NCBI GenBank assembly: GCA_027311945.1 | Contig: DAICXZ010000029.1 | Location: 1-64,000 of the forward strand | Direction of reading: 5' to 3' | DNA: 64,000 nt | Source: Erythrobacter sp. | GTDB taxonomy: Bacteria > Pseudomonadota > Alphaproteobacteria > Sphingomonadales > Sphingomonadaceae | In this document: in pieces, positions 1 through 64,000 of the stretch | Layout: the number at the start of each line of letters is the position of its first letter | Numbering within the stretch: the stretch's first letter is position 1 | Program-made: the position numbers and the translations under genes | The notes under the pieces: generated by a model | What the model was told of the DNA's origin: nothing | The model's database searches: none | The model's input: the letters and a program-made list of their open reading frames with translations, nothing else

Positions 1-57
1 CAGAACCTCCGGAAACTGGCCAAGATGCGGCCCATGCCGGGCCTCGCCACCGCCTGA
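1..57 (+). CDS. C-terminal fragment of a possible transposase (partial at window edge)
   Basis: An open frame enters from the left edge and stops with TGA at 55-57, giving 18 residues that begin QNLRKLAKMRP. From memory this resembles the basic C-terminal tail of IS1182-type transposases, and the downstream bases (about 116-138, with a GACTTTTTCAACGGAATAGG run) resemble the tail of such elements. Both points are recollection of a family look, not a match I could test. It could equally be the end of an unrelated basic protein. Confidence 0.35.
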   Translation, partial: QNLRKLAKMRPMPGLATA

Positions 58-196
58 GAGAGGCAGCGGCCTCACTCGCGCTCGATCCGGAACCTTAAAC
101 CAGCGCAGCCAGCGGCGACTTTTTCAACGGAATAGGCCCAAAAACGGATGCTAACTGGGCCTCTCTTAAATGACTGGTTCCTACACATTCCCGCCT
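58..196. other. Non-coding stretch, possible right end of an insertion element
   Basis: No gene is visible. A small hairpin, GGCCC (135-139) paired with GGGCC (157-161), lies just after the transposase-like tail described for 1-57. I cannot define a terminal inverted repeat or a target-site duplication because the left end of any element would be outside the window. Confidence 0.3.
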
Positions 197-775
197 TCAA
201 TCCCGCCCACAATAAAGCCCCGCTTCAGCCTCCCTCCGCCGCACCAGCCCCTTCATCACCTTCCCACCAGCATAGATCCAGCGCGAAAACTCCTCCGCCG
301 CGCCCTCATAGTCGCCCGCGATATGCCGCCTGGTCAGCGTTGCCCGCGCAATCGCGCCGGTGTTGTAGTGAAACGAGACCAGCGCATCGAACTGCTGCTG
401 GCTTGTCGGTGCATCACCGATAGCCTCGGCGACTTCCCCGGCGTGGCGTGCAAGGTCGGCCTCCAGCCGCGCGTCGCACTGCTCGCGGGTCCAGACGGTG
501 CCGGGGCCGATGCCTGCCCCCGTCGCGCCCCAGCCGATGGTCCAGGGATCGCCGCCCGTGCCGGGATCGGGGTAGGCTTCCACCATGCCGTCGGGCCTCA
601 GCTTCGCCAGCCCCTCGAACCGGCGCACCAGCGCCGCCCCCTGCGGGCTGACCGCGAGCGGGGATGGAAGCTCCAGCGCGGCGTCGATTGCGCTGTCGAG
701 TGCGCGGACGTTGTCGGGCGACAGCGGGCGGGCCAGCAGGTGGCGGACGGCGGCGAAAATCGGGGTACGGTTCAT
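197..775 (-). CDS. GH24 family lysozyme (phage endolysin type)
   Basis: A 192-residue muramidase of glycoside hydrolase family 24, the T4/P21 endolysin family, which cleaves the MurNAc-GlcNAc bond of peptidoglycan. The catalytic triad is visible as Glu54 (RRFEG), Asp70 (AYPDPGTG) and Thr79 (PWTIGWG). About 45 residues precede the catalytic domain; I see no clear signal peptide or signal-anchor there. The ATG at 775 is preferred to the in-frame start at 793 because GGAG lies nine bases upstream of it. No holin, spanin or other phage gene is adjacent, so it is either a domesticated endolysin or the last trace of a prophage. It lies downstream of glnA but is separated from it by a terminator. 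Confidence 0.85.
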   Translation of the reverse strand: MNRTPIFAAVRHLLARPLSPDNVRALDSAIDAALELPSPLAVSPQGAALVRRFEGLAKLRPDGMVEAYPDPGTGGDPWTIGWGATGAGIGPGTVWTREQCDARLEADLARHAGEVAEAIGDAPTSQQQFDALVSFHYNTGAIARATLTRRHIAGDYEGAAEEFSRWIYAGGKVMKGLVRRREAEAGLYCGRD

Positions 776-857
776 GAAAAGGCGCTCCGGCAAAACGAAT
801 CGCCTCCCCGGTTAGGCATTTCCAACCTCTGTAGGAAAGCGCCAAATGCCGCCCAGC

Positions 858-889
858 AAAAAGGGCCGCCCGGTTTCCCGAGCGGCCCG
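858..889 (-). terminator. Rho-independent terminator of glnA
   Basis: On the minus strand GGGCCGC and GCGGCCC pair around a GC-rich loop that can extend the stem, followed directly by TTTTT. It sits about 50 bases after the glnA stop codon and separates glnBA from the lysozyme gene. Confidence 0.8.
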
Positions 890-936
890 AATTTTGCGCT
901 ACATTGCCGTCAAGCAGCGAAGCGGTAGGCAGCAAA

Positions 937-2346
937 TCAGCCGCTGTAATACATGTCGTATTCGACCGGGGCAGGGGTCTGCTCGGTGCGATAGACTTCC
1001 GGCCACTTCAGTTCGATGTAGGCATCGATCTGGTCCTTGGTGAACACGTCGCCCTTCAGCAGGAACTCGTGATCGGCCTGGAGCGATTCCAGAGCTTCAC
1101 GCAAAGATCCGCAAACGGTCGGGATCTCGGCCAGTTCTTCCGGCGGCAGGTCGTACAGATCCTTGTCCGACGATTCGCCGGGATGGATCTTGTTCTCGAT
1201 GCCGTCGAGGCCCGCCATCAGCAGCGCCGAGAAGGCGAGGTACGGGTTCGCCAGCGGATCGGGGAAGCGGAATTCGACGCGCTTCGCCTTTTCGCCCGAG
1301 CCATAGGGAATGCGGCACGAGGCCGAACGGTTGCGGGCCGAGTAGGCCAGCAGCACCGGCGCTTCGAAGCCCGGCACCAGACGCTTGTAGCTGTTGGTGG
1401 TCGGGTTGGTGAAGGCGTTGCAGGCCTTCGCGTGCTTGATCACACCGCCGATGAAATAGAGGCAGGTTTCCGACAGACCGGCATATTCGTTGCCGGCGAA
1501 GGTCGGCTTGCCGTCCTTCCAGATCGACATGTGGGTGTGCATGCCCGAGCCGTTATCTTCCTTGATCGGCTTCGGCATGAAGGTCGCGGTCTTGCCATAG
1601 GCGTGGGCGACCTGGTGCACGACGTACTTGTAGACCTGCACGCGGTCGGCGGTTTCGACCAGCTTGCCGAAGGTGATGCCAAGCTCGTGCTGGGCAGCGG
1701 CCACCTCGTGGTGGTGCTTGTCCATCGGCAGGCCCATCTCGAGCATGGTCGAAACCATCTCGGCACGGATGTCCATGCAGCTGTCGATCGGCGCGACCGG
1801 GAAATAGCCGCCCTTGGCGCGCGGACGGTGGCCCATGTTGCCGCCTTCCATCTCGGTGGCAGTGTTGGTCGGCAGCTCGACATCGTCGATCTGGAAGCCC
1901 GAACCGGCATAGCCGTCCTCGAAGCGCACGTCGTCGAACATGAAGAACTCGGGCTCGGGGCCGACGTAGACGGTGTCACCGATGCCGGTGGTCTTCAGGT
2001 AGGCCTCGGCGCGCTTCGCGGTCGAGCGCGGATCGCGGCTGTAGAACTCGCCGTCCGACGGTTCGACGATGTCGCAGTTGATCGAGATCATCGGCGTGGC
2101 ACTGAACGGGTCGATGTAGACCGCGTCACAGTCGGGCTTGAGGATCATGTCGGACTCGTTGATGGCCTTCCAGCCGGCGATCGACGAACCGTCGAACATC
2201 AGGCCTTCTTCCAGCGCGTCCTCGTCGATGACGCCAGCGCACATCTGCAGGTGCTGCCACTTGCCTTTGGGATCGGTGAAGCGAAGATCGACCCACTCGA
2301 TCTCCTCTTCCTTGATGCGCTTCACGATATCAGCAGGAGTTGCCAT
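937..2346 (-). CDS. glnA: Type I glutamine synthetase
   Basis: Glutamine synthetase (469 residues), condensing glutamate and ammonia with ATP; the family forms a cytoplasmic dodecamer. The beta-grasp N-terminus is followed by the catalytic domain with [21 protein letters not shown] (ATP/metal region) and the [11 protein letters not shown] motif. Tyr398 in [11 protein letters not shown] is the expected adenylylation site, so activity is probably controlled by GlnE as in the GSI-beta subgroup. ATG at 2346 has GGAAGGA six bases upstream. It follows glnB by 81 bases in the same direction and is probably co-transcribed from the sigma-54-like promoter ahead of glnB. Confidence 0.98.
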
Positions 2347-2385
2347 GATAATCCTTCCTTATGGAGTGTTTGGCGTGAATTGGAG

Positions 2386-2405
2386 GCGGGCCGTCGCAGG
2401 CCCGC
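2386..2405 (-). promoter_or_regulatory. Hairpin in the glnB-glnA spacer
   Basis: GCGGGCC and GGCCCGC form a perfect 7-bp stem with a 6-base loop between the glnB stop and the glnA ribosome-binding site. There is no T-run, so it is more likely an mRNA processing or stability element, or a partial attenuator, than a full terminator. Confidence 0.5.
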
Positions 2406-2427
2406 TGATGATTGTGCTCAGCGCCGC

Positions 2428-2802
<375 letters not shown>

Positions 2803-2850
2803 TCAGGAACGCCGATAGTGCCGCTTCCCCGGCAATCACATCAAGGTATT

Positions 2851-2867
2851 AACAAGAATCGTGCCAA
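2851..2867 (-). promoter_or_regulatory. Sigma-54 (RpoN) promoter candidate for glnBA
   Basis: The minus strand reads TTGGCACGATTCTTGTT, against the known consensus TTGGCACG-N4-TTGC. The GG (-24) element is perfect; the -12 element is TTGT instead of TTGC. It would start transcription near 2841, about 75 bases ahead of glnB. A short inverted repeat, GGTGT-GTG-ACACC (2868-2880), lies immediately upstream; it is not an NtrC consensus site. Confidence 0.65.
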
Positions 2868-3029
2868 GGTGTGTGACACCGGATTAGACAATCGCAGGCC
2901 CGAGCGAAAGGGCCGATTTGCGGCATCTGCAAAGCCACACCCGGCCAACGGGCAACGATGTTTCTTGTCGGGCGCTTGAAGGATTGCCTAAATGTTGGGC
3001 AGGCCATGCTGCATAACTGAGCAGGGCGC

Positions 3030-3956
3030 TCAGAGACGCAGGCCCGCATACTCGTCGCAACCCGCCATCAGGTTGAGCGACTGCACTGCCGCGCCGCTGG
3101 CACCCTTGCCGAGATTGTCGAGCACGGCGATCAGGCGCGCGTTCTTGCCCTCGGCATCGGCGCAGACGTGGATATCGATCCCGTCGGACGGCTCGGCCTC
3201 GGCGCGCAGCACCAGCTCATCGGGGCACTCCTCGTGCACGGTAATCGTGCGCATGTCGGCATAGGCCTCGGCGAGGCAGGCGCGCAGTTCCGCAGGCGGG
3301 GCGGCCTTGCGCATGGCCTCGATCGGCAACGGCACTTCCACCACCATGCCGCGATAGGCTGGCACCACCGAGGGCGCAAACACCGGCGGATAGGCGAGCC
3401 CCGTGCGCGCCTGCATCTCGGGCAGGTGCTTGTGGGCAAGGGTGAGGCCATAGGTGCGGAAGGCGAGGTCTGTCTCCTCGGCATAGCGCGCGATCAGGCC
3501 CTTGCCGCCGCCCGAATAGCCTGAAACCGCGTTGACCGTGTAAGGCCAGTCGCGCGGCAGCAGGCGGGCGCGGATCAGCGGCGTGATCAGCGCGATGAAC
3601 CCGGTGGAGTAGCAGCCGGGGTTCGAGACCTGTTTGGCGCCCGCCACCACTTCGCGGCCGACGATCTCGGGAAAACCGTAGATCCAGCCGGGCGCGGTGC
3701 GGTGGGCGGTGGAAGCGTCGATCACGCGCGTTCCGCTGTCGCCGTCGATCATCGCCACGGCTTCGCGCGCGGCGTCGTCGGGCAGGCACAAGATCACGAA
3801 ATCGGCGAAGTTTAGCGCGGTCTTGCGGCAGTCGGCGTCCTTGCGCTCGCCCTCGCTGAGGCGCACCAGTTCGAACTCGTCGCGCCCGGCCAGCCGGTCG
3901 GCGATTTCGAGGCCGGTGGTGCCCGCGCCACCGTCGATGAAGACATTGTACGCCAT
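3030..3956 (-). CDS. argC: N-acetyl-gamma-glutamyl-phosphate reductase (type 2)
   Basis: ArgC, 308 residues, reduces N-acetylglutamyl phosphate to the semialdehyde with NADPH in arginine synthesis. An N-terminal Rossmann motif (FIDGGAGTTGLEI) is followed by the catalytic cysteine Cys115 in SNPGCYSTG and the substrate loop SGYSGGGKG. The length is that of the shorter type 2 enzymes (about 310 rather than 345 residues). The ATG at 3956 lies nine bases after the stop of the SH3-like gene, suggesting one transcript with it and the aminopeptidase. Confidence 0.95.
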   Translation of the reverse strand: MAYNVFIDGGAGTTGLEIADRLAGRDEFELVRLSEGERKDADCRKTALNFADFVILCLPDDAAREAVAMIDGDSGTRVIDASTAHRTAPGWIYGFPEIVGREVVAGAKQVSNPGCYSTGFIALITPLIRARLLPRDWPYTVNAVSGYSGGGKGLIARYAEETDLAFRTYGLTLAHKHLPEMQARTGLAYPPVFAPSVVPAYRGMVVEVPLPIEAMRKAAPPAELRACLAEAYADMRTITVHEECPDELVLRAEAEPSDGIDIHVCADAEGKNARLIAVLDNLGKGASGAAVQSLNLMAGCDEYAGLRL

Positions 3957-3965
3957 CGCTGTTCC

Positions 3966-4328
3966 TTAGCCTGCCGTGGCCGGCTCAAGCCGGTCGATAT
4001 GGACATAGCCCACCGGGCCTTCGAGCGAGAGGCAGCCCCAGGCCCAGCTGCCGGTGATGTCGAGCAGCTCGAAGCTGTCGCCTTCCATCAGCACGCAAAG
4101 TTCCTCAGCCTGGTCGGAGGGGGCTGCGCGCAGGGTTGCGCCGCCTGGCATGACGGCGCGCGGCTGCGGCACCGCATAGTGCGGTACGAAGTGTTTGCCC
4201 GCCAGGCCAATGTGCGCAAGGTCGCCGCGCAGGGGCAAGTCATGGCCCTGCGGCCGGACAACCGGACCGGACAATGTAAACGGGCCTTGTACATGCGTGG
4301 AAGGCTGAGTGTTTTCGTTCTGGCTCAA
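3966..4328 (-). CDS. Stand-alone bacterial SH3-like protein
   Basis: A 120-residue protein. Residues about 45-115 (GKHFVPHYAVPQPRAV, then TLRAAPSDQAEEL, SWAWGCLSLEGPVGYVHIDRL) match the N-terminal SH3-like region of sphingomonad NlpC/P60 (C40) cell-wall peptidases, which are often encoded beside this aminopeptidase gene. The peptidase half is absent: the frame stops at 3966 and argC follows within ten bases. No signal peptide is visible. The start used is TTG at 4328 with no convincing ribosome-binding site, so the N-terminus is uncertain. It may be a remnant of a two-domain enzyme or a separate binding module. Confidence 0.7.
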   Translation of the reverse strand: MSQNENTQPSTHVQGPFTLSGPVVRPQGHDLPLRGDLAHIGLAGKHFVPHYAVPQPRAVMPGGATLRAAPSDQAEELCVLMEGDSFELLDITGSWAWGCLSLEGPVGYVHIDRLEPATAG

Positions 4329-4414
4329 GCGCCGGTTATCCGTAAATACTGGCTACAAGCGGCTGCGCTTAGACGGCGCGGCCCCATGGGGCAAGGCCGC
4401 GCGGTGAACGGGCG

Positions 4415-5812
4415 TTAACCGAAGCGCTGGCGCAACATATGGAATGCTGCCCTGAGGCCCAACGCCTCGCCGCCCTTGGGCCGCCCCGGCTTGGCCGTCG
4501 GACGCCAGGCGAAGGTATCGAAGTGCGCCCAGTCGATCGGGGTGCCATCGTTCTTTTCGCCGACGAATCGGTCAAGGAACAGCGCGGCCACGCTCGCCCC
4601 GGCATAGCCGCTGTTGGGGCTGTTTGTGAGGTCGGCGATGGGCGACTTCAGCCACTCGCCATAGGCATCATGCAGCGGCAGGCGCCAGACGGGGTCGTCG
4701 CTCTCCAGTCCGGCGGAAAGCAGCGCCTCGGCGGTGGCATCATCGCGGGTGAACAGGGCGGGCAGGTCCGGCCCCAGCGCCACGCGTGCCGCGCCGGTCA
4801 ATGTGGCGAAGTCGATCACCAGCTCGGGCGTGCTCTCGCTCGCCAACGCCAGCGCATCGGCCAGCACCAGACGTCCTTCGGCATCGGTGTTGCCGATCTC
4901 GACCGACAGGCCCTTACGACTGGAAAGAATGTCGCCCGGACGGAAGGAATTGCCCGAAATCGCGTTCTCGACCGCGGGGACCAGACATTGCAGCCGCACC
5001 TTGAGCCCGGCCTGCATGATCCATTCCGACAAGGCGAGGGCATGGGCCGCGCCGCCCATATCCTTCTTCATCAGCAGCATCCCGGAGGATGACTTTACAT
5101 CGAGCCCGCCCGAATCGAAACACACGCCCTTGCCGACGATGGCGATGCGCGGATGGGCATCGTCGCCCCAGTTCAGTTCTATCAGGCGCGGGGCATGCTT
5201 GCGCTCCGCCGCGCGGCCGACCGCGTGGACCATCGGAAACTCTTTTTCGAGCCGGTCGCCCCGCACCACCTCGATGCTAGCGCCATGGGCCTTGGAGATG
5301 CGCTCGGCCTCGGCTTCGAGCGCGGCAGGCCCCATGTCCTCGGCAGGTGTGTTGACCATGTCACGCACCAGCGCCACCGCGCGGGCCTCGGCTTCGACGG
5401 CTTCGATCTTGCCTGCCTCGGTAGTCAGCAGCACGCGCGGGCCTTCGCCCTCGCTGTCGCCGAGATAGCGGGTGAAACGATACTGCGCGGTCTGCCAGCC
5501 GTGCAGGGCAGGGCCGGCCGCGCCGCTGGCGAGTCGGTAAGTTCCGGCGGGCAGAACTTCGGCCAGTTTGGCCAGGCACCAGCTTGAAAGCGCTTCGGGA
5601 TCGGCCACCCCGCCGACGGCAAACCACCCGTCGCCCTCGGGCACGATGGCGGTTTCATAACCGCCCCCCTTGAACTTTTGCGCAGCCAGCGTAGCGCGTT
5701 GCGGGCCGCTCAGTCCTTTGGTGAAATTGTCGAAGCTGGCGGTGTTCACGAGGTGGATCGTGTGCGCGTCCTGGCCACGGTCGGGCTGGATCAGGGGTTC
5801 TGGAATGCTCAT
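4415..5812 (-). CDS. Leucyl aminopeptidase family protein (M17)
   Basis: A 465-residue two-metal aminopeptidase that removes N-terminal residues from cytoplasmic peptides. The metal and catalytic segments are in order: VGKGVCFDSGGLDVKS, MKKDMGGAA and the family signature NTDAEGRLVLADAL. The N-terminal third is a diverged regulatory domain. It is divergent from the lipoprotein gene at 5862 with only 49 bases between the start codons. The enzyme may be PepA-like or PepB-like; sequence reading alone does not settle which. Confidence 0.93.
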   Translation of the reverse strand: MSIPEPLIQPDRGQDAHTIHLVNTASFDNFTKGLSGPQRATLAAQKFKGGGYETAIVPEGDGWFAVGGVADPEALSSWCLAKLAEVLPAGTYRLASGAAGPALHGWQTAQYRFTRYLGDSEGEGPRVLLTTEAGKIEAVEAEARAVALVRDMVNTPAEDMGPAALEAEAERISKAHGASIEVVRGDRLEKEFPMVHAVGRAAERKHAPRLIELNWGDDAHPRIAIVGKGVCFDSGGLDVKSSSGMLLMKKDMGGAAHALALSEWIMQAGLKVRLQCLVPAVENAISGNSFRPGDILSSRKGLSVEIGNTDAEGRLVLADALALASESTPELVIDFATLTGAARVALGPDLPALFTRDDATAEALLSAGLESDDPVWRLPLHDAYGEWLKSPIADLTNSPNSGYAGASVAALFLDRFVGEKNDGTPIDWAHFDTFAWRPTAKPGRPKGGEALGLRAAFHMLRQRFG

Positions 5813-5861
5813 GATGCAGTCGCTTGCCTATTCGCGGCGAATTTGGGAAGAGACGAAGGGT

Positions 5862-6677
5862 ATGATGCGCGATTTTTTCTGGCTCGCCTCCGCGCTTGCG
5901 CTAGCCTCTTGCCAGGAGGCGGAGCAGCCCGATCAAGCTCCCCAGGCGCCGACCCCGCCCGAGACGGTGGCTTCGGGTGCCAAGGAGTCTGCGGCGCCCG
6001 CAGGCGGTGCGCGGCAGGTGACGGAGGAGACGGACACCTTCGTGTTCGACTATTCCTATCCGCAAGCCGCTGGCGACGTGCCTGAACTGGCCAAGTGGCT
6101 CGACGACCAGCTGACAGAGCGGCGCGATGCGCTGGCGCTGAGTGCGGCGCGCGACAAGGAAGAGGCGCGCGACAATGGCTTTCCGTTCAACAAGTATTCC
6201 TCCAACACCGAGTGGGAAGTTGTTGCCGATCTGCCCGGCTGGCTGAGCCTGTCCGCCGAAATCTCCACCTATACCGGCGGGGCTCATCCCAACTACGGGT
6301 TCGATTCGATGGTATGGGACGAGGAGCGCAACATTCCGCTCGAACCGATCGCCTTCTTCACTTCGCCCGATGCGCTCGATGCGGTGCTGGGCAAGGAGCT
6401 GTGCGAGAAGCTCAACCAGGAGCGCGCCAAGCGGCGCGGCGTTCCGGTGGAGGAAGGTTCGGACGACCCGTTCGAGGCCTGCGTCGCGATCAGCGAGCCG
6501 AACCTGCTGCTCGGCTCGGCGGGCGGGCAGAAGTTCGACCGGATCGGCGTGAAGATCGCACCCTATATCGCCGGGCCCTGGGTCGAGGGCAGCTACGAGT
6601 TCACCTTTGCGATGACGCCCGAGATGCTCGAAACCGTCAGCCCGGAGTATCGCGAGATCTTTGCGGTCGGAAAATAG
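5862..6677 (+). CDS. Lipoprotein with RsiV-type DUF4163/DUF3298 region
   Basis: A 271-residue predicted lipoprotein: MMRDFFWLASALALASC has a lipobox with Cys17 as the acylated residue. A low-complexity Pro/Ala linker (about 20-55) precedes a domain containing WLSLSAEISTYTGGAHPNYGFDSMVWD, typical of the DUF4163/DUF3298 proteins whose best-known member is RsiV, the lysozyme-sensing anti-sigma factor. No sigma-factor gene is adjacent, so a signalling role is not implied. The start is one of two neighbouring ATGs at 5862 and 5865; longer upstream frames lack a signal peptide. Confidence 0.8.
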   Translation: MMRDFFWLASALALASCQEAEQPDQAPQAPTPPETVASGAKESAAPAGGARQVTEETDTFVFDYSYPQAAGDVPELAKWLDDQLTERRDALALSAARDKEEARDNGFPFNKYSSNTEWEVVADLPGWLSLSAEISTYTGGAHPNYGFDSMVWDEERNIPLEPIAFFTSPDALDAVLGKELCEKLNQERAKRRGVPVEEGSDDPFEACVAISEPNLLLGSAGGQKFDRIGVKIAPYIAGPWVEGSYEFTFAMTPEMLETVSPEYREIFAVGK

Positions 6678-6754
6678 GGGGGTTCGAAGCCTGAGCCGGT
6701 CAGAAAAGTGGCTGGCGGCTCGAAATTGTGTGCAAGCCGCGCTACATGGGGCGG

Positions 6755-7582
6755 ATGACGAAATATCAACACGTAGATGCCGACGCCGATATGGTGCGTG
6801 ACGGCACGATCAAGCTGCACGGGCCCGAAGGGTTCGAGGGCATGCGCAAGGCCGGGCGGCTGGCCGCCGAAATCCTCGATGCGCTGGCCGACCATGTCCG
6901 CCCTGGCGTGACCACCGGCGAGCTGGACGACATTGTGCGGCAGATGACGCTGGCGGGCGGCGGTGTGCCCGCTACGCTTGGCTACCATGGCTATACGCAT
7001 TCGTGCTGCATCTCGCTCAACCACGTGGTTTGCCACGGTATTCCAAGCGACAAGAAGCTGAAGGATGGCGACATCCTCAACATCGACGTGACCCCGCTGG
7101 TCGATGGCTGGCATGGCGATACGAGCCGCATGTTCCTCGTCGGCGACGTGCCTTTGAAGGCGCGCAAGCTGGTGGAAGTTACTTACGAATGCCTGATGAT
7201 TGGCATTGCCGAGGCGCGCCCCGGTGCGCGGGTGGGCGATATCGGCGCGGCGATCCAGGCCCATGCCGAGCGGCACCGTTATGGCGTGGTGCGCGATTTC
7301 TGCGGCCATGGCCTCGGCCGCCTGTTCCACGATGCGCCCGAGGTGATTCACGCTGGGCGCGCGGGGACGGGGCCGGAGCTGCGTCCGGGTATGTTCATGA
7401 CGATCGAGCCGATGATCAACCTCGGCAAGCCCGCGGTGAAGGTGCTGAGCGACGGCTGGACCGCGGTGACGCGCGACAAGAGCCTGTCGGCACAGTTCGA
7501 GCATTCGATCGGCATCACCGAGGACGGCTGCGAGATCTTCACCAAGAGCCCGACCGGACGCGACCAGCCGCCTTATCTATAA
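6755..7582 (+). CDS. map: Methionine aminopeptidase, type I
   Basis: Removes the initiator methionine from nascent proteins. The metal ligands appear in order: the HGYTHSCCISLNHVVCHGIP substrate segment, DILNIDVTP and HGDTSRMF (two Asp), FCGHGLGRLFHDAP (His), MTIEPMIN (Glu) and QFEHSIGIT (Glu/His side). At 275 residues it has a slightly extended N-terminus for the type I class. Alternative in-frame starts exist at 6728 (GTG) and 6746 (ATG); I chose 6755 because the sequence from MTKYQH onward resembles relatives. Confidence 0.95.
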   Translation: MTKYQHVDADADMVRDGTIKLHGPEGFEGMRKAGRLAAEILDALADHVRPGVTTGELDDIVRQMTLAGGGVPATLGYHGYTHSCCISLNHVVCHGIPSDKKLKDGDILNIDVTPLVDGWHGDTSRMFLVGDVPLKARKLVEVTYECLMIGIAEARPGARVGDIGAAIQAHAERHRYGVVRDFCGHGLGRLFHDAPEVIHAGRAGTGPELRPGMFMTIEPMINLGKPAVKVLSDGWTAVTRDKSLSAQFEHSIGITEDGCEIFTKSPTGRDQPPYL

Positions 7583-7662
7583 GGCCGTGAAAGGTTGATC
7601 GGGCTCAAGGATTTTTGCGTAGGGATCGGCATGGTGCAGGCCCTTCATTGTGGAGCCCTCAG

Positions 7663-8034
7663 ATGATGAACACTGCCCTCAAGTCCTCGCTGCTCGTCCT
7701 TCCGCTGATCCTCGGCGCTTGCCAGACCGTCCCCGCCGATCAGGTGCAAGCCGCGCCGCCTATTGCCTCCAGCGATGGCCATGCGCTGGCGCAGGCGGCC
7801 TGTGCGGGCTGTCATTCGGTGGAGCGCTACGGCCTGTCGCCGAACCCCAAGGCGCCGGAGTTTCCGACCATCGCCAACGCGCGCGGACTGAGCGTGGCGA
7901 CGCTGACCAACTGGCTGCGCAACGCGCACAACTATCCCGAAGAGATGGACTTCTATCTCGAGGATGACGAGACCGCCTCACTGGTCGGCTATATCCTCAG
8001 CCTGCGCGACGAGGCCTATCAGCCGCCGCGTTAA
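7663..8034 (+). CDS. c-type cytochrome lipoprotein
   Basis: A 123-residue small cytochrome. The first 20 residues end in the lipobox LILGAC (acylated Cys20); the heme motif is Cys47-Ala-Gly-Cys50-His51 (CAGCHS). A C-terminal methionine in YPEEMDFYL is a candidate axial ligand, and the end YILSLRDE is the usual closing helix of class I cytochromes. The ATG at 7663 has GGAG seven bases upstream. It is convergent with ccmBA, the heme exporter needed for cytochrome c maturation. The electron partner is unknown. Confidence 0.85.
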   Translation: MMNTALKSSLLVLPLILGACQTVPADQVQAAPPIASSDGHALAQAACAGCHSVERYGLSPNPKAPEFPTIANARGLSVATLTNWLRNAHNYPEEMDFYLEDDETASLVGYILSLRDEAYQPPR

Positions 8035-8043
8035 GGCGGGCGC

Positions 8044-8706
8044 CTAGCCTTCGCGCGAAGCCCGGATTGCCGCGCCGCCCGCAAAGGGGGCCATGGCCAC
8101 CAGCACGAGGCTGATCGCAGCCGTCAGTGCAAGCCCGCCTTCGCCGCCGGTCGAAAGCGCGCCCGCGCCGAAGATCAGCAGCGGCACCGCGAGCGGGATC
8201 ACCAGCAGCCCGGCGAGCGCCGCCCCGCCTCCACGCAGGCTCACGGTGACAGCGGCGATGATGATGCCGATCGCGGCCAGCCCCGGTGTGCCTGCTAGCA
8301 GGCCCAGCTCGACCACGCGCAAGGTTGCGCCGTCGATCCCGACCAGCGCGCTGGCGGGCAGGGCGGCGAGCATCACGAACGGCCCGAAGCTGAGCCAGTG
8401 GGCGATCAGGCGCACGGCCACCACCAGCTCTTCGGAGAGGCCGCGCAGGGCCCACTGGTCGAACATGCCTGCTTCGAGGTCGGGCGCGAACAGCCGGTCG
8501 AGCGGGAGGATCGCGGCGAGCAATGCGGCGACCCAGATCACTCCGCCGCCGGTGCCTGCCAGCAAGGTGGGATTGGGGCCGATGGCGAAGGGATACAGCA
8601 TCGCCACGGCAAGGAAGAACAGCAGCGGCAGCAAGGTGCCGCCGCCCTGTGCGCCGGGGAGCAGCCGGCCGAGGTCGCGCCGCAGCAGGCCCAGTGCGGC
8701 GCTCAT
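8044..8706 (-). CDS. ccmB: Heme exporter protein CcmB
   Basis: A 220-residue inner-membrane permease of the CcmABCD complex for cytochrome c maturation. Six hydrophobic segments are visible, including TLLPLLFFLAVAMLYPFAIG near the N-terminus and the CcmB-typical FAPDLEAGMFDQWALRGL loop. The start overlaps the end of ccmA by four bases (ATGA), as usual for this pair. ccmC and ccmD are not in the window. Confidence 0.93.
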   Translation of the reverse strand: MSAALGLLRRDLGRLLPGAQGGGTLLPLLFFLAVAMLYPFAIGPNPTLLAGTGGGVIWVAALLAAILPLDRLFAPDLEAGMFDQWALRGLSEELVVAVRLIAHWLSFGPFVMLAALPASALVGIDGATLRVVELGLLAGTPGLAAIGIIIAAVTVSLRGGGAALAGLLVIPLAVPLLIFGAGALSTGGEGGLALTAAISLVLVAMAPFAGGAAIRASREG

Positions 8707-9281
8707 GCCACATGCTCCGCCAGCGCCAGCCGGGTGAGCGAAGGCAGGGTGAAGGTCTGGTGGCTGGCGATTACAGCGATCCCGCCTGCCGCAAGGTGCT
8801 CGGCCACCAGCGCCTCGACCAGCGCGACGGCGTGGGTGTCGAGCCCGTTAAGCGGTTCGTCGAGCAGCCAGATCGGCGCGCGCTGGCCCAGCAGGCGGGC
8901 AAGCGCGGCGCGTTTGCGCTGCCCGGTGGAGAGATAGCGCACCGGCACGTCGAGCAGCGGCTCCAACCCAAGCCGCTCGATCCCGACCGCTTCACCGCCG
9001 TCGATCCGGCGCCAGAAATCGAGCGCGCGGCCCAGCGGCTGGTGTTCGTCAAGCGCGGGCCGTTCGTCGAGCAGGGCGAGCGTTCCCTGCCGTTCCACCG
9101 TGCCGGAATAAGGCCGCGCTAGACCTGCCAGTATCCGCATCAGGCTCGACTTGCCGATCCCGTTCGCGCCCGCCAGTTGCAGCGCCTCGCCCGGCCCGAG
9201 CGCCAGCGACAGCCCCGCAAACAACAGCCGGTCGCCGCGTCGGCAAGCGACATTGGTCGCACGGATATGGCACTCTTCCAT
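8703..9281 (-). CDS. ccmA: Heme exporter ATP-binding protein CcmA
   Basis: A 192-residue ABC ATPase of the cytochrome c maturation complex; with CcmB it releases holo-CcmE. Walker A is GANGIGKSS, the signature is YLSTGQRKR and Walker B is IWLLDEPLNGLD. The size fits the short CcmA class. ATG at 9281 is the only plausible start (no later Met before the core fold) and it lies inside the left arm of a perfect 18-bp inverted repeat, so the ccmA initiation region may be structured. Confidence 0.94.
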   Translation of the reverse strand: MEECHIRATNVACRRGDRLLFAGLSLALGPGEALQLAGANGIGKSSLMRILAGLARPYSGTVERQGTLALLDERPALDEHQPLGRALDFWRRIDGGEAVGIERLGLEPLLDVPVRYLSTGQRKRAALARLLGQRAPIWLLDEPLNGLDTHAVALVEALVAEHLAAGGIAVIASHQTFTLPSLTRLALAEHVA

Positions 9282-9312
9282 CGCCTTGTGCGTTAGGCGA
9301 TGGAAGAGTGCC
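9269..9312. repeat. Perfect 18-bp inverted repeat between ccmA and phhB
   Basis: GGCACTCTTCCATCGCCT (9269-9286) and its exact reverse complement (9295-9312) flank an 8-base spacer. The left arm contains the first 13 bases of ccmA on the minus strand. The right arm carries the same ATGGAAGAGTGCC on the plus strand at 9300, in frame with phhB. There is no T-run on either side. It could be a cruciform or mRNA hairpin acting on the divergent pair, or an inverted duplication of the ccmA start. Confidence 0.9.
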
Positions 9313-9335
9313 TAACAAGCCAGGGGATTCGCATC

Positions 9336-9641
9336 ATGACCGACCAGTCAACCACCGCCATCGACAAGCCCAGCGAACTGGAAAGCGCGCTGGCCCGCCT
9401 GCCCGAATGGACCCTGGGCGATGCGCACAAGTCGATATCGCGCGGGTTTTCGTTCGCCGACTTTTCCGAAGCTTTCGCCTTCATGACCCGCGTGGCCATG
9501 CTAGCCGAGCAGCACAACCATCACCCCGATTGGGCCAATGTCTACAACCGCGTCGCGATCACGCTGACCAGCCACGATGCGGGAGGGCTGACCGCGCGCG
9601 ACTTTCGCATGGCCAGCGCGATCGATGCGCTGGTAGATTAG
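9336..9641 (+). CDS. phhB: Pterin-4a-carbinolamine dehydratase
   Basis: A 101-residue enzyme that dehydrates 4a-hydroxytetrahydrobiopterin. The active-site run EQHNHHPDW supplies the conserved histidines, followed by [18 protein letters not shown], typical of the PCD/DCoH family. ATG at 9336 with AGGGG upstream is preferred; an in-frame ATG at 9300, inside the inverted repeat, would add 12 residues. No phenylalanine hydroxylase gene is adjacent, so its partner cannot be read from context. Confidence 0.93.
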
Positions 9642-9683
9642 GCTCAGCTTGCCACATCCGCTCGCCGGGGAGGGGAGGGAGGC

Positions 9684-11633
9684 CTATAACCCCAGATGCT
9701 CCGCCCCATTGGGGATCTGCGCGGTGGACTTGGCCACCGTATCGCCCGCCGCCTCGGCCCGGCCGCCGAGATAGCGCGCGAGGAACTCCTCGGTGATCGC
9801 GTTGAAGGCAATGTTGTTTTCCGGGCGGTGGAAGCCGTGGCCCTCATCGGGAAACAGCACATAGGTGACGGGGATGCCGTGCTTCTCCATCGCGCTCACG
9901 ATCTGGTCGCTTTCGGCCTGCTTCACGCGCGGATCGTTTGCGCCTTGCCCGATCAAGAGTGGCTTCACGATCTCACCCGCCTTGTAGAGTGGGCTGATCG
10001 ACTTGAGGAAGGCAAGGCCCTCGGGCGTGGTAGGATTGCCCATGCGTTCGTGGAACTGCTTCACCAGCGGCTCCCAATAGGGCGGGATGGTTTCCAGCAG
10101 CGTTTCGAGGTTCGAGGGGCCGACGATGTCCACTCCGCAGGCGAACACTTCGGGCGTGAAGGCGAGGCCGACCAGCGTGGCATAGCCGCCGTAGGAACCG
10201 CCCATGATCGCCACCTTGTCGCGTGCCGCAATGCCCTTTTCCACCGCCCATTCGACTGCGTCGATCAGGTCGTCGTGCATCTTGCCCGACCATTCGAGGT
10301 TGCCGGCATTAATGAAGCTCTTGCCGAACCCGGTCGACCCGCGGAAGTTCACCGACAGCACGGCATAGCCGCGGTTGGCCAGCCACTGGTGCGTGCGGTT
10401 ATAGCCATAGCCGTCACGCGCCCATGGCCCGCCGTGAACCAGCAGCACCATCGGCACCGGCGCACTCGGCACGCCGTCGCCATCCTCGTCGCAGGCCGGG
10501 GGCAGGGTGAGGAACGAGGGCAGGGTCAGCCCGTCTCGGCTGGTGATCTCCAGCGCGTGCATCGGTTGCAGCGGCGCGCCCTCCAGCTCTGGGCGGGTGT
10601 TGTAGAACTCGGTCAGCGTCTCGGCGTCGCGATCATAGAGATAGGCGCGGATCGGGGCGGTCAGCGGGTCGTTCCAGACCAGCCACTTGCGATCGTCGTC
10701 GGTGCGCGACTGCACGCCGAAATCGCCGTCGAGCCGCTCGCGCAGCCAGGCCAGCGCCGCGCCGATTTCGGGGTCGATGGCGTGATGCTCGGTGCGCAGG
10801 TAGGTCGCGCTCCAGGCGTTCACCACGCCGGTCTTGGTGTCGCGCATGGTGCCGCCGATATCGGCCTTGTCGTGTTCGGCGATGAGGGTCCGCTCGCCCG
10901 TCGCGGTGTCCTCGGCATAGAGCGCGGCGGTGTCGCGCCCCCGGCTGTCGAGCCAGTAGAGCACCGAGCCATCGGTGGTGTAGCCCGCTGTACTGGTGGT
11001 CAGAGCATCGTCCATGCCGATGCTTTCGCGCGGGTCTTCGGCGACCACGCCGTCGACGATCTCGAACATGTCGTTGCCGCCTGCTGCATTCTGCTGGATC
11101 GCCCAGCGCAGCGTCAGGCTGTCGTCGCTTTCGAAGCCGACATAGGCGTTGTTCTCGTAAACCAGCTCCAGTTCGCCGGTCTTTAGGTTGAGCTTGTGGA
11201 CATCGTGGAAGCGCGGATCGCGGTTGTTGATGCCGACGAGAATCGTGTCCTTGATGGTGTCGGAAGCACCGACGATCTGGGCGCGGGTGTTTTCGAACGG
11301 GGTCAGGCAGCGTTCTTCGCCGCTTTCCACATTGACCTGATAAAGCAGGAAGTTTTCATCGCCGCCCTTGTCCTGAATGTAGAGCAGCGAGGTGGAATCG
11401 GGCGCCCAGAAATAGGCCGGGATCGGGCGCTCGGTGGCGCTGGTCATGCGGCGCGGGTTTTCGGGATCGCCTGAGGGGGCCATCCACACGTTCATCACGC
11501 CCTCGTACGGCGCCATCCAGCTCACCCACTTGCCATCAGGGCTGATCTTGCCGCCCGAGCGGGTCGGGTTGCCGAAAATGTGATCGCGCGGGATCAGGGG
11601 GGTGTTGGCGACGGTTTCGGCGGCAGTGGTCAT
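9684..11633 (-). CDS. S9 family (prolyl oligopeptidase-type) peptidase
   Basis: A 649-residue serine peptidase with an N-terminal beta-propeller (SPDGKWVSWMAP and WAPDSTSLLYIQDK blade motifs, about residues 20-370) and a C-terminal alpha/beta-hydrolase domain. The catalytic triad is the Ser in GGSYGGYATL, the Asp in GANDPRV and the His in DEGHGFHRPEN. No signal peptide is seen, so it is probably cytoplasmic and acts on peptides, as in the S9C acylaminoacyl-peptidase-like group. ATG at 11633 with GGGAG five bases upstream is chosen over a longer in-frame extension to 12032 that is low in coding character. It ends convergently with phhB. Confidence 0.9.
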   Translation of the reverse strand: MTTAAETVANTPLIPRDHIFGNPTRSGGKISPDGKWVSWMAPYEGVMNVWMAPSGDPENPRRMTSATERPIPAYFWAPDSTSLLYIQDKGGDENFLLYQVNVESGEERCLTPFENTRAQIVGASDTIKDTILVGINNRDPRFHDVHKLNLKTGELELVYENNAYVGFESDDSLTLRWAIQQNAAGGNDMFEIVDGVVAEDPRESIGMDDALTTSTAGYTTDGSVLYWLDSRGRDTAALYAEDTATGERTLIAEHDKADIGGTMRDTKTGVVNAWSATYLRTEHHAIDPEIGAALAWLRERLDGDFGVQSRTDDDRKWLVWNDPLTAPIRAYLYDRDAETLTEFYNTRPELEGAPLQPMHALEITSRDGLTLPSFLTLPPACDEDGDGVPSAPVPMVLLVHGGPWARDGYGYNRTHQWLANRGYAVLSVNFRGSTGFGKSFINAGNLEWSGKMHDDLIDAVEWAVEKGIAARDKVAIMGGSYGGYATLVGLAFTPEVFACGVDIVGPSNLETLLETIPPYWEPLVKQFHERMGNPTTPEGLAFLKSISPLYKAGEIVKPLLIGQGANDPRVKQAESDQIVSAMEKHGIPVTYVLFPDEGHGFHRPENNIAFNAITEEFLARYLGGRAEAAGDTVAKSTAQIPNGAEHLGL

Positions 11634-11962
11634 GGGGTCTCCCTTGGGTTGGGGTAGAGCTAGGGATGATGGCGGGGAATGGGAAGGGCGGCGCTGGCAG
11701 AAGCCAGTCCACGAACTTGACGAAGTTGACATCGTGTCACCCCGGCCCTTGGGCCGAAACCCGAGGATTGGCGCGCGTTTGCAGGGCAATGGCGAAGTTG
11801 ACACTCTGCCGGATTGCAACGCGAAAGCAGACGATGGGAAAGAGCGGTTGCTGGTTATCAGCTGGCGGTGGCAAATTCGGACAGGTGGTATGATGGCAGC
11901 TATCGGCAATTTCGGTCTGAAAACGGCCTGGCAGGAAGCGACGCCACTGCGGACATCAGATG
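11634..11962. other. Non-coding stretch with short repeats
   Basis: About 330 bases without a convincing gene. An 11-bp direct repeat, CGAAGTTGACA, occurs at 11721-11731 and 11793-11803, an inverted repeat AACTT-GACG-AAGTT at 11714-11727, and a small palindrome CGGCCC-TT-GGGCCG at 11743-11756. It holds the promoter of the S9 peptidase and the downstream side of the Imm26-like gene. Confidence 0.6.
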
Positions 11963-12490
11963 CTAGTTCGAGGAACGGATAATCCGCGCTTTTGCGTAAG
12001 CTGGCGTAAGCTTCACATAGTAGTCTTTCCATTCGCCAAAACCGTGCAGCGCCTCAACCGCACTCTGGAAGATAAGGGGAGCGCTGCTGAACTGGAAATC
12101 CAGCAACTCTTCCTCGGCTTGCGTGGCCTCGCACATAATCTGTCCCTGCACATCGGTCAGGTAAACTCTACCGTCTATAAGCACCTTGAAGTTCGGGAGC
12201 AGAACGCTTGTTCGCAGCAAATCGTTACCGATGACATTCCATCGGCCGTGATAGACTAGCCCGTCCGTCGTCCAGCCGGCCAGCGCCACTTCATCGGCAG
12301 CGATGGCGGCCAAGTTCGGCCGTTCCAAATAAGCTGACCTGAACATGGCAATATAGGGCGTGCCACCGTTCTTAAGGACGCCACGCTTGACAATAGTGCC
12401 ATAACCGAATCTACCATCGGGCAGGGAAAACTCAAAAACATCGCCTTCGGACAGTTTGACGCGTTTGTGCTTGATGATTTTGTTCACCAT
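11963..12490 (-). CDS. Immunity protein 26 (Imm26)-like protein
   Basis: A 175-residue protein whose N-terminus (KRVKLSEGDVFEFSLPDGRFGYGTIVKRG) resembles the Imm26 family: a basic stretch, EGDVF, then a DGRFGYG turn before a beta strand. Known Imm26 members are predicted antidotes in contact-dependent and polymorphic toxin systems. No toxin gene, Rhs/filamentous haemagglutinin gene or secretion gene is adjacent. Base composition is visibly less GC-rich than neighbours, which suggests transfer. ATG at 12490 is used; TTG at 12511, with GGTGGAAG upstream, is an alternative. The assignment is by motif resemblance only. Confidence 0.55.
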   Translation of the reverse strand: MVNKIIKHKRVKLSEGDVFEFSLPDGRFGYGTIVKRGVLKNGGTPYIAMFRSAYLERPNLAAIAADEVALAGWTTDGLVYHGRWNVIGNDLLRTSVLLPNFKVLIDGRVYLTDVQGQIMCEATQAEEELLDFQFSSAPLIFQSAVEALHGFGEWKDYYVKLTPAYAKARIIRSSN

Positions 12491-12658
12491 CGCCGAATCT
12501 ATATCACGCAAGTGGCAACTTCCACCCCATTTTCGGCCATCCAGCTTATTATGGCGCTGTGCCGATTGCGGACCGAGACTCAGGTCTGCATTTGTCCACG
12601 CCGCCTAGCAGTTGGCAGGGGCTGTAGGAAAGCGCTGGACCGCACCGGCTCGCAACAC

Positions 12659-13276
12659 TCACAGCGCCGGATTATCATAACAATGCCAGGTAAATATCGC
12701 GAGCGCGCCGCGATGAGGCCGCCAGCCTTCCGCCAATAAACGCGTCGCCTTTTCGTCGGGCCGTTCGGGCAGCCCCAAAATCTTGCCGATCCCTGCCATC
12801 ACCGCCAGATCGCCCGCAGGCCAGATGTCGGGGCGGCCTTCCGCAAACAGCAGGTAAATCTCGGCGGACCATCTGCCGATGCCCTTGATCCGCGTGAGGT
12901 CGGCGATCGCTTCCTCGTCGTCCTCGGGCAGGTTCTCCAGATCGAGCTCGCCCGCGTGGACCAGTTCGCACAAGGACCGCGCATAGCCTTGCTTCTGGCG
13001 CGACAACCCGCAGGCGCGCAGCGTGTCGTAGTCACGGGCCAGCACCTCTGCGGGGTGTATCTCCTCGCCCAGTTCGGCCTCCAGCTTGCCCCACACCGAG
13101 GAGGCCGCCGCCACGCTCACCTGCTGGCCAACGATGGTGCGCAGCAGGGTGCGGTAGCCACGTGTCCGAATGCGCGGCTCGGGATAGCCGCAGCGCTCCA
13201 GCGCCCGCGTAATCGCCGGTTCGCGCGCGGCGATCCAGTCAAGGCTGGTGATGATCTGATCCAAGGTAAGGCCCAT
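12659..13276 (-). CDS. DNA-3-methyladenine glycosylase II-type (AlkA-like) protein
   Basis: A 205-residue DNA glycosylase of the helix-hairpin-helix GPD superfamily that excises alkylated bases. The HhH-GPD block [21 protein letters not shown] is followed by [14 protein letters not shown], which carries the catalytic Asp. The region [13 protein letters not shown] is the usual first conserved helix. The N-terminal AlkA domain of the E. coli enzyme is absent, as in many short bacterial homologues. ATG at 13276 has AAGAAGGG five bases upstream; it is divergent from the ferredoxin gene. Confidence 0.9.
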
Positions 13277-13348
13277 GCGCGCCCTTCTTGCCAATTTTGG
13301 CGCCATTGCCTAGCAGCCTTGTCGAAACCAACAGAGGGATTCCCGCAT

Positions 13349-13666
13349 ATGCCGCAGCTTACCGTCGTCAGCCGTTCGGGAGAGGAAAAGACCGTCGAGG
13401 TGGGCGAAGGCCTCACCGTGATGGAAGCCATCCGCGACAACGGGTTTGACGAACTGCTCGCGCTGTGCGGCGGCTGCTGTTCGTGCGCGACCTGCCACGT
13501 CCATGTTGACCCGGCCTTTGCCGACAAGCTCCCGGCCATGAGCGAGGACGAGGACGACCTGCTCGACAGCTCGGACCATCGCGATGCGACCAGCCGCCTC
13601 TCGTGCCAGATTCCCTTCACCGGTGAGCTGGACGGCCTGAAAGTCCGTATCGCCGAGGAAGACTGA
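13349..13666 (+). CDS. 2Fe-2S ferredoxin (adrenodoxin type)
   Basis: A 105-residue ferredoxin. The cluster ligands follow the C-X5-C-X2-C-X(~36)-C pattern in [16 protein letters not shown] and later SRLSCQIPF, typical of the vertebrate/bacterial adrenodoxin type that donates electrons to cytochrome P450s or serves in Fe-S assembly. No P450 or hsc gene is adjacent, so the partner is unknown. ATG at 13349 follows an AGAGGGA ribosome-binding site. cysK follows on the same strand after about 60 bases. Confidence 0.93.
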
Positions 13667-13728
13667 CTTAACGCAGGCCAAGGCAAAGCTGATTGCCCTC
13701 GGGCCGCGCGCGTCCTACTTCGGGAAGC

Positions 13729-14724
13729 ATGACAGCTCTTTCCGTCAAGACAGACAGCCTCGATCTCATCGGCAACACCCCGCTCGTTCTCCTCAAGGGG
13801 GCGAGCGAGGCTGCCGGGTGCGAAATCTGGGGCAAATGTGAATTCGCCAACCCCGGTGCTTCGGTAAAGGACCGCGCGGCCCTGTGGATCATCCGCGATG
13901 CCGAGGCGCGCGGCGAGCTGAAGCCGGGCGGCACCGTGGTCGAGGGCACGGCGGGCAACACCGGGATCGGCCTTGCGCTGGTGGCCAATGCCAAGGGCTA
14001 CAAGACGATCATCGTCATGCCCGATAACCAGAGCGCGGAGAAAATGGCCACGCTGCGCGCGCTGGGGGCGGAGCTGGTGCTGGTTCCGCCGACCAAGTTT
14101 GCCGACCCCAACCACTTCGTCCACACCAGCCGCCGCCTCGCCGAGGAAACCGAGGGCGCGATCTGGGCTAACCAGTTCGACAACGTGGCCAACCGCCGCG
14201 CGCACATCGAAAGCACCGCGCCCGAAATCTGGGAGCAGCTGGGCGGCATGGTTTCGGGCTTCACCTGCGCGGCCGGCACCGGCGGCACCATCGCGGGCGT
14301 GGCCATGGGGCTGAAGGCCTTTGACGAGAACATCCGCATCGCGCTCACCGATCCGCACGGCGCGGCGCTGTATAACTACTATGCCCATGGTGAGCTGAAG
14401 GCCGAAGGTTCTTCGGTGGCCGAAGGGATCGGGCAGGGGCGCATTACGGCGAACCTCGAAGGCGCGCCGATTGATACGCAATTCCGCATTTCGGACGAGG
14501 AAGGCCTCAGGTGGGTCGCCCAGTTGCTGCGTGAAGAGGGGCTGGCGCTGGGCCTTTCTTCGGGGATCAACGTGGCGGGCGCAGTGGCGCTGGGCCGCGA
14601 ACTCGGCCCCGATGCGCGGGTGGCGACGATCCTGTGCGACACCGGCTTCCGCTACCTCTCCACGCTCTACAACGCCGAGTGGCTGCGCGCGAAGGGCTTG
14701 CCGGTTTTCGATTGGCTAGGTTAG
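13729..14724 (+). CDS. cysK: Cysteine synthase A family protein
   Basis: A 331-residue fold-type II PLP enzyme that makes cysteine from O-acetylserine and sulfide. Lys47 in NPGASVKDRAA binds PLP; GTAGNTGIGLA is the substrate loop and AGTGGTIAGV binds the PLP phosphate. The substrate loop reads TAGNT rather than the TSGNT of typical CysK, and the insert PPTKFADPNHF is long, so a related O-acetylserine- or cystathionine-synthase-like specificity is possible. ATG at 13729 is directly preceded by GGGAAG. Confidence 0.87.
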   Translation: MTALSVKTDSLDLIGNTPLVLLKGASEAAGCEIWGKCEFANPGASVKDRAALWIIRDAEARGELKPGGTVVEGTAGNTGIGLALVANAKGYKTIIVMPDNQSAEKMATLRALGAELVLVPPTKFADPNHFVHTSRRLAEETEGAIWANQFDNVANRRAHIESTAPEIWEQLGGMVSGFTCAAGTGGTIAGVAMGLKAFDENIRIALTDPHGAALYNYYAHGELKAEGSSVAEGIGQGRITANLEGAPIDTQFRISDEEGLRWVAQLLREEGLALGLSSGINVAGAVALGRELGPDARVATILCDTGFRYLSTLYNAEWLRAKGLPVFDWLG

Positions 14725-14756
14725 GTTCATCTGGGTCGGCTTAGGGGGCCGAGATC

Positions 14757-15128
14757 ATGGCAATCGATCCGCGCGAACTGCTGAAGACCTTCAACCGCCC
14801 GCAGACGGCTCCCGAAACCGCGCCTCTGGCCGGGACGAGGGCGCAGAAGGTGCAGCGGTTGCAGGTCGGGATCTTCGGGCTTGTGTGCATGATCCTGGTG
14901 GTGGCGCTGGCCGACATCGTGGTCAGCCGCGCTGACGAGACCGAAGCGAGCGTCGTATCGAAGTCCGGGCCTGCGGTGTTGCCGTCGGAGCTTGCCGCCC
15001 CGCGCGATCCGCTGGCCGATGCCGGTGTCGTGCCTGAATTGCCGGCCGAAACCGGCACACCTGCCGAAAGCGCGCAATCTGCGCCGACCACCAATGCTCC
15101 GCTGTCCGCTGGCGTCACTGCGCAATAG
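14757..15128 (+). CDS. Small single-pass membrane protein of unknown function
   Basis: 123 residues: a short cytoplasmic N-terminus (AIDPRELLKTFNRPQ), one hydrophobic segment at about 37-57 (VGIFGLVCMILVVALADIVV), then a Pro/Ala/Thr-rich periplasmic tail. No family is recognised. Its 3' end overlaps the start of the next gene by about 35 bases in another frame, which suggests translational coupling. The two gene products may act together at the membrane. Confidence 0.65.
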   Translation: MAIDPRELLKTFNRPQTAPETAPLAGTRAQKVQRLQVGIFGLVCMILVVALADIVVSRADETEASVVSKSGPAVLPSELAAPRDPLADAGVVPELPAETGTPAESAQSAPTTNAPLSAGVTAQ

Positions 15129-15984
15129 GCTGGCACTTGCGGCTGGAGCGGCGGCGCTGGCCTTGTCAGCACCGCTGGCTGCCAGCGAGGCTGCGGCTGA
15201 AGCTGAGAGCGCCGCCACTTTGCCGCCGCTCGGCCTGATGGGGACGATCCCGATCTACTGGGGCGAAAGCGGCGGCTTTGCCGAATTGCTGGCGGGCGAG
15301 GCTGATCTGCACTGGGTGCGGGCCAGCCTGGAGCGCGACTATCGACTCGTCCCGCTCGACTATCTCTCGCCGGAGGCGCTGGCCGGGCAGAAATTCCTGC
15401 TGCTGGCCCAACCGCGCGGACTCACTGCCGACGAGAATGTCGCGCTCGATGCGTGGGTGCGGGCAGGCGGGCATCTGTTGCTGTTCGCCGATCCGCAGAT
15501 GACGGGCGAAAGCCGCTTTGCGCTGGGCGACCGGCGCCGCCCGCAGGACGTGGCGTTGCTCTCACCGATTCTCGCGCACTGGGGGCTGGAACTGCGATTC
15601 GACCCCGCGCAGGACGCAGATTGGCAAATGCGGGAATTCGCGGGCACACCCTTGCCGACTCGGCTTTCCGGCACATTTGCCAGCGCTGTAGGCACCTCAA
15701 AGTGTACCCTGATGGCAGATGATCTGGTGGCGCAATGTGGCCTTGGAAGCGGGTTTGCGCTGATTCTGGCCGATGCTGCGCTGCTCGATCTGGCCGATCC
15801 CGCTCCCGAATCCGGGGCGGCGCTCGCCACGTTGCTGGAGCGCGCCTTCGGGGACCAAGCGGGACAGGGCGGGATTGGGCGTGCTGACGTCGTTGCATCT
15901 GATAATATTACAGAGAATCAAGAATATGATCGTAATTCCGGGAGCTTAGTTAACGGACTGGAAAGCATATCTAGCCCGCCATAG
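15094..15984 (+). CDS. Exported GldG/DUF4350-like protein
   Basis: A 296-residue protein with a signal peptide (RLALAAGAAALALSAPLAAS) and a Rossmann-like/GATase-like core. The run LLLAQPRGLTADENVALDAWVRAGGHLLLFADPQM is the kind of segment found in DUF4350 and GldG-like auxiliary proteins. Its function is not known to me. The ATG at 15094 lies inside the preceding gene; no better start precedes the signal peptide. The last ~30 residues are lower in GC and polar. It ends 12 bases before the first TCCC box of the mraZ promoter region. Confidence 0.65.
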   Translation: MLRCPLASLRNRLALAAGAAALALSAPLAASEAAAEAESAATLPPLGLMGTIPIYWGESGGFAELLAGEADLHWVRASLERDYRLVPLDYLSPEALAGQKFLLLAQPRGLTADENVALDAWVRAGGHLLLFADPQMTGESRFALGDRRRPQDVALLSPILAHWGLELRFDPAQDADWQMREFAGTPLPTRLSGTFASAVGTSKCTLMADDLVAQCGLGSGFALILADAALLDLADPAPESGAALATLLERAFGDQAGQGGIGRADVVASDNITENQEYDRNSGSLVNGLESISSPP

Positions 15985-15995
15985 TGGCTGAATAG

Positions 15996-16038
15996 TCCCA
16001 CATATCCCAACATTTCCCGTAATTTCCCCTTTATTCCC
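15996..16038. promoter_or_regulatory. MraZ operator array (five TCCC boxes)
   Basis: TCCC occurs at 15996, 16005, 16015, 16025 and 16035, i.e. five GGGA boxes on the opposite strand spaced 9, 10, 10 and 10 bases, separated by AT-rich spacers. MraZ of E. coli is known to bind TGGG(N) direct repeats with a 10-bp period upstream of its own gene and to repress the dcw cluster. Position and phasing make this a strong candidate operator for autoregulation of mraZ and the downstream genes. The array is longer than the three boxes commonly described. Confidence 0.8.
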
Positions 16039-16088
16039 GCCCGGCGTCACGGTACTACGGTGAGGCATCGGACATGACTCGCGTCCAG

Positions 16089-16107
16089 CACCTCTGATTC
16101 CGAGGTG
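16089..16107 (+). promoter_or_regulatory. Small hairpin in the mraZ leader
   Basis: CACCTC and GAGGTG pair around a 7-base loop between the MraZ boxes and the mraZ start. It could be a leader structure or a protein site; no T-run follows. Confidence 0.3.
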
Positions 16108-16182
16108 ATCCAGTTGCGCCTGCGCTTCTGGCAGCGGGGAGGTCGTGTCTGGCGAAGTTGGGCTTAATTGGGGACCGGGGCA

Positions 16183-16677
16183 GTGGCATTGCCGATCCAG
16201 TACAAGGGACAGGGCTTTTCGCTTCGCGGCGAAAAGAGCCGGTTTGTGCTGCCTCCCTCATTCCGCAAGGACTTCGCCGACAAGGGCGACGAGCGCATCC
16301 TGTGCCTCGGCAAGCACGAGCGCTGGCCGTGCCTCAAGGCCTTCAGCCAATCTGCCATCGCCGGGTTTGAGGACATCCTCGACCGCGAGGAAGAAGCCGC
16401 CCTGCGCCGCGACAAGGACTATGACCGCGAACTGCGCGGCGCGCAGCTCCTGAGCTACGTCGAGGTGCCGTTCGATTCCAGCGGCCGTTTCGTGATGCCC
16501 GACCACCTGACCGACCTTGCCGGGCTGGGCGACGAGATCTTCTTCCAGGGCGGTATGCCGTTTTTCACGATCTGGGCGCCTGAAAAACTCTACTCGATGG
16601 GCGAAGCCTGGGACAACGCGCAGGCCAACTGCCGCACGCTCGCCGAAAGCGCGAAGAAGAAGGCGAAAGCCAAATGA
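16183..16677 (+). CDS. mraZ: Transcriptional regulator / division protein MraZ
   Basis: A 164-residue AbrB-fold DNA-binding protein at the head of the dcw cluster. The two SpoVT/AbrB-like halves show as [13 protein letters not shown] and [24 protein letters not shown]. The start is taken as GTG at 16183 behind GGGGACCGGGG; a TTG at 16168 is the alternative. The C-terminus ends in a Lys-rich AKKKAKAK tail. It probably binds the repeat array upstream and overlaps rsmH by four bases. Confidence 0.93.
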
Positions 16678-17645
16678 GCGGCGCGACCAACCCCGAGGCC
16701 CCGCACGTTCCCGTCCTGCTCGACGAGGTGCTCGAAGCGCTGGCCCCGCAGCCGGGTGAACTGATCGTCGATGCGACTTTCGGTGCAGGCGGATATACCC
16801 GCGCGTTGCTTGCGCGCGGGGCCATCGTCCATGCCTTCGATCGCGACCCCGACGCTATCGCTGCCGGCAACGAATGGCCCGAAACGCGCGAAGACCCGCC
16901 GCGGCTGGTGCTGCATCACAGGCGTTTCTCCGAAATGGCCGAAGCGCTGGCCCAGGCTGGTGTCACACAGGTCGATGGCGTGACGATGGATATCGGCGTC
17001 TCCTCGATGCAGCTCGATCAGGCGACACGCGGCTTTGCCTTCATGCTCGATGGTCCGCTCGACATGACCATGGATCAGTCTGGCCCCAATGCCGCCGACT
17101 TCGTCAACACGGCCGACGAGGGCGAGATTGCCGACGTGCTCTACCAGTATGGAGAGGAGCGCCAGTCGCGCCGGGTTGCCCGCGCGATCGTGGCTGCGCG
17201 TCCGCTCACCACCACGGGTGAGCTGGCCAAGGTGGTGCGCAAGGCGCTCGGCCATCATCCCGGTGCGCCGAAAGACCCGGCAACGCGCACCTTCCAGGCG
17301 ATCCGCATCCACGTGAACCGCGAGCTGGACGAGCTGGCGCAAGGCCTTGCCGCTGCCGAGCATCTGCTGGGCGAGGGCGGCCGGCTGGCGGTGGTCAGCT
17401 TCCACTCGCTGGAGGACCGCATCGTCAAGGCCTACCTGCGCGATGCCGCCAACCAGAACCCGCGCGGCTCGCGCTACCTGCCCGAGACCGCGAGCGACAC
17501 GCCCGCCATCTTCACGCAGGTATCGCGCGCGATCCGCCCGTCCGCCGCCGAGATCGAGCGCAACCCCCGCGCCCGCTCGGCCACCTTGCGCGCTGCCACC
17601 CGCACCGCCGCGCCCGCCCGCCAGAACGATCAGGAGGCTGTATGA
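16674..17645 (+). CDS. rsmH: 16S rRNA (cytosine(1402)-N4)-methyltransferase
   Basis: RsmH/MraW, 323 residues, methylates C1402 of 16S rRNA with SAM. It opens with [13 protein letters not shown] and the SAM motif [14 protein letters not shown]; the family segments [29 protein letters not shown] and [10 protein letters not shown] follow. Start and stop overlap neighbours by four bases (ATGA on both sides), so it is translated in series with mraZ and ftsL. Confidence 0.97.
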
Positions 17646-18178
17646 CAACACCCGCCCGTTATCGCCGTTTCGGTTGGCTTGCCGCGTTGTCTATCTGTGT
17701 CGTGCTCTATGTGATGCTGCACCTCAAGGTGAACGCGGTTCACTCCGAGGTGGTGCAGGCCGAACGTGAGATCGTGCGCCTTGAGCGTGCGAACATGATG
17801 CTCGAAACCGAGTTCCTGACCCGCTCGAACCAGGTCCAGCTGGCGCGGCTCAACCGCATCAACTTCGGTTTTCGCGCTCCCGAAGCGAGCCAGTTCATCG
17901 ATGGCGAGCGCCAGCTCGCGCAGTTCTCCAAGCCCCGCGCTCAGGATGCGCCTGCGCCGATCCGGCTGGCGGGCCTGACTTCGGCGGGCGGTGTGCCGGC
18001 CTTTCCCAAGCTGGTCTCGCCGCTGACCGGTGAGGCGCTTGATGCGGCGCTGGTCGAAGGCGTGCCGCCTGCGGACTACGAAGCCTCGCGCAGTCGCGGG
18101 GCGAGCATTGGTCTTGGCAACAGTGGCGGTCAGGTGCGGGTGCCGCTGGTCTCCTTGCGCGGAGACCTTGGCCAATGA
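17642..18178 (+). CDS. ftsL: FtsL-like cell division protein
   Basis: A 178-residue bitopic protein between rsmH and ftsI, the fixed place of ftsL. One membrane segment ([18 protein letters not shown], residues ~11-28) is followed by a leucine-zipper-like helix ([34 protein letters not shown]). The second half, about 90 residues, is Ala/Pro-rich and longer than in E. coli FtsL. In the family FtsL joins FtsB and FtsQ to activate FtsWI. Assignment rests mainly on position and topology because FtsL sequences diverge quickly. Confidence 0.85.
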
Positions 18179-19935
18179 CCACGCTTGCGGCGGCTCCCCA
18201 GATGCGGGTGCGCAGCACCGGGGCGGGGCTGTTCGATCACCGCCGCCGCGCACTGCTGGTGGCGCGACTGCGGCTGTTGTTGCTGGTGCTCGGCTTCTTG
18301 GCGCTGGCGCTGTGTGCGCTGGGGCGGATCGCCTGGCTGGGCGCTGCCCGGCCGGGGCCGCAGGTGCAATCGATGGTCACGCTGCTTCTGCCGGATCGCG
18401 GCGAGATCACCGATCGCAACGGCTTGCCGCTGGCGCGCGAGTTTCCCGCCTATGCGCTCTGGTTCAACCCCGAGGCCATGGCTGATGGCGGCGAGCCGCT
18501 GGTGCGTTCTCCGGCCCAGGTGGCGGACGAACTGCGCAAGATCTTCCCCGATCTCGACGAGGCCGAGGTGACGGACATGCTGGCATCGCGCAAAGCGGGC
18601 TATATCCGCCGCCGTATCCTGCCCGAAGATGCCAACAAGGTGCAGAACATTGGCGAGCTGGCGCTGGAGATCACGCGCGAGAAGGATCGCCACTATCCGC
18701 AAGGTTCGCTCGCGGCGCACGTGCTCGGCTATGTCGCTGCCGATGGCCACGGCCGGGTCGGCATGGAAGCGGTACTCGACAAGCGGCTGCTCGATCCCTC
18801 CCTGCGCGGCGAGCCGGTGGCGCTGTCAATCGACGCGCGCGTGCAGGGCGCGCTGGAAGACGAGCTGGAGCGCGGGATGCTCTCGGTCGACGCGGTGGGC
18901 GCTGCGGGCATCGTGCTCGATGTCGACACCGGCGAAGTGCTGGCGCTCGCGAGCAAGCCAGGGTTCGATCCCAACCAGATCCTCACCACCGATGTCGTTC
19001 TGCCGAAAGAGCACACCGATGCCGGCGAAATGCCCGCCGTCTTCAACCGGCTGACCAACCAGGTCTACGAACTCGGCTCGACCTTCAAGCCGCTGACCGT
19101 GGCGGTTGCCATCGACACCGGCGTGGTCACCAACCTTGGTCGTCGCTGGCAGGCGAACAAACCGATCAAGGTGGGCCGCTACGCTATCGGTGACAGCCAC
19201 GTGATCGGCGACACGCTGAACGTGCCGGAGACGCTGATCCACTCGTCGAACATCGTTTCGGCGCAGATCGCGGGCGAGATCGGCGGGCCGACGCTGCACA
19301 ACTACTTCGGCCAGCTGGGCATGAACGAGGCCCCCTATATCGAGCTGCCCGCTCGCGGTGCGCCGCTCGGCATGGGTGGAACCTGGGACAAGACCAAGGC
19401 GCTTTATGCCGGGTTTGGCCACGGTATCGCGGTGACGCCGCTGCACCTGGCTTCCGCCTATGCGGCGATGGTCAACGGCGGAATCTGGCGTCCGGCCACG
19501 CTCAACCGGATAGAGCCGGGCCATGCTCCGCGTGGACGCCGCGTGTTCAAGGCCAGCACCAGCGCGCGGATGAACCAGCTTTTGCGGCTCATCGCGCTTT
19601 ACGGCACCGGCAAGAACGCCGACGCGCCCGGCTTCCGCGTGGGCGGCAAGACCGGCTCGGCCGAAAAGCCGGGCGTGACGGGCTATCGCCGCACCACGCT
19701 GGTCTCGACCTTCGCCGCCGCCTTCCCGATGGACAAGCCGCGTTATGTGGTGATCGCCATGCTTGACGAGCCCAAGGGCACGCGCGCCTCTTCGTTCCAG
19801 CGCACCGCCGCCTGGAACGCCGCGCCGATCGTCGGGCGGCTGGTTTCGCGCATCGGTCCGCAGCTGGGCGTGCTGCCCGATGCCACGCGCGACATCGACC
19901 TGAGCGACGTGCGCTCGCTGGTTGGGGAGGAATAG
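18175..19935 (+). CDS. ftsI: Septal peptidoglycan transpeptidase (PBP3/FtsI)
   Basis: A class B penicillin-binding protein of 586 residues that cross-links septal peptidoglycan with FtsW. A membrane anchor lies at about 27-45 (LRLLLLVLGFLALALCALG), then the pedestal domain with DRGEITDRNGLPLA. The transpeptidase motifs are S302-T-F-K (SXXK), S357-S-N (SXN) and K492-T-G (KTG). It overlaps ftsL by four bases and is two bases from murE. Confidence 0.97.
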   Translation: MTTLAAAPQMRVRSTGAGLFDHRRRALLVARLRLLLLVLGFLALALCALGRIAWLGAARPGPQVQSMVTLLLPDRGEITDRNGLPLAREFPAYALWFNPEAMADGGEPLVRSPAQVADELRKIFPDLDEAEVTDMLASRKAGYIRRRILPEDANKVQNIGELALEITREKDRHYPQGSLAAHVLGYVAADGHGRVGMEAVLDKRLLDPSLRGEPVALSIDARVQGALEDELERGMLSVDAVGAAGIVLDVDTGEVLALASKPGFDPNQILTTDVVLPKEHTDAGEMPAVFNRLTNQVYELGSTFKPLTVAVAIDTGVVTNLGRRWQANKPIKVGRYAIGDSHVIGDTLNVPETLIHSSNIVSAQIAGEIGGPTLHNYFGQLGMNEAPYIELPARGAPLGMGGTWDKTKALYAGFGHGIAVTPLHLASAYAAMVNGGIWRPATLNRIEPGHAPRGRRVFKASTSARMNQLLRLIALYGTGKNADAPGFRVGGKTGSAEKPGVTGYRRTTLVSTFAAAFPMDKPRYVVIAMLDEPKGTRASSFQRTAAWNAAPIVGRLVSRIGPQLGVLPDATRDIDLSDVRSLVGEE

Positions 19936-19937
19936 CA

Positions 19938-21406
19938 ATGCTGCTGGCCGATCTTGCGAGACTTGCCGGTGTCGAGAGCCCGCAGGGCGGTGCTGCGCGG
20001 ATCACGGGCTTTGCCATTGACAACCGCAAGGTTGCGCCCGGCAACGTGTTCGGCGCCTTTCCTGGCACCAAGGTCAATGGCGAGGACTATATCCCGGCCG
20101 CCATCGCGGGCGGGGCCGTGGCGGTGATCGCGCGGCCATCGGCCAAGGTCGAGGGAGCGCTGCACATCCCGGCGGAAGAGCCGCGCCGCGCCTTCGCGCT
20201 GCTGGCGGCGCAGTTCTATCGCCCCGTGCCCGAAACCGTGGTGGCGGTAACGGGCACCAACGGCAAAACTTCGACCGCCGAGATGACGCGCCAGATATGG
20301 CGGATGCTCGGCCTGCGCGCGGCGTCGATCGGTACGCTGGGCGTCACCACGGCGGATGAGAGCATCTCGACCGGCCTGACCACGCCCGACATCGCCACCT
20401 TTCTCGCCACCATGACCGGGCTCGCCCGCGAGGGCGTGAGCCATGTCGCCTATGAGGCATCGAGCCACGGGTTGGCGCAGTATCGCAACGAGGGGATCAA
20501 GGTCGCCGCCGGGGCCTTCACCAACCTCAGCCGCGATCATCTCGACTATCACAAGGACATGGACGACTACTTCGCCGCCAAGATGCGGCTGTTCTCCGAA
20601 GTGGTGTCCGAAGATGGCAGCGCGGTCATCTGGACCGATGACAAATGGGGCAAGCTGGCCAAGGCCGTCGCCACGGCACGCGGCTTGAACCTGTTTACGG
20701 TCGGCGAAGAGGGCGACGGTATCCGGCTGATCGCGCGCAAACCCACGCCGCTCGGGCAGGAGCTGAAGATTGTTCACGGCGGCCGGGCCTATGCCATCCG
20801 CCTGCCGCTGATCGGGGCCTATCAGGTTGCCAATGCGCTGGTGGCGGCGGGGCTGGTGCTGGTGACGGGCAGCGATCCGACGCGGGTGTTCGATGCGGTG
20901 GCGCGGTTGCAGCCGGTGCGCGGGCGGCTCGAACGCGCGGCCATCGCGGCCAGTGGCGCGCCGGTCTACGTCGACTATGCGCATACTCCCGATGCGCTTT
21001 CCGCCGCCATTGCCGCGCTGCGTCCGCATGTGTCGGGGCGCCTCATCACCGTGTTCGGTGCGGGCGGTGATCGCGACAAGGGCAAGCGCGCGCCGATGGG
21101 CGAGGCTGCTGCTGCTGGCTCCGACGTGGTGATCGTGACCGACGACAACCCGCGCGGCGAAAATGCCGCTGAGATCCGGGCCGAAGTGTTGGCTGGCGCG
21201 CCCAATGCACAGGAAATCGGCGACCGGCGTTTGGCAATTGCCGCTGCGATAGGCGATGCGCGGTCCGGGGACATCGTGCTCGTGGCCGGCAAAGGTCATG
21301 AGCAGGGTCAGATCATAGGGTCGGGAGACAATATGCAGGTTTTGCCGTTCGATGACGTTACCGTGGCGCGCGAGTGTGCGGCCGGGCTGGGCTCGGCGGC
21401 AGGCCG

Positions 21407-21410
<4 letters not shown>
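19938..21410 (+). CDS. murE: UDP-MurNAc-L-Ala-D-Glu:meso-diaminopimelate ligase
   Basis: Mur ligase of 490 residues adding meso-diaminopimelate to the peptidoglycan precursor. The ATP loop is VTGTNGKTSTAEM; the DNPR motif in DDNPRGENA marks DAP rather than lysine specificity. The N-terminal UDP-binding domain includes GFAIDNRKVAPGNVFGAFPG. ATG at 19938 has GGGAGGA upstream. The stop overlaps the murF start (ATGA). Confidence 0.97.
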
Positions 21411-22888
<1,478 letters not shown>

Positions 22889-22899
22889 AACGCCCGGAC

Positions 22900-23970
22900 A
22901 TGCTCTATTTTCTCGCAGGATTGTTCGAATTCGAAGGTTTGTGGAACCTCGTCCGCTACCAGACCTTCCGCGCCGGAGCGACGATGATGACCGCGCTGAT
23001 GATCGGCCTGATCATCGGCCCGCGCTTCATTGCGATGCTGCGCGTGCGGCAGGGCAAGGGGCAGCCGATCCGCTCTGACGGGCCGCAGACCCACCTTGCC
23101 AAGGTGGGCACGCCCACGATGGGCGGGCTGATGATCCTCACCTCGCTGTTTCTGTCCATGCTGATCTGGATGGACCTCGCCAACCCGTTCGTCTGGGCCT
23201 GCCTCGCGGTGATCGCGGGCTTCGGCCTGATCGGCTTCCTCGACGACTACGACAAGGTGACCAAGCGCCATCATGCCGGGCTTTCGAGCAAGGTGCGGCT
23301 GCTGGCGGAATTCGTCGTCGCCGGGATTGCCGCATGGCTGATCGTGAGCGAGATCAACACCAACGTCTATGTGCCGTTCCTCTCGGATCGGGCAATACCG
23401 TTGGGGCCGTTCTATTATGTCTTCGCCGCCATCGTGATCGTGGGCGCGGGCAATGCGGTGAACCTTACCGACGGTCTCGACGGCCTTGCCACCATGCCGG
23501 TGGTGATCGCGGCGGGCACCTTTGCGATCATCTGCTACGTTGTGGGCCGCGTCGACTTCTCGAACTATCTCGGCATCCCCTACGTGCCGATGGCGGGCGA
23601 ACTGGCTATCCTGTGCGCGGGGATCATGGGCGCGGGGCTCGCCTTCCTGTGGTTCAACGCGCCGCCTGCTGCCGTGTTCATGGGTGACACCGGCTCGCTG
23701 GCGCTGGGCGGGGCGCTAGGCGCGATTGCCGTGGCCAGCCACCACGAGATCGTGCTCGCCATCGTTGGCGGGCTGTTCGTGCTCGAAGCGGTGAGCGTGA
23801 TGGTGCAGGTGTTCTGGTTCAAGCGCACCGGCAAGCGGGTGTTCCGCATGGCACCGATCCACCACCACTTCGAGCAGCTCGGCTGGAAGGAATCGACCGT
23901 GGTGATCCGGTTCTGGATCATCGCCATCGTGCTCGCGCTGATCGGCCTGTCGACGCTCAAGCTGCGATGA
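22900..23970 (+). CDS. mraY: Phospho-MurNAc-pentapeptide transferase
   Basis: A 356-residue polytopic membrane enzyme making lipid I from UDP-MurNAc-pentapeptide and undecaprenyl phosphate. The catalytic signatures are [34 protein letters not shown] and the C-terminal [11 protein letters not shown]. About ten transmembrane segments are visible. It sits 11 bases after murF and overlaps murD by four bases. Confidence 0.98.
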
Positions 23971-25292
23971 TCACGTCGCGCGCCTTTGCGGACAAATCCT
24001 ATTGCGTGCTGGGGCTCGCGCGCTCGGGGATGGCGACCGTCGAGGCGCTGCTGGCGAGCGGTGCGCGGGTGACGGCGTGGGATCGCCGGCCCGAGCCGTG
24101 CGAGCAACTGGCAGGGCGGGTGACCATTGCCGACCCGATGGAGATTGCGCTCGATCACTTTGATGCCATCGTCGTCTCCCCCGGCGTGCCGCTCAATACG
24201 CATCCGCTGGTGCCGCGCGCGCAGGCGGCGGGGGTGCCGGTGATTGGCGATATCGAGCTGTTTGCACAGGCGCGGGCTGACCTGCCGGAGCACAAGGTCG
24301 TCGGCATTACCGGGACCAACGGCAAGTCGACCACCACTGCGCTGGTGCATCACCTGTTGGAGAGCGCGGGCGTGCCGACCGAAATGGGCGGCAATATTGG
24401 CTTGCCAATAATGGGGCAGGAGCCGCTTCCTGCGGGCGGCGTCTATGTGCTCGAACTGTCGAGTTATCAGATCGACCTCACCTCTTCGCTCGCCTGCGAG
24501 GCGGCAGCGCTGACCAACATTACGCCCGATCACCTTGATCGCTATGACGGGTTTGCCGCTTACGCCGCCTCCAAGGCACGGCTGTTGGCGATGCAGGGAG
24601 CCGAACAGTTCGCCGTCTTCGGCTGTGCCGATGAGCCTACCAATGCGATCCACCGGACCGAACACGCGCGACGCGCGCAGGGCCGGGCAGTCTGCGCCGA
24701 TCTTGACGCTCTCGCGCCGGGGCAGAGCGACTGGCCGAGCCTGCAAGGTCCGCACAATCTTCAGAACGCTGCCATCGCCGCCGCGCTGGGGGCTGAGCTT
24801 GGGCTGACAGAGGCGCAGATCGTCGAAGGGCTGGCGAGCTTTGCGGGCCTGCCGCACCGGATGGAGCGGATCGGCACCTATCACGACGTCCTGTGGGTGA
24901 ACGACAGCAAGGCCACCAACCCCGCTTCGACCGCACCGGCCCTGGCGGCCTTTCCGCGCATCCACTGGATCTGCGGCGGCCTGCCCAAGGACGGCAACCT
25001 CGACGAATGCCTGCCGCACCTCTGCAACGTGGTGCGGGCCTACACCATTGGCGAGGCGGGCGAGATGTTCGGACGGCTGCTATCGCCGCATGTCCCGGTT
25101 GAGCCGTGCGAGATGTTGTGCGAAGCGGTGCGGCGCGCCTGCGACAAGGCGCAAGCTGGTGAGGTCGTGCTGCTGAGCCCGGCCTGCGCCAGCTTCGACC
25201 AGTTCCGCGATTACGAGGCACGCGGTGACGCGTTCCGCGTGTTGGTGCGTGAACTGTGCGCTGGTAGCGAAACGGGGGGCGATGCGGCATGA
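23967..25292 (+). CDS. murD: UDP-MurNAc-L-alanine:D-glutamate ligase
   Basis: A Mur ligase of 441 residues adding D-glutamate in the cytoplasm. Features in order: an N-terminal nucleotide fold ([22 protein letters not shown]), the ATP loop [27 protein letters not shown], and [18 protein letters not shown] with the C-terminal ligase domain. Both ends overlap neighbours by four bases. Confidence 0.97.
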
Positions 25293-26527
25293 ACAGGCAT
25301 CGCGGCATGGTCCACGGGCTTGGCCTTCCGGTTGCAGCGCCCAAGCCTCAGCGCAAGGGGCTGGCACTGGCGGAAGAGCGGCGGCGGATGGCGCGCATCT
25401 GGTGGCGCGAGATCGACCGTGTGCTGCTGGTGCTGATCGCCCTGCTGATGGCGGTGGGCGCGCTGGCGGTAATCTCGGCTTCGCCTGCAAGCGCCGCGCG
25501 CCTGTCCACCGCCGATGTGCAGTTGGGCGAACTGCACTTCTTCTGGCTGCACCTGCGCTGGCAGGCGCTGGGGATCGTGATCCTGCTGGCGACCTCGCTG
25601 CTCGAACCCACGGTGCTGCGGCGCGGGGCGATTGTGATGGCGGCGGTCATGCTGTTCTTTCTCGTGCTGGTGCCGGTAGTCGGAACCGAGGTGAACGGGG
25701 CGCGGCGGTGGCTAAACCTGGGTCTCAGCCTGCAACCGAGCGAATTTCTCAAACCCGCCTTCGTGATCACCTTGGCGTGGATTCTCTCGTGGAAGCTGCA
25801 CGATCCCGATCTGCCGGTGATCGGGGTCAGCTTTGCCATGCTGGTGGTGATTGTCGGGCTGGTGATTGCGCAGCCCAACCTTGGCGAGGCGATCCTGTTC
25901 GTGGGCGCATGGTTCGTGATGGTGATGCTGGCGGGCCTGCCGATGCAGCGGATCGGCGTGATAACGGGTCTGGGTGTGGCCGGGCTGGTGGCGGCATACC
26001 TGTTCTATGACAACGCGCGCCATCGCATCGATTCCTTCCTTGGCGGCGGCTCGGCCTATGATCAGGTCGACCTTGCCGCGCGCACCCTGCAGGGCGGCGG
26101 CTGGACCGGCACCGGCCTGTGGCTTGGCACCAACAAGATGCGCCTGCCCGAAGCCCACACCGACTATATCTTCTCCGCCATTGGCGAGGAGTTCGGCCTG
26201 CTGGTCTGCGCGATCATCGTGGTGCTCTATCTGGCCATCGTGATGCGGGTGCTGGTGCGGCTGGTGAATGAAGACCGGATGTACAACATTCTTGCCGCCA
26301 GCGGGCTGGTGGCGCTGTTCGGCGGGCAGGCCTTCATCAATATCCTCGTCAATCTGCAGCTTTTTCCCTCCAAGGGTATGACGCTGCCGCTGGTAAGCTA
26401 TGGTGGCTCTTCGACCCTTGCGCAGTGCTTCACCATCGGTCTTCTGCTGGCGGTGACTCGGCGCAATCCGTTCCTTGACCGCGAGAAGTTCGATCTGCGC
26501 GGCACGCTCGAGAAAGAGGCCGACTGA
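25289..26527 (+). CDS. ftsW: Peptidoglycan glycosyltransferase FtsW
   Basis: A 412-residue SEDS-family polymerase of septal glycan strands acting with FtsI. A cytoplasmic N-terminus of about 50 residues precedes ten hydrophobic segments. SEDS landmarks include GARRWLNLGLSLQPSEFLKPAFV, the large periplasmic loop ending LPEAHTDYIFSAIGEEFG, and LPLVSYGGSSTLAQC. It overlaps murD by four bases and murG by one. Confidence 0.96.
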   Translation: MNRHRGMVHGLGLPVAAPKPQRKGLALAEERRRMARIWWREIDRVLLVLIALLMAVGALAVISASPASAARLSTADVQLGELHFFWLHLRWQALGIVILLATSLLEPTVLRRGAIVMAAVMLFFLVLVPVVGTEVNGARRWLNLGLSLQPSEFLKPAFVITLAWILSWKLHDPDLPVIGVSFAMLVVIVGLVIAQPNLGEAILFVGAWFVMVMLAGLPMQRIGVITGLGVAGLVAAYLFYDNARHRIDSFLGGGSAYDQVDLAARTLQGGGWTGTGLWLGTNKMRLPEAHTDYIFSAIGEEFGLLVCAIIVVLYLAIVMRVLVRLVNEDRMYNILAASGLVALFGGQAFINILVNLQLFPSKGMTLPLVSYGGSSTLAQCFTIGLLLAVTRRNPFLDREKFDLRGTLEKEAD

Positions 26528-27732
26528 TGCCCGGAATTTCCCGTCATTACGTTCTTGCCGCCGGGGGCACCGGCGGGCATCTCACCCCGGCTTTTGCGCT
26601 CGCCCATGCGCTGGAGCGGCGCGGTCACCATGTTGCCCTCATCACAGACGAGCGCGGCGCGGCTATTCCCGGCAAGCCCGATTTTCTCACCGCCCACGTG
26701 CTGCCCGCCGGGCGCTTCGGGAAGAACCCGCTCGGCTGGTTCAAGGCGATCCGCGCTGTGCTGGAAGGGCGGGCGCAGGCGCGGCGGATTTACGAGACGT
26801 TTGAGCCAAGCTGCGTGGTCGGCTTCGGTGGCTATCCCGCGCTGCCGGCGCTGCTTGGCGCCAGCGCCGATGGGATCGGCACGGTGATCCACGAACAGAA
26901 CGCCGTGCTGGGCCGGGTGAACCGCCTGCTTGCGGGCCGGGTAGACGCGATCGCCACGGCCTATCCTCAGGTCGACCGGTTGAAGCCTGCGCATCAGGGC
27001 AAGGTCCATCTGATCGGCAATCCGGTGCGCCCCGGCGTGCTGTCGCTGCGGGACGAGCCGTTTCCCCCGTTCACCGCCGATGGCCTGTTCCGCGTACTGG
27101 TGACGGGCGGCAGTCAGGGCGCAAGCGTGCTTAGCGAAGTGGTGCCCGATGGCCTCTCCATGCTGCCGACCGCGCTGCGCAGCCGCTTGCAGGTGACGCA
27201 GCAGTGCCGCCCCGAAGACCTTGAAAAGGTGCGTGAACGCTATGCCAAACATGGCATAGCCGCCGAGCTTGCGACCTATTTCGAGGACATGGCCGCGCAG
27301 CTTGCTGATGCACACCTGTTCATCGGCCGCGCTGGTGCCTCCACCATTGCCGAGCTGACCGCCGTGGGCCGCCCGGCGATCCTCGTGCCGCTGCCGATTG
27401 CCACCGACGATCATCAGGCCGCCAACACCCGCGAGATGGTTGCCGCTGGCGGCGCGCGCTCCATTCGCCAGACCGGCTTCACCGCCAAGGAACTCGCCAA
27501 GCAGATTCAGGCCATGGCCATGCACCCCGAAACGCTCGCCACCGCCGCCCATGCGGCCTTCAACTGCGGCCGGCCCAAGGCGGCGGAAGACCTGGCCGAT
27601 CTGGTCGAGAGCTTCGGCGGTGACACCATTCAGGACGTGATCCGCGTGGCGGGCTCGGTTCCGGCGCGGTCAGCCGCGCATGAGGCAAGCGGCCAAACCG
27701 CCCGCAGCCTCCCCGGGGAGCGCGCGGAATGA
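26527..27732 (+). CDS. murG: UDP-GlcNAc:lipid I N-acetylglucosaminyltransferase
   Basis: GT28 enzyme converting lipid I to lipid II at the inner membrane face. Motifs include the N-terminal [14 protein letters not shown] loop, [23 protein letters not shown] and the C-terminal UDP-binding [26 protein letters not shown]. At 401 residues it is about 40 longer than E. coli MurG; the excess is a polar C-terminal tail. ATG overlaps the ftsW stop by one base; its stop overlaps murC. Confidence 0.97.
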
Positions 27733-29171
27733 AGGGCGTTCCTACGGATATCGGCACGATCCATTTCGTCGGCATCGGCGGGATCGGCATGTCGGGCATT
27801 GCCGAGGTGATGCACAACCTTGGCTATACGGTGCAGGGCAGCGATCTGGCCGAGGGCGTCAGCGTCCAGCGGCTGCGCGCGCGCGGGATCACCGTGCATG
27901 TGGGCCATGCTGCGGAAAATCTTGGCGATGCCGCCGTGGTCGTCACCAGCACGGCAGTGCGCCGGACCAACCCGGAAGTTGCCGCTGCTCTCGAAGCGCG
28001 CATCCCGGTGGTGCGCCGCGCCGAAATGTTGGCCGAACTGATGCGGCTGAAAAGCACGGTCGCGGTGGCGGGTACGCACGGCAAGACGACGACCACCAGC
28101 ATGGTCGCCACGCTGCTCGACGCGGGCGGGGTCGATCCCACGGTGATCAATGGCGGGATTATCGAAAGCTACGGTTCGAACGCGCGGCTGGGTGACAGCG
28201 AGTGGATGGTGGTCGAGGCCGACGAAAGTGACGGCAGCTTCCTGCGTCTGGACGGCACCATCGCCGTGGTGACGAACATCGATCCCGAGCACCTCGATCA
28301 CTACGGCAGCTTCGATGCGGTGAAGGATGCGTTCCTCCAGTTCATCGAGAACGTGCCCTTCTATGGCGCGGCGGTGCTGTGTCTCGATCACCCGGAAGTG
28401 CAGAACGTGATTGCCCGCGTGCGTGACCGGCGCGTGATCACCTATGGCTTCAGCCCCCATGCCGATGTGCGGATCGAAAATCTGGTCGCCGAGGGCGGGA
28501 AGAGCCGGTTCGACGTGGTCCAGCGCCTGCGCGATGGCTCGGAGCGGAGCGTGACGGATATCGTGCTGCCGATGCCGGGGCGGCACAATGTGCAGAACGC
28601 GGCCGCCGCGGTGGCTGTGGCGCTCGAGATGGACTGCGCCGAAGACACCATTCGTGAAGGCTTCGCCCGATTTGGCGGGGTGCGTCGACGCTTTACCGAG
28701 GTGGGGCGGATCGCGCTCGGCGGCGGCGAAGAGGTGCGCGTGATCGACGACTATGCGCACCACCCGGTGGAAATCCGCGCCGTGCTCTCTGCCGCGCGCG
28801 AGGCGGCTTCTGGCCGGGTGATTGCGGTCGCCCAACCGCACCGTTTCACCCGTCTGCGCGATCTGATGGAAGAATTCCAAGGCTGCTTCACCGATGCCGA
28901 CGTGGTCTATGCCGCGCCGGTCTATACGGCCGGAGAAGACCCGATCGAGGGCGTGACCTCCGATGCGCTGGTGGCTGGCCTAAAGGCACGCGGGCACCGG
29001 CAGGCGGCACCGATTGCCAGCCCAGAAGCGCTGGCGGATGAACTGGCCGGACTGGTCGAGCCGGGCGACATCGTGGTTTGCCTCGGCGCGGGTGACATCA
29101 CGCGCTGGGCCGCAGGCCTTGCCGATGCTGTCAACGCGCAGCGCAAGCAGGAGGCCAGCGATGCAGCCTGA
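27729..29171 (+). CDS. murC: UDP-N-acetylmuramate:L-alanine ligase
   Basis: A 480-residue Mur ligase adding L-alanine to UDP-MurNAc. It starts with the Rossmann motif [14 protein letters not shown], then the ATP loop [36 protein letters not shown] and [14 protein letters not shown] near the C-terminus. The start overlaps murG by four bases (ATGA) and the end overlaps murB by eleven. Confidence 0.98.
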
Positions 29172-30114
29172 TGGCTCCATGTCCATGCAGAGCGCCCCCG
29201 GATCGCACGAGGAGGCCACTGTCGGCGGCAAGGTGCCGCAGGATGTCGCGGGCAAGCTCACCAAGGATGCGCCGCTCGCGAAGCTCGTCTGGTTCAAGAG
29301 CGGCGGCAAGGCCGACTGGCTGTTCGAGCCCGAAAGCGTGGAAGACCTGATCCAGTTCCTCACCCGCATGGAAGAGGGCACTCCGGTGATGGCCTTGGGG
29401 CTCGGCTCCAACCTCATCATCCGCGATGGCGGGGTGCCGGGCGTGGTGGTGCGGCTCGGCAAGCCTTTCGCCAGCGTCGAGGTGAAGCGCGACAACGTGC
29501 TCGAATGCGGCGGCGGCGCGCCGGGCATTCTGGTGGCTTCGAGCGCGCGCGATGCGGGCATTGCGGGGCTTGAATTCCTGCGCGGCATTCCCGGCACCGT
29601 GGGCGGTTTCGTGCGCATGAACGGCGGGGCCTATGGCCGCGAGGTGGCCGATGTGCTGGTCGATTGCGATGTGGTGATGCCCGATGGCGCCTGCATCCGC
29701 GTGCCGGTGGCCGATCTCGACTATTCCTATCGCCACTCGCGCCTGCCCGATGGCGCGATCGTGGTCGCCGCGCGGTTCAAGGGCGAGCCGGGTGATCCGG
29801 CCGCGATCGAGGCGGAGATGAACCGCATCGCCCACGCGCGCGAGGAAACACAGCCGCTGCGCAGCAAAACCGGCGGCTCGACCTTCAAGAACCCCGAGGG
29901 CGACAAGGCTTGGCGGCTGGTCGATGCGGCGGGCTGCCGGGGTCTGAAGGTGGGCGATGCGCAGGTGAGCGAGAAGCACGCCAATTTCCTCATCAACATC
30001 GGCCAGGCTACCAGCGCCGATATCGAGGGGCTGGGCGAGGAAGTGCGCCGCCGCGTGGCCGAGGCGACGGGCGTGGCGCTGCAATGGGAAATCCAGCGGG
30101 TGGGGCGGCCGTGA
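29161..30114 (+). CDS. murB: UDP-N-acetylenolpyruvoylglucosamine reductase
   Basis: A 317-residue FAD enzyme that reduces the enolpyruvyl group to lactyl with NADPH. FAD-binding segments [13 protein letters not shown] and [17 protein letters not shown] are present; the catalytic serine lies in [11 protein letters not shown], as in MurB of this size class. A 40-residue N-terminal extension precedes the core. ATG at 29161 has AGGAGG six bases upstream and overlaps murC. It is followed by the only sizeable gap (145 bases) between mraZ and ftsA. Confidence 0.96.
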
Positions 30115-30136
30115 GCCGTTACGTTCTCACATTCTC

Positions 30137-30233
30137 CTCCCCCCATGTGGGGGGAGGTCGGGAGGGGGGAGTTTTACGCTCGATGAACGCGCGTCGGAAC
30201 CCCCACCCCCAGCCCCTCCCCGCGGGGGAGGGG
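30137..30233. repeat. Pair of GC-rich palindromes between murB and ddl
   Basis: Two near-homopolymeric palindromes: CTCCCCCCA-TG-TGGGGGGAG (30137-30156) and CCCCTCCCC-GCG-GGGGAGGGG (30213-30233), about 57 bases apart. They have the form of repetitive intergenic palindromes common in sphingomonad genomes. They interrupt an otherwise overlapping gene series and could slow transcription, stabilise mRNA ends or mark an insertion. Confidence 0.75.
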
Positions 30234-30259
30234 AGTTTCAAGACTATTGGAATTTGCGC

Positions 30260-31204
30260 ATGACTCTCCCCAAACTCCATATCCTCGTGCTCATGGGCGG
30301 CTGGGCCAACGAGCGCGAAGTGTCGCTCATGTCGGGCAAAGGCGTCGCCGATGCGCTTGAAAGCAAGGGCCACAAGATCACCCGGCTCGACATGGACCGC
30401 GACGTTGCCGCGCGCATTGCCGAGGCGTCGCCCGATGTCGTGTTCAACGCGCTGCATGGTGTGCCCGGCGAGGATGGCACAGTGCAGGGCATGCTCGACC
30501 TCATGGGCATTCCCTATACCCACGCAGGCCTTGCCACTTCGGTGGTGGCAATCGACAAGGAGCTGACCAAGCAGGCGCTGGTGCCGCATGGCGTGCCGAT
30601 GCCCGGCGGGCGCGTGGTCAAGTCGGAAGATCTCTATGGCGGTGACCCGCTGCCGCGCCCCTATGTCCTGAAGCCGGTCAACGAGGGCAGCTCGGTCGGC
30701 GTCGCCATCGTCACCGACGAGAGCAACTACGGCAACCCGATCCAGCGCGATGTGAAAGGCCCCTGGCAGCAGTTCGCCAGCCTGCTCGCCGAACCCTATA
30801 TTCGCGGACGCGAGCTGACTACGGCGGTGCTGGGCGACAAGGCCCTGTGCGTCACCGAACTGGTGCCGAAGTCAGGCTTCTACGACTTCGACGCCAAATA
30901 CACCGATGGCATGACCGACCACGTTTGCCCGGCCGAAATCCCTGAGGATATTGCCGCGCTGTGCTGCGAGTATGCCCTGCGCGCGCACAAGCTGCTCGGC
31001 TGCCGGGGCGTGAGCCGTTCGGACTTCCGCTGGGATGACGAGCGGGGCGCCGATGGGCTGTTCCTGCTCGAAACGAACACCCAGCCGGGCATGACCCCGC
31101 TCAGCCTGGTGCCCGAACAGGCGCGTTTCTGCGGCATTTCCTATCCCGATCTGTGCGAAATCATCGTCGAGGATGCCCTCCGCTTCTTTGGCAAGGGTGG
31201 ATAG
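30260..31204 (+). CDS. ddl: D-alanine--D-alanine ligase
   Basis: A 314-residue ATP-grasp enzyme making D-Ala-D-Ala, the substrate of MurF. Landmarks: the N-terminal VLMGGWANEREVSLMSGKGV, HGVPGEDGTVQGMLDLMGIPYTH, PVNEGSSVGVAIV, and the C-terminal metal site LLETNTQPGMTPLSLVPEQA. ATG at 30260 is preferred to an in-frame TTG six bases earlier. It abuts ftsQ directly. Confidence 0.97.
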   Translation: MTLPKLHILVLMGGWANEREVSLMSGKGVADALESKGHKITRLDMDRDVAARIAEASPDVVFNALHGVPGEDGTVQGMLDLMGIPYTHAGLATSVVAIDKELTKQALVPHGVPMPGGRVVKSEDLYGGDPLPRPYVLKPVNEGSSVGVAIVTDESNYGNPIQRDVKGPWQQFASLLAEPYIRGRELTTAVLGDKALCVTELVPKSGFYDFDAKYTDGMTDHVCPAEIPEDIAALCCEYALRAHKLLGCRGVSRSDFRWDDERGADGLFLLETNTQPGMTPLSLVPEQARFCGISYPDLCEIIVEDALRFFGKGG

Positions 31205-32116
31205 ATGGCGCAGAAGATCAGCCGCAACGTCAAGGGCGTGCGCCGTCAGGCCCGCGCCGCGGACACCAGCCGCCGCGTGCGCAAGGCGCGTGGGCAGGGT
31301 CGGTCGCTGCTGGGCAGCGCACTCGCGATGCTGCCGTTCAGCGAAAGCCAGCTGCACAAGTTCTTCACCGTGCTGATCTTTGCCGGGGTGCTGGCCTTCG
31401 CGGTGTTTATCGCGCGCGTCACCGGCCTTTCCGAATTTGCTGAAGATCGTTTCGCGCTCGCTTCGGCCAATGCCGGGTTCGAGGTGCACCATGTCGAGGT
31501 GCGCGGGACCAGACGCCTGAACGAGATGATGGTCTACGAACACGCGATCGGGCGGCGCGACCTTGCCATGACACGGGTGGACCTTGAGGCGCTCCGGCAG
31601 GAGCTGCTGACCATGCCGTGGGTCAAGGATGCGCGCGTCTCGCGCCAGTTGCCCGACGTGCTGGTGGTCGACATCGTCGAGCGCGAGCCGCACGCTGCGC
31701 TGCGCCGTGAAAACGAACTGGTGCTGATCGACGCCACCGGGGTCGAACTCGAAGAGGTTGCGGCTGACGCGGGCAAGGAGATGCTGGTGATCGGCGGCGA
31801 AGGCGCGCAAAGTCAGGTCGAGGCTCTGGCCAGCCTGCTCGATGCGGCCCCGGCGCTGCGCCAGCAGGTGGCCGAGGCCGACTGGATCGGCAACCGCCGC
31901 TGGGATCTTACCTTTGCCACCGGGCAGCGGCTGTCCTTGCCCGAAGGCGCGGACCGTTCCGCCGCCGCCTTGGTAGCCTTTGCCGAGGCCGATGGCGTTC
32001 ACCGTCTGATCGGCGGCGAGGTGGTCGCCTTCGATTTGCGCAACCCGCCGAACATGACGATGCGCGTGCCGGGCCGGGCGGAAACCAGTGAGATGAGCAT
32101 GGGGGAGGAGAGCTGA
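31205..32116 (+). CDS. ftsQ: Cell division protein FtsQ
   Basis: A 303-residue bitopic protein: a very basic cytoplasmic tail (about 50 residues), one membrane segment (FFTVLIFAGVLAFAVFIA), a POTRA domain (FEVHHVEVRGTRRLNEMMVYEHA) and the FtsQ/DivIB domain with MPWVKDARVSRQLPDVLVVDIVERE. It links FtsB/FtsL to the early divisome. It starts at the base after the ddl stop and overlaps ftsA by one base. Confidence 0.95.
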   Translation: MAQKISRNVKGVRRQARAADTSRRVRKARGQGRSLLGSALAMLPFSESQLHKFFTVLIFAGVLAFAVFIARVTGLSEFAEDRFALASANAGFEVHHVEVRGTRRLNEMMVYEHAIGRRDLAMTRVDLEALRQELLTMPWVKDARVSRQLPDVLVVDIVEREPHAALRRENELVLIDATGVELEEVAADAGKEMLVIGGEGAQSQVEALASLLDAAPALRQQVAEADWIGNRRWDLTFATGQRLSLPEGADRSAAALVAFAEADGVHRLIGGEVVAFDLRNPPNMTMRVPGRAETSEMSMGEES

Positions 32117-33414
32117 TGAGCAATAGCGCAAATCGCATCGAACGCGTTATCGGCGCGGTCAATATCGGCTCTTTCCGCATTTCCGCCATGATCGCCGCCG
32201 TGGCCGAGAATGGCGAGATGCAGGTGCTGGGCAGCGGCCACCGCGCCAGCCAGGGCATCAAGCGCGGCTATGTCACCGACATGGCGGCAGCGACCTATGC
32301 CGTGCGCGATGCCTTGGAGCGGGCCGAGAAGCTGGCCGGGACGAGCGTCGAATCGGTTTGGCTTGGCGCATCGGGCGCGGGGCTCACCAGCGAGATTCGC
32401 CCGGTCGAGATCAATATCGGCGGGCGCCGTATCGAGGAAGAGGATATCGAGCACCTGCTCGTCACCGCGCAGGGCAGCCTCGAACCCGACGGGCGCACCG
32501 TGCTCCATGCGCAGCCCGCCTGCTATTTCCTCGATGGTGCCGACGGCGTGTTCAACCCCAAGGGCCTCCATGCCGAACGGCTGGGCGTCGACATTCACAT
32601 CATGCTCGCCGATGGCGCGCCGATGCGCAATGTGACCGAGGCGGTCCAGCGCGCGCATCTCGAGGTGCAGGGCGTGGTTGCCTCGCCGCTGGCTACCGGC
32701 CTTGCCTGCCTAACCGAGGAAGAGCGCGATCTTGGCGTGGCGCTGGTCGAGTTCGGGGGCGAGGTCACCAATGTTTCGGTCTACGCAGGCGGGATGCTGG
32801 TGGGGCTCCACGCGATCCAGCGCGGCTCCGCTGACATCACCGATGCGATTGCCTCGGCCTTTTCGGTCCGCCGGTTTCAGGCCGAGCGATTGAAGTGCAA
32901 GCACGGCTCGGCCATCGCCAGCCCGGCCGATCACCGCGAGATGATTGCCGTCACCGCGCCGGGCGAGGAAGGCCGCGGCCCGGTTGCGCGAGGGGCCGAC
33001 GACCGCGAGCAGGTGCCGCGCGCCGAACTGATCACGGTCATCACCGGCGAACTTGATGCGCTGATGAGCGAGGTCGGGCGCAGCCTTGAGGTCATGGGCT
33101 TTACCGGCAGCAGCGGTGGCCGACAGGCGCGGCAGGTGGTATTGACCGGCGGCGGGGCAGAACTGGCTGGGCTTGCAGACTATACCCAAAGCGTGCTCGG
33201 CGTGGCCGTGCGGATCGGCCGCCCGCCTGCGCTGAAGGGCCTGCCCGAGGCGCATTCGGTGCCCGGATTTTCGACGCTGGCGGGGCTGGTGCTCTATGCC
33301 TTGCGCGATCCGGTCGACATTCGCCGCGTCGGCTCGCGCTTCACCCGCACCCATCGTCCCGGCCCGGCGGCCACGGTTGGCCGGGTGTGGAAAGCGATGC
33401 GGGATTTTTTTTGA
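32116..33414 (+). CDS. ftsA: Cell division protein FtsA
   Basis: A 432-residue actin-like protein that tethers FtsZ to the membrane. The phosphate-1 region is GAVNIGSFRISAMIA, the SHS2 (1C) domain includes GITNK-like GIKRGYVTDM, and the adenosine motif is VVLTGGGAELAGL. The C-terminus, VGRVWKAMRDFF, is the amphipathic membrane-targeting helix. It is followed by 126 bases before ftsZ. Confidence 0.96.
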   Translation: MSNSANRIERVIGAVNIGSFRISAMIAAVAENGEMQVLGSGHRASQGIKRGYVTDMAAATYAVRDALERAEKLAGTSVESVWLGASGAGLTSEIRPVEINIGGRRIEEEDIEHLLVTAQGSLEPDGRTVLHAQPACYFLDGADGVFNPKGLHAERLGVDIHIMLADGAPMRNVTEAVQRAHLEVQGVVASPLATGLACLTEEERDLGVALVEFGGEVTNVSVYAGGMLVGLHAIQRGSADITDAIASAFSVRRFQAERLKCKHGSAIASPADHREMIAVTAPGEEGRGPVARGADDREQVPRAELITVITGELDALMSEVGRSLEVMGFTGSSGGRQARQVVLTGGGAELAGLADYTQSVLGVAVRIGRPPALKGLPEAHSVPGFSTLAGLVLYALRDPVDIRRVGSRFTRTHRPGPAATVGRVWKAMRDFF

Positions 33415-33540
33415 ATGGCGCGGCAGCTGGTCAGGCGCGCGCAATTGTGGATTTGTAAGGTTTTCGGATAACGCCCGCCTATGTGTTTGTGGCACAAGCG
33501 GTAAATCGAGCATTGCGGGACTTGGCCGCAGGAGAAAGAC

Positions 33541-35160
<1,620 letters not shown>

Positions 35161-35219
35161 TCGCATTGGCGATGGCCGCGCGCTTGCCAAATGCGGCGCG
35201 TGTGCCATCTAGGCCGCGC

Positions 35220-36794
35220 ATGTCGAAGATCAGAGTTCTGCTGTCCTGTTGCACCGCGCTCTATGCGAGCACGGCTGCTGTTCCTGAGCTCCACGCGCAG
35301 GAGGTGGTGCAAGCCCTGCCGAACCCGGCTGCGGCGGACCTTGCGAATGCCATGCGCCGCTTGTCGGCAGATCCCGATTCGGTCGAGGCGCTGGTCGATG
35401 CGGGCGAAGCTTCGCTCGCGCTCGACAATGTCGAGGCGGCGCTTGGCTTTTTCGCCCGGGCGCAGGATATCGATCCCGACGATGGCCGGATGCTGGCAGG
35501 ACTTGCGCAGGTCGCCGTGCGTCGGGGCGAAGCGGTGACGGCGCTGCAACTGTTCGAAAACGCCGACTATGCGGGTGAACCGATGGAACCGCTGGCGGCC
35601 GAGCGGGCGCTCGCCTTCGATCTGGTCGGCAACAATTCCCGTGCGCAACGGCTGTACCGACAGGCGATCGAAGATGACCCCGACCCTGAGACCATGCGGC
35701 GTCTCGCCATCAGCTATGCGATTGCGGGCGATCAGGCGGCAGTGGAAGAGGTGTTGTTGCCGCTGCTGCAGCAGAATGATCTCGCGGCCTTTCGTACGCG
35801 TGCGTTCGCCCTGGCGATCCTTGGCAAGGAGGCCGAGGCGGTAACGATTGCCGAAACGATGTTGCCCGCGCAGCTGGCGAGCCGGATTGCGCCCTATTTG
35901 CGGTACATGCCGCGGCTGACCAAGGCGCAGCAGGCGGCGGCGGCCAACCTCGGGCAGTTCCCGTCGGGCTCGCAGATCGGGCGCGACGATCCGCGCATCG
36001 CTGCACTGGCAACATCGCAGGAGGGCGAGCCTCCCGCGCCGCGCGCAGCCACGCGAGGTGATGAACGCCTGATACCGGCAGGCCCTTCACTTGCCGAATC
36101 CTCTGCGCCAGCCCCGACTCGGCAGCCGCCCCCGGCCAGCGAAGCGGAGCCTGTTGCGGTCGCTGTGGCCCAGGAAGAGCTGCCGCCCGTGGCCGAACAA
36201 GCTGCGCCGGTGTCCGATCGCCCTGTAACCGTCGCCGAAGTGACCGAGGAATTGCCTGCCGCCGCGCCCGAGCCTGAAGCGGAACCCGCTGAGCAAGCAG
36301 TGGTGGTGGCATCGCTTGCCGAGCCGGATAGGGCGCCTTCGCCTGTTCAGGAGCCGCCTGCTGCCGAGCCCGAGCCCGAGCCCGAGCCTGATTTGGCCAC
36401 GGCCTTTGCCGACTTCGCGCGCAGTTCGCCATTGCCGGTCGCCCCCTCGGCCAATGCGGTGGACATCACCGCTATCGACATCCCGCGCGAACGCCCGGCG
36501 CCGCCGCCTCCGCCGCCTCCACCAGCGCATCCCTCTCGCCAATGGGTGCAGGTGGCAACCGGGCAGGACACCGCTGCCTTCCGCTACGACTGGCGACGGA
36601 TCAAACGGGAGGCGGGCGGCCTGCTTGACGATGCCGAGGCGTTCCACACACGCTGGGGCGAGGCCAATCGCTTGCTTACCGGCCCCTTCGGGAGCGCCAG
36701 AGAGGCGCAGGAGTTCGTGTCCGAACTCGGCAAGGCGGGCGTCGACAGCTTCCGCTTCACCAGCGACGCGGGACAGGAAATCAAGCCGCTTTAG
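35220..36794 (+). CDS. TPR and SPOR domain envelope protein
   Basis: A 524-residue exported protein. A signal peptide (LLSCCTALYASTAAVPELHAQ) is followed by a TPR-like helical region at about 35-240 (ALVDAGEASLALDNVEAALGFFARAQDIDPDDG), a Pro/Glu/Ala-rich linker with short EPEPEPEP and PPPPPPPP runs, and a C-terminal SPOR domain of about 75 residues starting at RQWVQVATGQD. SPOR domains bind denuded septal glycan, so a role at the division site is likely, fitting the position directly after ftsZ. Confidence 0.85.
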   Translation: MSKIRVLLSCCTALYASTAAVPELHAQEVVQALPNPAAADLANAMRRLSADPDSVEALVDAGEASLALDNVEAALGFFARAQDIDPDDGRMLAGLAQVAVRRGEAVTALQLFENADYAGEPMEPLAAERALAFDLVGNNSRAQRLYRQAIEDDPDPETMRRLAISYAIAGDQAAVEEVLLPLLQQNDLAAFRTRAFALAILGKEAEAVTIAETMLPAQLASRIAPYLRYMPRLTKAQQAAAANLGQFPSGSQIGRDDPRIAALATSQEGEPPAPRAATRGDERLIPAGPSLAESSAPAPTRQPPPASEAEPVAVAVAQEELPPVAEQAAPVSDRPVTVAEVTEELPAAAPEPEAEPAEQAVVVASLAEPDRAPSPVQEPPAAEPEPEPEPDLATAFADFARSSPLPVAPSANAVDITAIDIPRERPAPPPPPPPPAHPSRQWVQVATGQDTAAFRYDWRRIKREAGGLLDDAEAFHTRWGEANRLLTGPFGSAREAQEFVSELGKAGVDSFRFTSDAGQEIKPL

Positions 36795-36960
36795 CCCCCA
36801 TTGCAATATCGGGCCGGGTGATCCCGTGTTCTCACCGCCTTTCTTTATGCACATGCTACGAACAGGCCATTGCAGTTTTGCACGGGCGACTTCGCGGCAG
36901 TGATTGCACGTGGGCCAGCACGTCAGCCATTAAGCATGAGATGACGAGGACACAGGCTCT

Positions 36961-37473
36961 ATGCATATGAATTCCACCCGCGAGACCATCGATGCGACCG
37001 AGGATGCTGCGCCCGTAGACATGCTCGCCGCCGTGTTCGAGGCTCATGGGTGGACCCATGACTTCGTTGGCGACGATGAGATCTGCGGCGAAATTCCGGG
37101 CAGTTGGACGACCTATCAGCTACGCGCGATCTGGCGCGAGGAAGACCGTGTGCTGCAATTGCTGTGTCTGCCGGAAGTGCGGGTGACCGAGGGTCGGCTG
37201 CGCGAGGCGCAGGAATTGCTCGCTATGGTTAACGAGCAGCTCTGGCTTGGTCATTTCGATATCTGGTCGCAGGGTTCGGTGCTGCTCTATCGCCATGGTC
37301 TGCTGCTGGGCGATGATGGCACGATCAGCCTCGATATGGCGCAACTGGCGCTGGATACGGCCGTTTCCGAGTGCGACCGGTTTTACCCCGCATTCCAGTT
37401 CGTGCTGTGGGGAGACAAGAGCCCGCGTGAAGCGCTGGCAGCGGCCATGGTTGACGCGGCGGGCGAAGCCTGA
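36961..37473 (+). CDS. YbjN domain-containing protein
   Basis: A 170-residue cytoplasmic protein of the YbjN family (type III secretion chaperone-like fold), recognised by the runs FVGDDEICGEIPGSWTTYQLRAIW and LLAMVNEQLWLGHFDIWSQGSVLLYRHGL. E. coli YbjN affects stress tolerance and motility, but a biochemical role is not established. It lies just upstream of proC, a frequent arrangement in sphingomonads. Confidence 0.85.
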   Translation: MHMNSTRETIDATEDAAPVDMLAAVFEAHGWTHDFVGDDEICGEIPGSWTTYQLRAIWREEDRVLQLLCLPEVRVTEGRLREAQELLAMVNEQLWLGHFDIWSQGSVLLYRHGLLLGDDGTISLDMAQLALDTAVSECDRFYPAFQFVLWGDKSPREALAAAMVDAAGEA

Positions 37474-37565
37474 GAGCGTCGCGCGACGCACTCCGGGGCT
37501 TGAAATCTCGCGCTTAGCCCAAACCTCTAAGGCCAACTGGCGACTAAGGCTAAGGACCTAATTTT

Positions 37566-38372
37566 ATGGCATTCAAATCCACCCTAATCGTTGGCTGCGG
37601 CAACATGGCCGGGGCGATGCTCGAAGGCTGGCTTGCGGCGGGAACGACTCCCGAAAGCTTTACCATCGTCGACCCCGTGCGCGAATCCGCACCTGGTGGC
37701 ATTGAGCTGCTGCGCGAATTGCCTTCAGACCGCCAGTTCGATGCCATCCTGCTGGGTGTGAAGCCGCAGATGCTGGGCGACCTCGCCCCGCAGATCGAGC
37801 CGCTCGCTGGGCCGGATTGCACAATTCTGTCGATGCTGGCCGGGGTTGAGCTGTCGACGCTGAAGGACAGGTTCCCGCGCTCGGCGGCGCAGGTGCGGGT
37901 GATGCCTAATCTGGCGGTGGCCATGGGCAAGGCGCCGGTCGCGCTGGCTCAGGCCGGGCTCGACGATGCGGCGCAGGCGTCGCTGATCGAATGGATGGGC
38001 GCACTCGGCCATGCCGAATGGGTGGCGGAGGACAAGTTCGACCTCGTCACCGCGCTTGCGGGCAGTGGCCCGGCCTTCGTCTATCGCTTCATCGATGCGC
38101 TCGCCAACGCCTCGGTGCGGCTTGGCTTGCCCGAGCACAAGGCGCAGCAATTCGCGCTGGCAATGGTGGAGGGGGCAGCGGCCCTCGCGGCCCAGTCGGA
38201 GCATTCGCCCGGCAAGCTGGCCGACATGGTGGCGAGCAAGGGCGGGGTGACCCGCGCTGGCCTCGATGCGCTCGACGAGGATGAGGCGCTGTCCAATCTC
38301 ATTACCAAGACCCTGCGGTCGGCGCGTGATCGCAGCGTCGAAATGGCGCGTGAGGCGCGTGAGGACGGTTAA
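37566..38372 (+). CDS. proC: Pyrroline-5-carboxylate reductase
   Basis: A 268-residue enzyme for the last step of proline synthesis, reducing pyrroline-5-carboxylate with NAD(P)H. The N-terminal dinucleotide motif is LIVGCGNMAGAMLEGW; VRVMPNLAVAMGKAPVAL and the C-terminal dimerisation motif DMVASKGGVTRAGLDAL are typical. proB, the first enzyme of the pathway, is at 41.7 kb; proA is not in the window. Confidence 0.97.
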   Translation: MAFKSTLIVGCGNMAGAMLEGWLAAGTTPESFTIVDPVRESAPGGIELLRELPSDRQFDAILLGVKPQMLGDLAPQIEPLAGPDCTILSMLAGVELSTLKDRFPRSAAQVRVMPNLAVAMGKAPVALAQAGLDDAAQASLIEWMGALGHAEWVAEDKFDLVTALAGSGPAFVYRFIDALANASVRLGLPEHKAQQFALAMVEGAAALAAQSEHSPGKLADMVASKGGVTRAGLDALDEDEALSNLITKTLRSARDRSVEMAREAREDG

Positions 38373-38474
38373 TGCGATGCCTGCCGGTTTCGCTTGAAAT
38401 CGCAGGCTTCCATCGCGATATTGGAGCTAGCCCGGCCCGCCCCTCTTGAGGCCGGACAGAGGAGTTTGCAAGAA

Positions 38475-39263
38475 ATGGCAAATTGGAACGACAACCGCCC
38501 GCAGACTGGCTTTGGCCAGCAAGGCTTCGGCGCGTCGGCGGGCCAGACGCGTGATCTGTCAGGCGGCACCACCTTCGATGCCGGCCTGCGTACGCATATG
38601 CTTTCGATTTACAACTACATGGCCTCGGGCGTGTTGCTGACCGGTGTGGTGGCTGCCCTCACGGCCAACATGGGCTGGGCCTATGCCTTTGCCTCGGGTC
38701 CGCTGATGTGGATCGTGGCGCTTTCGCCGCTTGCCATCGTGTTCGCGATGAGCTTCGGGCGCAATAAGTTCTCGACCACCACGCTGCAGGCGATGTTCTG
38801 GGGCTTCGCGGTCCTGATGGGCCTGTCGCTGTCGACGATTTTCCTCGTCTACACTTCGAGCTCGATCGCGGTGACTTTCTTCGCCACGGCGGCGGCCTTC
38901 GCGGGCCTCAGTCTGTTCGGTTACACTACGGGCAAGGATCTGTCGGGCTTCGGCAGCTTCCTGATCATGGGTGTGATCGGCATCCTGGTCGCCTCGCTGC
39001 TTAACCTTTGGTTGCAGTCGCCTGGCCTGATGTGGGCCATCAGCGGCCTTGGCGTGCTGATCTTCGCGGGCCTTACCGCTTACGATACGCAGCGCCTGAA
39101 GCAGGAATATATGGCCATCAGCCAGTTGAAGATGGCCAATCCCACGGCGGCTGCGGCCTATCCGCTGGGCAAGATGGTGATCATGGGGGCGCTCAGCCTC
39201 TATCTCGACTTCATCAACATGTTCCTGTTCCTGCTGCGCTTCATGGGCGCCACGCGCGACTAA
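38475..39263 (+). CDS. Bax inhibitor-1/YccA family membrane protein
   Basis: A 262-residue protein with a Gln/Gly-rich cytoplasmic N-terminus (about 40 residues) and seven hydrophobic segments. The C-terminal run LTAYDTQRLKQEY contains the conserved Asp of BI-1 family proteins, and LGKMVIMGALSLYLDFINMFLFLLRFMG ends the protein. Bacterial members include the pH-dependent calcium-leak channel BsYetJ and the FtsH modulator YccA. ATG at 38475 is chosen because it starts the conserved MANWNDNRPQTGFGQ. Confidence 0.92.
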   Translation: MANWNDNRPQTGFGQQGFGASAGQTRDLSGGTTFDAGLRTHMLSIYNYMASGVLLTGVVAALTANMGWAYAFASGPLMWIVALSPLAIVFAMSFGRNKFSTTTLQAMFWGFAVLMGLSLSTIFLVYTSSSIAVTFFATAAAFAGLSLFGYTTGKDLSGFGSFLIMGVIGILVASLLNLWLQSPGLMWAISGLGVLIFAGLTAYDTQRLKQEYMAISQLKMANPTAAAAYPLGKMVIMGALSLYLDFINMFLFLLRFMGATRD

Positions 39264-39302
39264 CGAACGGCTCAGCTCGCGCCTGAAACATATGGTGCAA
39301 TA

Positions 39303-39337
39303 GTTGCCCGGCGGTGCTTCTCGCGCTGCCGGGCAAC
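39303..39337 (+). terminator. Hairpin after the BI-1 gene
   Basis: GTTGCCCGGC and GCCGGGCAAC form a perfect 10-bp stem around a 15-base loop about 40 bases after the BI-1 gene stop. There is no T-run, so it is either a weak terminator or an mRNA 3'-end stabiliser. Confidence 0.5.
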
Positions 39338-39426
39338 GTGTATTACCGACCTGCGGCAAAGCGCCACCCCTCGTTCAGGCGCGCCGTTTTACGATCGAAT
39401 GTTATCGCGGTGGAGAGGACCTACAC

Positions 39427-40296
39427 TTGCATACCCAACTGACGCCCCGCAGGCTTTCCAATACGGCGCTGACTGCGCTGCTGCTTGCCTGTGCTGCCTG
39501 CACAACGCCGGAGCCCCCGCCGCCGCCACCCCCGCCGCCGCCACCGCCGCCGGTGGTGGAAGCTGTGCCCTTTCGCCCGCTGCCGCCGCCACAGTCGGCC
39601 TATGCAATGGACATTCCGCCGCGGGATGCTGCGGGCGTCCGGCGCACGGTCAACACCGATCTCGACGAGAACGAGACGCTTTGGCACTTCCGCTCGGGGT
39701 GGAACGTGGCTGCGCTTAACTGTCAGGTTGCCGATGATGATCCGATCCTGACCGGCTACCGTGCACTGCTCGATACCCAGTCGCGCAACCTGTCGCGGGC
39801 GAACACGGCGCTTGATCGCAAGTTCCGCCAGAGCGAGCGGACCGACCGTGCGGCTTTGCTTGCGCGCGAGACGCATTCGACCGGGGTATACAACTACTTC
39901 GCCAACCCCTCGGCGCGGTCCGAGTTCTGCAGCGTTGCGCGGCAGGTCGCGAGCGAGTTCCTTGCCTCGCCGCCCGAAGACATGGTCGCCTTCGCGACGC
40001 TCGGCCTTGAGCGCTACGAGCAGGCCTTCGACCGGTTCTATGTCGCCTATGAGCGTTACGAGCAACTCTCGGCCGAGTGGGACCGCAAGTGGGGCGCACA
40101 ATATGGCCCGTCGCAGCCTGGCTGGGTTGCGCTTTATGGCAGCGGTGGCCAGCCGGCTGCCGTCGATGCGGCTGAGCCTGCTGCCACCGGCTATGTACTC
40201 GATCCTGAAAGCGGGGGAGAGCTTCCGGTCGTTCCGGTCGACGAGACTTCCACCAGCACCCCGGTGGTGCAGCCTGTTGCTGCCGACACCGAGTAG
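39427..40296 (+). CDS. Poly-proline lipoprotein of unknown function
   Basis: A 289-residue predicted lipoprotein. The first 27 residues end in the lipobox LLAC, directly followed by CTTPE and a run of 13 prolines that would form a rigid spacer away from the membrane. The rest is helical, with a regular RYEQAFDRFYVAYERYEQLSAEWDRK segment, and no family is recognised. The start is TTG at 39427 with GGAGAGG eight bases upstream; the frame upstream has no other reasonable start. It precedes the tRNA-Ala gene by about 100 bases. Confidence 0.7.
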   Translation: MHTQLTPRRLSNTALTALLLACAACTTPEPPPPPPPPPPPPPVVEAVPFRPLPPPQSAYAMDIPPRDAAGVRRTVNTDLDENETLWHFRSGWNVAALNCQVADDDPILTGYRALLDTQSRNLSRANTALDRKFRQSERTDRAALLARETHSTGVYNYFANPSARSEFCSVARQVASEFLASPPEDMVAFATLGLERYEQAFDRFYVAYERYEQLSAEWDRKWGAQYGPSQPGWVALYGSGGQPAAVDAAEPAATGYVLDPESGGELPVVPVDETSTSTPVVQPVAADTE

Positions 40297-40394
40297 ATCG
40301 GCGCATTTTTTCCTTTTCGGATGGGCGGCTTGGCGTTAAGAGCCGCCCTCCCTGCCGAAACGGACTCGATTCCGTGCTTGGCAAACCTGGATAC

Positions 40395-40467
<73 letters not shown>

Positions 40468-40470
<3 letters not shown>

Positions 40471-40519
40471 GAAACACCTGAGGCCATCGCCTTGAGGCGG
40501 TGGCCTCAAGTGTTTCTGG
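40468..40519 (+). repeat. Long hairpin starting within the tRNA-Ala CCA end
   Basis: Two 24-base arms (40468-40491 and 40496-40519) pair around a 4-base TTGA loop with one U-G and one C-A position. The left arm begins with the final CCA of the tRNA gene. No T-run follows, so it may be a processing signal for RNase cleavage, a Rho-independent-like stop without the tract, or a repeat that targeted the tRNA 3' end. Confidence 0.75.
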
Positions 40520-40658
40520 ATGATTGTATTTCGCTCACCCATCCGGGCGAGCATCCTCGCGGCAGGTCCCTTCGTTCCGGCTCCGCCGTCACTCCAGGGC
40601 CGCTGCGGTCGCGGCGCGCCCGTTTTCGCGGCCTCGATTTTGAGCTAAGGGCGTAGCC

Positions 40659-41729
40659 ATGCATTTTCTCGACCAATCGAAAGTCTTTTTGCGATCCGGC
40701 GCGGGCGGCCCCGGCGCTGTCAGCTTCCGGCGCGAAAAGTTCATCCAGTACGGCGGCCCGGATGGCGGCAATGGCGGCAAGGGTGGCGACGTGATTTTTC
40801 GTGCCGTACCTGGCCTCAACACCCTGATCGACTTCCGCTATTCGCAGCACTTCAAGGCCAAGCGCGGCGGCCACGGCATGGGACGCAACCGTACCGGCGC
40901 TGCCGCCGAAGACCTGATCATCGAAGTGCCCGTGGGCACGCAGGTCTTCGATGAGGAACGCGAGGAGCTGCTCGCCGACTTCACCGAGGAAGGGCAGGAA
41001 GTGACCCTGCTCGAAGGCGGCATGGGCGGGCGCGGCAATGCCAGTTACAAGACCAGCACCAATCGCGCCCCGCGCCAGCATCAACCAGGCGAGCCCGCGC
41101 AGGAGATGTGGGTGTGGCTGCGGCTGAAGCTGCTCGCCGATGTGGGCCTGCTCGGCCTGCCCAACGCGGGCAAGTCGACCTTCATCAATGCCGTTTCCAA
41201 CGCGCGGGCCAAGGTCGGGGCCTATGCCTTCACCACCTTGGTGCCCAAGCTTGGCGTGGTCCACCACAAGGGCCGTGAGTTCGTGATCGCCGATATTCCC
41301 GGCCTGATCGAAGGCGCGGCCGACGGTGCGGGGATCGGCGACCGCTTCCTCGGCCATATCGAGCGGTGCCGGGTGCTGATCCACCTGATCGACATCACCG
41401 GCACCGACCCGGTCGAAGCCATGCGCATTGTCGAGGATGAACTGGCCGCCTATGACGACGAACTGGCCGACAAGCCGCGTCTGGTGGTGCTCAACAAGGT
41501 CGATCAGGCCGATGAGGAGTTGGTGGAAGCCTTCTCCGAGGAGCTGCTCGCGGCGGGCGCTGACAGGGTGTTCGCGATTTCGGGAATGAGCGGTGACGGG
41601 ATCGATCGGCTGCTCGATGCGCTGCTGAGCTATCTGCCGCTGCGCACCTCGACCGAGACGAAGGCCGCCCCGGTGCTGGCCGAGGAAGAAACGGACGAGC
41701 CCGCAAAGCCGTGGAATCCGCTCGGCTGA
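40659..41729 (+). CDS. obgE: GTPase ObgE/CgtA
   Basis: An essential GTPase of 356 residues associated with 50S ribosome assembly and stress control. The Gly-rich Obg fold spans about 1-158 (GPDGGNGGKGGDVIFRA, GGMGGRGNASYKTSTNRAPRQ). The G domain then shows GLPNAGKSTFINAV (G1), DIPGLIEGAADGAGIGDRFLGHIERC (G3/switch II) and NKVD (G4). The C-terminal OCT domain is missing, as in most alphaproteobacteria. proB follows after 18 bases. Confidence 0.97.
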   Translation: MHFLDQSKVFLRSGAGGPGAVSFRREKFIQYGGPDGGNGGKGGDVIFRAVPGLNTLIDFRYSQHFKAKRGGHGMGRNRTGAAAEDLIIEVPVGTQVFDEEREELLADFTEEGQEVTLLEGGMGGRGNASYKTSTNRAPRQHQPGEPAQEMWVWLRLKLLADVGLLGLPNAGKSTFINAVSNARAKVGAYAFTTLVPKLGVVHHKGREFVIADIPGLIEGAADGAGIGDRFLGHIERCRVLIHLIDITGTDPVEAMRIVEDELAAYDDELADKPRLVVLNKVDQADEELVEAFSEELLAAGADRVFAISGMSGDGIDRLLDALLSYLPLRTSTETKAAPVLAEEETDEPAKPWNPLG

Positions 41730-41747
41730 CGCGCTAAGCCGCCGCGC

Positions 41748-42881
41748 ATGAGCATTACATGCCTTCGCGAAATCGCCGACAGCGCGCCTGCGCCGCTGGT
41801 CGTGCTCAAGGTCGGTTCCTCGCTGCTGGTCGGCAAGGACGGGCAGCCCCGGCGCGCCTGGCTTGCCGGGCTGACGGGTGAGATCGCACGGCTGCGCGAG
41901 GGCGGGCAGAAGGTGATCGTGGTCAGCTCTGGCTCGATTGCGCTGGGCGCGGCAAGGCTGGGCATGGCACGCGGCGGGCGCGGGAGCCTCGCCGATGCGC
42001 AGGCCTCTGCGGCGGTCGGCCAGATCGCGCTGGGCGGGCTCTGGGCCGAACTGCTTGGCCAGCACGGCCTGATCGCCGCGCAGATGTTGCTCACGCTCGA
42101 AGACCTTGAAGACCGCCGCCGCTATCTCAACGCCTCGGCCACGATCGGGCGGTTGCTGAAGGCGGGCGCGGTGCCGGTGATCAACGAGAACGATTCGGTC
42201 GCCACCGAGGAGATCCGCTTCGGCGACAACGACCGGCTGGCCGCGCGTGTGGCGCAGGCTGCGGGGGCCGATGCTGTGGTGCTGCTGTCGGATATCGACG
42301 GACTTTACGACCGCGATCCGCGCGAGGACGGGGCGCAGCTTCTCCCGCTGGTGGAGGGCGTCACGTCTGAGATCCACGCTATGGCGAGCCCCGGCTCGGG
42401 CTCGGGCATGGGCTCGGGCGGGATGACCTCGAAGCTTCAGGCCGCCGAGATCGCGGAGCGGGCCGGGATTGCGCTGGCGATCATCAACGGCACCCACGAT
42501 TTGCCGCTCGCCCGTGCGCTCGATAGCGACATCGGGACGCTGTTCCTCCCGCAGCGCAACGACGGTGCGCGCAAGGCATGGCTTGGCGCGCGGCAGAAGA
42601 TCGAGGGGCAATTGGTGGTCGATGCGGGATGCGCCGAGGCATTGCGAAGCGGGGGCAGCTTGCTCGCGGCCGGGATCGTGTCGGTCAGCGGAAGCTTCGG
42701 GCGCGGCGATCCCGTCGAGGTGCATGACGAGGGCGGCACGGTGCTGGCACAGGGACTGAGCGAATACCAGAGCGCCGAGGTCGAGGCGATCAAGGGACTG
42801 CGGCGTGAGGATATTGAGCCGGTGCTCGGTTATTCGCCGCGGTCGGCGGTGATTCATCGCGATCACCTGGTGATGCTGTGA
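41748..42881 (+). CDS. proB: Glutamate 5-kinase
   Basis: A 377-residue amino-acid kinase, first step of proline synthesis. The N-terminal LVVLKVGSSLLVG and VIVVSSGSIALGAARL are kinase motifs; VINENDSVATEEIRFGDNDRLAA follows, and SGSGMGSGGMTSKLQAA is the metal/ATP loop. The last 75 residues form a PUA domain (AGIVSVSGSFGRGDPVEV). It follows obgE as in many alphaproteobacteria and overlaps the next gene by four bases. Confidence 0.97.
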   Translation: MSITCLREIADSAPAPLVVLKVGSSLLVGKDGQPRRAWLAGLTGEIARLREGGQKVIVVSSGSIALGAARLGMARGGRGSLADAQASAAVGQIALGGLWAELLGQHGLIAAQMLLTLEDLEDRRRYLNASATIGRLLKAGAVPVINENDSVATEEIRFGDNDRLAARVAQAAGADAVVLLSDIDGLYDRDPREDGAQLLPLVEGVTSEIHAMASPGSGSGMGSGGMTSKLQAAEIAERAGIALAIINGTHDLPLARALDSDIGTLFLPQRNDGARKAWLGARQKIEGQLVVDAGCAEALRSGGSLLAAGIVSVSGSFGRGDPVEVHDEGGTVLAQGLSEYQSAEVEAIKGLRREDIEPVLGYSPRSAVIHRDHLVML

Positions 42882-43792
42882 GCGAGGTTATCGCTATCAC
42901 AGGGGCCACGGGCTTCGTAGGCCAGGCCGTGATGGATGAGGCGGCGCGGCGCGGCATTGTCCTGCGTGCACTCACAAGGCGCGAACAGAAGCCGCGCGAG
43001 AATGTGACATGGGTGCGCGGCGATCTGGCCGACGACGCGGCGCTGGCCGAACTGGCGCGCGGGGCGAAGGCGCTGGTGCACATCGCGGGTGTGGTCAACG
43101 GCGCGGATGCCGCCGCCTTCGAGGCGGGCAATGTCGAGGGCACCCGCGCGGTGGTTGTCGCCGCGCAAGACGCGGGGGTGGAGCGGTTCGTCTGCGTCTC
43201 CTCGGTTGCGGCGCGTGAGCCGGGTCTGTCGGACTATTGCCGCACCAAGCGCGCCGCTGAGGAACTGGCCAAGGCCAGCGGCCTCGACTGGACTGTGGTG
43301 CGTCCGCCTGCCGTCTATGGCCCGCGCGATACCGAGATATTCGAAGTGTTTCGCGCCGCCGCGCTCAGGATCATGCCAATGCCGCCCGAGGGGCGCGCCT
43401 CGATGATCCATGTCGATGACTTGGCCCGGTTGTTGCTCGACGTGGTGCCGGGAGGCGAGGGGGTGTCCCGGCAGGTGTTCGAGCCCGACGATGGCCGCGC
43501 GGGCGGCTGGCGTCACGTCGATATGGCACGGGCGATCGGGGCGGCGATGGGTTTTCGCGTCTGGCCGCTGTCGATGCCGGGGGCGGTGCTGGCGCTGGGC
43601 GGGCGGCTCGATCGGCTCGTGCGCGGCCCGCGCGCCAAGCTGACGCCCGACCGCGCCCGCTACATGTGCCATCCGAACTGGGTGAGCGATCCGACGCGCG
43701 CGGTGCCGTCTGCTTTGTGGCAGCCGCAGATCGCCGCGCCCGAGGGGCTGGCGCAGACAGCGGCATGGTATCGCGCGCAGGGCTGGCTCTAA
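42878..43792 (+). CDS. NAD-dependent epimerase/dehydratase family protein
   Basis: A 304-residue extended short-chain dehydrogenase/reductase. The dinucleotide motif is ITGATGFVGQAVM, and the catalytic Tyr/Lys pair is in SDYCRTKRAAEEL. The C-terminal part carries DRARYMCHPNWVSDP, common in this NADH-ubiquinone-oxidoreductase-like SDR subgroup. The substrate is not known. GTG start at 42878 overlaps the proB stop (GTGA). Confidence 0.85.
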   Translation: MSEVIAITGATGFVGQAVMDEAARRGIVLRALTRREQKPRENVTWVRGDLADDAALAELARGAKALVHIAGVVNGADAAAFEAGNVEGTRAVVVAAQDAGVERFVCVSSVAAREPGLSDYCRTKRAAEELAKASGLDWTVVRPPAVYGPRDTEIFEVFRAAALRIMPMPPEGRASMIHVDDLARLLLDVVPGGEGVSRQVFEPDDGRAGGWRHVDMARAIGAAMGFRVWPLSMPGAVLALGGRLDRLVRGPRAKLTPDRARYMCHPNWVSDPTRAVPSALWQPQIAAPEGLAQTAAWYRAQGWL

Positions 43793-43810
43793 CCTCAGGC
43801 GTGCCGGCCA

Positions 43811-43925
43811 AAAAAAAGCCCGGCACGAATGCCGGGCTTTGAAAGTCTTGGGAGAGGATGCCTGAAAGGCCTGTTCCTTATGCGGAGCCGGACCGATTAT
43901 CACAAACGAGCTTACTGCAAGAGGT
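43811..43925 (-). ncRNA. Putative small RNA, copy 1, with terminator
   Basis: On the minus strand a ~115-base unit ends in a strong rho-independent terminator: AAAGCCCGGCA/TGCCGGGCTTT (43815-43840) followed by eight T (43810-43817 on the opposite strand). Its conserved core, shared with copy 2, includes GGCCTTTCAGGCATCCTC, with a C-rich TCCTCTCCC segment that could act as an anti-Shine-Dalgarno seed, then CAAGACTTTC. An upstream GTTGC-N7-GCAAC inverted repeat (43926-43942) may be the promoter/operator. No protein frame is conserved between copies. I do not recognise the RNA family. Confidence 0.55.
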
Positions 43926-44031
43926 GTTGCGTGATTTGCAACTATCTAGCTGCGCCTTATTTGACGTAGCGCATTGCGTGCGCCGGGCGACCATCGCGCG
44001 CAGCGGAATTCCGGCCATCATCATTGGGCAG

Positions 44032-44145
44032 AAAAAAAGCCCGGCGCGAGGCCGGGCTTTGAAAGTCTTGGGAGAGGATGCCTGAAAGGCCCGTTCCTTA
44101 TGCAGTTCCGGGCCCTCCCGCACAAACGCCATAACTGCAAGACGT
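44032..44145 (-). ncRNA. Putative small RNA, copy 2, with terminator
   Basis: Second copy of the unit at 43811, 221 bases upstream on the minus strand. The terminator is AAAGCCCGGC/GCCGGGCTTT (44036-44060) with a different loop but the same stem, followed by seven T. The body is identical to copy 1 over the ~40 bases before the terminator apart from a single change, while the 5' half differs. The GTTGC-N7-GCAAC repeat is at 44146-44162, and a TTGACA lies further upstream at about 44177-44182 on this strand. The changed loop with preserved stem argues for selection on RNA structure. Confidence 0.55.
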
Positions 44146-44245
44146 GTTGCGCAATTTGCAACTATCTAGCTGCGCATTGTCAAAAACCTGTCATTCGCGG
44201 TTCATGTCGCACCACGGCATGTCGCACTGCAACATAAACTTCGCG

Positions 44246-45043
44246 TTAAAAAACAGGTTCGTAACCTGCCGGAAGGTCACCGTCGTCGTCCTTGCCGGGA
44301 AGCGGCGAGCTTGGGCCGTGAATCCCGCACTCGGTCTTGTCCCAACCGCGCCAGCGGCCCGCGCGTGGATCTTCGCCAGGCTTGACCTTGCTGGTGCAGG
44401 GCGCGCAGCCGACCGAGAGGAAGCCTTCGGCCTCCAGCGGGTGACGCGGCAGGTCGTGTTCTTCGAAATAGGCCTCGAGATCGTCTTTCATCCAATCGCC
44501 GAGCGGATTGATCTTGAGCCGACCTTCTTCCACCTCGAACCGGGGCAGGTTCTGCCGGGTGACGGACTGGAACGCCTTGCGCCCCGAAATCCACGCATCG
44601 AGCCCGGACTTGGCCCGTGCCAGCGGCTCCACCTTGCGGATTTCGCAGCAGCCGTCGGGATCATAGGACCACCTGAGGCCGCTCTCGTCCTTCGCCGCCA
44701 GCACTTCGGGCTTCGGCTGGACGACTTGCGAATCGGTGAGGCCAAGGTGCTTCACCAGCGTCTCACGATAGGCCAGCGTCTCGTCGAACATTTTGAGCGT
44801 ATCGACGAAGATCACCGGCACCGAAGGATCGGCCTCGGCCACCAGATGCAGCAGCACGGCGCTTTCTGTGCCGAAGCTGGAGACGACGCCCACCTTGCCG
44901 ATCGCATTCTCGGCGAACAGCGCGGCGAGCATGTCCTGCGTGGACACACCCTCGAACCGCGCGTTCAGCGCATCGGCATCGGCCTGCGTGAAGGCAGGGC
45001 CGGTGTCGATACGGTCGATCTGGCGGGCGGCGGGGTTACCCAT
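44246..45043 (-). CDS. cysH: Phosphoadenylyl/adenylyl-sulfate reductase (Fe-S type)
   Basis: A 265-residue reductase producing sulfite from activated sulfate with thioredoxin as donor. The phosphosulfate-binding fold includes VSSFGTESAVLLHL. Cysteines of the CC...CXXC cluster type are present (DGCCEIRKVEPL and GCAPCT), indicating a [4Fe-4S] enzyme of the APS-reductase kind. The catalytic cysteine is in ECGIHG. The start at 45043 overlaps the DUF934 gene by eight bases. Last gene of the sulfate-assimilation operon. Confidence 0.93.
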   Translation of the reverse strand: MGNPAARQIDRIDTGPAFTQADADALNARFEGVSTQDMLAALFAENAIGKVGVVSSFGTESAVLLHLVAEADPSVPVIFVDTLKMFDETLAYRETLVKHLGLTDSQVVQPKPEVLAAKDESGLRWSYDPDGCCEIRKVEPLARAKSGLDAWISGRKAFQSVTRQNLPRFEVEEGRLKINPLGDWMKDDLEAYFEEHDLPRHPLEAEGFLSVGCAPCTSKVKPGEDPRAGRWRGWDKTECGIHGPSSPLPGKDDDGDLPAGYEPVF

Positions 45044-45488
45044 GCCGCTTCTGCCAGATCGGCGCGCGGCCGTCGGTGGTCTTCTGATAGACCTCGTTCC
45101 AGAGGTTGAAGGCGCGTTCAGCATCGGCCTCGTCAAGCGTATTGACGGGGGCGAAGGCATCGAAGCCGCAGCGGCGCATTATCGCCAGCTGGTCGATCAG
45201 CACCTCGCCCACGGCGCGGATCTCGCCCTCGTAGCCGGCCTCGCGCAGCACGCGGGCGGAGGAATAGCCGCGCCCGTCCATGAAGCCGGGGAAGTTCACC
45301 TCCACCAGCTTGATGCGTTCGAGATGCGGCAGCAGTTCGCGCGCGTCGTCGCCCGGTTCGATTCGCACGGCGGCGGCGTTCGACTGGTCAAGGAACGCGT
45401 CGACGGTGACGGCGGCGTGGTCGACCACTTCGTCATCGCGGAAACGGAACTGCACGTCGTCAGGGCTGGTGCCGAGATTATCAGGCAT
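45036..45488 (-). CDS. DUF934 domain-containing protein
   Basis: A 150-residue protein between sulfite reductase and cysH, with FPGFMDGRGYSSARVLREAGYEGEIRAVGEVLIDQLAIMRRCGFDAF, the DUF934 core. The family is genetically linked to sulfite reduction in proteobacteria, and an electron-delivery or assembly role has been suggested. The start at 45488 overlaps the cysI stop by eight bases and the end overlaps cysH, so expression is coupled. Confidence 0.9.
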   Translation of the reverse strand: MPDNLGTSPDDVQFRFRDDEVVDHAAVTVDAFLDQSNAAAVRIEPGDDARELLPHLERIKLVEVNFPGFMDGRGYSSARVLREAGYEGEIRAVGEVLIDQLAIMRRCGFDAFAPVNTLDEADAERAFNLWNEVYQKTTDGRAPIWQKRHG

Positions 45489-47115
45489 AAAGTGCCTCCT
45501 TGAACGGGTCCATGCCGATGCGGCGGTAAGTATCGAGGAAGCGTTCGCCATCCTCGCGCTGGGCGAGATAGACGTCGGCGGCCTTCTCGACCGCGTCGAC
45601 GATGCCCGCTTCATCGAAGCCGGGGCCGGTGATCTTGGCGAGGCTGGTATCCTCCGCCTCGCTCCCCCCGAGCAGCAGCTGGTAATTCTCTGTGCCCTTC
45701 TTGTCGACGCCGAGGATGCCGATGTGGCCCGCGTGGTGGTGACCGCAGGCGTTGATGCAGCCCGAGATTTTCAGCTTGAGCTGGCCGAGCATTTCACCCT
45801 TGCCGTTCTGTTCGAAGCGCTGCGAGATCTTCTGCGCGACGGGGATCGAGCGGGCATTGGCCAGGCTGCAATAGTCGAGGCCGGGGCAGGCGATTATGTC
45901 GCCGATCTGGTCGATATTGGCCGTGGCGAGGTCGGCTTGGACCAGTTTGCCATAAAGCTCGTTCAAGCGGCCGATCTCGACGTGCGGCAGCACGATGTTC
46001 TGCGCATGGGTGACGCGGCACTCATCGAACGAATATTCCTTCGCGAGGTCAGCCATCGCGTGCATCTGTGCGGTGCTGGCATCGCCGGGAATGCCGCCGA
46101 CGGGCTTCAGGCTGATCGTCACCGCGACATAGCCGGGAGCCTTGTGCGGCATGCAGTTGCTGTCCACCCAGCGGGCGAACTTGTCGTCCGAACGGTCGGC
46201 CTTTTCGGTGAGGCCGATCTTGAACGCGGGGTCGGCAAAGTAGGGCTTGATCCGCTCCAGTTCAGCCAGGGGCGGTTCGATGCCCTGCTCCAGCAGGTGG
46301 GCGAACTCTTCTTCCACCTGGCGGGCATATTCGTCCTTGCCCATCTCGTGGACGAGGATCTTGATGCGCGCCTTGTACTTGTTATCGCGCCGTCCATAAC
46401 GGTTATAAACCCGCAGGCAGGCCTCCGAATAGGTGATTAGCTGGTCAAGCGGCACGAACTCGCGGATCAGCGGGGCGACCATCGGGGTGCGGCCCATGCC
46501 ACCACCAACGTAGAACGCGCAACCGATCTCGCCCGCCTCGTTCTTGACGATCTGGATGCCGATATCGTGCAGGCGCATGGCCGCACGGTCGTTGTCCGAA
46601 GCGATCACGCAGATCTTGAACTTGCGCGGCAGGTGCAGGAATTCGGGGTGGAAGCTCGACCACTGGCGCAGCAGTTCGGCATAGGGGCGCGGGTCGACCA
46701 GTTCGTCGGCCGCAGCGCCGGCATATTGGTCCGAGCTGATGTTGCGGATGCAGTTGCCGCTGGTCTGGATCGCATGCATCTCGACCTTGGCGAGATCGGC
46801 GAGGAGATCGGGTGCCTCTTCCAGCTTGATCCAGTTGTACTGGATGTTCTGCCGCGTGGTGAAATGACCATAGCCGCGGTCGTACTTGTCGGCGATGTCG
46901 GCTAGCGCGTGCATCTGCGTGCCGTTCAGCGTGCCATAGGGCACGGCGACGCGCAGCATGTAGGCATGCAGCTGGAGATAGAGCCCGTTCTGCAGGCGCA
47001 GCGGCTTGAACTGGTCCTCGGTGATCTTGCCTTCGAGGCGGCGGCGCGTCTGGTCGCGGAATTCGGCGACGCGGGTGTCGACCATCTCTTGGTCGTATTG
47101 GTCATAGCGATACAT
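45481..47115 (-). CDS. cysI: Assimilatory sulfite (nitrite/sulfite) reductase hemoprotein
   Basis: A 544-residue siroheme and [4Fe-4S] enzyme that reduces sulfite to sulfide. The coupled cofactor ligands follow the C-X5-C...C-X3-C pattern: ACPGLDYCSLANA and SGCINACGHHHAGH. Two ferredoxin-like half domains are visible, e.g. GHFTTRQNIQYNWIKL. By sequence it is of the combined nitrite/sulfite reductase family; neighbours cobA, DUF934 and cysH point to sulfite. It is one base downstream of the DUF2849 gene. Confidence 0.94.
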   Translation of the reverse strand: MYRYDQYDQEMVDTRVAEFRDQTRRRLEGKITEDQFKPLRLQNGLYLQLHAYMLRVAVPYGTLNGTQMHALADIADKYDRGYGHFTTRQNIQYNWIKLEEAPDLLADLAKVEMHAIQTSGNCIRNISSDQYAGAAADELVDPRPYAELLRQWSSFHPEFLHLPRKFKICVIASDNDRAAMRLHDIGIQIVKNEAGEIGCAFYVGGGMGRTPMVAPLIREFVPLDQLITYSEACLRVYNRYGRRDNKYKARIKILVHEMGKDEYARQVEEEFAHLLEQGIEPPLAELERIKPYFADPAFKIGLTEKADRSDDKFARWVDSNCMPHKAPGYVAVTISLKPVGGIPGDASTAQMHAMADLAKEYSFDECRVTHAQNIVLPHVEIGRLNELYGKLVQADLATANIDQIGDIIACPGLDYCSLANARSIPVAQKISQRFEQNGKGEMLGQLKLKISGCINACGHHHAGHIGILGVDKKGTENYQLLLGGSEAEDTSLAKITGPGFDEAGIVDAVEKAADVYLAQREDGERFLDTYRRIGMDPFKEALYA

Positions 47116-47116
47116 A

Positions 47117-47416
47117 TCAGATCACCCAGTTGAGAGCTTCGGGCTCGGCGGGTTTGAGGGTCAGGTCGGGGCGCACCGTGGGGCCGAGCGCGCGCACGCG
47201 GTCCTTGATGTGGGCAGGGCGAACCTTGCCGTTCTCGTCCAGCGAGGCTTCGATAGCGTAGCTGGCGTTCACGCGGCGCGCGGCTTCCTCGCGGGCGAGG
47301 ATGGTTTCGGCTTCGTCGCCGACATCTACCGCATCGTCGACATGGGGCGACCAGCCTTGGCCATCCCACCAGGTGACGAGGCCGGTCAAAAGGTCGTTTC
47401 CGGTCAGGATTTTCAC
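47117..47416 (-). CDS. DUF2849 domain-containing protein
   Basis: A 99-residue protein with the DUF2849 pattern KILTGNDLLTGLVTWWDGQGWS and AVDVGDEAETILAREEA. The family is almost always found between siroheme methyltransferase and sulfite reductase genes in alphaproteobacteria, so an accessory role in sulfite reduction is likely but not established. The start is GTG at 47416, overlapping the cobA stop (GTGA). Confidence 0.9.
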   Translation of the reverse strand: MKILTGNDLLTGLVTWWDGQGWSPHVDDAVDVGDEAETILAREEAARRVNASYAIEASLDENGKVRPAHIKDRVRALGPTVRPDLTLKPAEPEALNWVI

Positions 47417-48180
47417 TGTGCGGCCTCCAGAGCCAGTTGCGCGAGGGCTGCGTCACCGCGTGCGGTAACCTCCCCGATGATGATGAGGGCGGGGCTCTTC
47501 ACGGCCTCGCGCGAAACGAGATCGGCAAGGCCTGCCAGCGGCGCGCGCAGCACGCGCATATCCGCGCGGCAGGCGTTTTCGATCACGGCGAGCGGGGCAT
47601 CGGGCGCGAGGCCATCGTCCATGAGTTTTTCGGAAATCTGCGCGGCGGTGGAAACGCCCATGTAGATCACCAGCGTGCGGCCCTTCCCGGCAAGGCCCGC
47701 CCAGTTCTGAGCGGCTAGGCCCTTGCACTGGCCCGCCACAAAGCTGACCACCGAGGCATCCTCGCGGTGGGTGAGCGCGATCTGGGCGGCGGCGGCAGCG
47801 CCATTGGCGGCCGAAATGCCGGGCACCACTTCCACGGGCACGCCAGCGGCCTGTGCCGCTTCCATTTCCTCGCCCCCGCGTCCGAACACGAAGGGATCGC
47901 CGCCCTTCAGCCGCACCACGTCATGGCCTGCGAGCGCCTCGCGCACGAGCAGGTCGTTGATCGCTTCCTGCGGCATCGTGTGGCGCGCGCGTGCCTTGGC
48001 GACGGAGACAAGGCGCGCATCGGGCCGCGCCATGGCCAGGATCGCGGGATCGACCAGACCGTCGTGAACGATCACGCGCGCCTCGGAAACGAGCCGCGCC
48101 GCGCGCACGGTGAGCAGGTCCGGATCGCCCGGCCCGGCGCCGACGAGATGGATCGTGCCAATAGGATAGGTTTTTGCCAT
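47413..48180 (-). CDS. cobA: Uroporphyrinogen-III C-methyltransferase
   Basis: A 255-residue SAM-dependent enzyme making precorrin-2, the precursor of the siroheme used by CysI. Motifs: LVGAGPGDPDLLTVRA, the region VVRLKGGDPFVFGRGGEEM, PVEVVPGISAANGAAAAAQIALTHR and YMGVSTAAQI. Only the methyltransferase half of CysG is present; the dehydrogenase/ferrochelatase is elsewhere. ATG at 48180 begins the conserved MAKTYPIGTIHLVG. First gene of the sulfur operon. Confidence 0.95.
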   Translation of the reverse strand: MAKTYPIGTIHLVGAGPGDPDLLTVRAARLVSEARVIVHDGLVDPAILAMARPDARLVSVAKARARHTMPQEAINDLLVREALAGHDVVRLKGGDPFVFGRGGEEMEAAQAAGVPVEVVPGISAANGAAAAAQIALTHREDASVVSFVAGQCKGLAAQNWAGLAGKGRTLVIYMGVSTAAQISEKLMDDGLAPDAPLAVIENACRADMRVLRAPLAGLADLVSREAVKSPALIIIGEVTARGDAALAQLALEAAQ

Positions 48181-48365
48181 GGAATGCAGATGAACGTTCG
48201 CCCGCAGGGTTTGAAGCGAGAATGCCTTCACGAGAGGGTAGGTCAGCTTTAGCGGCTGCCTGCGCTTCATTGACCTTTAAGCGGCAACCGATATGGACGG
48301 GGCTTCTGACCAACAGGTTTTGCGCCGCATTCCGGCACCTTGGTCTACACCGAAGCGGGGACATC

Positions 48366-49274
48366 ATGGCAGAGCCGGTGACGATCTGCATCTGCACCTA
48401 TCGCAGGCCTTCGCTGTTCGAAACGCTCGCCTCGATCGAGCAACTGCGGCTGAGGAATGTCGACGTGGTCGGCGTTCTGGTGGTCGACAACGATTTGGCT
48501 GACGGGCTGCGCTCAGAAGTGGCCGAACGCGCTGGCAGCTACCGCTTTCCGCTGCGTTATTGCCATGCACCGGCGCAGAACATCTCGATTGCGCGCAATG
48601 CCGCGCTCGATGGCGTGGAAACGCGCTGGGCGGCCTTCATCGATGATGACGAGGTCGCAAGCCCGGACTGGCTGGAAGAGCTTTACGCCGCTGCCGAGGG
48701 GGCCGAGGCGGTGATCGGCCAGAGCGTTGCGCAATATGGACCGGCGCTGCCCGGCTGGGCTGCGCGGTGCGACTTTCACTCGAACCGGATCACCGGCCGG
48801 GTGGACAATGCCTACACCTCCAATGCGCTGCTCGATGTGGATTTCCTGCGCCGCAAGAACATCCGCTTCCGCGAAGAACTGGGGCGGACGGGCGGTGAGG
48901 ATACGCTGCTGTTCCGCCAGTTGGCGGAAAGCGGCGGACGGATCGTCTATCGCCCGGAATCGGTGGTCTACGAAGAGGTGCCGCCCACGCGCGCCTCGAT
49001 GACATGGGTGTTTCGCCGCATGTACCGCGCCGGGCAGACGCACGGGCTCTTGTCCCGTGAATACGATGCCAAGGCCTTCTCGCGTCTCGGCCTGACTGCC
49101 GGGGCCAAGGCGCTGGCGAGTGCTGCCATGACCCTGGCCACCCTGCCGGGGACCGATGCCTCGCGCCGCTGGGCGGCACGCTCGGCGCTGCATCTTGGCG
49201 CGCTCAGCTACCGGGTTCGCCCCACGATACTGGAGGAGTACGGGGTTGCGGCTGTCGGGGAGCCGCGCAAGTAG
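48366..49274 (+). CDS. Family 2 glycosyltransferase
   Basis: A 302-residue GT-A enzyme. The nucleotide-sugar motif is TICICTYRRPSLFETLASI, and DXD-like acidic runs occur as VVDNDLADG and FIDDDEVASPDW; GRTGGEDTLLFRQL fits the GT2 acceptor region. The C-terminal 60 residues are more hydrophobic and may bind membrane. Acceptor and sugar are unknown. Divergent from cobA, with the shared promoter region at 48181-48365. Confidence 0.85.
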   Translation: MAEPVTICICTYRRPSLFETLASIEQLRLRNVDVVGVLVVDNDLADGLRSEVAERAGSYRFPLRYCHAPAQNISIARNAALDGVETRWAAFIDDDEVASPDWLEELYAAAEGAEAVIGQSVAQYGPALPGWAARCDFHSNRITGRVDNAYTSNALLDVDFLRRKNIRFREELGRTGGEDTLLFRQLAESGGRIVYRPESVVYEEVPPTRASMTWVFRRMYRAGQTHGLLSREYDAKAFSRLGLTAGAKALASAAMTLATLPGTDASRRWAARSALHLGALSYRVRPTILEEYGVAAVGEPRK

Positions 49275-49305
49275 GGCGCGTAGTGTTGCGATCGGGGCAA
49301 AAGCC

Positions 49306-50472
49306 TCAATCCTGATCGTTCTTCTTCTCCACCCGCTGCGCAATGGCGGCCACCAGCTGCTGAAACTGGGCGTTATCGCGCAGGTTGAGATCGCGCTGGG
49401 GGAAGGGGATTTCGATCTCGTTCTCCTGGAACAGATCCCACAGCCGCTTCAGCACCGCCGAACGGACATTGCCCACGCCCTCTTCAGGATCGACGATCCA
49501 GCAGTGGATCACGAAGTTGACCGAGTTGTCGCCATATTCGCTCATCCACACGGTGGGCGGCGGCACCTTGAGCACGCGCGGACAATCCTTGGCGGCTTCC
49601 AGCATCAGCTTTTCCGCGAGCTTCATGTCCGCGCCGTAAGAGATGCCAACCTGCACCTGCATCCGCACATTTCTGCTCGAATAGGACCAGTTCTCAACCT
49701 GATTGACCATCAGGTTCTCGTTCGGAATCAGGTATTCCTTCTCGTCGCGCGTTACGATCGAGACGGCGCGGATGCCGATCTTGCGGATCTGGCCGAAGCT
49801 CTCGTTGCCAGCCTGATCGGCAATGGCGATCACGTCGCCCGGCTTGATCGACTTGTCGAGCAACAGGATGATCCCGGCGATCAGGTTGCCGAAGGTTTTC
49901 TGCAGGCCGAAACCGATGGCAAGGCCGAAGGCGCCGGAGAACACCGTCAGGGCGGTGAGGTCGATCCCGAGCATGTCGATGCCGATGAGGATTGCCGCCG
50001 ACCAAACCACGATCGTCAGCATCTTTTCGCCGAGCAAGCGCTGCGAGGGATCGAGCTTCGTCGCGCGGTCCAGCATCGAATGGGACATTCGCGAAAACAG
50101 CCGTGCGGCGATGATGACGCCCGCCACCACCATGATCACTACGAGCACGCTCCATACCGAAAAGCGCGTATCGGCGACGGTGAAGCCCCAGCTGTCGAGC
50201 CTCTCGATCAGTCCCGCCACGGTAACGCTCTGCTCGGCCACCGCGTCCCTCAGGGCATCGGCCCCGGCCACCGCATCGTCACCGACCGGCATGCTGGAAG
50301 GCACATTCGCGCCCGACATCTCTATCGCTTGGCGCGCGCGTTCGACTGCCTTTTCCGCCTCCTGCAGCGCGACCGCAGCAGCCGTGGCATCGGGCGTGGG
50401 CGCGGTCGCCGCTGCATTGGCGGCCTCGGTTGGGCCGATCGGAAGCGTGGCAAGCTCGTCGGTGGCGCTCAT
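49306..50472 (-). CDS. MscS family mechanosensitive ion channel
   Basis: A 388-residue channel protein with an Ala-rich cytoplasmic/periplasmic N-terminal ~90 residues, three or four hydrophobic segments, and the MscS pore helix TVFSGAFGLAIGFGLQKTFGNLIAGIILLL. The beta domain follows (KPGDVIAI, RVSIVTRDEKEYLIPNENLM), then the C-terminal MscS domain. Such channels release solutes on osmotic downshock. The ATG overlaps the stop of the lyase gene by four bases, placing it at the end of the sseA-metC operon. Confidence 0.93.
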   Translation of the reverse strand: MSATDELATLPIGPTEAANAAATAPTPDATAAAVALQEAEKAVERARQAIEMSGANVPSSMPVGDDAVAGADALRDAVAEQSVTVAGLIERLDSWGFTVADTRFSVWSVLVVIMVVAGVIIAARLFSRMSHSMLDRATKLDPSQRLLGEKMLTIVVWSAAILIGIDMLGIDLTALTVFSGAFGLAIGFGLQKTFGNLIAGIILLLDKSIKPGDVIAIADQAGNESFGQIRKIGIRAVSIVTRDEKEYLIPNENLMVNQVENWSYSSRNVRMQVQVGISYGADMKLAEKLMLEAAKDCPRVLKVPPPTVWMSEYGDNSVNFVIHCWIVDPEEGVGNVRSAVLKRLWDLFQENEIEIPFPQRDLNLRDNAQFQQLVAAIAQRVEKKNDQD

Positions 50473-51713
50473 GATACCCCCATCGCGACAAGGCCGCGTT
50501 CCAGATCGCGGATCAGGTCGCCGGCATCTTCCAGCCCGATGGCGAGGCGCAGCCCAAGTCCGCTGCCTTCGTCGATGCAGGGCGGCCAGGGGCGCAGTGT
50601 GTGCAGGCTGGCGGGATCGATGGGAAGGGCGAGGCTTTCGTAGCCGCCCCAGCTGAACCCGATGCCGAACAGCTCAAGCGCATCGAGCAGGCGCGCGCGC
50701 GCTTTCTTGTCGGCGCCTTCAGCGAGGATGAAGCTGAACAGGCCGCAGCCGCCGGAGAAATCGCGCTGCCACAGTTCGTGCCCCGGCGCGCTTTCGAGCT
50801 GCGGGCACAGCACCGCGCTGACCTCGGGCCGGGTGGAAAGCCAGCGTGCCACCTCGGTCGCTGCGGCGCTGGTGCGCTCAAGACGCAATTCGAGCGTGCG
50901 CAGACCGCGCAGGGCCAGCGCCGCATCGTCAGGCGAAACCACCTGCCCCAGCATCTGCGCATGGCGGCGGATTTGCGCCAGCTGCGGCGCGCGGGCTGAC
51001 ACCGCGCCCATCATCAGGTCGGAATGGCCGCCGACGTGCTTGGTGAGGCTCATCAGCGTCACATCGCAGCCGTGGGCAAGGGCCGCAAAGCCGAGCGGCC
51101 CGGCCCAGGTGTTGTCGATCACGCTGATCACACCCGCTTCGCGCGCGATGGCGGTGAGCGCGGGAATATCGCTGATTTCCATGGTCAGGCTGCCTGGGCT
51201 TTCGAGCATCACCACCTTGGTGTTCGGCCCGATCATTGCGGCAAAGCCCTCAAGGTCGAGCGGGTCGAAAGCGCGGTGAGTGATGCCATAGCCCGCCAGC
51301 AGCCCGGTGGCGATGCTGCGCGTCGGCTCGTAGGCATTGTCGCAGACGAGCAATTCGTCGCCCGGCTTGAGCAATGCAAGCAGCGTGGCGGCAATGGCGG
51401 CGACACCGCTAGGGAACAGTTCGGTGCCTTCGGCGCCTTGCTCCAGCTCGGTCAGCGCGTCGGCCAGCGCCCACTGGGTCGGCCCCCCGCGTCGGCCATA
51501 GAAGAAGTGGCCGTGTTCGTTGGGGCGGCCCTTGGCGAGGTCTTCGGCGGTTTCGTAAAGGTGGGTGCTGGCGCGCCAGACGGGCGGGTTGACGACGCTG
51601 CCGGGCTGGCCGGGCAGACTGCGCCATTCTTTGCGCCGCCCCGCCTCGACCAGTCGGGTGGCATTGGCGTAGGTTGGGGCGTGGGTTGGCTTATTCGCAC
51701 TCTCGTCGTTCAA
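50469..51713 (-). CDS. metC: Trans-sulfuration PLP enzyme (cystathionine beta-lyase type)
   Basis: A 414-residue Cys/Met metabolism PLP enzyme. SGVAAIAATLLALLKPGDELLV is the cofactor region, VISVIDNTWAGPLGF carries the ring-binding Asp, and the PLP lysine lies in SLTKHVGGHSD. The family makes homocysteine from cystathionine; a gamma-synthase or aminotransferase-like activity cannot be excluded. A TTG start at 51713 overlaps the sseA stop (TTGA); the frame continues upstream to 51758 without a better start. Confidence 0.87.
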   Translation of the reverse strand: MNDESANKPTHAPTYANATRLVEAGRRKEWRSLPGQPGSVVNPPVWRASTHLYETAEDLAKGRPNEHGHFFYGRRGGPTQWALADALTELEQGAEGTELFPSGVAAIAATLLALLKPGDELLVCDNAYEPTRSIATGLLAGYGITHRAFDPLDLEGFAAMIGPNTKVVMLESPGSLTMEISDIPALTAIAREAGVISVIDNTWAGPLGFAALAHGCDVTLMSLTKHVGGHSDLMMGAVSARAPQLAQIRRHAQMLGQVVSPDDAALALRGLRTLELRLERTSAAATEVARWLSTRPEVSAVLCPQLESAPGHELWQRDFSGGCGLFSFILAEGADKKARARLLDALELFGIGFSWGGYESLALPIDPASLHTLRPWPPCIDEGSGLGLRLAIGLEDAGDLIRDLERGLVAMGVS

Positions 51714-52555
51714 GCGGCTGGTCCTGTTTCCTTGGGAGTGGCGGGATCGGTGCCCCATTCGGCCCAGCTGCCATCGTAAAGCGCAACGTCGGTCTTGCCA
51801 GCAAGGGCGAGCGCGAACAGCAACACCGCCGCCGTGACGCCGCCGCCGCAGGTGGTCACCAACGGGCGCTTGAGGTCGACCCCGGCATTGGCGAAGGCGG
51901 CGCGGATTTCGTCGGGCGACTTGTAGGTCTCGTCGGAATTGAACAGCTCGTCGAAGGGCAGGTTGCGCGAGCCGGGGATATGTCCGTCGGCCACTTCGGG
52001 ACGGAAGTCGGACATCTCGCCGGTGAAGCGCTTGGCCCCGCGCGCATCGACCAGCTGTTCCGCCTTGCTGCCGAGGTTGGCGAGCACATCGGCCTTGGTC
52101 CGCACTTCGAGGTTGCCGGGAATGGAGGCGAAGGTGGAGGGCTCTACATCAGGCGTGCCGCTTTCGAGCGCGCGCCCCTCGCTGCGCCACTTGGGGAGGC
52201 CGCCGTCGAGGACCGAGGCACGGGCCATCCCGTGCAGCCGCGCGATGAACCAGGCGCGCGCAGCAGTCTTCACATAACTGTCGTCGTAGAGCACCACATG
52301 GTCGGTCTCGCGCACGCCGAGCGATGCCATCCGCTGGGCGAAGGTCGTCGGGTCGGGCAGGGCGGCGGGCACCGGGCTCGCCGGATCGACCAGCGAGGCA
52401 AGATCGAGGAAGCGCGCGCCGGGGATATGGGCCGCGGCGAACTCGGCCTTGGGGTCGCGCCCGGCATCGGGCAGGTGGGCGCTGGCATCCAGCACAACGA
52501 GTTCGGGAGCGCCGAGATTGTCGGCCAGCCACTGGGTCGAAACGAGCATGGACAT
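51710..52555 (-). CDS. sseA: 3-Mercaptopyruvate sulfurtransferase
   Basis: A 281-residue two-domain rhodanese. The N-terminal inactive domain has LVVLDASAHLPDAGRDPKAEF; the catalytic C-terminal domain ends with Cys236 in the loop TTCGGGVTAAVLL, whose CGGGVT sequence fits mercaptopyruvate rather than thiosulfate specificity. It transfers sulfur from 3-mercaptopyruvate to thiols or cyanide. Starts at 52555 or 52549 are both possible. First gene of the sseA-metC-mscS operon, divergent from queF. Confidence 0.92.
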   Translation of the reverse strand: MSMLVSTQWLADNLGAPELVVLDASAHLPDAGRDPKAEFAAAHIPGARFLDLASLVDPASPVPAALPDPTTFAQRMASLGVRETDHVVLYDDSYVKTAARAWFIARLHGMARASVLDGGLPKWRSEGRALESGTPDVEPSTFASIPGNLEVRTKADVLANLGSKAEQLVDARGAKRFTGEMSDFRPEVADGHIPGSRNLPFDELFNSDETYKSPDEIRAAFANAGVDLKRPLVTTCGGGVTAAVLLFALALAGKTDVALYDGSWAEWGTDPATPKETGPAA

Positions 52556-52635
52556 GCGGGCCAGCCTAGCCCGCCCGCAGCGCCGGGTAAACGCCGCACT
52601 TGCCCGCGCGCGCAAACGGAGGCATCGCATTCTGC

Positions 52636-53094
52636 ATGAGCGACAATGCAACCCCTCTGCACCTTGGCCAAACCAGCAGCCTGCCCGCCTCTCCCGAAGA
52701 GGCTGTGCTCGACTATGTGCCCAATCCGCGCCTGCAGGCGCTCTATATGGTGCGCTTTGCCGCGCCCGAGTTCACCTCGCTGTGCCCGGTGACCGGCCAG
52801 CCTGATTTCGCCCATTTGGTGATCGACTATGCGCCGGGTGAAACCATTGTTGAATCCAAAAGTCTCAAGCTCTTCCTCGGCAGTTTTCGCAACCATTGTG
52901 GCTTTCACGAGGATGTGACCGTGGGCATCGGCGAGCGCCTGTTTGCCGAAATGTCGCCCAAGTGGCTGCGCATCGGCGGATACTGGTATCCGCGCGGCGG
53001 CATTCCGATTGACGTATTCTGGCAAAGCGGAACGCCGCCCGAAGGTCTGTTCCTGCCCGATCAGGGCGTGGCCTCCTATCGCGGGCGGGGGTAA
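52636..53094 (+). CDS. queF: NADPH-dependent 7-cyano-7-deazaguanine reductase
   Basis: A 152-residue unimodular QueF that reduces preQ0 to preQ1 in queuosine tRNA modification. Catalytic Cys50 and Asp57 are in [13 protein letters not shown]; the family signature [20 protein letters not shown] follows. Other queuosine genes are not in the window. The stop abuts that of the convergent tauE-like gene with no gap. Confidence 0.96.
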
Positions 53095-53871
53095 TCACAT
53101 CAGAGGCCAGGCCTTGTAGACGTTGTAGGCGCTGGTCACGATCAGCACGATAGCCACGGCGAGCAGCAGGAACCGCGGCTCGATCCGGCGCGCGAAAGTT
53201 GCCCCGAACGGCGCGGCGACCACCCCGCCGATGATCAGGCCAACCGTTGCCACCGTGAAGGCCTCCAGCCCGATTGTGGCGATGAAGGCAATCGAGATCG
53301 CAGTCGTGATCAGGAACTCGGCCGAATTGACCGTGCCGATGGTCTTGCGCGGATCGCTGCCTTGAATCAGCAGGTTGGAGGTTACGACCGGCCCCCAGCC
53401 ACCCCCACCGGCAGCATCGAGAAACCCGCCGACTGCGGCCAGCGGGGCGGTAAACTGCGGGTCTTTCACCTTCGGCGAGGGCTGACGAATAGCCTTGGCC
53501 AGCAGGTAAAGGCCCACGCCCGCGAGGTAGATCATCACGAAGGGGCGGGCGACGGAGGCGTCGATGCTGGACAGCAGATAGGCCCCGCAGACCCCGCCCA
53601 TGATCCCGAAGGGCACGAGGCGGCGGAACAGCGCCCAATCGATATTGCGATGCCAGATATGGCTCGCGCCCGATGCGCCGGTCGTGAACATTTCAACGAA
53701 GTGGACGCTGGCCGAAGCCGCCGCAGGCGGCACGCCCAAAACGGCGACCAGCAAGGTCTGTGAGATGACGCCGAAGGCCATCCCCAGCGCGCCATCGACC
53801 ATCTGCGCGGCGAAGCCCACCGCGATGAAGGGGAGCAGGTGGTACAAAGTGATATCTGCAAAGTCGAACAT
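53095..53871 (-). CDS. TauE/SafE family sulfite/organosulfonate exporter
   Basis: A 258-residue polytopic membrane protein with about seven or eight hydrophobic segments and the family motifs QMVDGALGMAFGV and HFVEMFTTGASGASHIWHRNIDW. Relatives export sulfite or sulfur-containing acids. Its regulator is probably the adjacent Rrf2-type gene, and an inverted repeat at 53928-53952 sits in its promoter region. ATG at 53871 begins MFDFADITLYHLLPFIAVGFAAQ. Confidence 0.9.
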   Translation of the reverse strand: MFDFADITLYHLLPFIAVGFAAQMVDGALGMAFGVISQTLLVAVLGVPPAAASASVHFVEMFTTGASGASHIWHRNIDWALFRRLVPFGIMGGVCGAYLLSSIDASVARPFVMIYLAGVGLYLLAKAIRQPSPKVKDPQFTAPLAAVGGFLDAAGGGGWGPVVTSNLLIQGSDPRKTIGTVNSAEFLITTAISIAFIATIGLEAFTVATVGLIIGGVVAAPFGATFARRIEPRFLLLAVAIVLIVTSAYNVYKAWPLM

Positions 53872-53927
53872 GGCAATGCTCTCCACTGGGCAGGCTTGCC
53901 CGCGCAGGCCCACGATCACATTACTTT

Positions 53928-53952
53928 ATTCTCTATCAAATAAGTTGAGAAT
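53928..53952. promoter_or_regulatory. Inverted-repeat operator candidate upstream of the tauE-like gene
   Basis: ATTCTC (53928-53933) and GAGAAT (53947-53952) form an inverted repeat with a 13-base AT-rich spacer, about 60 bases upstream of the exporter start codon. Spacing and A/T-rich content fit a dimeric winged-helix Rrf2 site, and the Rrf2 gene is next door. A lone GAGAAT half-site also occurs upstream of cobA at 48218-48223. Confidence 0.5.
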
Positions 53953-54020
53953 ATGGCGAGGTGCAAACATTTTGCTTTACGCTGGAAAGTCGGGGTTTTG
54001 TTGCGGGGGCTCGGCTGAAG

Positions 54021-54470
54021 CTATTCGGTTGTTTCGCCTTCGCCCAGATCGGCGGGCGCCAGCTCGATCGGGTCAGACAGCTTGATCGCGTCGAGCAGTT
54101 CCGCAGTGCGATCGCGCACCTCCAGCATCAGAGCCCGCGTTCGGCAGTCGCTCTCGGCCACACAGTTCTTGCATTTCTCATGGGCAAACCGGCTGGCGCA
54201 GGGCACCAGAGCGAGCGAGCCGCGCATGATGCGGATCAGGTCGCCGTAGCTGATATCGACCGGCGCGATGGCCAGCCAATAGCCGCCGTCGCGTCCGCGC
54301 TGCGAATCGACCAGCCCGAAACGCGTGAGTTCGGAGAGGATTACGGTGAGAAACTTTGGCGGGATGTTCTGCCGCTCGGCAATGTCGGCGAGCTGCGCGG
54401 GGCCCTGACCATAGCGATCGGCCAGATCCTGCATCGCGCGGATGGCATAGCGGGTTTTCTGCGACAGCAT
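54021..54470 (-). CDS. Rrf2 family transcriptional regulator
   Basis: A 149-residue regulator. The winged helix spans about 1-70 (KTRYAIRAMQDLADRYG, IAERQNIPPKFLTVILSELTRFGLVDSQRGRDGGYWLA). The C-terminal half holds Cys91, Cys100, Cys103 and Cys109, suggesting a metal or [Fe-S] cofactor, as in IscR-like and NsrR-like members, or redox/sulfide sensing. Not IscR itself by context: no isc/suf genes are near. It lies next to a TauE-type exporter, so control of sulfur flux is the likely role. Confidence 0.9.
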   Translation of the reverse strand: MLSQKTRYAIRAMQDLADRYGQGPAQLADIAERQNIPPKFLTVILSELTRFGLVDSQRGRDGGYWLAIAPVDISYGDLIRIMRGSLALVPCASRFAHEKCKNCVAESDCRTRALMLEVRDRTAELLDAIKLSDPIELAPADLGEGETTE

Positions 54471-54515
54471 GGGCCATCTATCCCGCCTCGCCGAATCGCA
54501 GTCAAGCGAGGGGTG

Positions 54516-54591
54516 TGGTGCCGGCTGCAGGAGTCGAACCCGCGACCTGGAGATTACAAATCAACTGCTCTACCAACTGAGCTAAGCCGGC
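54516..54591 (-). tRNA. tRNA-Thr (anticodon TGT)
   Basis: A 76-base cloverleaf with CCA encoded. Acceptor GCCGGCT pairs with AGCCGGC, D stem GCTC/GAGC, and T stem GCGGG/CCTGC. The anticodon loop TTTGTAA gives TGT, reading ACA/ACG threonine codons. The anticodon stem, GTTGA against TCTCC, contains two non-pairs (28-42 U-C and 29-41 U-U), which is unusual but the rest is normal. Confidence 0.92.
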
Positions 54592-54688
54592 GGACCCTTT
54601 ATTCGCCCTACCGCTTCGCTGCTTGAGGGCTTTGATTTTCACCCCGGCGCTGCGCTGCATTTGGACAGGTCAGGCGCGGGCCTTTGCC

Positions 54689-55576
54689 CTAGCCGACGCC
54701 AAAGGTCCAGCCCTCGGTTCGCGCAATTTCATCAGTAAGACCCACAGGGTGCCACAAGTGTTGGCGCGAGGCGGCGCGGCGCAGCCATGCGGCGGTGAGC
54801 AAGGCGTCCGAAGCATGGTCGCTGATCGGGCCGCTGCCAGCCACCGTAGCAGAGCCAACCTCAGGGTGAGCCAGCGCCGCGTTCAAGTCCTCATAGCTGC
54901 GAATCTTGGTGGCTGAAGCCTTGCGCCCCACCGCCAGCGCGGGGATCGCCGTGTACATTTCCACCAGCAGCGAGCCTGTGCCGGGGTCGGCGTCGAACGG
55001 CCAGACCGGCAACGCGCCCTCAAGCCCTTGCAATACGCGCATCCCAGTCAGCGAGGCCTTGCCGACCTGTCCGCTGCCGACCAGCTTGAAATTGCTGTGC
55101 GGGCGGCACCCCATCGCGCGCTGGGCATGTTCGGTGACGCGCAGGCGGCCATTGCGGTGCTCGGCGCCGTCGCAGCGGTAGTGCGCGCCCATCTCCTCGC
55201 CGTGGTGGAAATATTCGCGCAGCTGCGGGTGGGCGACGAAGCTGGAGGCGGCGAGGTGGTCGTCTTCGCGGCAATAGTGCTCGACCAGCCGCCACAGCGC
55301 CTTGGCATCGGGCGGGGTCTCGGCCCAGCCGGGAAAGAACGCGCCGCAGTCGGCAAAGGCCAGCGAGGTGCCCAGATCCAGCCCGACCAGCGTGGCATCG
55401 GGCAGGCCATGCTTGAGCAGGTCGAGCACATCCCGGCGCGACCAACCCCCGGCTGGCGGCGCGCTAATTTTCGGCGCATCGTCGCCAAGCCCGCACGACG
55501 CCACCGCAATCGAGCCGTGCCGCTCCCCCTTCGCGCCCGACCAGTCGATAGCAATAAAATGGCGAAACCGGCTCAA
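54689..55576 (-). CDS. RNase-H-like fold protein of unknown function
   Basis: A 295-residue protein. FIAIDWSGAKGERHGSIAV near the N-terminus and LVGLDLGTSLAFADCGAFF have the acidic beta-strand pattern of RNase-H-like/actin-like folds, similar to DUF429-type predicted nucleases. No specific family is certain. The start is TTG at 55576, overlapping the rarA stop (TTGA), so it is likely co-expressed with rarA; a DNA-repair link would be inference only. Confidence 0.75.
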   Translation of the reverse strand: MSRFRHFIAIDWSGAKGERHGSIAVASCGLGDDAPKISAPPAGGWSRRDVLDLLKHGLPDATLVGLDLGTSLAFADCGAFFPGWAETPPDAKALWRLVEHYCREDDHLAASSFVAHPQLREYFHHGEEMGAHYRCDGAEHRNGRLRVTEHAQRAMGCRPHSNFKLVGSGQVGKASLTGMRVLQGLEGALPVWPFDADPGTGSLLVEMYTAIPALAVGRKASATKIRSYEDLNAALAHPEVGSATVAGSGPISDHASDALLTAAWLRRAASRQHLWHPVGLTDEIARTEGWTFGVG

Positions 55577-56889
55577 GCGCGCTCCTCGCGCAGCCGCTGC
55601 CAGTAATCGAGCCGCTTGCGCACCTCGCGCTCGAACCCGCGCTCGACGGGTTCGTAAAACGTCTGGGGGGTCATCTCCTCGGGCCAGTAGTTGTCGCCCG
55701 AGAACCCTTCGTGGGCATCGTGATCGTAAGTGTAGCCCGCGCCATAACCGACCTCTTTCATAAGCTTGGTCGGCGCGTTGACGATGTTCATCGGCGGCAT
55801 CAGGCTGCCCGTCTCGCGTGCAGATCGAGAGGCCGCCTTATAGGCCTTGTAGGCCGCGTTCGACTTGGGCGCGGTGGCGAGATAGATGCAGGCCTGCGCC
55901 AGCGCCAGCTCCCCCTCGGGGCTGCCGAGGAACTGGTAGGTCTCCTTCGCCGCCACGCACTGGGTGAGCGCGGCGGGGTCGGCCATGCCGATGTCCTCCA
56001 CCGCCATGCGCACCAGCCTGCGGGCGAGGAACAGCGGCTCTTCCCCCGCCACCAGCATCCGCGCCAGATAGTAGAGCGCGGCCTGCGGATCGGACCCGCG
56101 CACCGCCTTGTGGAGCGCGGAGATGAGGTTGTAGTGCCCCTCGCGGTCCTTGTCGTAGACCGCCACGCGGCGTTGCAGGAATTGGCCGAGTTCGCTCGGA
56201 CCGAGCGGCTCGGTGATTTTCGCGGCATAAAGCGTTTCGGCCTGATTGAGCAGGAACCGCCCGTCGCCATCGGCGCTGGCGATCAGCGCCTCGCGCGCCT
56301 CGGGAGTGAGGGGGAGGGGGCCTTCCAGTTCCTCCGCCTTTTCGAGCAGTCGGGTAAGCGCCGCCGCATCGAGCCGGTGCAGGATCAGCACCTGCGCGCG
56401 GCTCAAGAGGGCGGCGTTGAGTTCGAAGCTTGGGTTCTCTGTCGTCGCGCCGACGAGCGTCACCACGCCGCTTTCGACGAAGGGCAGGAAGCCATCCTGC
56501 TGCGCGCGGTTGAAGCGGTGGATTTCGTCCACGAACAGCAGCGTGCGCTGCCCGCTCGCCTCCTTCATCTTGCGCGCGGCTTCGAAAGCCTTTTTCAGGT
56601 CCGCCACGCCGGAAAAAACCGCGCTCACCGCTTCGTAACGCATGCTGACACTGGCAGCGAGCAAGCGCGCGATGGAGGTCTTCCCGGTGCCTGGCGGCCC
56701 CCACAGCACCATGCTGGAAAGCTTGCCCGCCGCTACCATGCGCCCGATTGCACCTTCGGGGCCGGTCAGGTGCTCTTGCCCGATTACCTCGCCGAGCGCA
56801 CGCGGGCGCAGGCGTTCGGCCAGCGGGGCCTGATCGTCGGGCGCGGTGGAGGTGGTGGGGGCAGGGTCGTCTTGGAACAGGTCGCTCAT
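55573..56889 (-). CDS. rarA: Replication-associated recombination protein RarA/MgsA
   Basis: A 438-residue AAA+ ATPase acting at stalled replication forks. Walker A is GPPGTGKTSIARLLA, Walker B is LLFVDEIHRFNRAQQD, sensor 1 is VGATTENPSFELNAAL, and the arginine finger region is LLSRAQVLIL. The C-terminal MgsA domain includes LYYLARMLVAGEEPLFLARRLVR and APKSNAAYKAY. ATG at 56889 begins MSDLFQDD. Confidence 0.96.
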   Translation of the reverse strand: MSDLFQDDPAPTTSTAPDDQAPLAERLRPRALGEVIGQEHLTGPEGAIGRMVAAGKLSSMVLWGPPGTGKTSIARLLAASVSMRYEAVSAVFSGVADLKKAFEAARKMKEASGQRTLLFVDEIHRFNRAQQDGFLPFVESGVVTLVGATTENPSFELNAALLSRAQVLILHRLDAAALTRLLEKAEELEGPLPLTPEAREALIASADGDGRFLLNQAETLYAAKITEPLGPSELGQFLQRRVAVYDKDREGHYNLISALHKAVRGSDPQAALYYLARMLVAGEEPLFLARRLVRMAVEDIGMADPAALTQCVAAKETYQFLGSPEGELALAQACIYLATAPKSNAAYKAYKAASRSARETGSLMPPMNIVNAPTKLMKEVGYGAGYTYDHDAHEGFSGDNYWPEEMTPQTFYEPVERGFEREVRKRLDYWQRLREERA

Positions 56890-56948
56890 TGTCTTGCTAT
56901 GTAGCGCGCTGCGCCGCGATTGCATCCCGGCTCTTGAAAGCAATGCTC

Positions 56949-56969
56949 TAAGATATATCTTACTATATC
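56949..56969 (+). promoter_or_regulatory. PadR autoregulatory operator candidate
   Basis: Two overlapping symmetric elements lie about 30-45 bases before the PadR start: a perfect 14-bp palindrome TAAGATATATCTTA (56949-56962), and GATATA-TCTTAC-TATATC (56952-56969). They stand out in a GC-rich genome and resemble the TATATC/GATATA sites I recall for PadR regulators. They could also affect rarA, whose start is 60 bases away on the other strand. Confidence 0.7.
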
Positions 56970-56995
56970 GTGGGACGCTTTTTCAGGATAGACTG

Positions 56996-57739
56996 ATGAC
57001 TAACGACAATCGCAACAGTGACGACTTCCGTGACGACGAATATGGCGAGGGCGACGAGTTCGCCGGGCGCGGCGGCAGGCACCGCAGGCGCGGCCGCGAT
57101 GGTGACGCTTTCGGTATCGAAGGCGTGCTCGGGCTGGACGGCATTTTCGGACCGCAGGGCTTGTTTGGCCCCGGCGGGCTGCTCGGTCAGGCTGGCCGCC
57201 GGAGCGGCATCAACATGAACATGGGTGGCGGCAGGGGCGAGCATCGCGGTCCTCGGCATGGTCATGGCGGCGGCCGCAGGCGCAAGATGTTCGCACCCGG
57301 CGAGTTGCGGCTGGTGCTGCTGGCGCTCATCGCGGAAGAACCGCGCCACGGCTACGACTGCATCCGGGCGATGGATGAGGCGACCGACGGGGCCTATACG
57401 CCGAGCCCCGGCGTGATCTACCCGACGCTGGCAATGCTCGCCGACGAGGGCCTGATCGCTGCGCAACCAAGCGAGGACGCGCGCAAGGTGTTCGAGGCCA
57501 CCGAAGCGGGCCACGCAGAACTCGCCGAGAACGCCGAGGAGATCGAGGCGCTGCTCGAACGGCTCGGCAAGCGCGGCGAGCGGGCGCGGGCGGCCAAGTC
57601 GTCCGACATGATGCGCGCGCTCGGCAACCTTGCCAGTGTGCTCACCAACCGTGCGGCGGCGGGCCGGTTCAATTCCGAGAATAAGGAGCAGATCGTCGAC
57701 CTGATCGACGAACTCGCGCGCAAGATAGAGATGCTCTGA
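56996..57739 (+). CDS. PadR family regulator with Gly/His/Arg-rich extension
   Basis: A 247-residue protein. The PadR winged helix (about 100-180) is seen as LRLVLLALIAEEPRHGYDCIRAMDEA and SPGVIYPTLAMLADEGLI. Before it are about 95 unusual residues: an acidic/Arg stretch, a repeat-like GIEGVLGLDGIFGPQGLFGP region, and a Gly/His/Arg run including RGEHRGPRHGHGGGRRR. This resembles the nickel-binding N-terminal extension of E. coli YqjI, but has no cysteines. ATG at 56996 follows the operator palindromes; a C-terminal helical bundle ends the protein. Confidence 0.88.
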   Translation: MTNDNRNSDDFRDDEYGEGDEFAGRGGRHRRRGRDGDAFGIEGVLGLDGIFGPQGLFGPGGLLGQAGRRSGINMNMGGGRGEHRGPRHGHGGGRRRKMFAPGELRLVLLALIAEEPRHGYDCIRAMDEATDGAYTPSPGVIYPTLAMLADEGLIAAQPSEDARKVFEATEAGHAELAENAEEIEALLERLGKRGERARAAKSSDMMRALGNLASVLTNRAAAGRFNSENKEQIVDLIDELARKIEML

Positions 57740-57742
57740 GCC

Positions 57743-58909
57743 TCAGGCGGCGGCGCGCTCTGCCAGCAATTGCCGGTAGATCGCGCCGACCGCGAGGTTG
57801 ATCGTCTCCCAATCGTAGGCCTTGGCGGCCTCGGCGGCGGCGGCTCCGTGCGCCTTGCCGAGCGCCGGGTCTTCGCAATAGGCGGCCAGCGCATCGGCAA
57901 AGCCTGAAATGTCGGTCGGATCGACCAGCCGCCCGGTGCGGCCATCTGCCACCAGTCCGCTGGAGCCGGTTGCCTTGGCGGCCACTACCGGAACGCCTGC
58001 GGCCATCGCTTCCAGAGTGACATTGCCGAAGGTCTCGGTGACGCTGGGGTTGAACAGCATGTCCATGCTGGCGACCGCGCGGCCCAGGTCTTCCCCGGCA
58101 AGGAAACCGGCGAAGGCGGCGCCCGGTGTATGCTCGGCAAACCAGCTTTTTGCGGGGCCTTCGCCCACCACCATCACCTGATGTGGCACCCCGCGCTTGC
58201 GCAGCTCGGCCAGCGTTTCGGCAAACACGTCGAGCCCCTTTTCCAGCACCAGCCGCCCTAGGAAGCCGATCACCTGCGGCTCGTCGGCAAGGCCGATGGA
58301 GCGCCGCCACTCCAGATCGCGCGCGTTGGGCCTGAAAATCTGCTTTTCCACCCCGCGCGACCAAACCTCGACGCGGTCGTTCATGCCTTGCTCCTTAAGC
58401 ACGCCAATCATCGTCGGGCTGGGGCAGAGCAGGATGTCGCAGCGGCGATAGAGCTTACGCAGCCAGGCCTCGACCAATCCCTCGGCAAAGCCGAAGCCGT
58501 AGTAGCGCGGATAGGTCTCGAACCGGGTGTGGATCGTGCAGACCACCGGCTTGCCGCGCTTGCGGCCCCAGGCCGCAGCCTGCCGCGCGGCGCGGTCGGG
58601 GCTGGAGATGTGGATTACGTCCGGGTCGAATTGTTCGAGATCGGCGCGCACCTTGGCCGAAAGCCCGGTGGGGATGCGGTATTCGCTGCGACCGGGGATC
58701 GCGAAGCTGGGCAGCGACACCAGCGGCCCGGTCGGCGGAAACGGCGGATTGGGGATTGTGGGGGAGTAGACGCGCATATCCGCGCCATGCTCCATCAGCG
58801 TGCCGACAAGGCGGTTCTGTGCCTTGTTGGCGCCATCGCGCACGTAATTGTAGTTGCCGCTGAACAGAGCCACGCGCAGGCCGGCAAGGTCGGGTCGGGT
58901 ATCTGCCAT
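57743..58909 (-). CDS. Family 4 glycosyltransferase
   Basis: A 388-residue GT-B enzyme. The N-terminus (RVALFSGNYNYVRDGANKAQNRLVGTLMEHG) and DVIHISSPDRAARQAA are donor/acceptor domain features; the C-terminal domain shows the GT4 pattern IGFLGRLVLEKGLDVFAETL and EX7E-like SVTETFGNVTLEAMAAG. The family member SqdX/PimB-like enzymes make glycolipids; the substrate here is not known. It converges with the PadR gene, three bases apart. Confidence 0.88.
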   Translation of the reverse strand: MADTRPDLAGLRVALFSGNYNYVRDGANKAQNRLVGTLMEHGADMRVYSPTIPNPPFPPTGPLVSLPSFAIPGRSEYRIPTGLSAKVRADLEQFDPDVIHISSPDRAARQAAAWGRKRGKPVVCTIHTRFETYPRYYGFGFAEGLVEAWLRKLYRRCDILLCPSPTMIGVLKEQGMNDRVEVWSRGVEKQIFRPNARDLEWRRSIGLADEPQVIGFLGRLVLEKGLDVFAETLAELRKRGVPHQVMVVGEGPAKSWFAEHTPGAAFAGFLAGEDLGRAVASMDMLFNPSVTETFGNVTLEAMAAGVPVVAAKATGSSGLVADGRTGRLVDPTDISGFADALAAYCEDPALGKAHGAAAAEAAKAYDWETINLAVGAIYRQLLAERAAA

Positions 58910-59016
58910 TGCCTGAGGCCTTAGGCGAGGCGGGCGTGCTTGGCGAGAGGGGGGTGGCACCTGCGGACGGCATTTACGCGAAATCCACCGTTGGCCGGGC
59001 GACTTGTCGCGCACCA

Positions 59017-59050
59017 AAAAGGCCCCCACCCGACTGGGAGGGGGCCTTTT
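59017..59050 (-). terminator. Rho-independent terminator after typA
   Basis: AAAAGGCCCCC on one side and GGGGGCCTTTT on the other form a strong stem with a loop of about 12 bases, extended by further CC/GG pairs. It lies 20 bases past the typA stop and separates it from the GT4 gene. Both flanks carry A/T runs, so it could work in both directions. Confidence 0.85.
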
Positions 59051-59069
59051 CTAAAGCGTTTCAGACCGA

Positions 59070-60890
59070 TCAGTCTTCGTTCTTGCGCGCGTGACGCTTG
59101 CGCTCGTGCGGATCGAGGTAGCGCTTGCGCAGGCGGATCGACTGCGGGGTGACTTCGACTAGCTCGTCGTTCTGGATGTAGGCGATGGCCTGCTCCAGCG
59201 TCATGCGGCGGGGCGGGGTCAGGCGGATGCCTTCATCCTTGCCGCTGGCGCGGAAGTTGGTCAGCTGCTTGGACTTGAGCGGGTTGACCTCCATGTCCTG
59301 CGGCTTGGCGTTTTCGCCGATGATCATGCCCTCGTAGAGCTTCTCGCCGGGCTTCACGAACAGCACGCCGCGCTCTTCGATCATGTTGAGTGCGTAGGCC
59401 TGCGCCTCGCCCTGCTCCATCGAGATCAGCACGCCGTTCTGACGGCCTTCGATCTTGCCCTTGTGGGGGCCATACTTCTCGAACAGGCGGTTCATGATGC
59501 CGGTGCCGCGCGTATCGCTCAGGAACTCGCCGTGATAGCCGATCAGGCCGCGCGACGGGGCAGAGAAGATGATGCGGGTCTTGCCGCCGCCGCTCGGGCG
59601 CATGTCGGTCAGTTCGGCTTTACGCTGCGCCATCTTGTCGACGACGGTGCCCGAGAATTCGTCGTCGACGTCGACCACGACCGTTTCATACGGCTCTTCG
59701 CGGCCATCGGGGCCATCGCGGAACAGCACGCGCGGGCGGCTGATCGACAGCTCGAAGCCCTCGCGGCGCATGTTCTCGATCAGCACGCCGAGCTGCAATT
59801 CGCCGCGGCCTGCCACTTCGAAAGCGTCGCGTTCGGCGCTTTCGGTGATGCGGATGGCGACGTTGGTTTCGGCTTCGCGTTCGAGCCGGTCGCGGATCAC
59901 GCGGCTCTGCACCTTGTCGCCTTCGCGCCCGGCATAGGGGCTGTCGTTGACCGAGAAGGTCATCGACAGGGTCGGCGGATCGATTTCGGAGGCGGCGATC
60001 GGTGTGCTCACTTCGGGCGAGCACAGCGTGTTCGACACGGTGGCGATAGTGAGGCCGGCGATGGCGACGATGTCACCCGCCTTGGCGCTGTCCACGGGCA
60101 CGCGCTCGAGGCCGTCGTAGGCGAAGACCTTGGTGGCGCGGCCGGCTTCGATCTGGTTGCCGTTCACGTCGAGCGCCTTGATCGGCATGCCCACTTCGAG
60201 CTTGCCGCTCTCGATGCGCCCGGTGAGGATACGGCCGAGGAAGTTGTCGCGGTCGAGCAGGGTCGCCAGCATGGCGAAATCGGCTTCCTCGTCGAGGCCC
60301 GGAGCCGGAACGTGATCGCGAATCAGCTCGAACAGCGGTTCGAGCGTGCCTTCGCGGGCATCGGGATCGGAACTGGCATAGCCGTTGCGGCCCGACGCAT
60401 AGAGAACCGGGAATTCGAGCTGCTCGTCGTTGGCTTCCAGCGCAACGAACAGGTCGAACACCTCGTCGAGCACTTCGGAGTGGCGGCCATCGGGGCGGTC
60501 GATCTTGTTGACGACCACGATCGGCTTGAGGCCGAGGCCCAGCGCCTTGCCGGTGACGAACTTGGTCTGCGGCATTGCGCCTTCCGAGCTGTCGACCAGC
60601 AGGATCACGCCGTCGACCATGCTCAGGATGCGTTCCACCTCGGCGCCGAAGTCAGCGTGGCCGGGGGTATCGACGATGTTGATGCGCAGATCGTTCCACA
60701 CCACCGAAGTCGGCTTGGCGAGAATGGTGATCCCGCGTTCCTTCTCGAGGTCGTTGCTGTCCATGGCGCGTTCTTCCACGCGCTGGTTGTCGCGGAAGGT
60801 GCCGGACTGGCGGAACAGCTGGTCGACGAGCGTGGTCTTGCCGTGATCGACGTGTGCGATGATCGCGATGTTGCGAAGCGCGGAGGACAT
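59070..60890 (-). CDS. typA: Ribosome-associated GTPase TypA/BipA
   Basis: A 606-residue translational GTPase involved in ribosome assembly and stress. The G domain starts at residue 4 with [20 protein letters not shown] (G1); [16 protein letters not shown] (G3), [12 protein letters not shown] (G4) and the [11 protein letters not shown] segment follow. EF-G-like domains III and V and the BipA C-terminal domain ([40 protein letters not shown]) complete it. ATG at 60890 is preceded by AATCGTCA with a weak ribosome-binding site; the frame extends further upstream without coding character. Confidence 0.97.
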
Positions 60891-61193
60891 TGACGATTTT
60901 TCCCGGGTTGGATGGGCACAGTCCGTGCTGCGCCTGCGAAGATTTCCGCGCCCGTAGACGATAGGGCCGCTCGCTGCAAGCTGCGCATTGACGCTCGCTT
61001 GCCTTACGTATAGGTTAAGTCTATGACCTAAACTGTGGCGAGCGCGCAACAGGTGCTCAGTGAACCGCTTGGCATTGGGCACTAGGTCGATTGTGAAGGG
61101 TTTGTTTCAGAGGCAGTTTGGCCCGCAATATTAGGTCGCCGAATGATACGCGCAGCAACAGGCGCGGTCAGCGGCAGGAGAGGATAAAGATCG
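60891..61193. other. Divergent promoter region of typA and the TonB receptor gene
   Basis: About 300 bases without a gene. The minus side holds the typA promoter; the plus side ends in GGAGAGGA before the receptor start. An inverted repeat, TAGGT-N10-ACCTA, lies near 61013-61032. I could not assign a Fur or other named site. Confidence 0.6.
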
Positions 61194-63872
61194 ATGATCA
61201 CCAAGTTTGTTGGGCGTGTCGCCGTGTCGCGTCTGGTGTTGTGTGGGGCGTCGAGCCTTGCGCTGTGCGCTCCGGCACTTGCTCAGGCGCAAACCACCAG
61301 CACCGCCGATGATATTGCCGCGGGCAACGCCATCGTCGTCACTGCCACCAAGCGCGAGCAGACCTTGCAGGAAGTGCCCGTGGCAGTCACGGTCACCACC
61401 GGCGAAGTGCTTGAGCGCGAGCAGATCCGCGACCTCAAGGACCTGCAGACGATCGTCCCCTCGCTGCGCGTCAGCCAGCTGCAAAGCTCGGCCAACACCA
61501 ATTTCATCATCCGCGGTTTCGGCAACGGCGCGAACAATGCCGGGATCGAGCCTTCGGTCGGCGTCTTCGTCGATGGCGTCTATCGCAGCCGCTCGGCCTC
61601 GCAGATCAACGATCTGCCAAACGTCAGCCGCATCGAAGTGCTGCGCGGCCCGCAGTCCACCCTGTTCGGCAAGAACGCCTCGGCCGGCATCATCTCCATC
61701 GTCACCGCCGAGCCGAGCTTTACGCCGACCGGCAGTGTCGAGTTTTCCTATGGCAACTATGATGCGGTGGTCGGCAAGGCCTATGTCAGCGGGCCGCTCA
61801 CCGAAAATGTCGCGTTTTCGGTCGCCGCAGGCTTCAACCAGCGTGATGGCTATGTCGAGGATCTCGGCAGCAACACCACCACCAACGACCGCGATCGCGG
61901 GTTCGTGCGTGGGCAACTGCTCTACGACAACGGCGAGAACGCGAAGTTCCGCCTGATTGCCGACTATTCGAACATCGACGAGAACTGCTGTGCGGTCGTC
62001 AACGTGCAGCCTTCCAGCTTCACGCAGGCGATCCGGGCGATCGGCGGGCAGGTCAACACTCCGGCCGAGGCCTTCGACGACAAGGTCTACAACAACTTTC
62101 CCTCGTCGAACGATGTCACCAACCGCGGGATTTCGGGCCAGCTCGACTACGACCTGAACGACAACCTGCGCTTCACCTCGATCACCGCCTATCGCGAAAC
62201 GCGCGGCAACTTCGCGCAGGACGTCGACTTTACCTCGGGCGACCTCTTGCAGCGGTTCAACGATCAGCAGTTCGACACCTTCACGCAGGAAGTGCGCCTG
62301 ACTGGCGATTGGGACCGGCTGTCGGGCCTCATCGGCATGTTCTACTTCGACGAATCGGTGAAGGAGAACCAGCGCGTCGCCTACGGGCAGGATTTCCGCC
62401 CCTTCGCCAACGTGCTGACGAATCAGCTGCTGGGCCAGTCGCTCACGCAGGCCGAAGGTTTGCTGGGCCAGCTCAACTCGGGCAATCCGGGTGAGTTCAT
62501 CGGCACCTTCTTTGCTCCGGGCACGGTCGAATCCGGCACTTTCACGCTCGACAACCAGGCGCTGTCGATCTTCGCCCAGCTCGATTTCGAGGTGATCGAT
62601 GGCCTGACGCTGACGCTCGGCGGCAACTACACTTCCGATGAGAAGACCGGCACCACCGACTATCAGTCGGTGGGCACCTTCTCGAATATCGATCTGGTGA
62701 CGCTGGGCAACCGGGCCATCGTGGCGCAGGGCATCGCCACGCAAGTGGGCACGGCGTTGTCGCTCGGCCGTCCGGCCACTCAGGCCGAAATCCAGGCCTT
62801 TGCCACCGGCGCGAGCCCGGCAGGCGCGGCTGGTGCCGCTGCCTTCCCGACCATTCAGGCGGGTGTGCAGGCCTATGCCGATGCCAACGAGACAAACCCG
62901 GCGGTCAACTCGCTGTTGCAGGCGCAGGCCTTGCAGAACTTCCCGCGCTTCGTGAACATTCCCAACAGCGTGGAAAGCGGCGAGACGAACGACGACAACT
63001 TCTCGTACACGGTGCGCCTCGCTTACGATATTTCGCCGGACCTCAACGTCTATGCGAGCTATGCCACCGGCTTCAAGGCCAGCTCCTTCGCCCTTTCACG
63101 CGACAGCCGCCCGGCACCGGGCGATGCTGCCGCGCTGGCGCAGGCGGGCTTGCTCTACAACAACCAGACCTTCGGCAGCCGTTTCGCTGGCCCCGAAAAA
63201 GCCAAGGTCATCGAGCTCGGCCTGAAGGGCAACTGGGGCAAATATTCGGCGAACCTCACCGGCTTCAGGCAGGACATCGACGGCTTCCAGTCGAACGTGT
63301 TCACCGGCACGGGCTTCTTCCTCGCCAATGCGGGCAAGCAGCGCACCTACGGCATCGAGTTCGACAGCACGGCTAACCCGATCGAACCGCTGACGCTGAA
63401 CTTCGCGGTGACATGGCTCGATCCGAGCTACGAGAGCTTCCCGCAATCGCCCTATGGCGACATCACCGGCACCACGCCGGCGGGTATCCCCGAATGGACC
63501 GTGGTGGTGGGCGGCCAGTGGGCACAGCCGATCGGCGACAACACGCTGATCCTGCGCGCCACCTATCACTACGAAAGCGAGGCGCAGATCATAGAGGGCC
63601 TGCCCGGCTTCCTCGATCCGACCTTGCCCGATGGCGGCACCGCACAGGCCCTGGCTGCGGCGGAACCGTTCCGCCGCGAGGTGAACGATCTCTCGGCATC
63701 GCTGACATTCGTGGTGGAAGATGCGGGGCTTGAGCTGTCAGTGTGGGGCCGCAACCTCACCGACGACCGCTATTTCCAGTCGATATTCGACAGCCCGGCG
63801 CAACCCGGCTCGATTTCGGCCTATCCGAACCAGCCGCGCACCTATGGCGGGACCGTGCGCTACAAGTTCTGA
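61194..63872 (+). CDS. TonB-dependent receptor
   Basis: An 892-residue outer-membrane receptor. A signal peptide (VLCGASSLALCAPALAQA) is followed by a TonB box-like IVVTATKREQ, the plug domain (QTLQEVPVAVTV, NFIIRGFGNGANNAG, VEVLRGPQSTLFGKNASAG) and a 22-strand barrel ending GTVRYKF with the terminal aromatic Phe. The IIVTA.KR and iron-complex-type plug are typical of sphingomonad TonB receptors. The substrate cannot be read; neighbours give no catabolic clue. Confidence 0.95.
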   Translation: MITKFVGRVAVSRLVLCGASSLALCAPALAQAQTTSTADDIAAGNAIVVTATKREQTLQEVPVAVTVTTGEVLEREQIRDLKDLQTIVPSLRVSQLQSSANTNFIIRGFGNGANNAGIEPSVGVFVDGVYRSRSASQINDLPNVSRIEVLRGPQSTLFGKNASAGIISIVTAEPSFTPTGSVEFSYGNYDAVVGKAYVSGPLTENVAFSVAAGFNQRDGYVEDLGSNTTTNDRDRGFVRGQLLYDNGENAKFRLIADYSNIDENCCAVVNVQPSSFTQAIRAIGGQVNTPAEAFDDKVYNNFPSSNDVTNRGISGQLDYDLNDNLRFTSITAYRETRGNFAQDVDFTSGDLLQRFNDQQFDTFTQEVRLTGDWDRLSGLIGMFYFDESVKENQRVAYGQDFRPFANVLTNQLLGQSLTQAEGLLGQLNSGNPGEFIGTFFAPGTVESGTFTLDNQALSIFAQLDFEVIDGLTLTLGGNYTSDEKTGTTDYQSVGTFSNIDLVTLGNRAIVAQGIATQVGTALSLGRPATQAEIQAFATGASPAGAAGAAAFPTIQAGVQAYADANETNPAVNSLLQAQALQNFPRFVNIPNSVESGETNDDNFSYTVRLAYDISPDLNVYASYATGFKASSFALSRDSRPAPGDAAALAQAGLLYNNQTFGSRFAGPEKAKVIELGLKGNWGKYSANLTGFRQDIDGFQSNVFTGTGFFLANAGKQRTYGIEFDSTANPIEPLTLNFAVTWLDPSYESFPQSPYGDITGTTPAGIPEWTVVVGGQWAQPIGDNTLILRATYHYESEAQIIEGLPGFLDPTLPDGGTAQALAAAEPFRREVNDLSASLTFVVEDAGLELSVWGRNLTDDRYFQSIFDSPAQPGSISAYPNQPRTYGGTVRYKF

Positions 63873-63898
63873 TCGCACCCATCATGCGGAAGAGGGAA

Positions 63899-63926
63899 GG
63901 GGCTGCCTGCGGGCGGCCCCTTTTTT
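63899..63926 (+). terminator. Rho-independent terminator after the TonB receptor gene
   Basis: GGGGCTGCC and GGCGGCCCC pair (one U-G) around a TGCG loop, followed by TTTTTT. It is 27 bases after the receptor stop. Confidence 0.9.
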
Positions 63927-63988
63927 GTTGCCTGCCGATCGCCGATATGATTCCTGCAAGGAAGCAATGTAAAGCGAGGAGGTTGATA

Positions 63989-64000
63989 ATGGAATGGATG
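63989..64000 (+). CDS. 5' end of a gene, possibly DUF805 membrane protein
   Basis: ATG at 63989 follows a near-perfect GAGGAGG ribosome-binding site (about 63976-63982) and reads MEWM before the window ends. From memory, many DUF805 proteins begin MEWM, but four residues are not evidence of family. Confidence 0.35.

Follow-up and report, generated by a model that had tools for sequence, protein, structure and literature searches.

Background

Small RNAs (sRNAs) of the suhB/MmgR family, also called alpha-r8 and catalogued in Rfam as RF00519, are the closest described systems to the locus reported here. In Sphingopyxis granuli TFA, SuhB acts with Hfq to repress translation of thnR, a gene of the tetralin pathway, and its level rises at high growth rate, according to a review (PMC6563040). 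Caulobacter crescentus carries several alpha-r8 siblings, SisA-D, which are scattered over the genome; the C-rich core of SisA pairs upstream of start codons and represses mRNAs, and SisA interactions were recovered with Hfq, as the accessible part of that study describes (PMC12559287). The rhizobial AbcR1 and AbcR2 offer a further parallel: these alphaproteobacterial sRNAs are homologous, stand in tandem and carry anti-Shine-Dalgarno motifs, and AbcR1 is activated by a LysR-type regulator (PMC8844928, accessible text).

We analysed a 64,000-nt stretch of Erythrobacter sp. DNA (the window) that holds a tandem repeat beside a sulfate-assimilation gene. In the following, the term sphingomonads refers to the wider GTDB family of the source genome, which we take to be Sphingomonadaceae. 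The two repeat units resemble RF00519 members in scoring above the gathering threshold and in their weak 5' hairpin, C-rich single-stranded core and intrinsic terminator. They depart from the usual RF00519 gene in three respects: the core is AUCCUCUCCC instead of UUUCCUCCCU, the copies stand in tandem (unlike the dispersed Caulobacter sis genes), and the neighbours are cysH and an epimerase gene, whereas an N-formylglutamate amidohydrolase gene is described as the usual neighbour (PMC12559287). The likeness to Sphingopyxis SuhB is one of name, 61-nt length and sphingomonad host (PMC6563040, accessible text). The sRNAs of the window are ordinary members of a known family, and the new element is a conserved promoter module that they have in common with a few other genes.

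Results

Identity and setting of the repeat

A direct-repeat search of the window returned one repeat family of 153 nt (43806-43958 and 44026-44178), with 80% identity and units 220 bp apart, in agreement with the direct repeats of the preliminary description. On one side lies a PAPS reductase gene (cysH-like, PF01507; 44246-45160, minus strand) on the same strand as the repeats; tblastn matches to it are found beside related copies, and it is the synteny marker of this sRNA class. On the other side, a convergent NAD-dependent epimerase-like gene (PF13460/PF01370; 42878-43792, plus strand) occupies the opposite strand. Elsewhere in the window, a DUF2849 gene (PF11011; 47117-47416, minus strand) is located between sulfite/nitrite-reductase-like and tetrapyrrole-methylase genes.

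Both units exceeded the RF00519 gathering score of 41 bits in a scan against all of Rfam, copy 1 with 51.4 bits (43803-43877) and copy 2 with 48.1 bits (44023-44097), and the window-scale E-values of 1.2e-7 and 8.2e-7, respectively, rule out chance for the repeat. A third copy on another contig of the genome, also above the gathering score (53.4 bits), lies beside reading frames that we named by eye as 3-oxoacid-CoA-transferase-like and AAA-ATPase-like. The family was present in 59/61 genomes of the relatives search (own genome included) and in 132 of the 149 genomes sampled from the taxonomic family. The repeat consists of two tandem genes of this already named sRNA family. The preliminary description was right to predict tandem small-RNA genes on the minus strand; its proposal of a new sRNA gave way when the covariance search hit a named Rfam family, the outcome it had itself named beforehand as refuting.

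Architecture of the predicted RNAs

Each unit is laid out on the minus strand, as predicted, in the order operator dyad, second dyad, -35, -10, short RNA and terminator. With starts predicted 7 nt downstream of the -10 element and ends placed at the T run, copy 1 (distal to cysH; 43810-43870) would measure 61 nt, the length published for Sphingopyxis SuhB (PMC6563040, accessible text), and copy 2 (proximal to cysH; 44032-44090) 59 nt. The predicted RNA comprises a small 5' hairpin, the single-stranded seed CAUCCUCUCCCA and the terminator. In copy 1, the hairpin GCCU-UUC-AGGC (43860-43870, minus strand) was recovered by folding and is followed by the seed CATCCTCTCCC (43850-43860, minus strand), which is unpaired in the fold and whose first C doubles as the last base of the hairpin. 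The hairpin (44080-44090) and seed CATCCTCTCCC (44070-44080) of copy 2, on the same strand, were placed by alignment and are identical in sequence to those of copy 1. The terminator scan placed intrinsic terminators at 43815-43840 (copy 1, T run to 43810; also seen in the covariation) and 44036-44060 (copy 2, T run to 44032), both on the minus strand; they have 11 and 10 pairs and T tails, in line with the preliminary description.

We aligned 36 sphingomonad copies selected from 72 distinct ones. Their consensus fold has a weak 5' hairpin followed by a single-stranded C/U-rich core, as does the fold of copy 1 alone. The GCCU/AGGC pairs of the hairpin are invariant across all 36 copies, so that the hairpin provides no evidence of covariation. 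The seed CAUCCUCUCC(C/U) is near-invariant. The terminator varies freely in sequence with its pairs mostly preserved, 6 of 9 pairs having double changes that maintain pairing. Selection on RNA structure, which the preliminary description had read from a kept stem and a changed loop in two copies, is borne out by these covarying pairs; the two copies alone show no covariation. Fold z-scores were -5.06 for copy 1, -5.69 for the third copy and -2.74 for copy 2, the last folded 1 nt short; the single fold of copy 2, from an input without the first base, had no 5' hairpin. The core in this genome, CAUCCUCUCCC, is a variant of the published 10-mer UUUCCUCCCU, which we found in 20 copies from 20/22 loci of other families of the order.

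It is extremely improbable that the repeat is a dispersed non-coding element, or a pair of mere terminators, with no regulatory RNA. Such a reading could draw on the presence of a terminator downstream of cysH on the same strand, and on the fact that the minus-strand sRNA genes are sequence-based predictions. Against it stand the curated RF00519 score, the unlinked third copy in the genome, the conservation of hairpin, seed and promoter while the terminator varies, and the transcripts of relatives described in the accessible text of two reports (PMC6563040, PMC12559287).

Copy classes and duplication history

A core search with up to 6 mismatches, run on this genome and 36 relatives from its genus, gave 57 matches; after removal of 3 duplicates, 54 copies from 36 of the 37 genomes remained. 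The copies were assigned to two classes by a cysH or epimerase match, and synteny is therefore not an independent result. Class B, to which the window pair belongs, comprises 20 copies at 15 loci in 15 genomes, with a cysH match at 14 loci and the epimerase alone at one, a contig end; class A comprises 34 copies in 33 genomes, with neither gene in the stretch read. The promoter type agrees with these classes: CACTTG near -35 occurs in 33/34 class A and 0/20 class B copies, and CGTTT in 1/34 and 20/20. A weaker third class, absent from the 54-copy set because of the 6-mismatch limit of the core search, is distinct in its upstream region, carries a core of the CUCCUCCCU type and scores 28.6 to 44.1 bits in other genomes of the genus (18 of 20 matches read; those at L077 and L078 resemble chance matches). 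This genome carries such a gene as its fourth alpha-r8-like RNA (core CUCCUCCCUGAACC; L339:1477-1557, contig C15:144336 of this genome, G000), again with a different upstream region; it scores 31.2 bits, below the gathering score, and many relatives in the genus carry it.

Tandem class B copies occur in four Aurantiacibacter-group genomes, one of which has three copies; three named records with the tandem core are those of Aurantiacibacter xanthus, A. suaedae and Erythrobacter sp. UBA1916. Under the NCBI taxonomy, Aurantiacibacter belongs to the Erythrobacteraceae, order Sphingomonadales. A tree built from 19 of the 20 class B copies unites the nine tandem copies in one clade (support 96/95), within which the cysH-nearest copies of the four genomes cluster together (87/97). 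A single duplication within an Aurantiacibacter-like group, followed by separate promoter histories, is the simplest account.

The preliminary description had regarded the copies as paralogous regulators with different targets and had placed most of the divergence in the 5' half. That divergence is real (53/71 positions identical between box 1 and the RNA), but the diverged half is the promoter upstream of the predicted transcript and not the RNA. The shared 40-base body was described correctly: it is identical at 40/40 positions up to the stem, contains TCCTCTCCC and includes the predicted target-pairing segment, whereas the terminator loop differs. That the two genes are functionally different regulators with distinct targets is accordingly highly unlikely, even with diverged upstream halves and a grouping of cysH-side copies that implies separate promoter histories. 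As the RNA bodies are identical, both copies should act on the same targets, and any difference between them should lie in expression.

A conserved promoter module

In copy 1, box 1 of the putative operator (GTTGC-N7-GCAAC; 43926-43942) is centred at about -64 and conserved in relatives; box 2 (TGC-N7-TCG; 43907-43919), 21 bp downstream, is a weak match to TGC-N7-GCA. A predicted -35 element TTTGTGA (43900-43906) and, at 17-nt spacing and conserved position, a predicted -10 element CATAAG (43877-43882) follow. The corresponding elements of copy 2 are box 1 (44146-44162), box 2 (TGC-N7-GCG; 44127-44139), -35 TTTGTGC (44120-44126) and -10 CATAAG (44097-44102), and all elements of both copies are on the minus strand. 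A consensus scan of the window copies found no standard sigma-70 promoter.

A nearly gap-free alignment of 83 promoters was assembled from the 54 genus copies and 29 promoters of other genera, the latter taken only from best-scoring Rfam loci; it leaves out the second copy of a tandem pair in L159, which is without the promoter words. Box 1 matches TGC-N7-GCA in at least 5/6 letters in 79/83 promoters (class A 32/34, class B 20/20, other genera 27/29). Box 2, 21 bp downstream, does so in 66 of the 83 (33/34, 14/20 and 19/29, respectively), and is weaker in class B, the class of the window, with 5 letters in 14/20 and all 6 in 0/20. Shifting the boxes by one base drops the mean match to about 1/6 or less. 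The -35 element varies among TTGCGA, TTGCAC and TTGTGC and the -10 element between CATATC and CATAAG, with a spacing of 17 nt in the copies counted. Within 130 nt upstream of the 20 UUUCCUCCCU-core copies from other families of the order (20/22 loci), TTGC-N7-GCAA was absent.

The inverted repeat GTTGC-N7-GCAAC, noted earlier in front of the shared body, is indeed present in both copies; it lies outside the predicted RNA and, judged by its conservation in relatives, is a putative upstream operator within a promoter module kept in most sampled sphingomonad suhB genes. Caulobacter sisA-D differ in this respect, since the authors saw no conserved upstream motif, as given in the accessible text (PMC12559287).

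Candidate regulators

LysR-type proteins usually recognize a T-N11-A dyad near -65 together with a second, activation site between this dyad and the -35 element. The sphingomonad module has TGC-N7-GCA dyads, which are T-N11-A dyads, 21 bp apart, with centres near positions -64 and -43 relative to the predicted start; box 2 of copy 1 is weak. The protein that binds the boxes is most likely a dimeric regulator of the LysR type. T-N11-A motifs are also reported for the LsrB-activated abcR1 promoter, in the accessible text (PMC8844928). AbcR1/AbcR2 are different RNAs, and the published LsrB/VtlR box, GCAT-N3-TG-N3-T, is not the box seen at the window copies. We considered VtlR/LsrB as the box-binding protein and rejected it on the misfit of that box. 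Reading the ORFs at the module sites by eye, we noticed no regulator gene among them; GTTGC-N6-8-GCAAC occurs at 18 places in the genome, and the ORFs around two of these included no regulator evident by eye.

An alternative binder of the dyads is PhaR/AniA, a sensor of PHB granules, which we consider unlikely. PhaR binds the S. meliloti mmgR promoter (PMC12542648, accessible text), the PhaR gene is present in this genome, and TGC-N3-GCA occurs in the -10 region of 11/30 other-genus copies against 0.13 expected. However, the boxes described here are spaced as TGC-N7-GCA, whereas the PhaR site is given as TGC-N3-GCA in the accessible parts of two reports (PMC12542648, PMC6201568). The N3 site is nearly gone in the genus (1/34 class A, 1/20 class B), the best such sites in the -10 regions of the window pair deviate by one mismatch and by two, respectively, and so fall short of a PhaR operator, and the phaR promoters of the genus carry, by eye, a different conserved word. 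From the distribution of TGC-N3-GCA in the other-genus loci L144-L169 relative to the genus, PhaR control of suhB may be older and mostly lost in the genus. As a side observation, most phaR genes of the genus (L109-L138) have in common, as judged by eye, a promoter word resembling ATGCTGCAAGTGCTAAG and preceded by TTGC(C/A)A.

Putative targets

The seed is complementary to GGGAGAGGAUG, in line with the earlier suggestion that a C-rich seed would suit ribosome-binding sites. The pattern GGGAGAG-N2-11-ATG has 82 matches in the genome, a figure that includes a few sites twice, and the reversed pattern has 6. Strong enrichment is also seen for a control ribosome-binding word, AGGAGA-N3-10-ATG (187 vs 19), so that the GGGAGAG enrichment is mostly ordinary and Shine-Dalgarno-like.

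A Pfam search, which covered the GGGAGAG group alone, assigned a family to 20 of 25 downstream genes and none to 5. The matches include three TonB-receptor plugs, an S15 peptidase, a GDSL lipase, two RPE65-type oxygenases, an MFS transporter, an aldehyde dehydrogenase, an SDR protein and an amidohydrolase. For export signals, the first 30 loci per group were taken in contig order, giving 26 ORFs of at least 60 aa each, from which one duplicate was removed among the targets. Signals were called in 12/25 GGGAGAG genes and 5/26 controls (p=0.04) by a crude home-made rule, applied post hoc and with visible misses and false calls; a bias of GGGAGAG genes toward export signals is suggestive only.

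The genome has an Hfq gene, whose single reading frame holds two Hfq domains (L317:1471-1965; contig C22:23070-23495 of this genome). A fused double Hfq is probably a known feature of sphingomonads.

The module at other genes and in other genomes

A sequence-only promoter model was trained on a selection of 50 rows that omits, among others, L149, L151, L159, L162 and L166. It finds the module in 25/25 genus genomes searched at E 2.3e-5 or better, many of these matches being its own training rows. In the family sample, 43/59 genomes have the module at E <=1e-4 (own genome and one further genus member included), and at E 1e-4 it is missing in the other 16/59; in the 16 genomes taken from the order's other families, the best match reached only E 0.0037.

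Five module sites are present in this genome, at the three suhB genes, one UrcA-family gene and one small-peptide locus. Among 20 module regions read in other genera, 6 belong to suhB. Of the remaining 14, four lie in front of UrcA-family genes that pass the NCBIfam cut-off, several are followed by hydrophobic peptides of about 27 residues, and some have no clear gene. Ten UrcA-like proteins were compared with TIGR04433; 7 match it, 6 of them above its cut-off. Hydrophobic peptide ORFs of about 26-27 residues (e.g. MRNFAQIMFTTLAAVAISGTLFTSVLA) were seen behind the module at L297:1995-2130, L202:1576-1900, L313 and L316, and in the last two a gyrB-like start, named by eye, lies downstream of the peptide ORF. 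An open-access search for UrcA together with sphingomonads found no literature, and plain UrcA gave unrelated uses only, among the matches listed; in combination with Caulobacter and uranium, one review was listed.

A possible reading of these sites is a sphingomonad-wide regulon in which one regulator would control most SuhB-type sRNA copies, small exported UrcA-family proteins and the hydrophobic peptides of about 27 residues through a shared promoter (GTTGC-N7-GCAAC, 21 bp, TGC-N7-GCA). We regard this proposal as evenly balanced between true and false. Such a regulon is not described in the open-access literature searched.

Discussion

Starting from the established family membership, RNA architecture, terminator covariation, promoter conservation, common clade of the tandem copies and presence of an Hfq gene, we propose that the locus contains tandem SuhB/MmgR genes with their own regulated promoters, whose RNAs repress transport and catabolic genes via GGGAGAG sites, and assign this model as a whole a probability of roughly 0.85. 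Each copy would be transcribed from its own minus-strand promoter, with initiation controlled by a dimeric regulator, most likely LysR-type, bound at the two dyads near -64 and -43. The resulting RNA of about 60 nt would expose the seed between the 5' hairpin and the terminator and, with Hfq, pair with GGGAGAG-type ribosome-binding sites, so that transport and catabolic genes would no longer be translated. Such Hfq-aided blocking is likely, given what is described for SisA in Caulobacter and SuhB in Sphingopyxis, and it would give the SuhB RNAs a role resembling catabolite repression. With the same RNA body in both copies, the duplication would alter dose or timing and not target choice.

Conclusions

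In the tandem pair, the promoters have diverged while the RNA body has stayed the same. The putative operator is specific and testable, and it ties SuhB-type sRNA genes found across many sphingomonads to a few small-protein genes. In Sphingopyxis, SuhB links carbon status to a catabolic pathway, and the operator offers a way to identify the regulator behind SuhB levels. If the proposed regulon is true, the sRNA would provide post-transcriptional control within a regulon for growth or carbon status, and its multiplication in tandem would represent an adjustment of dose.
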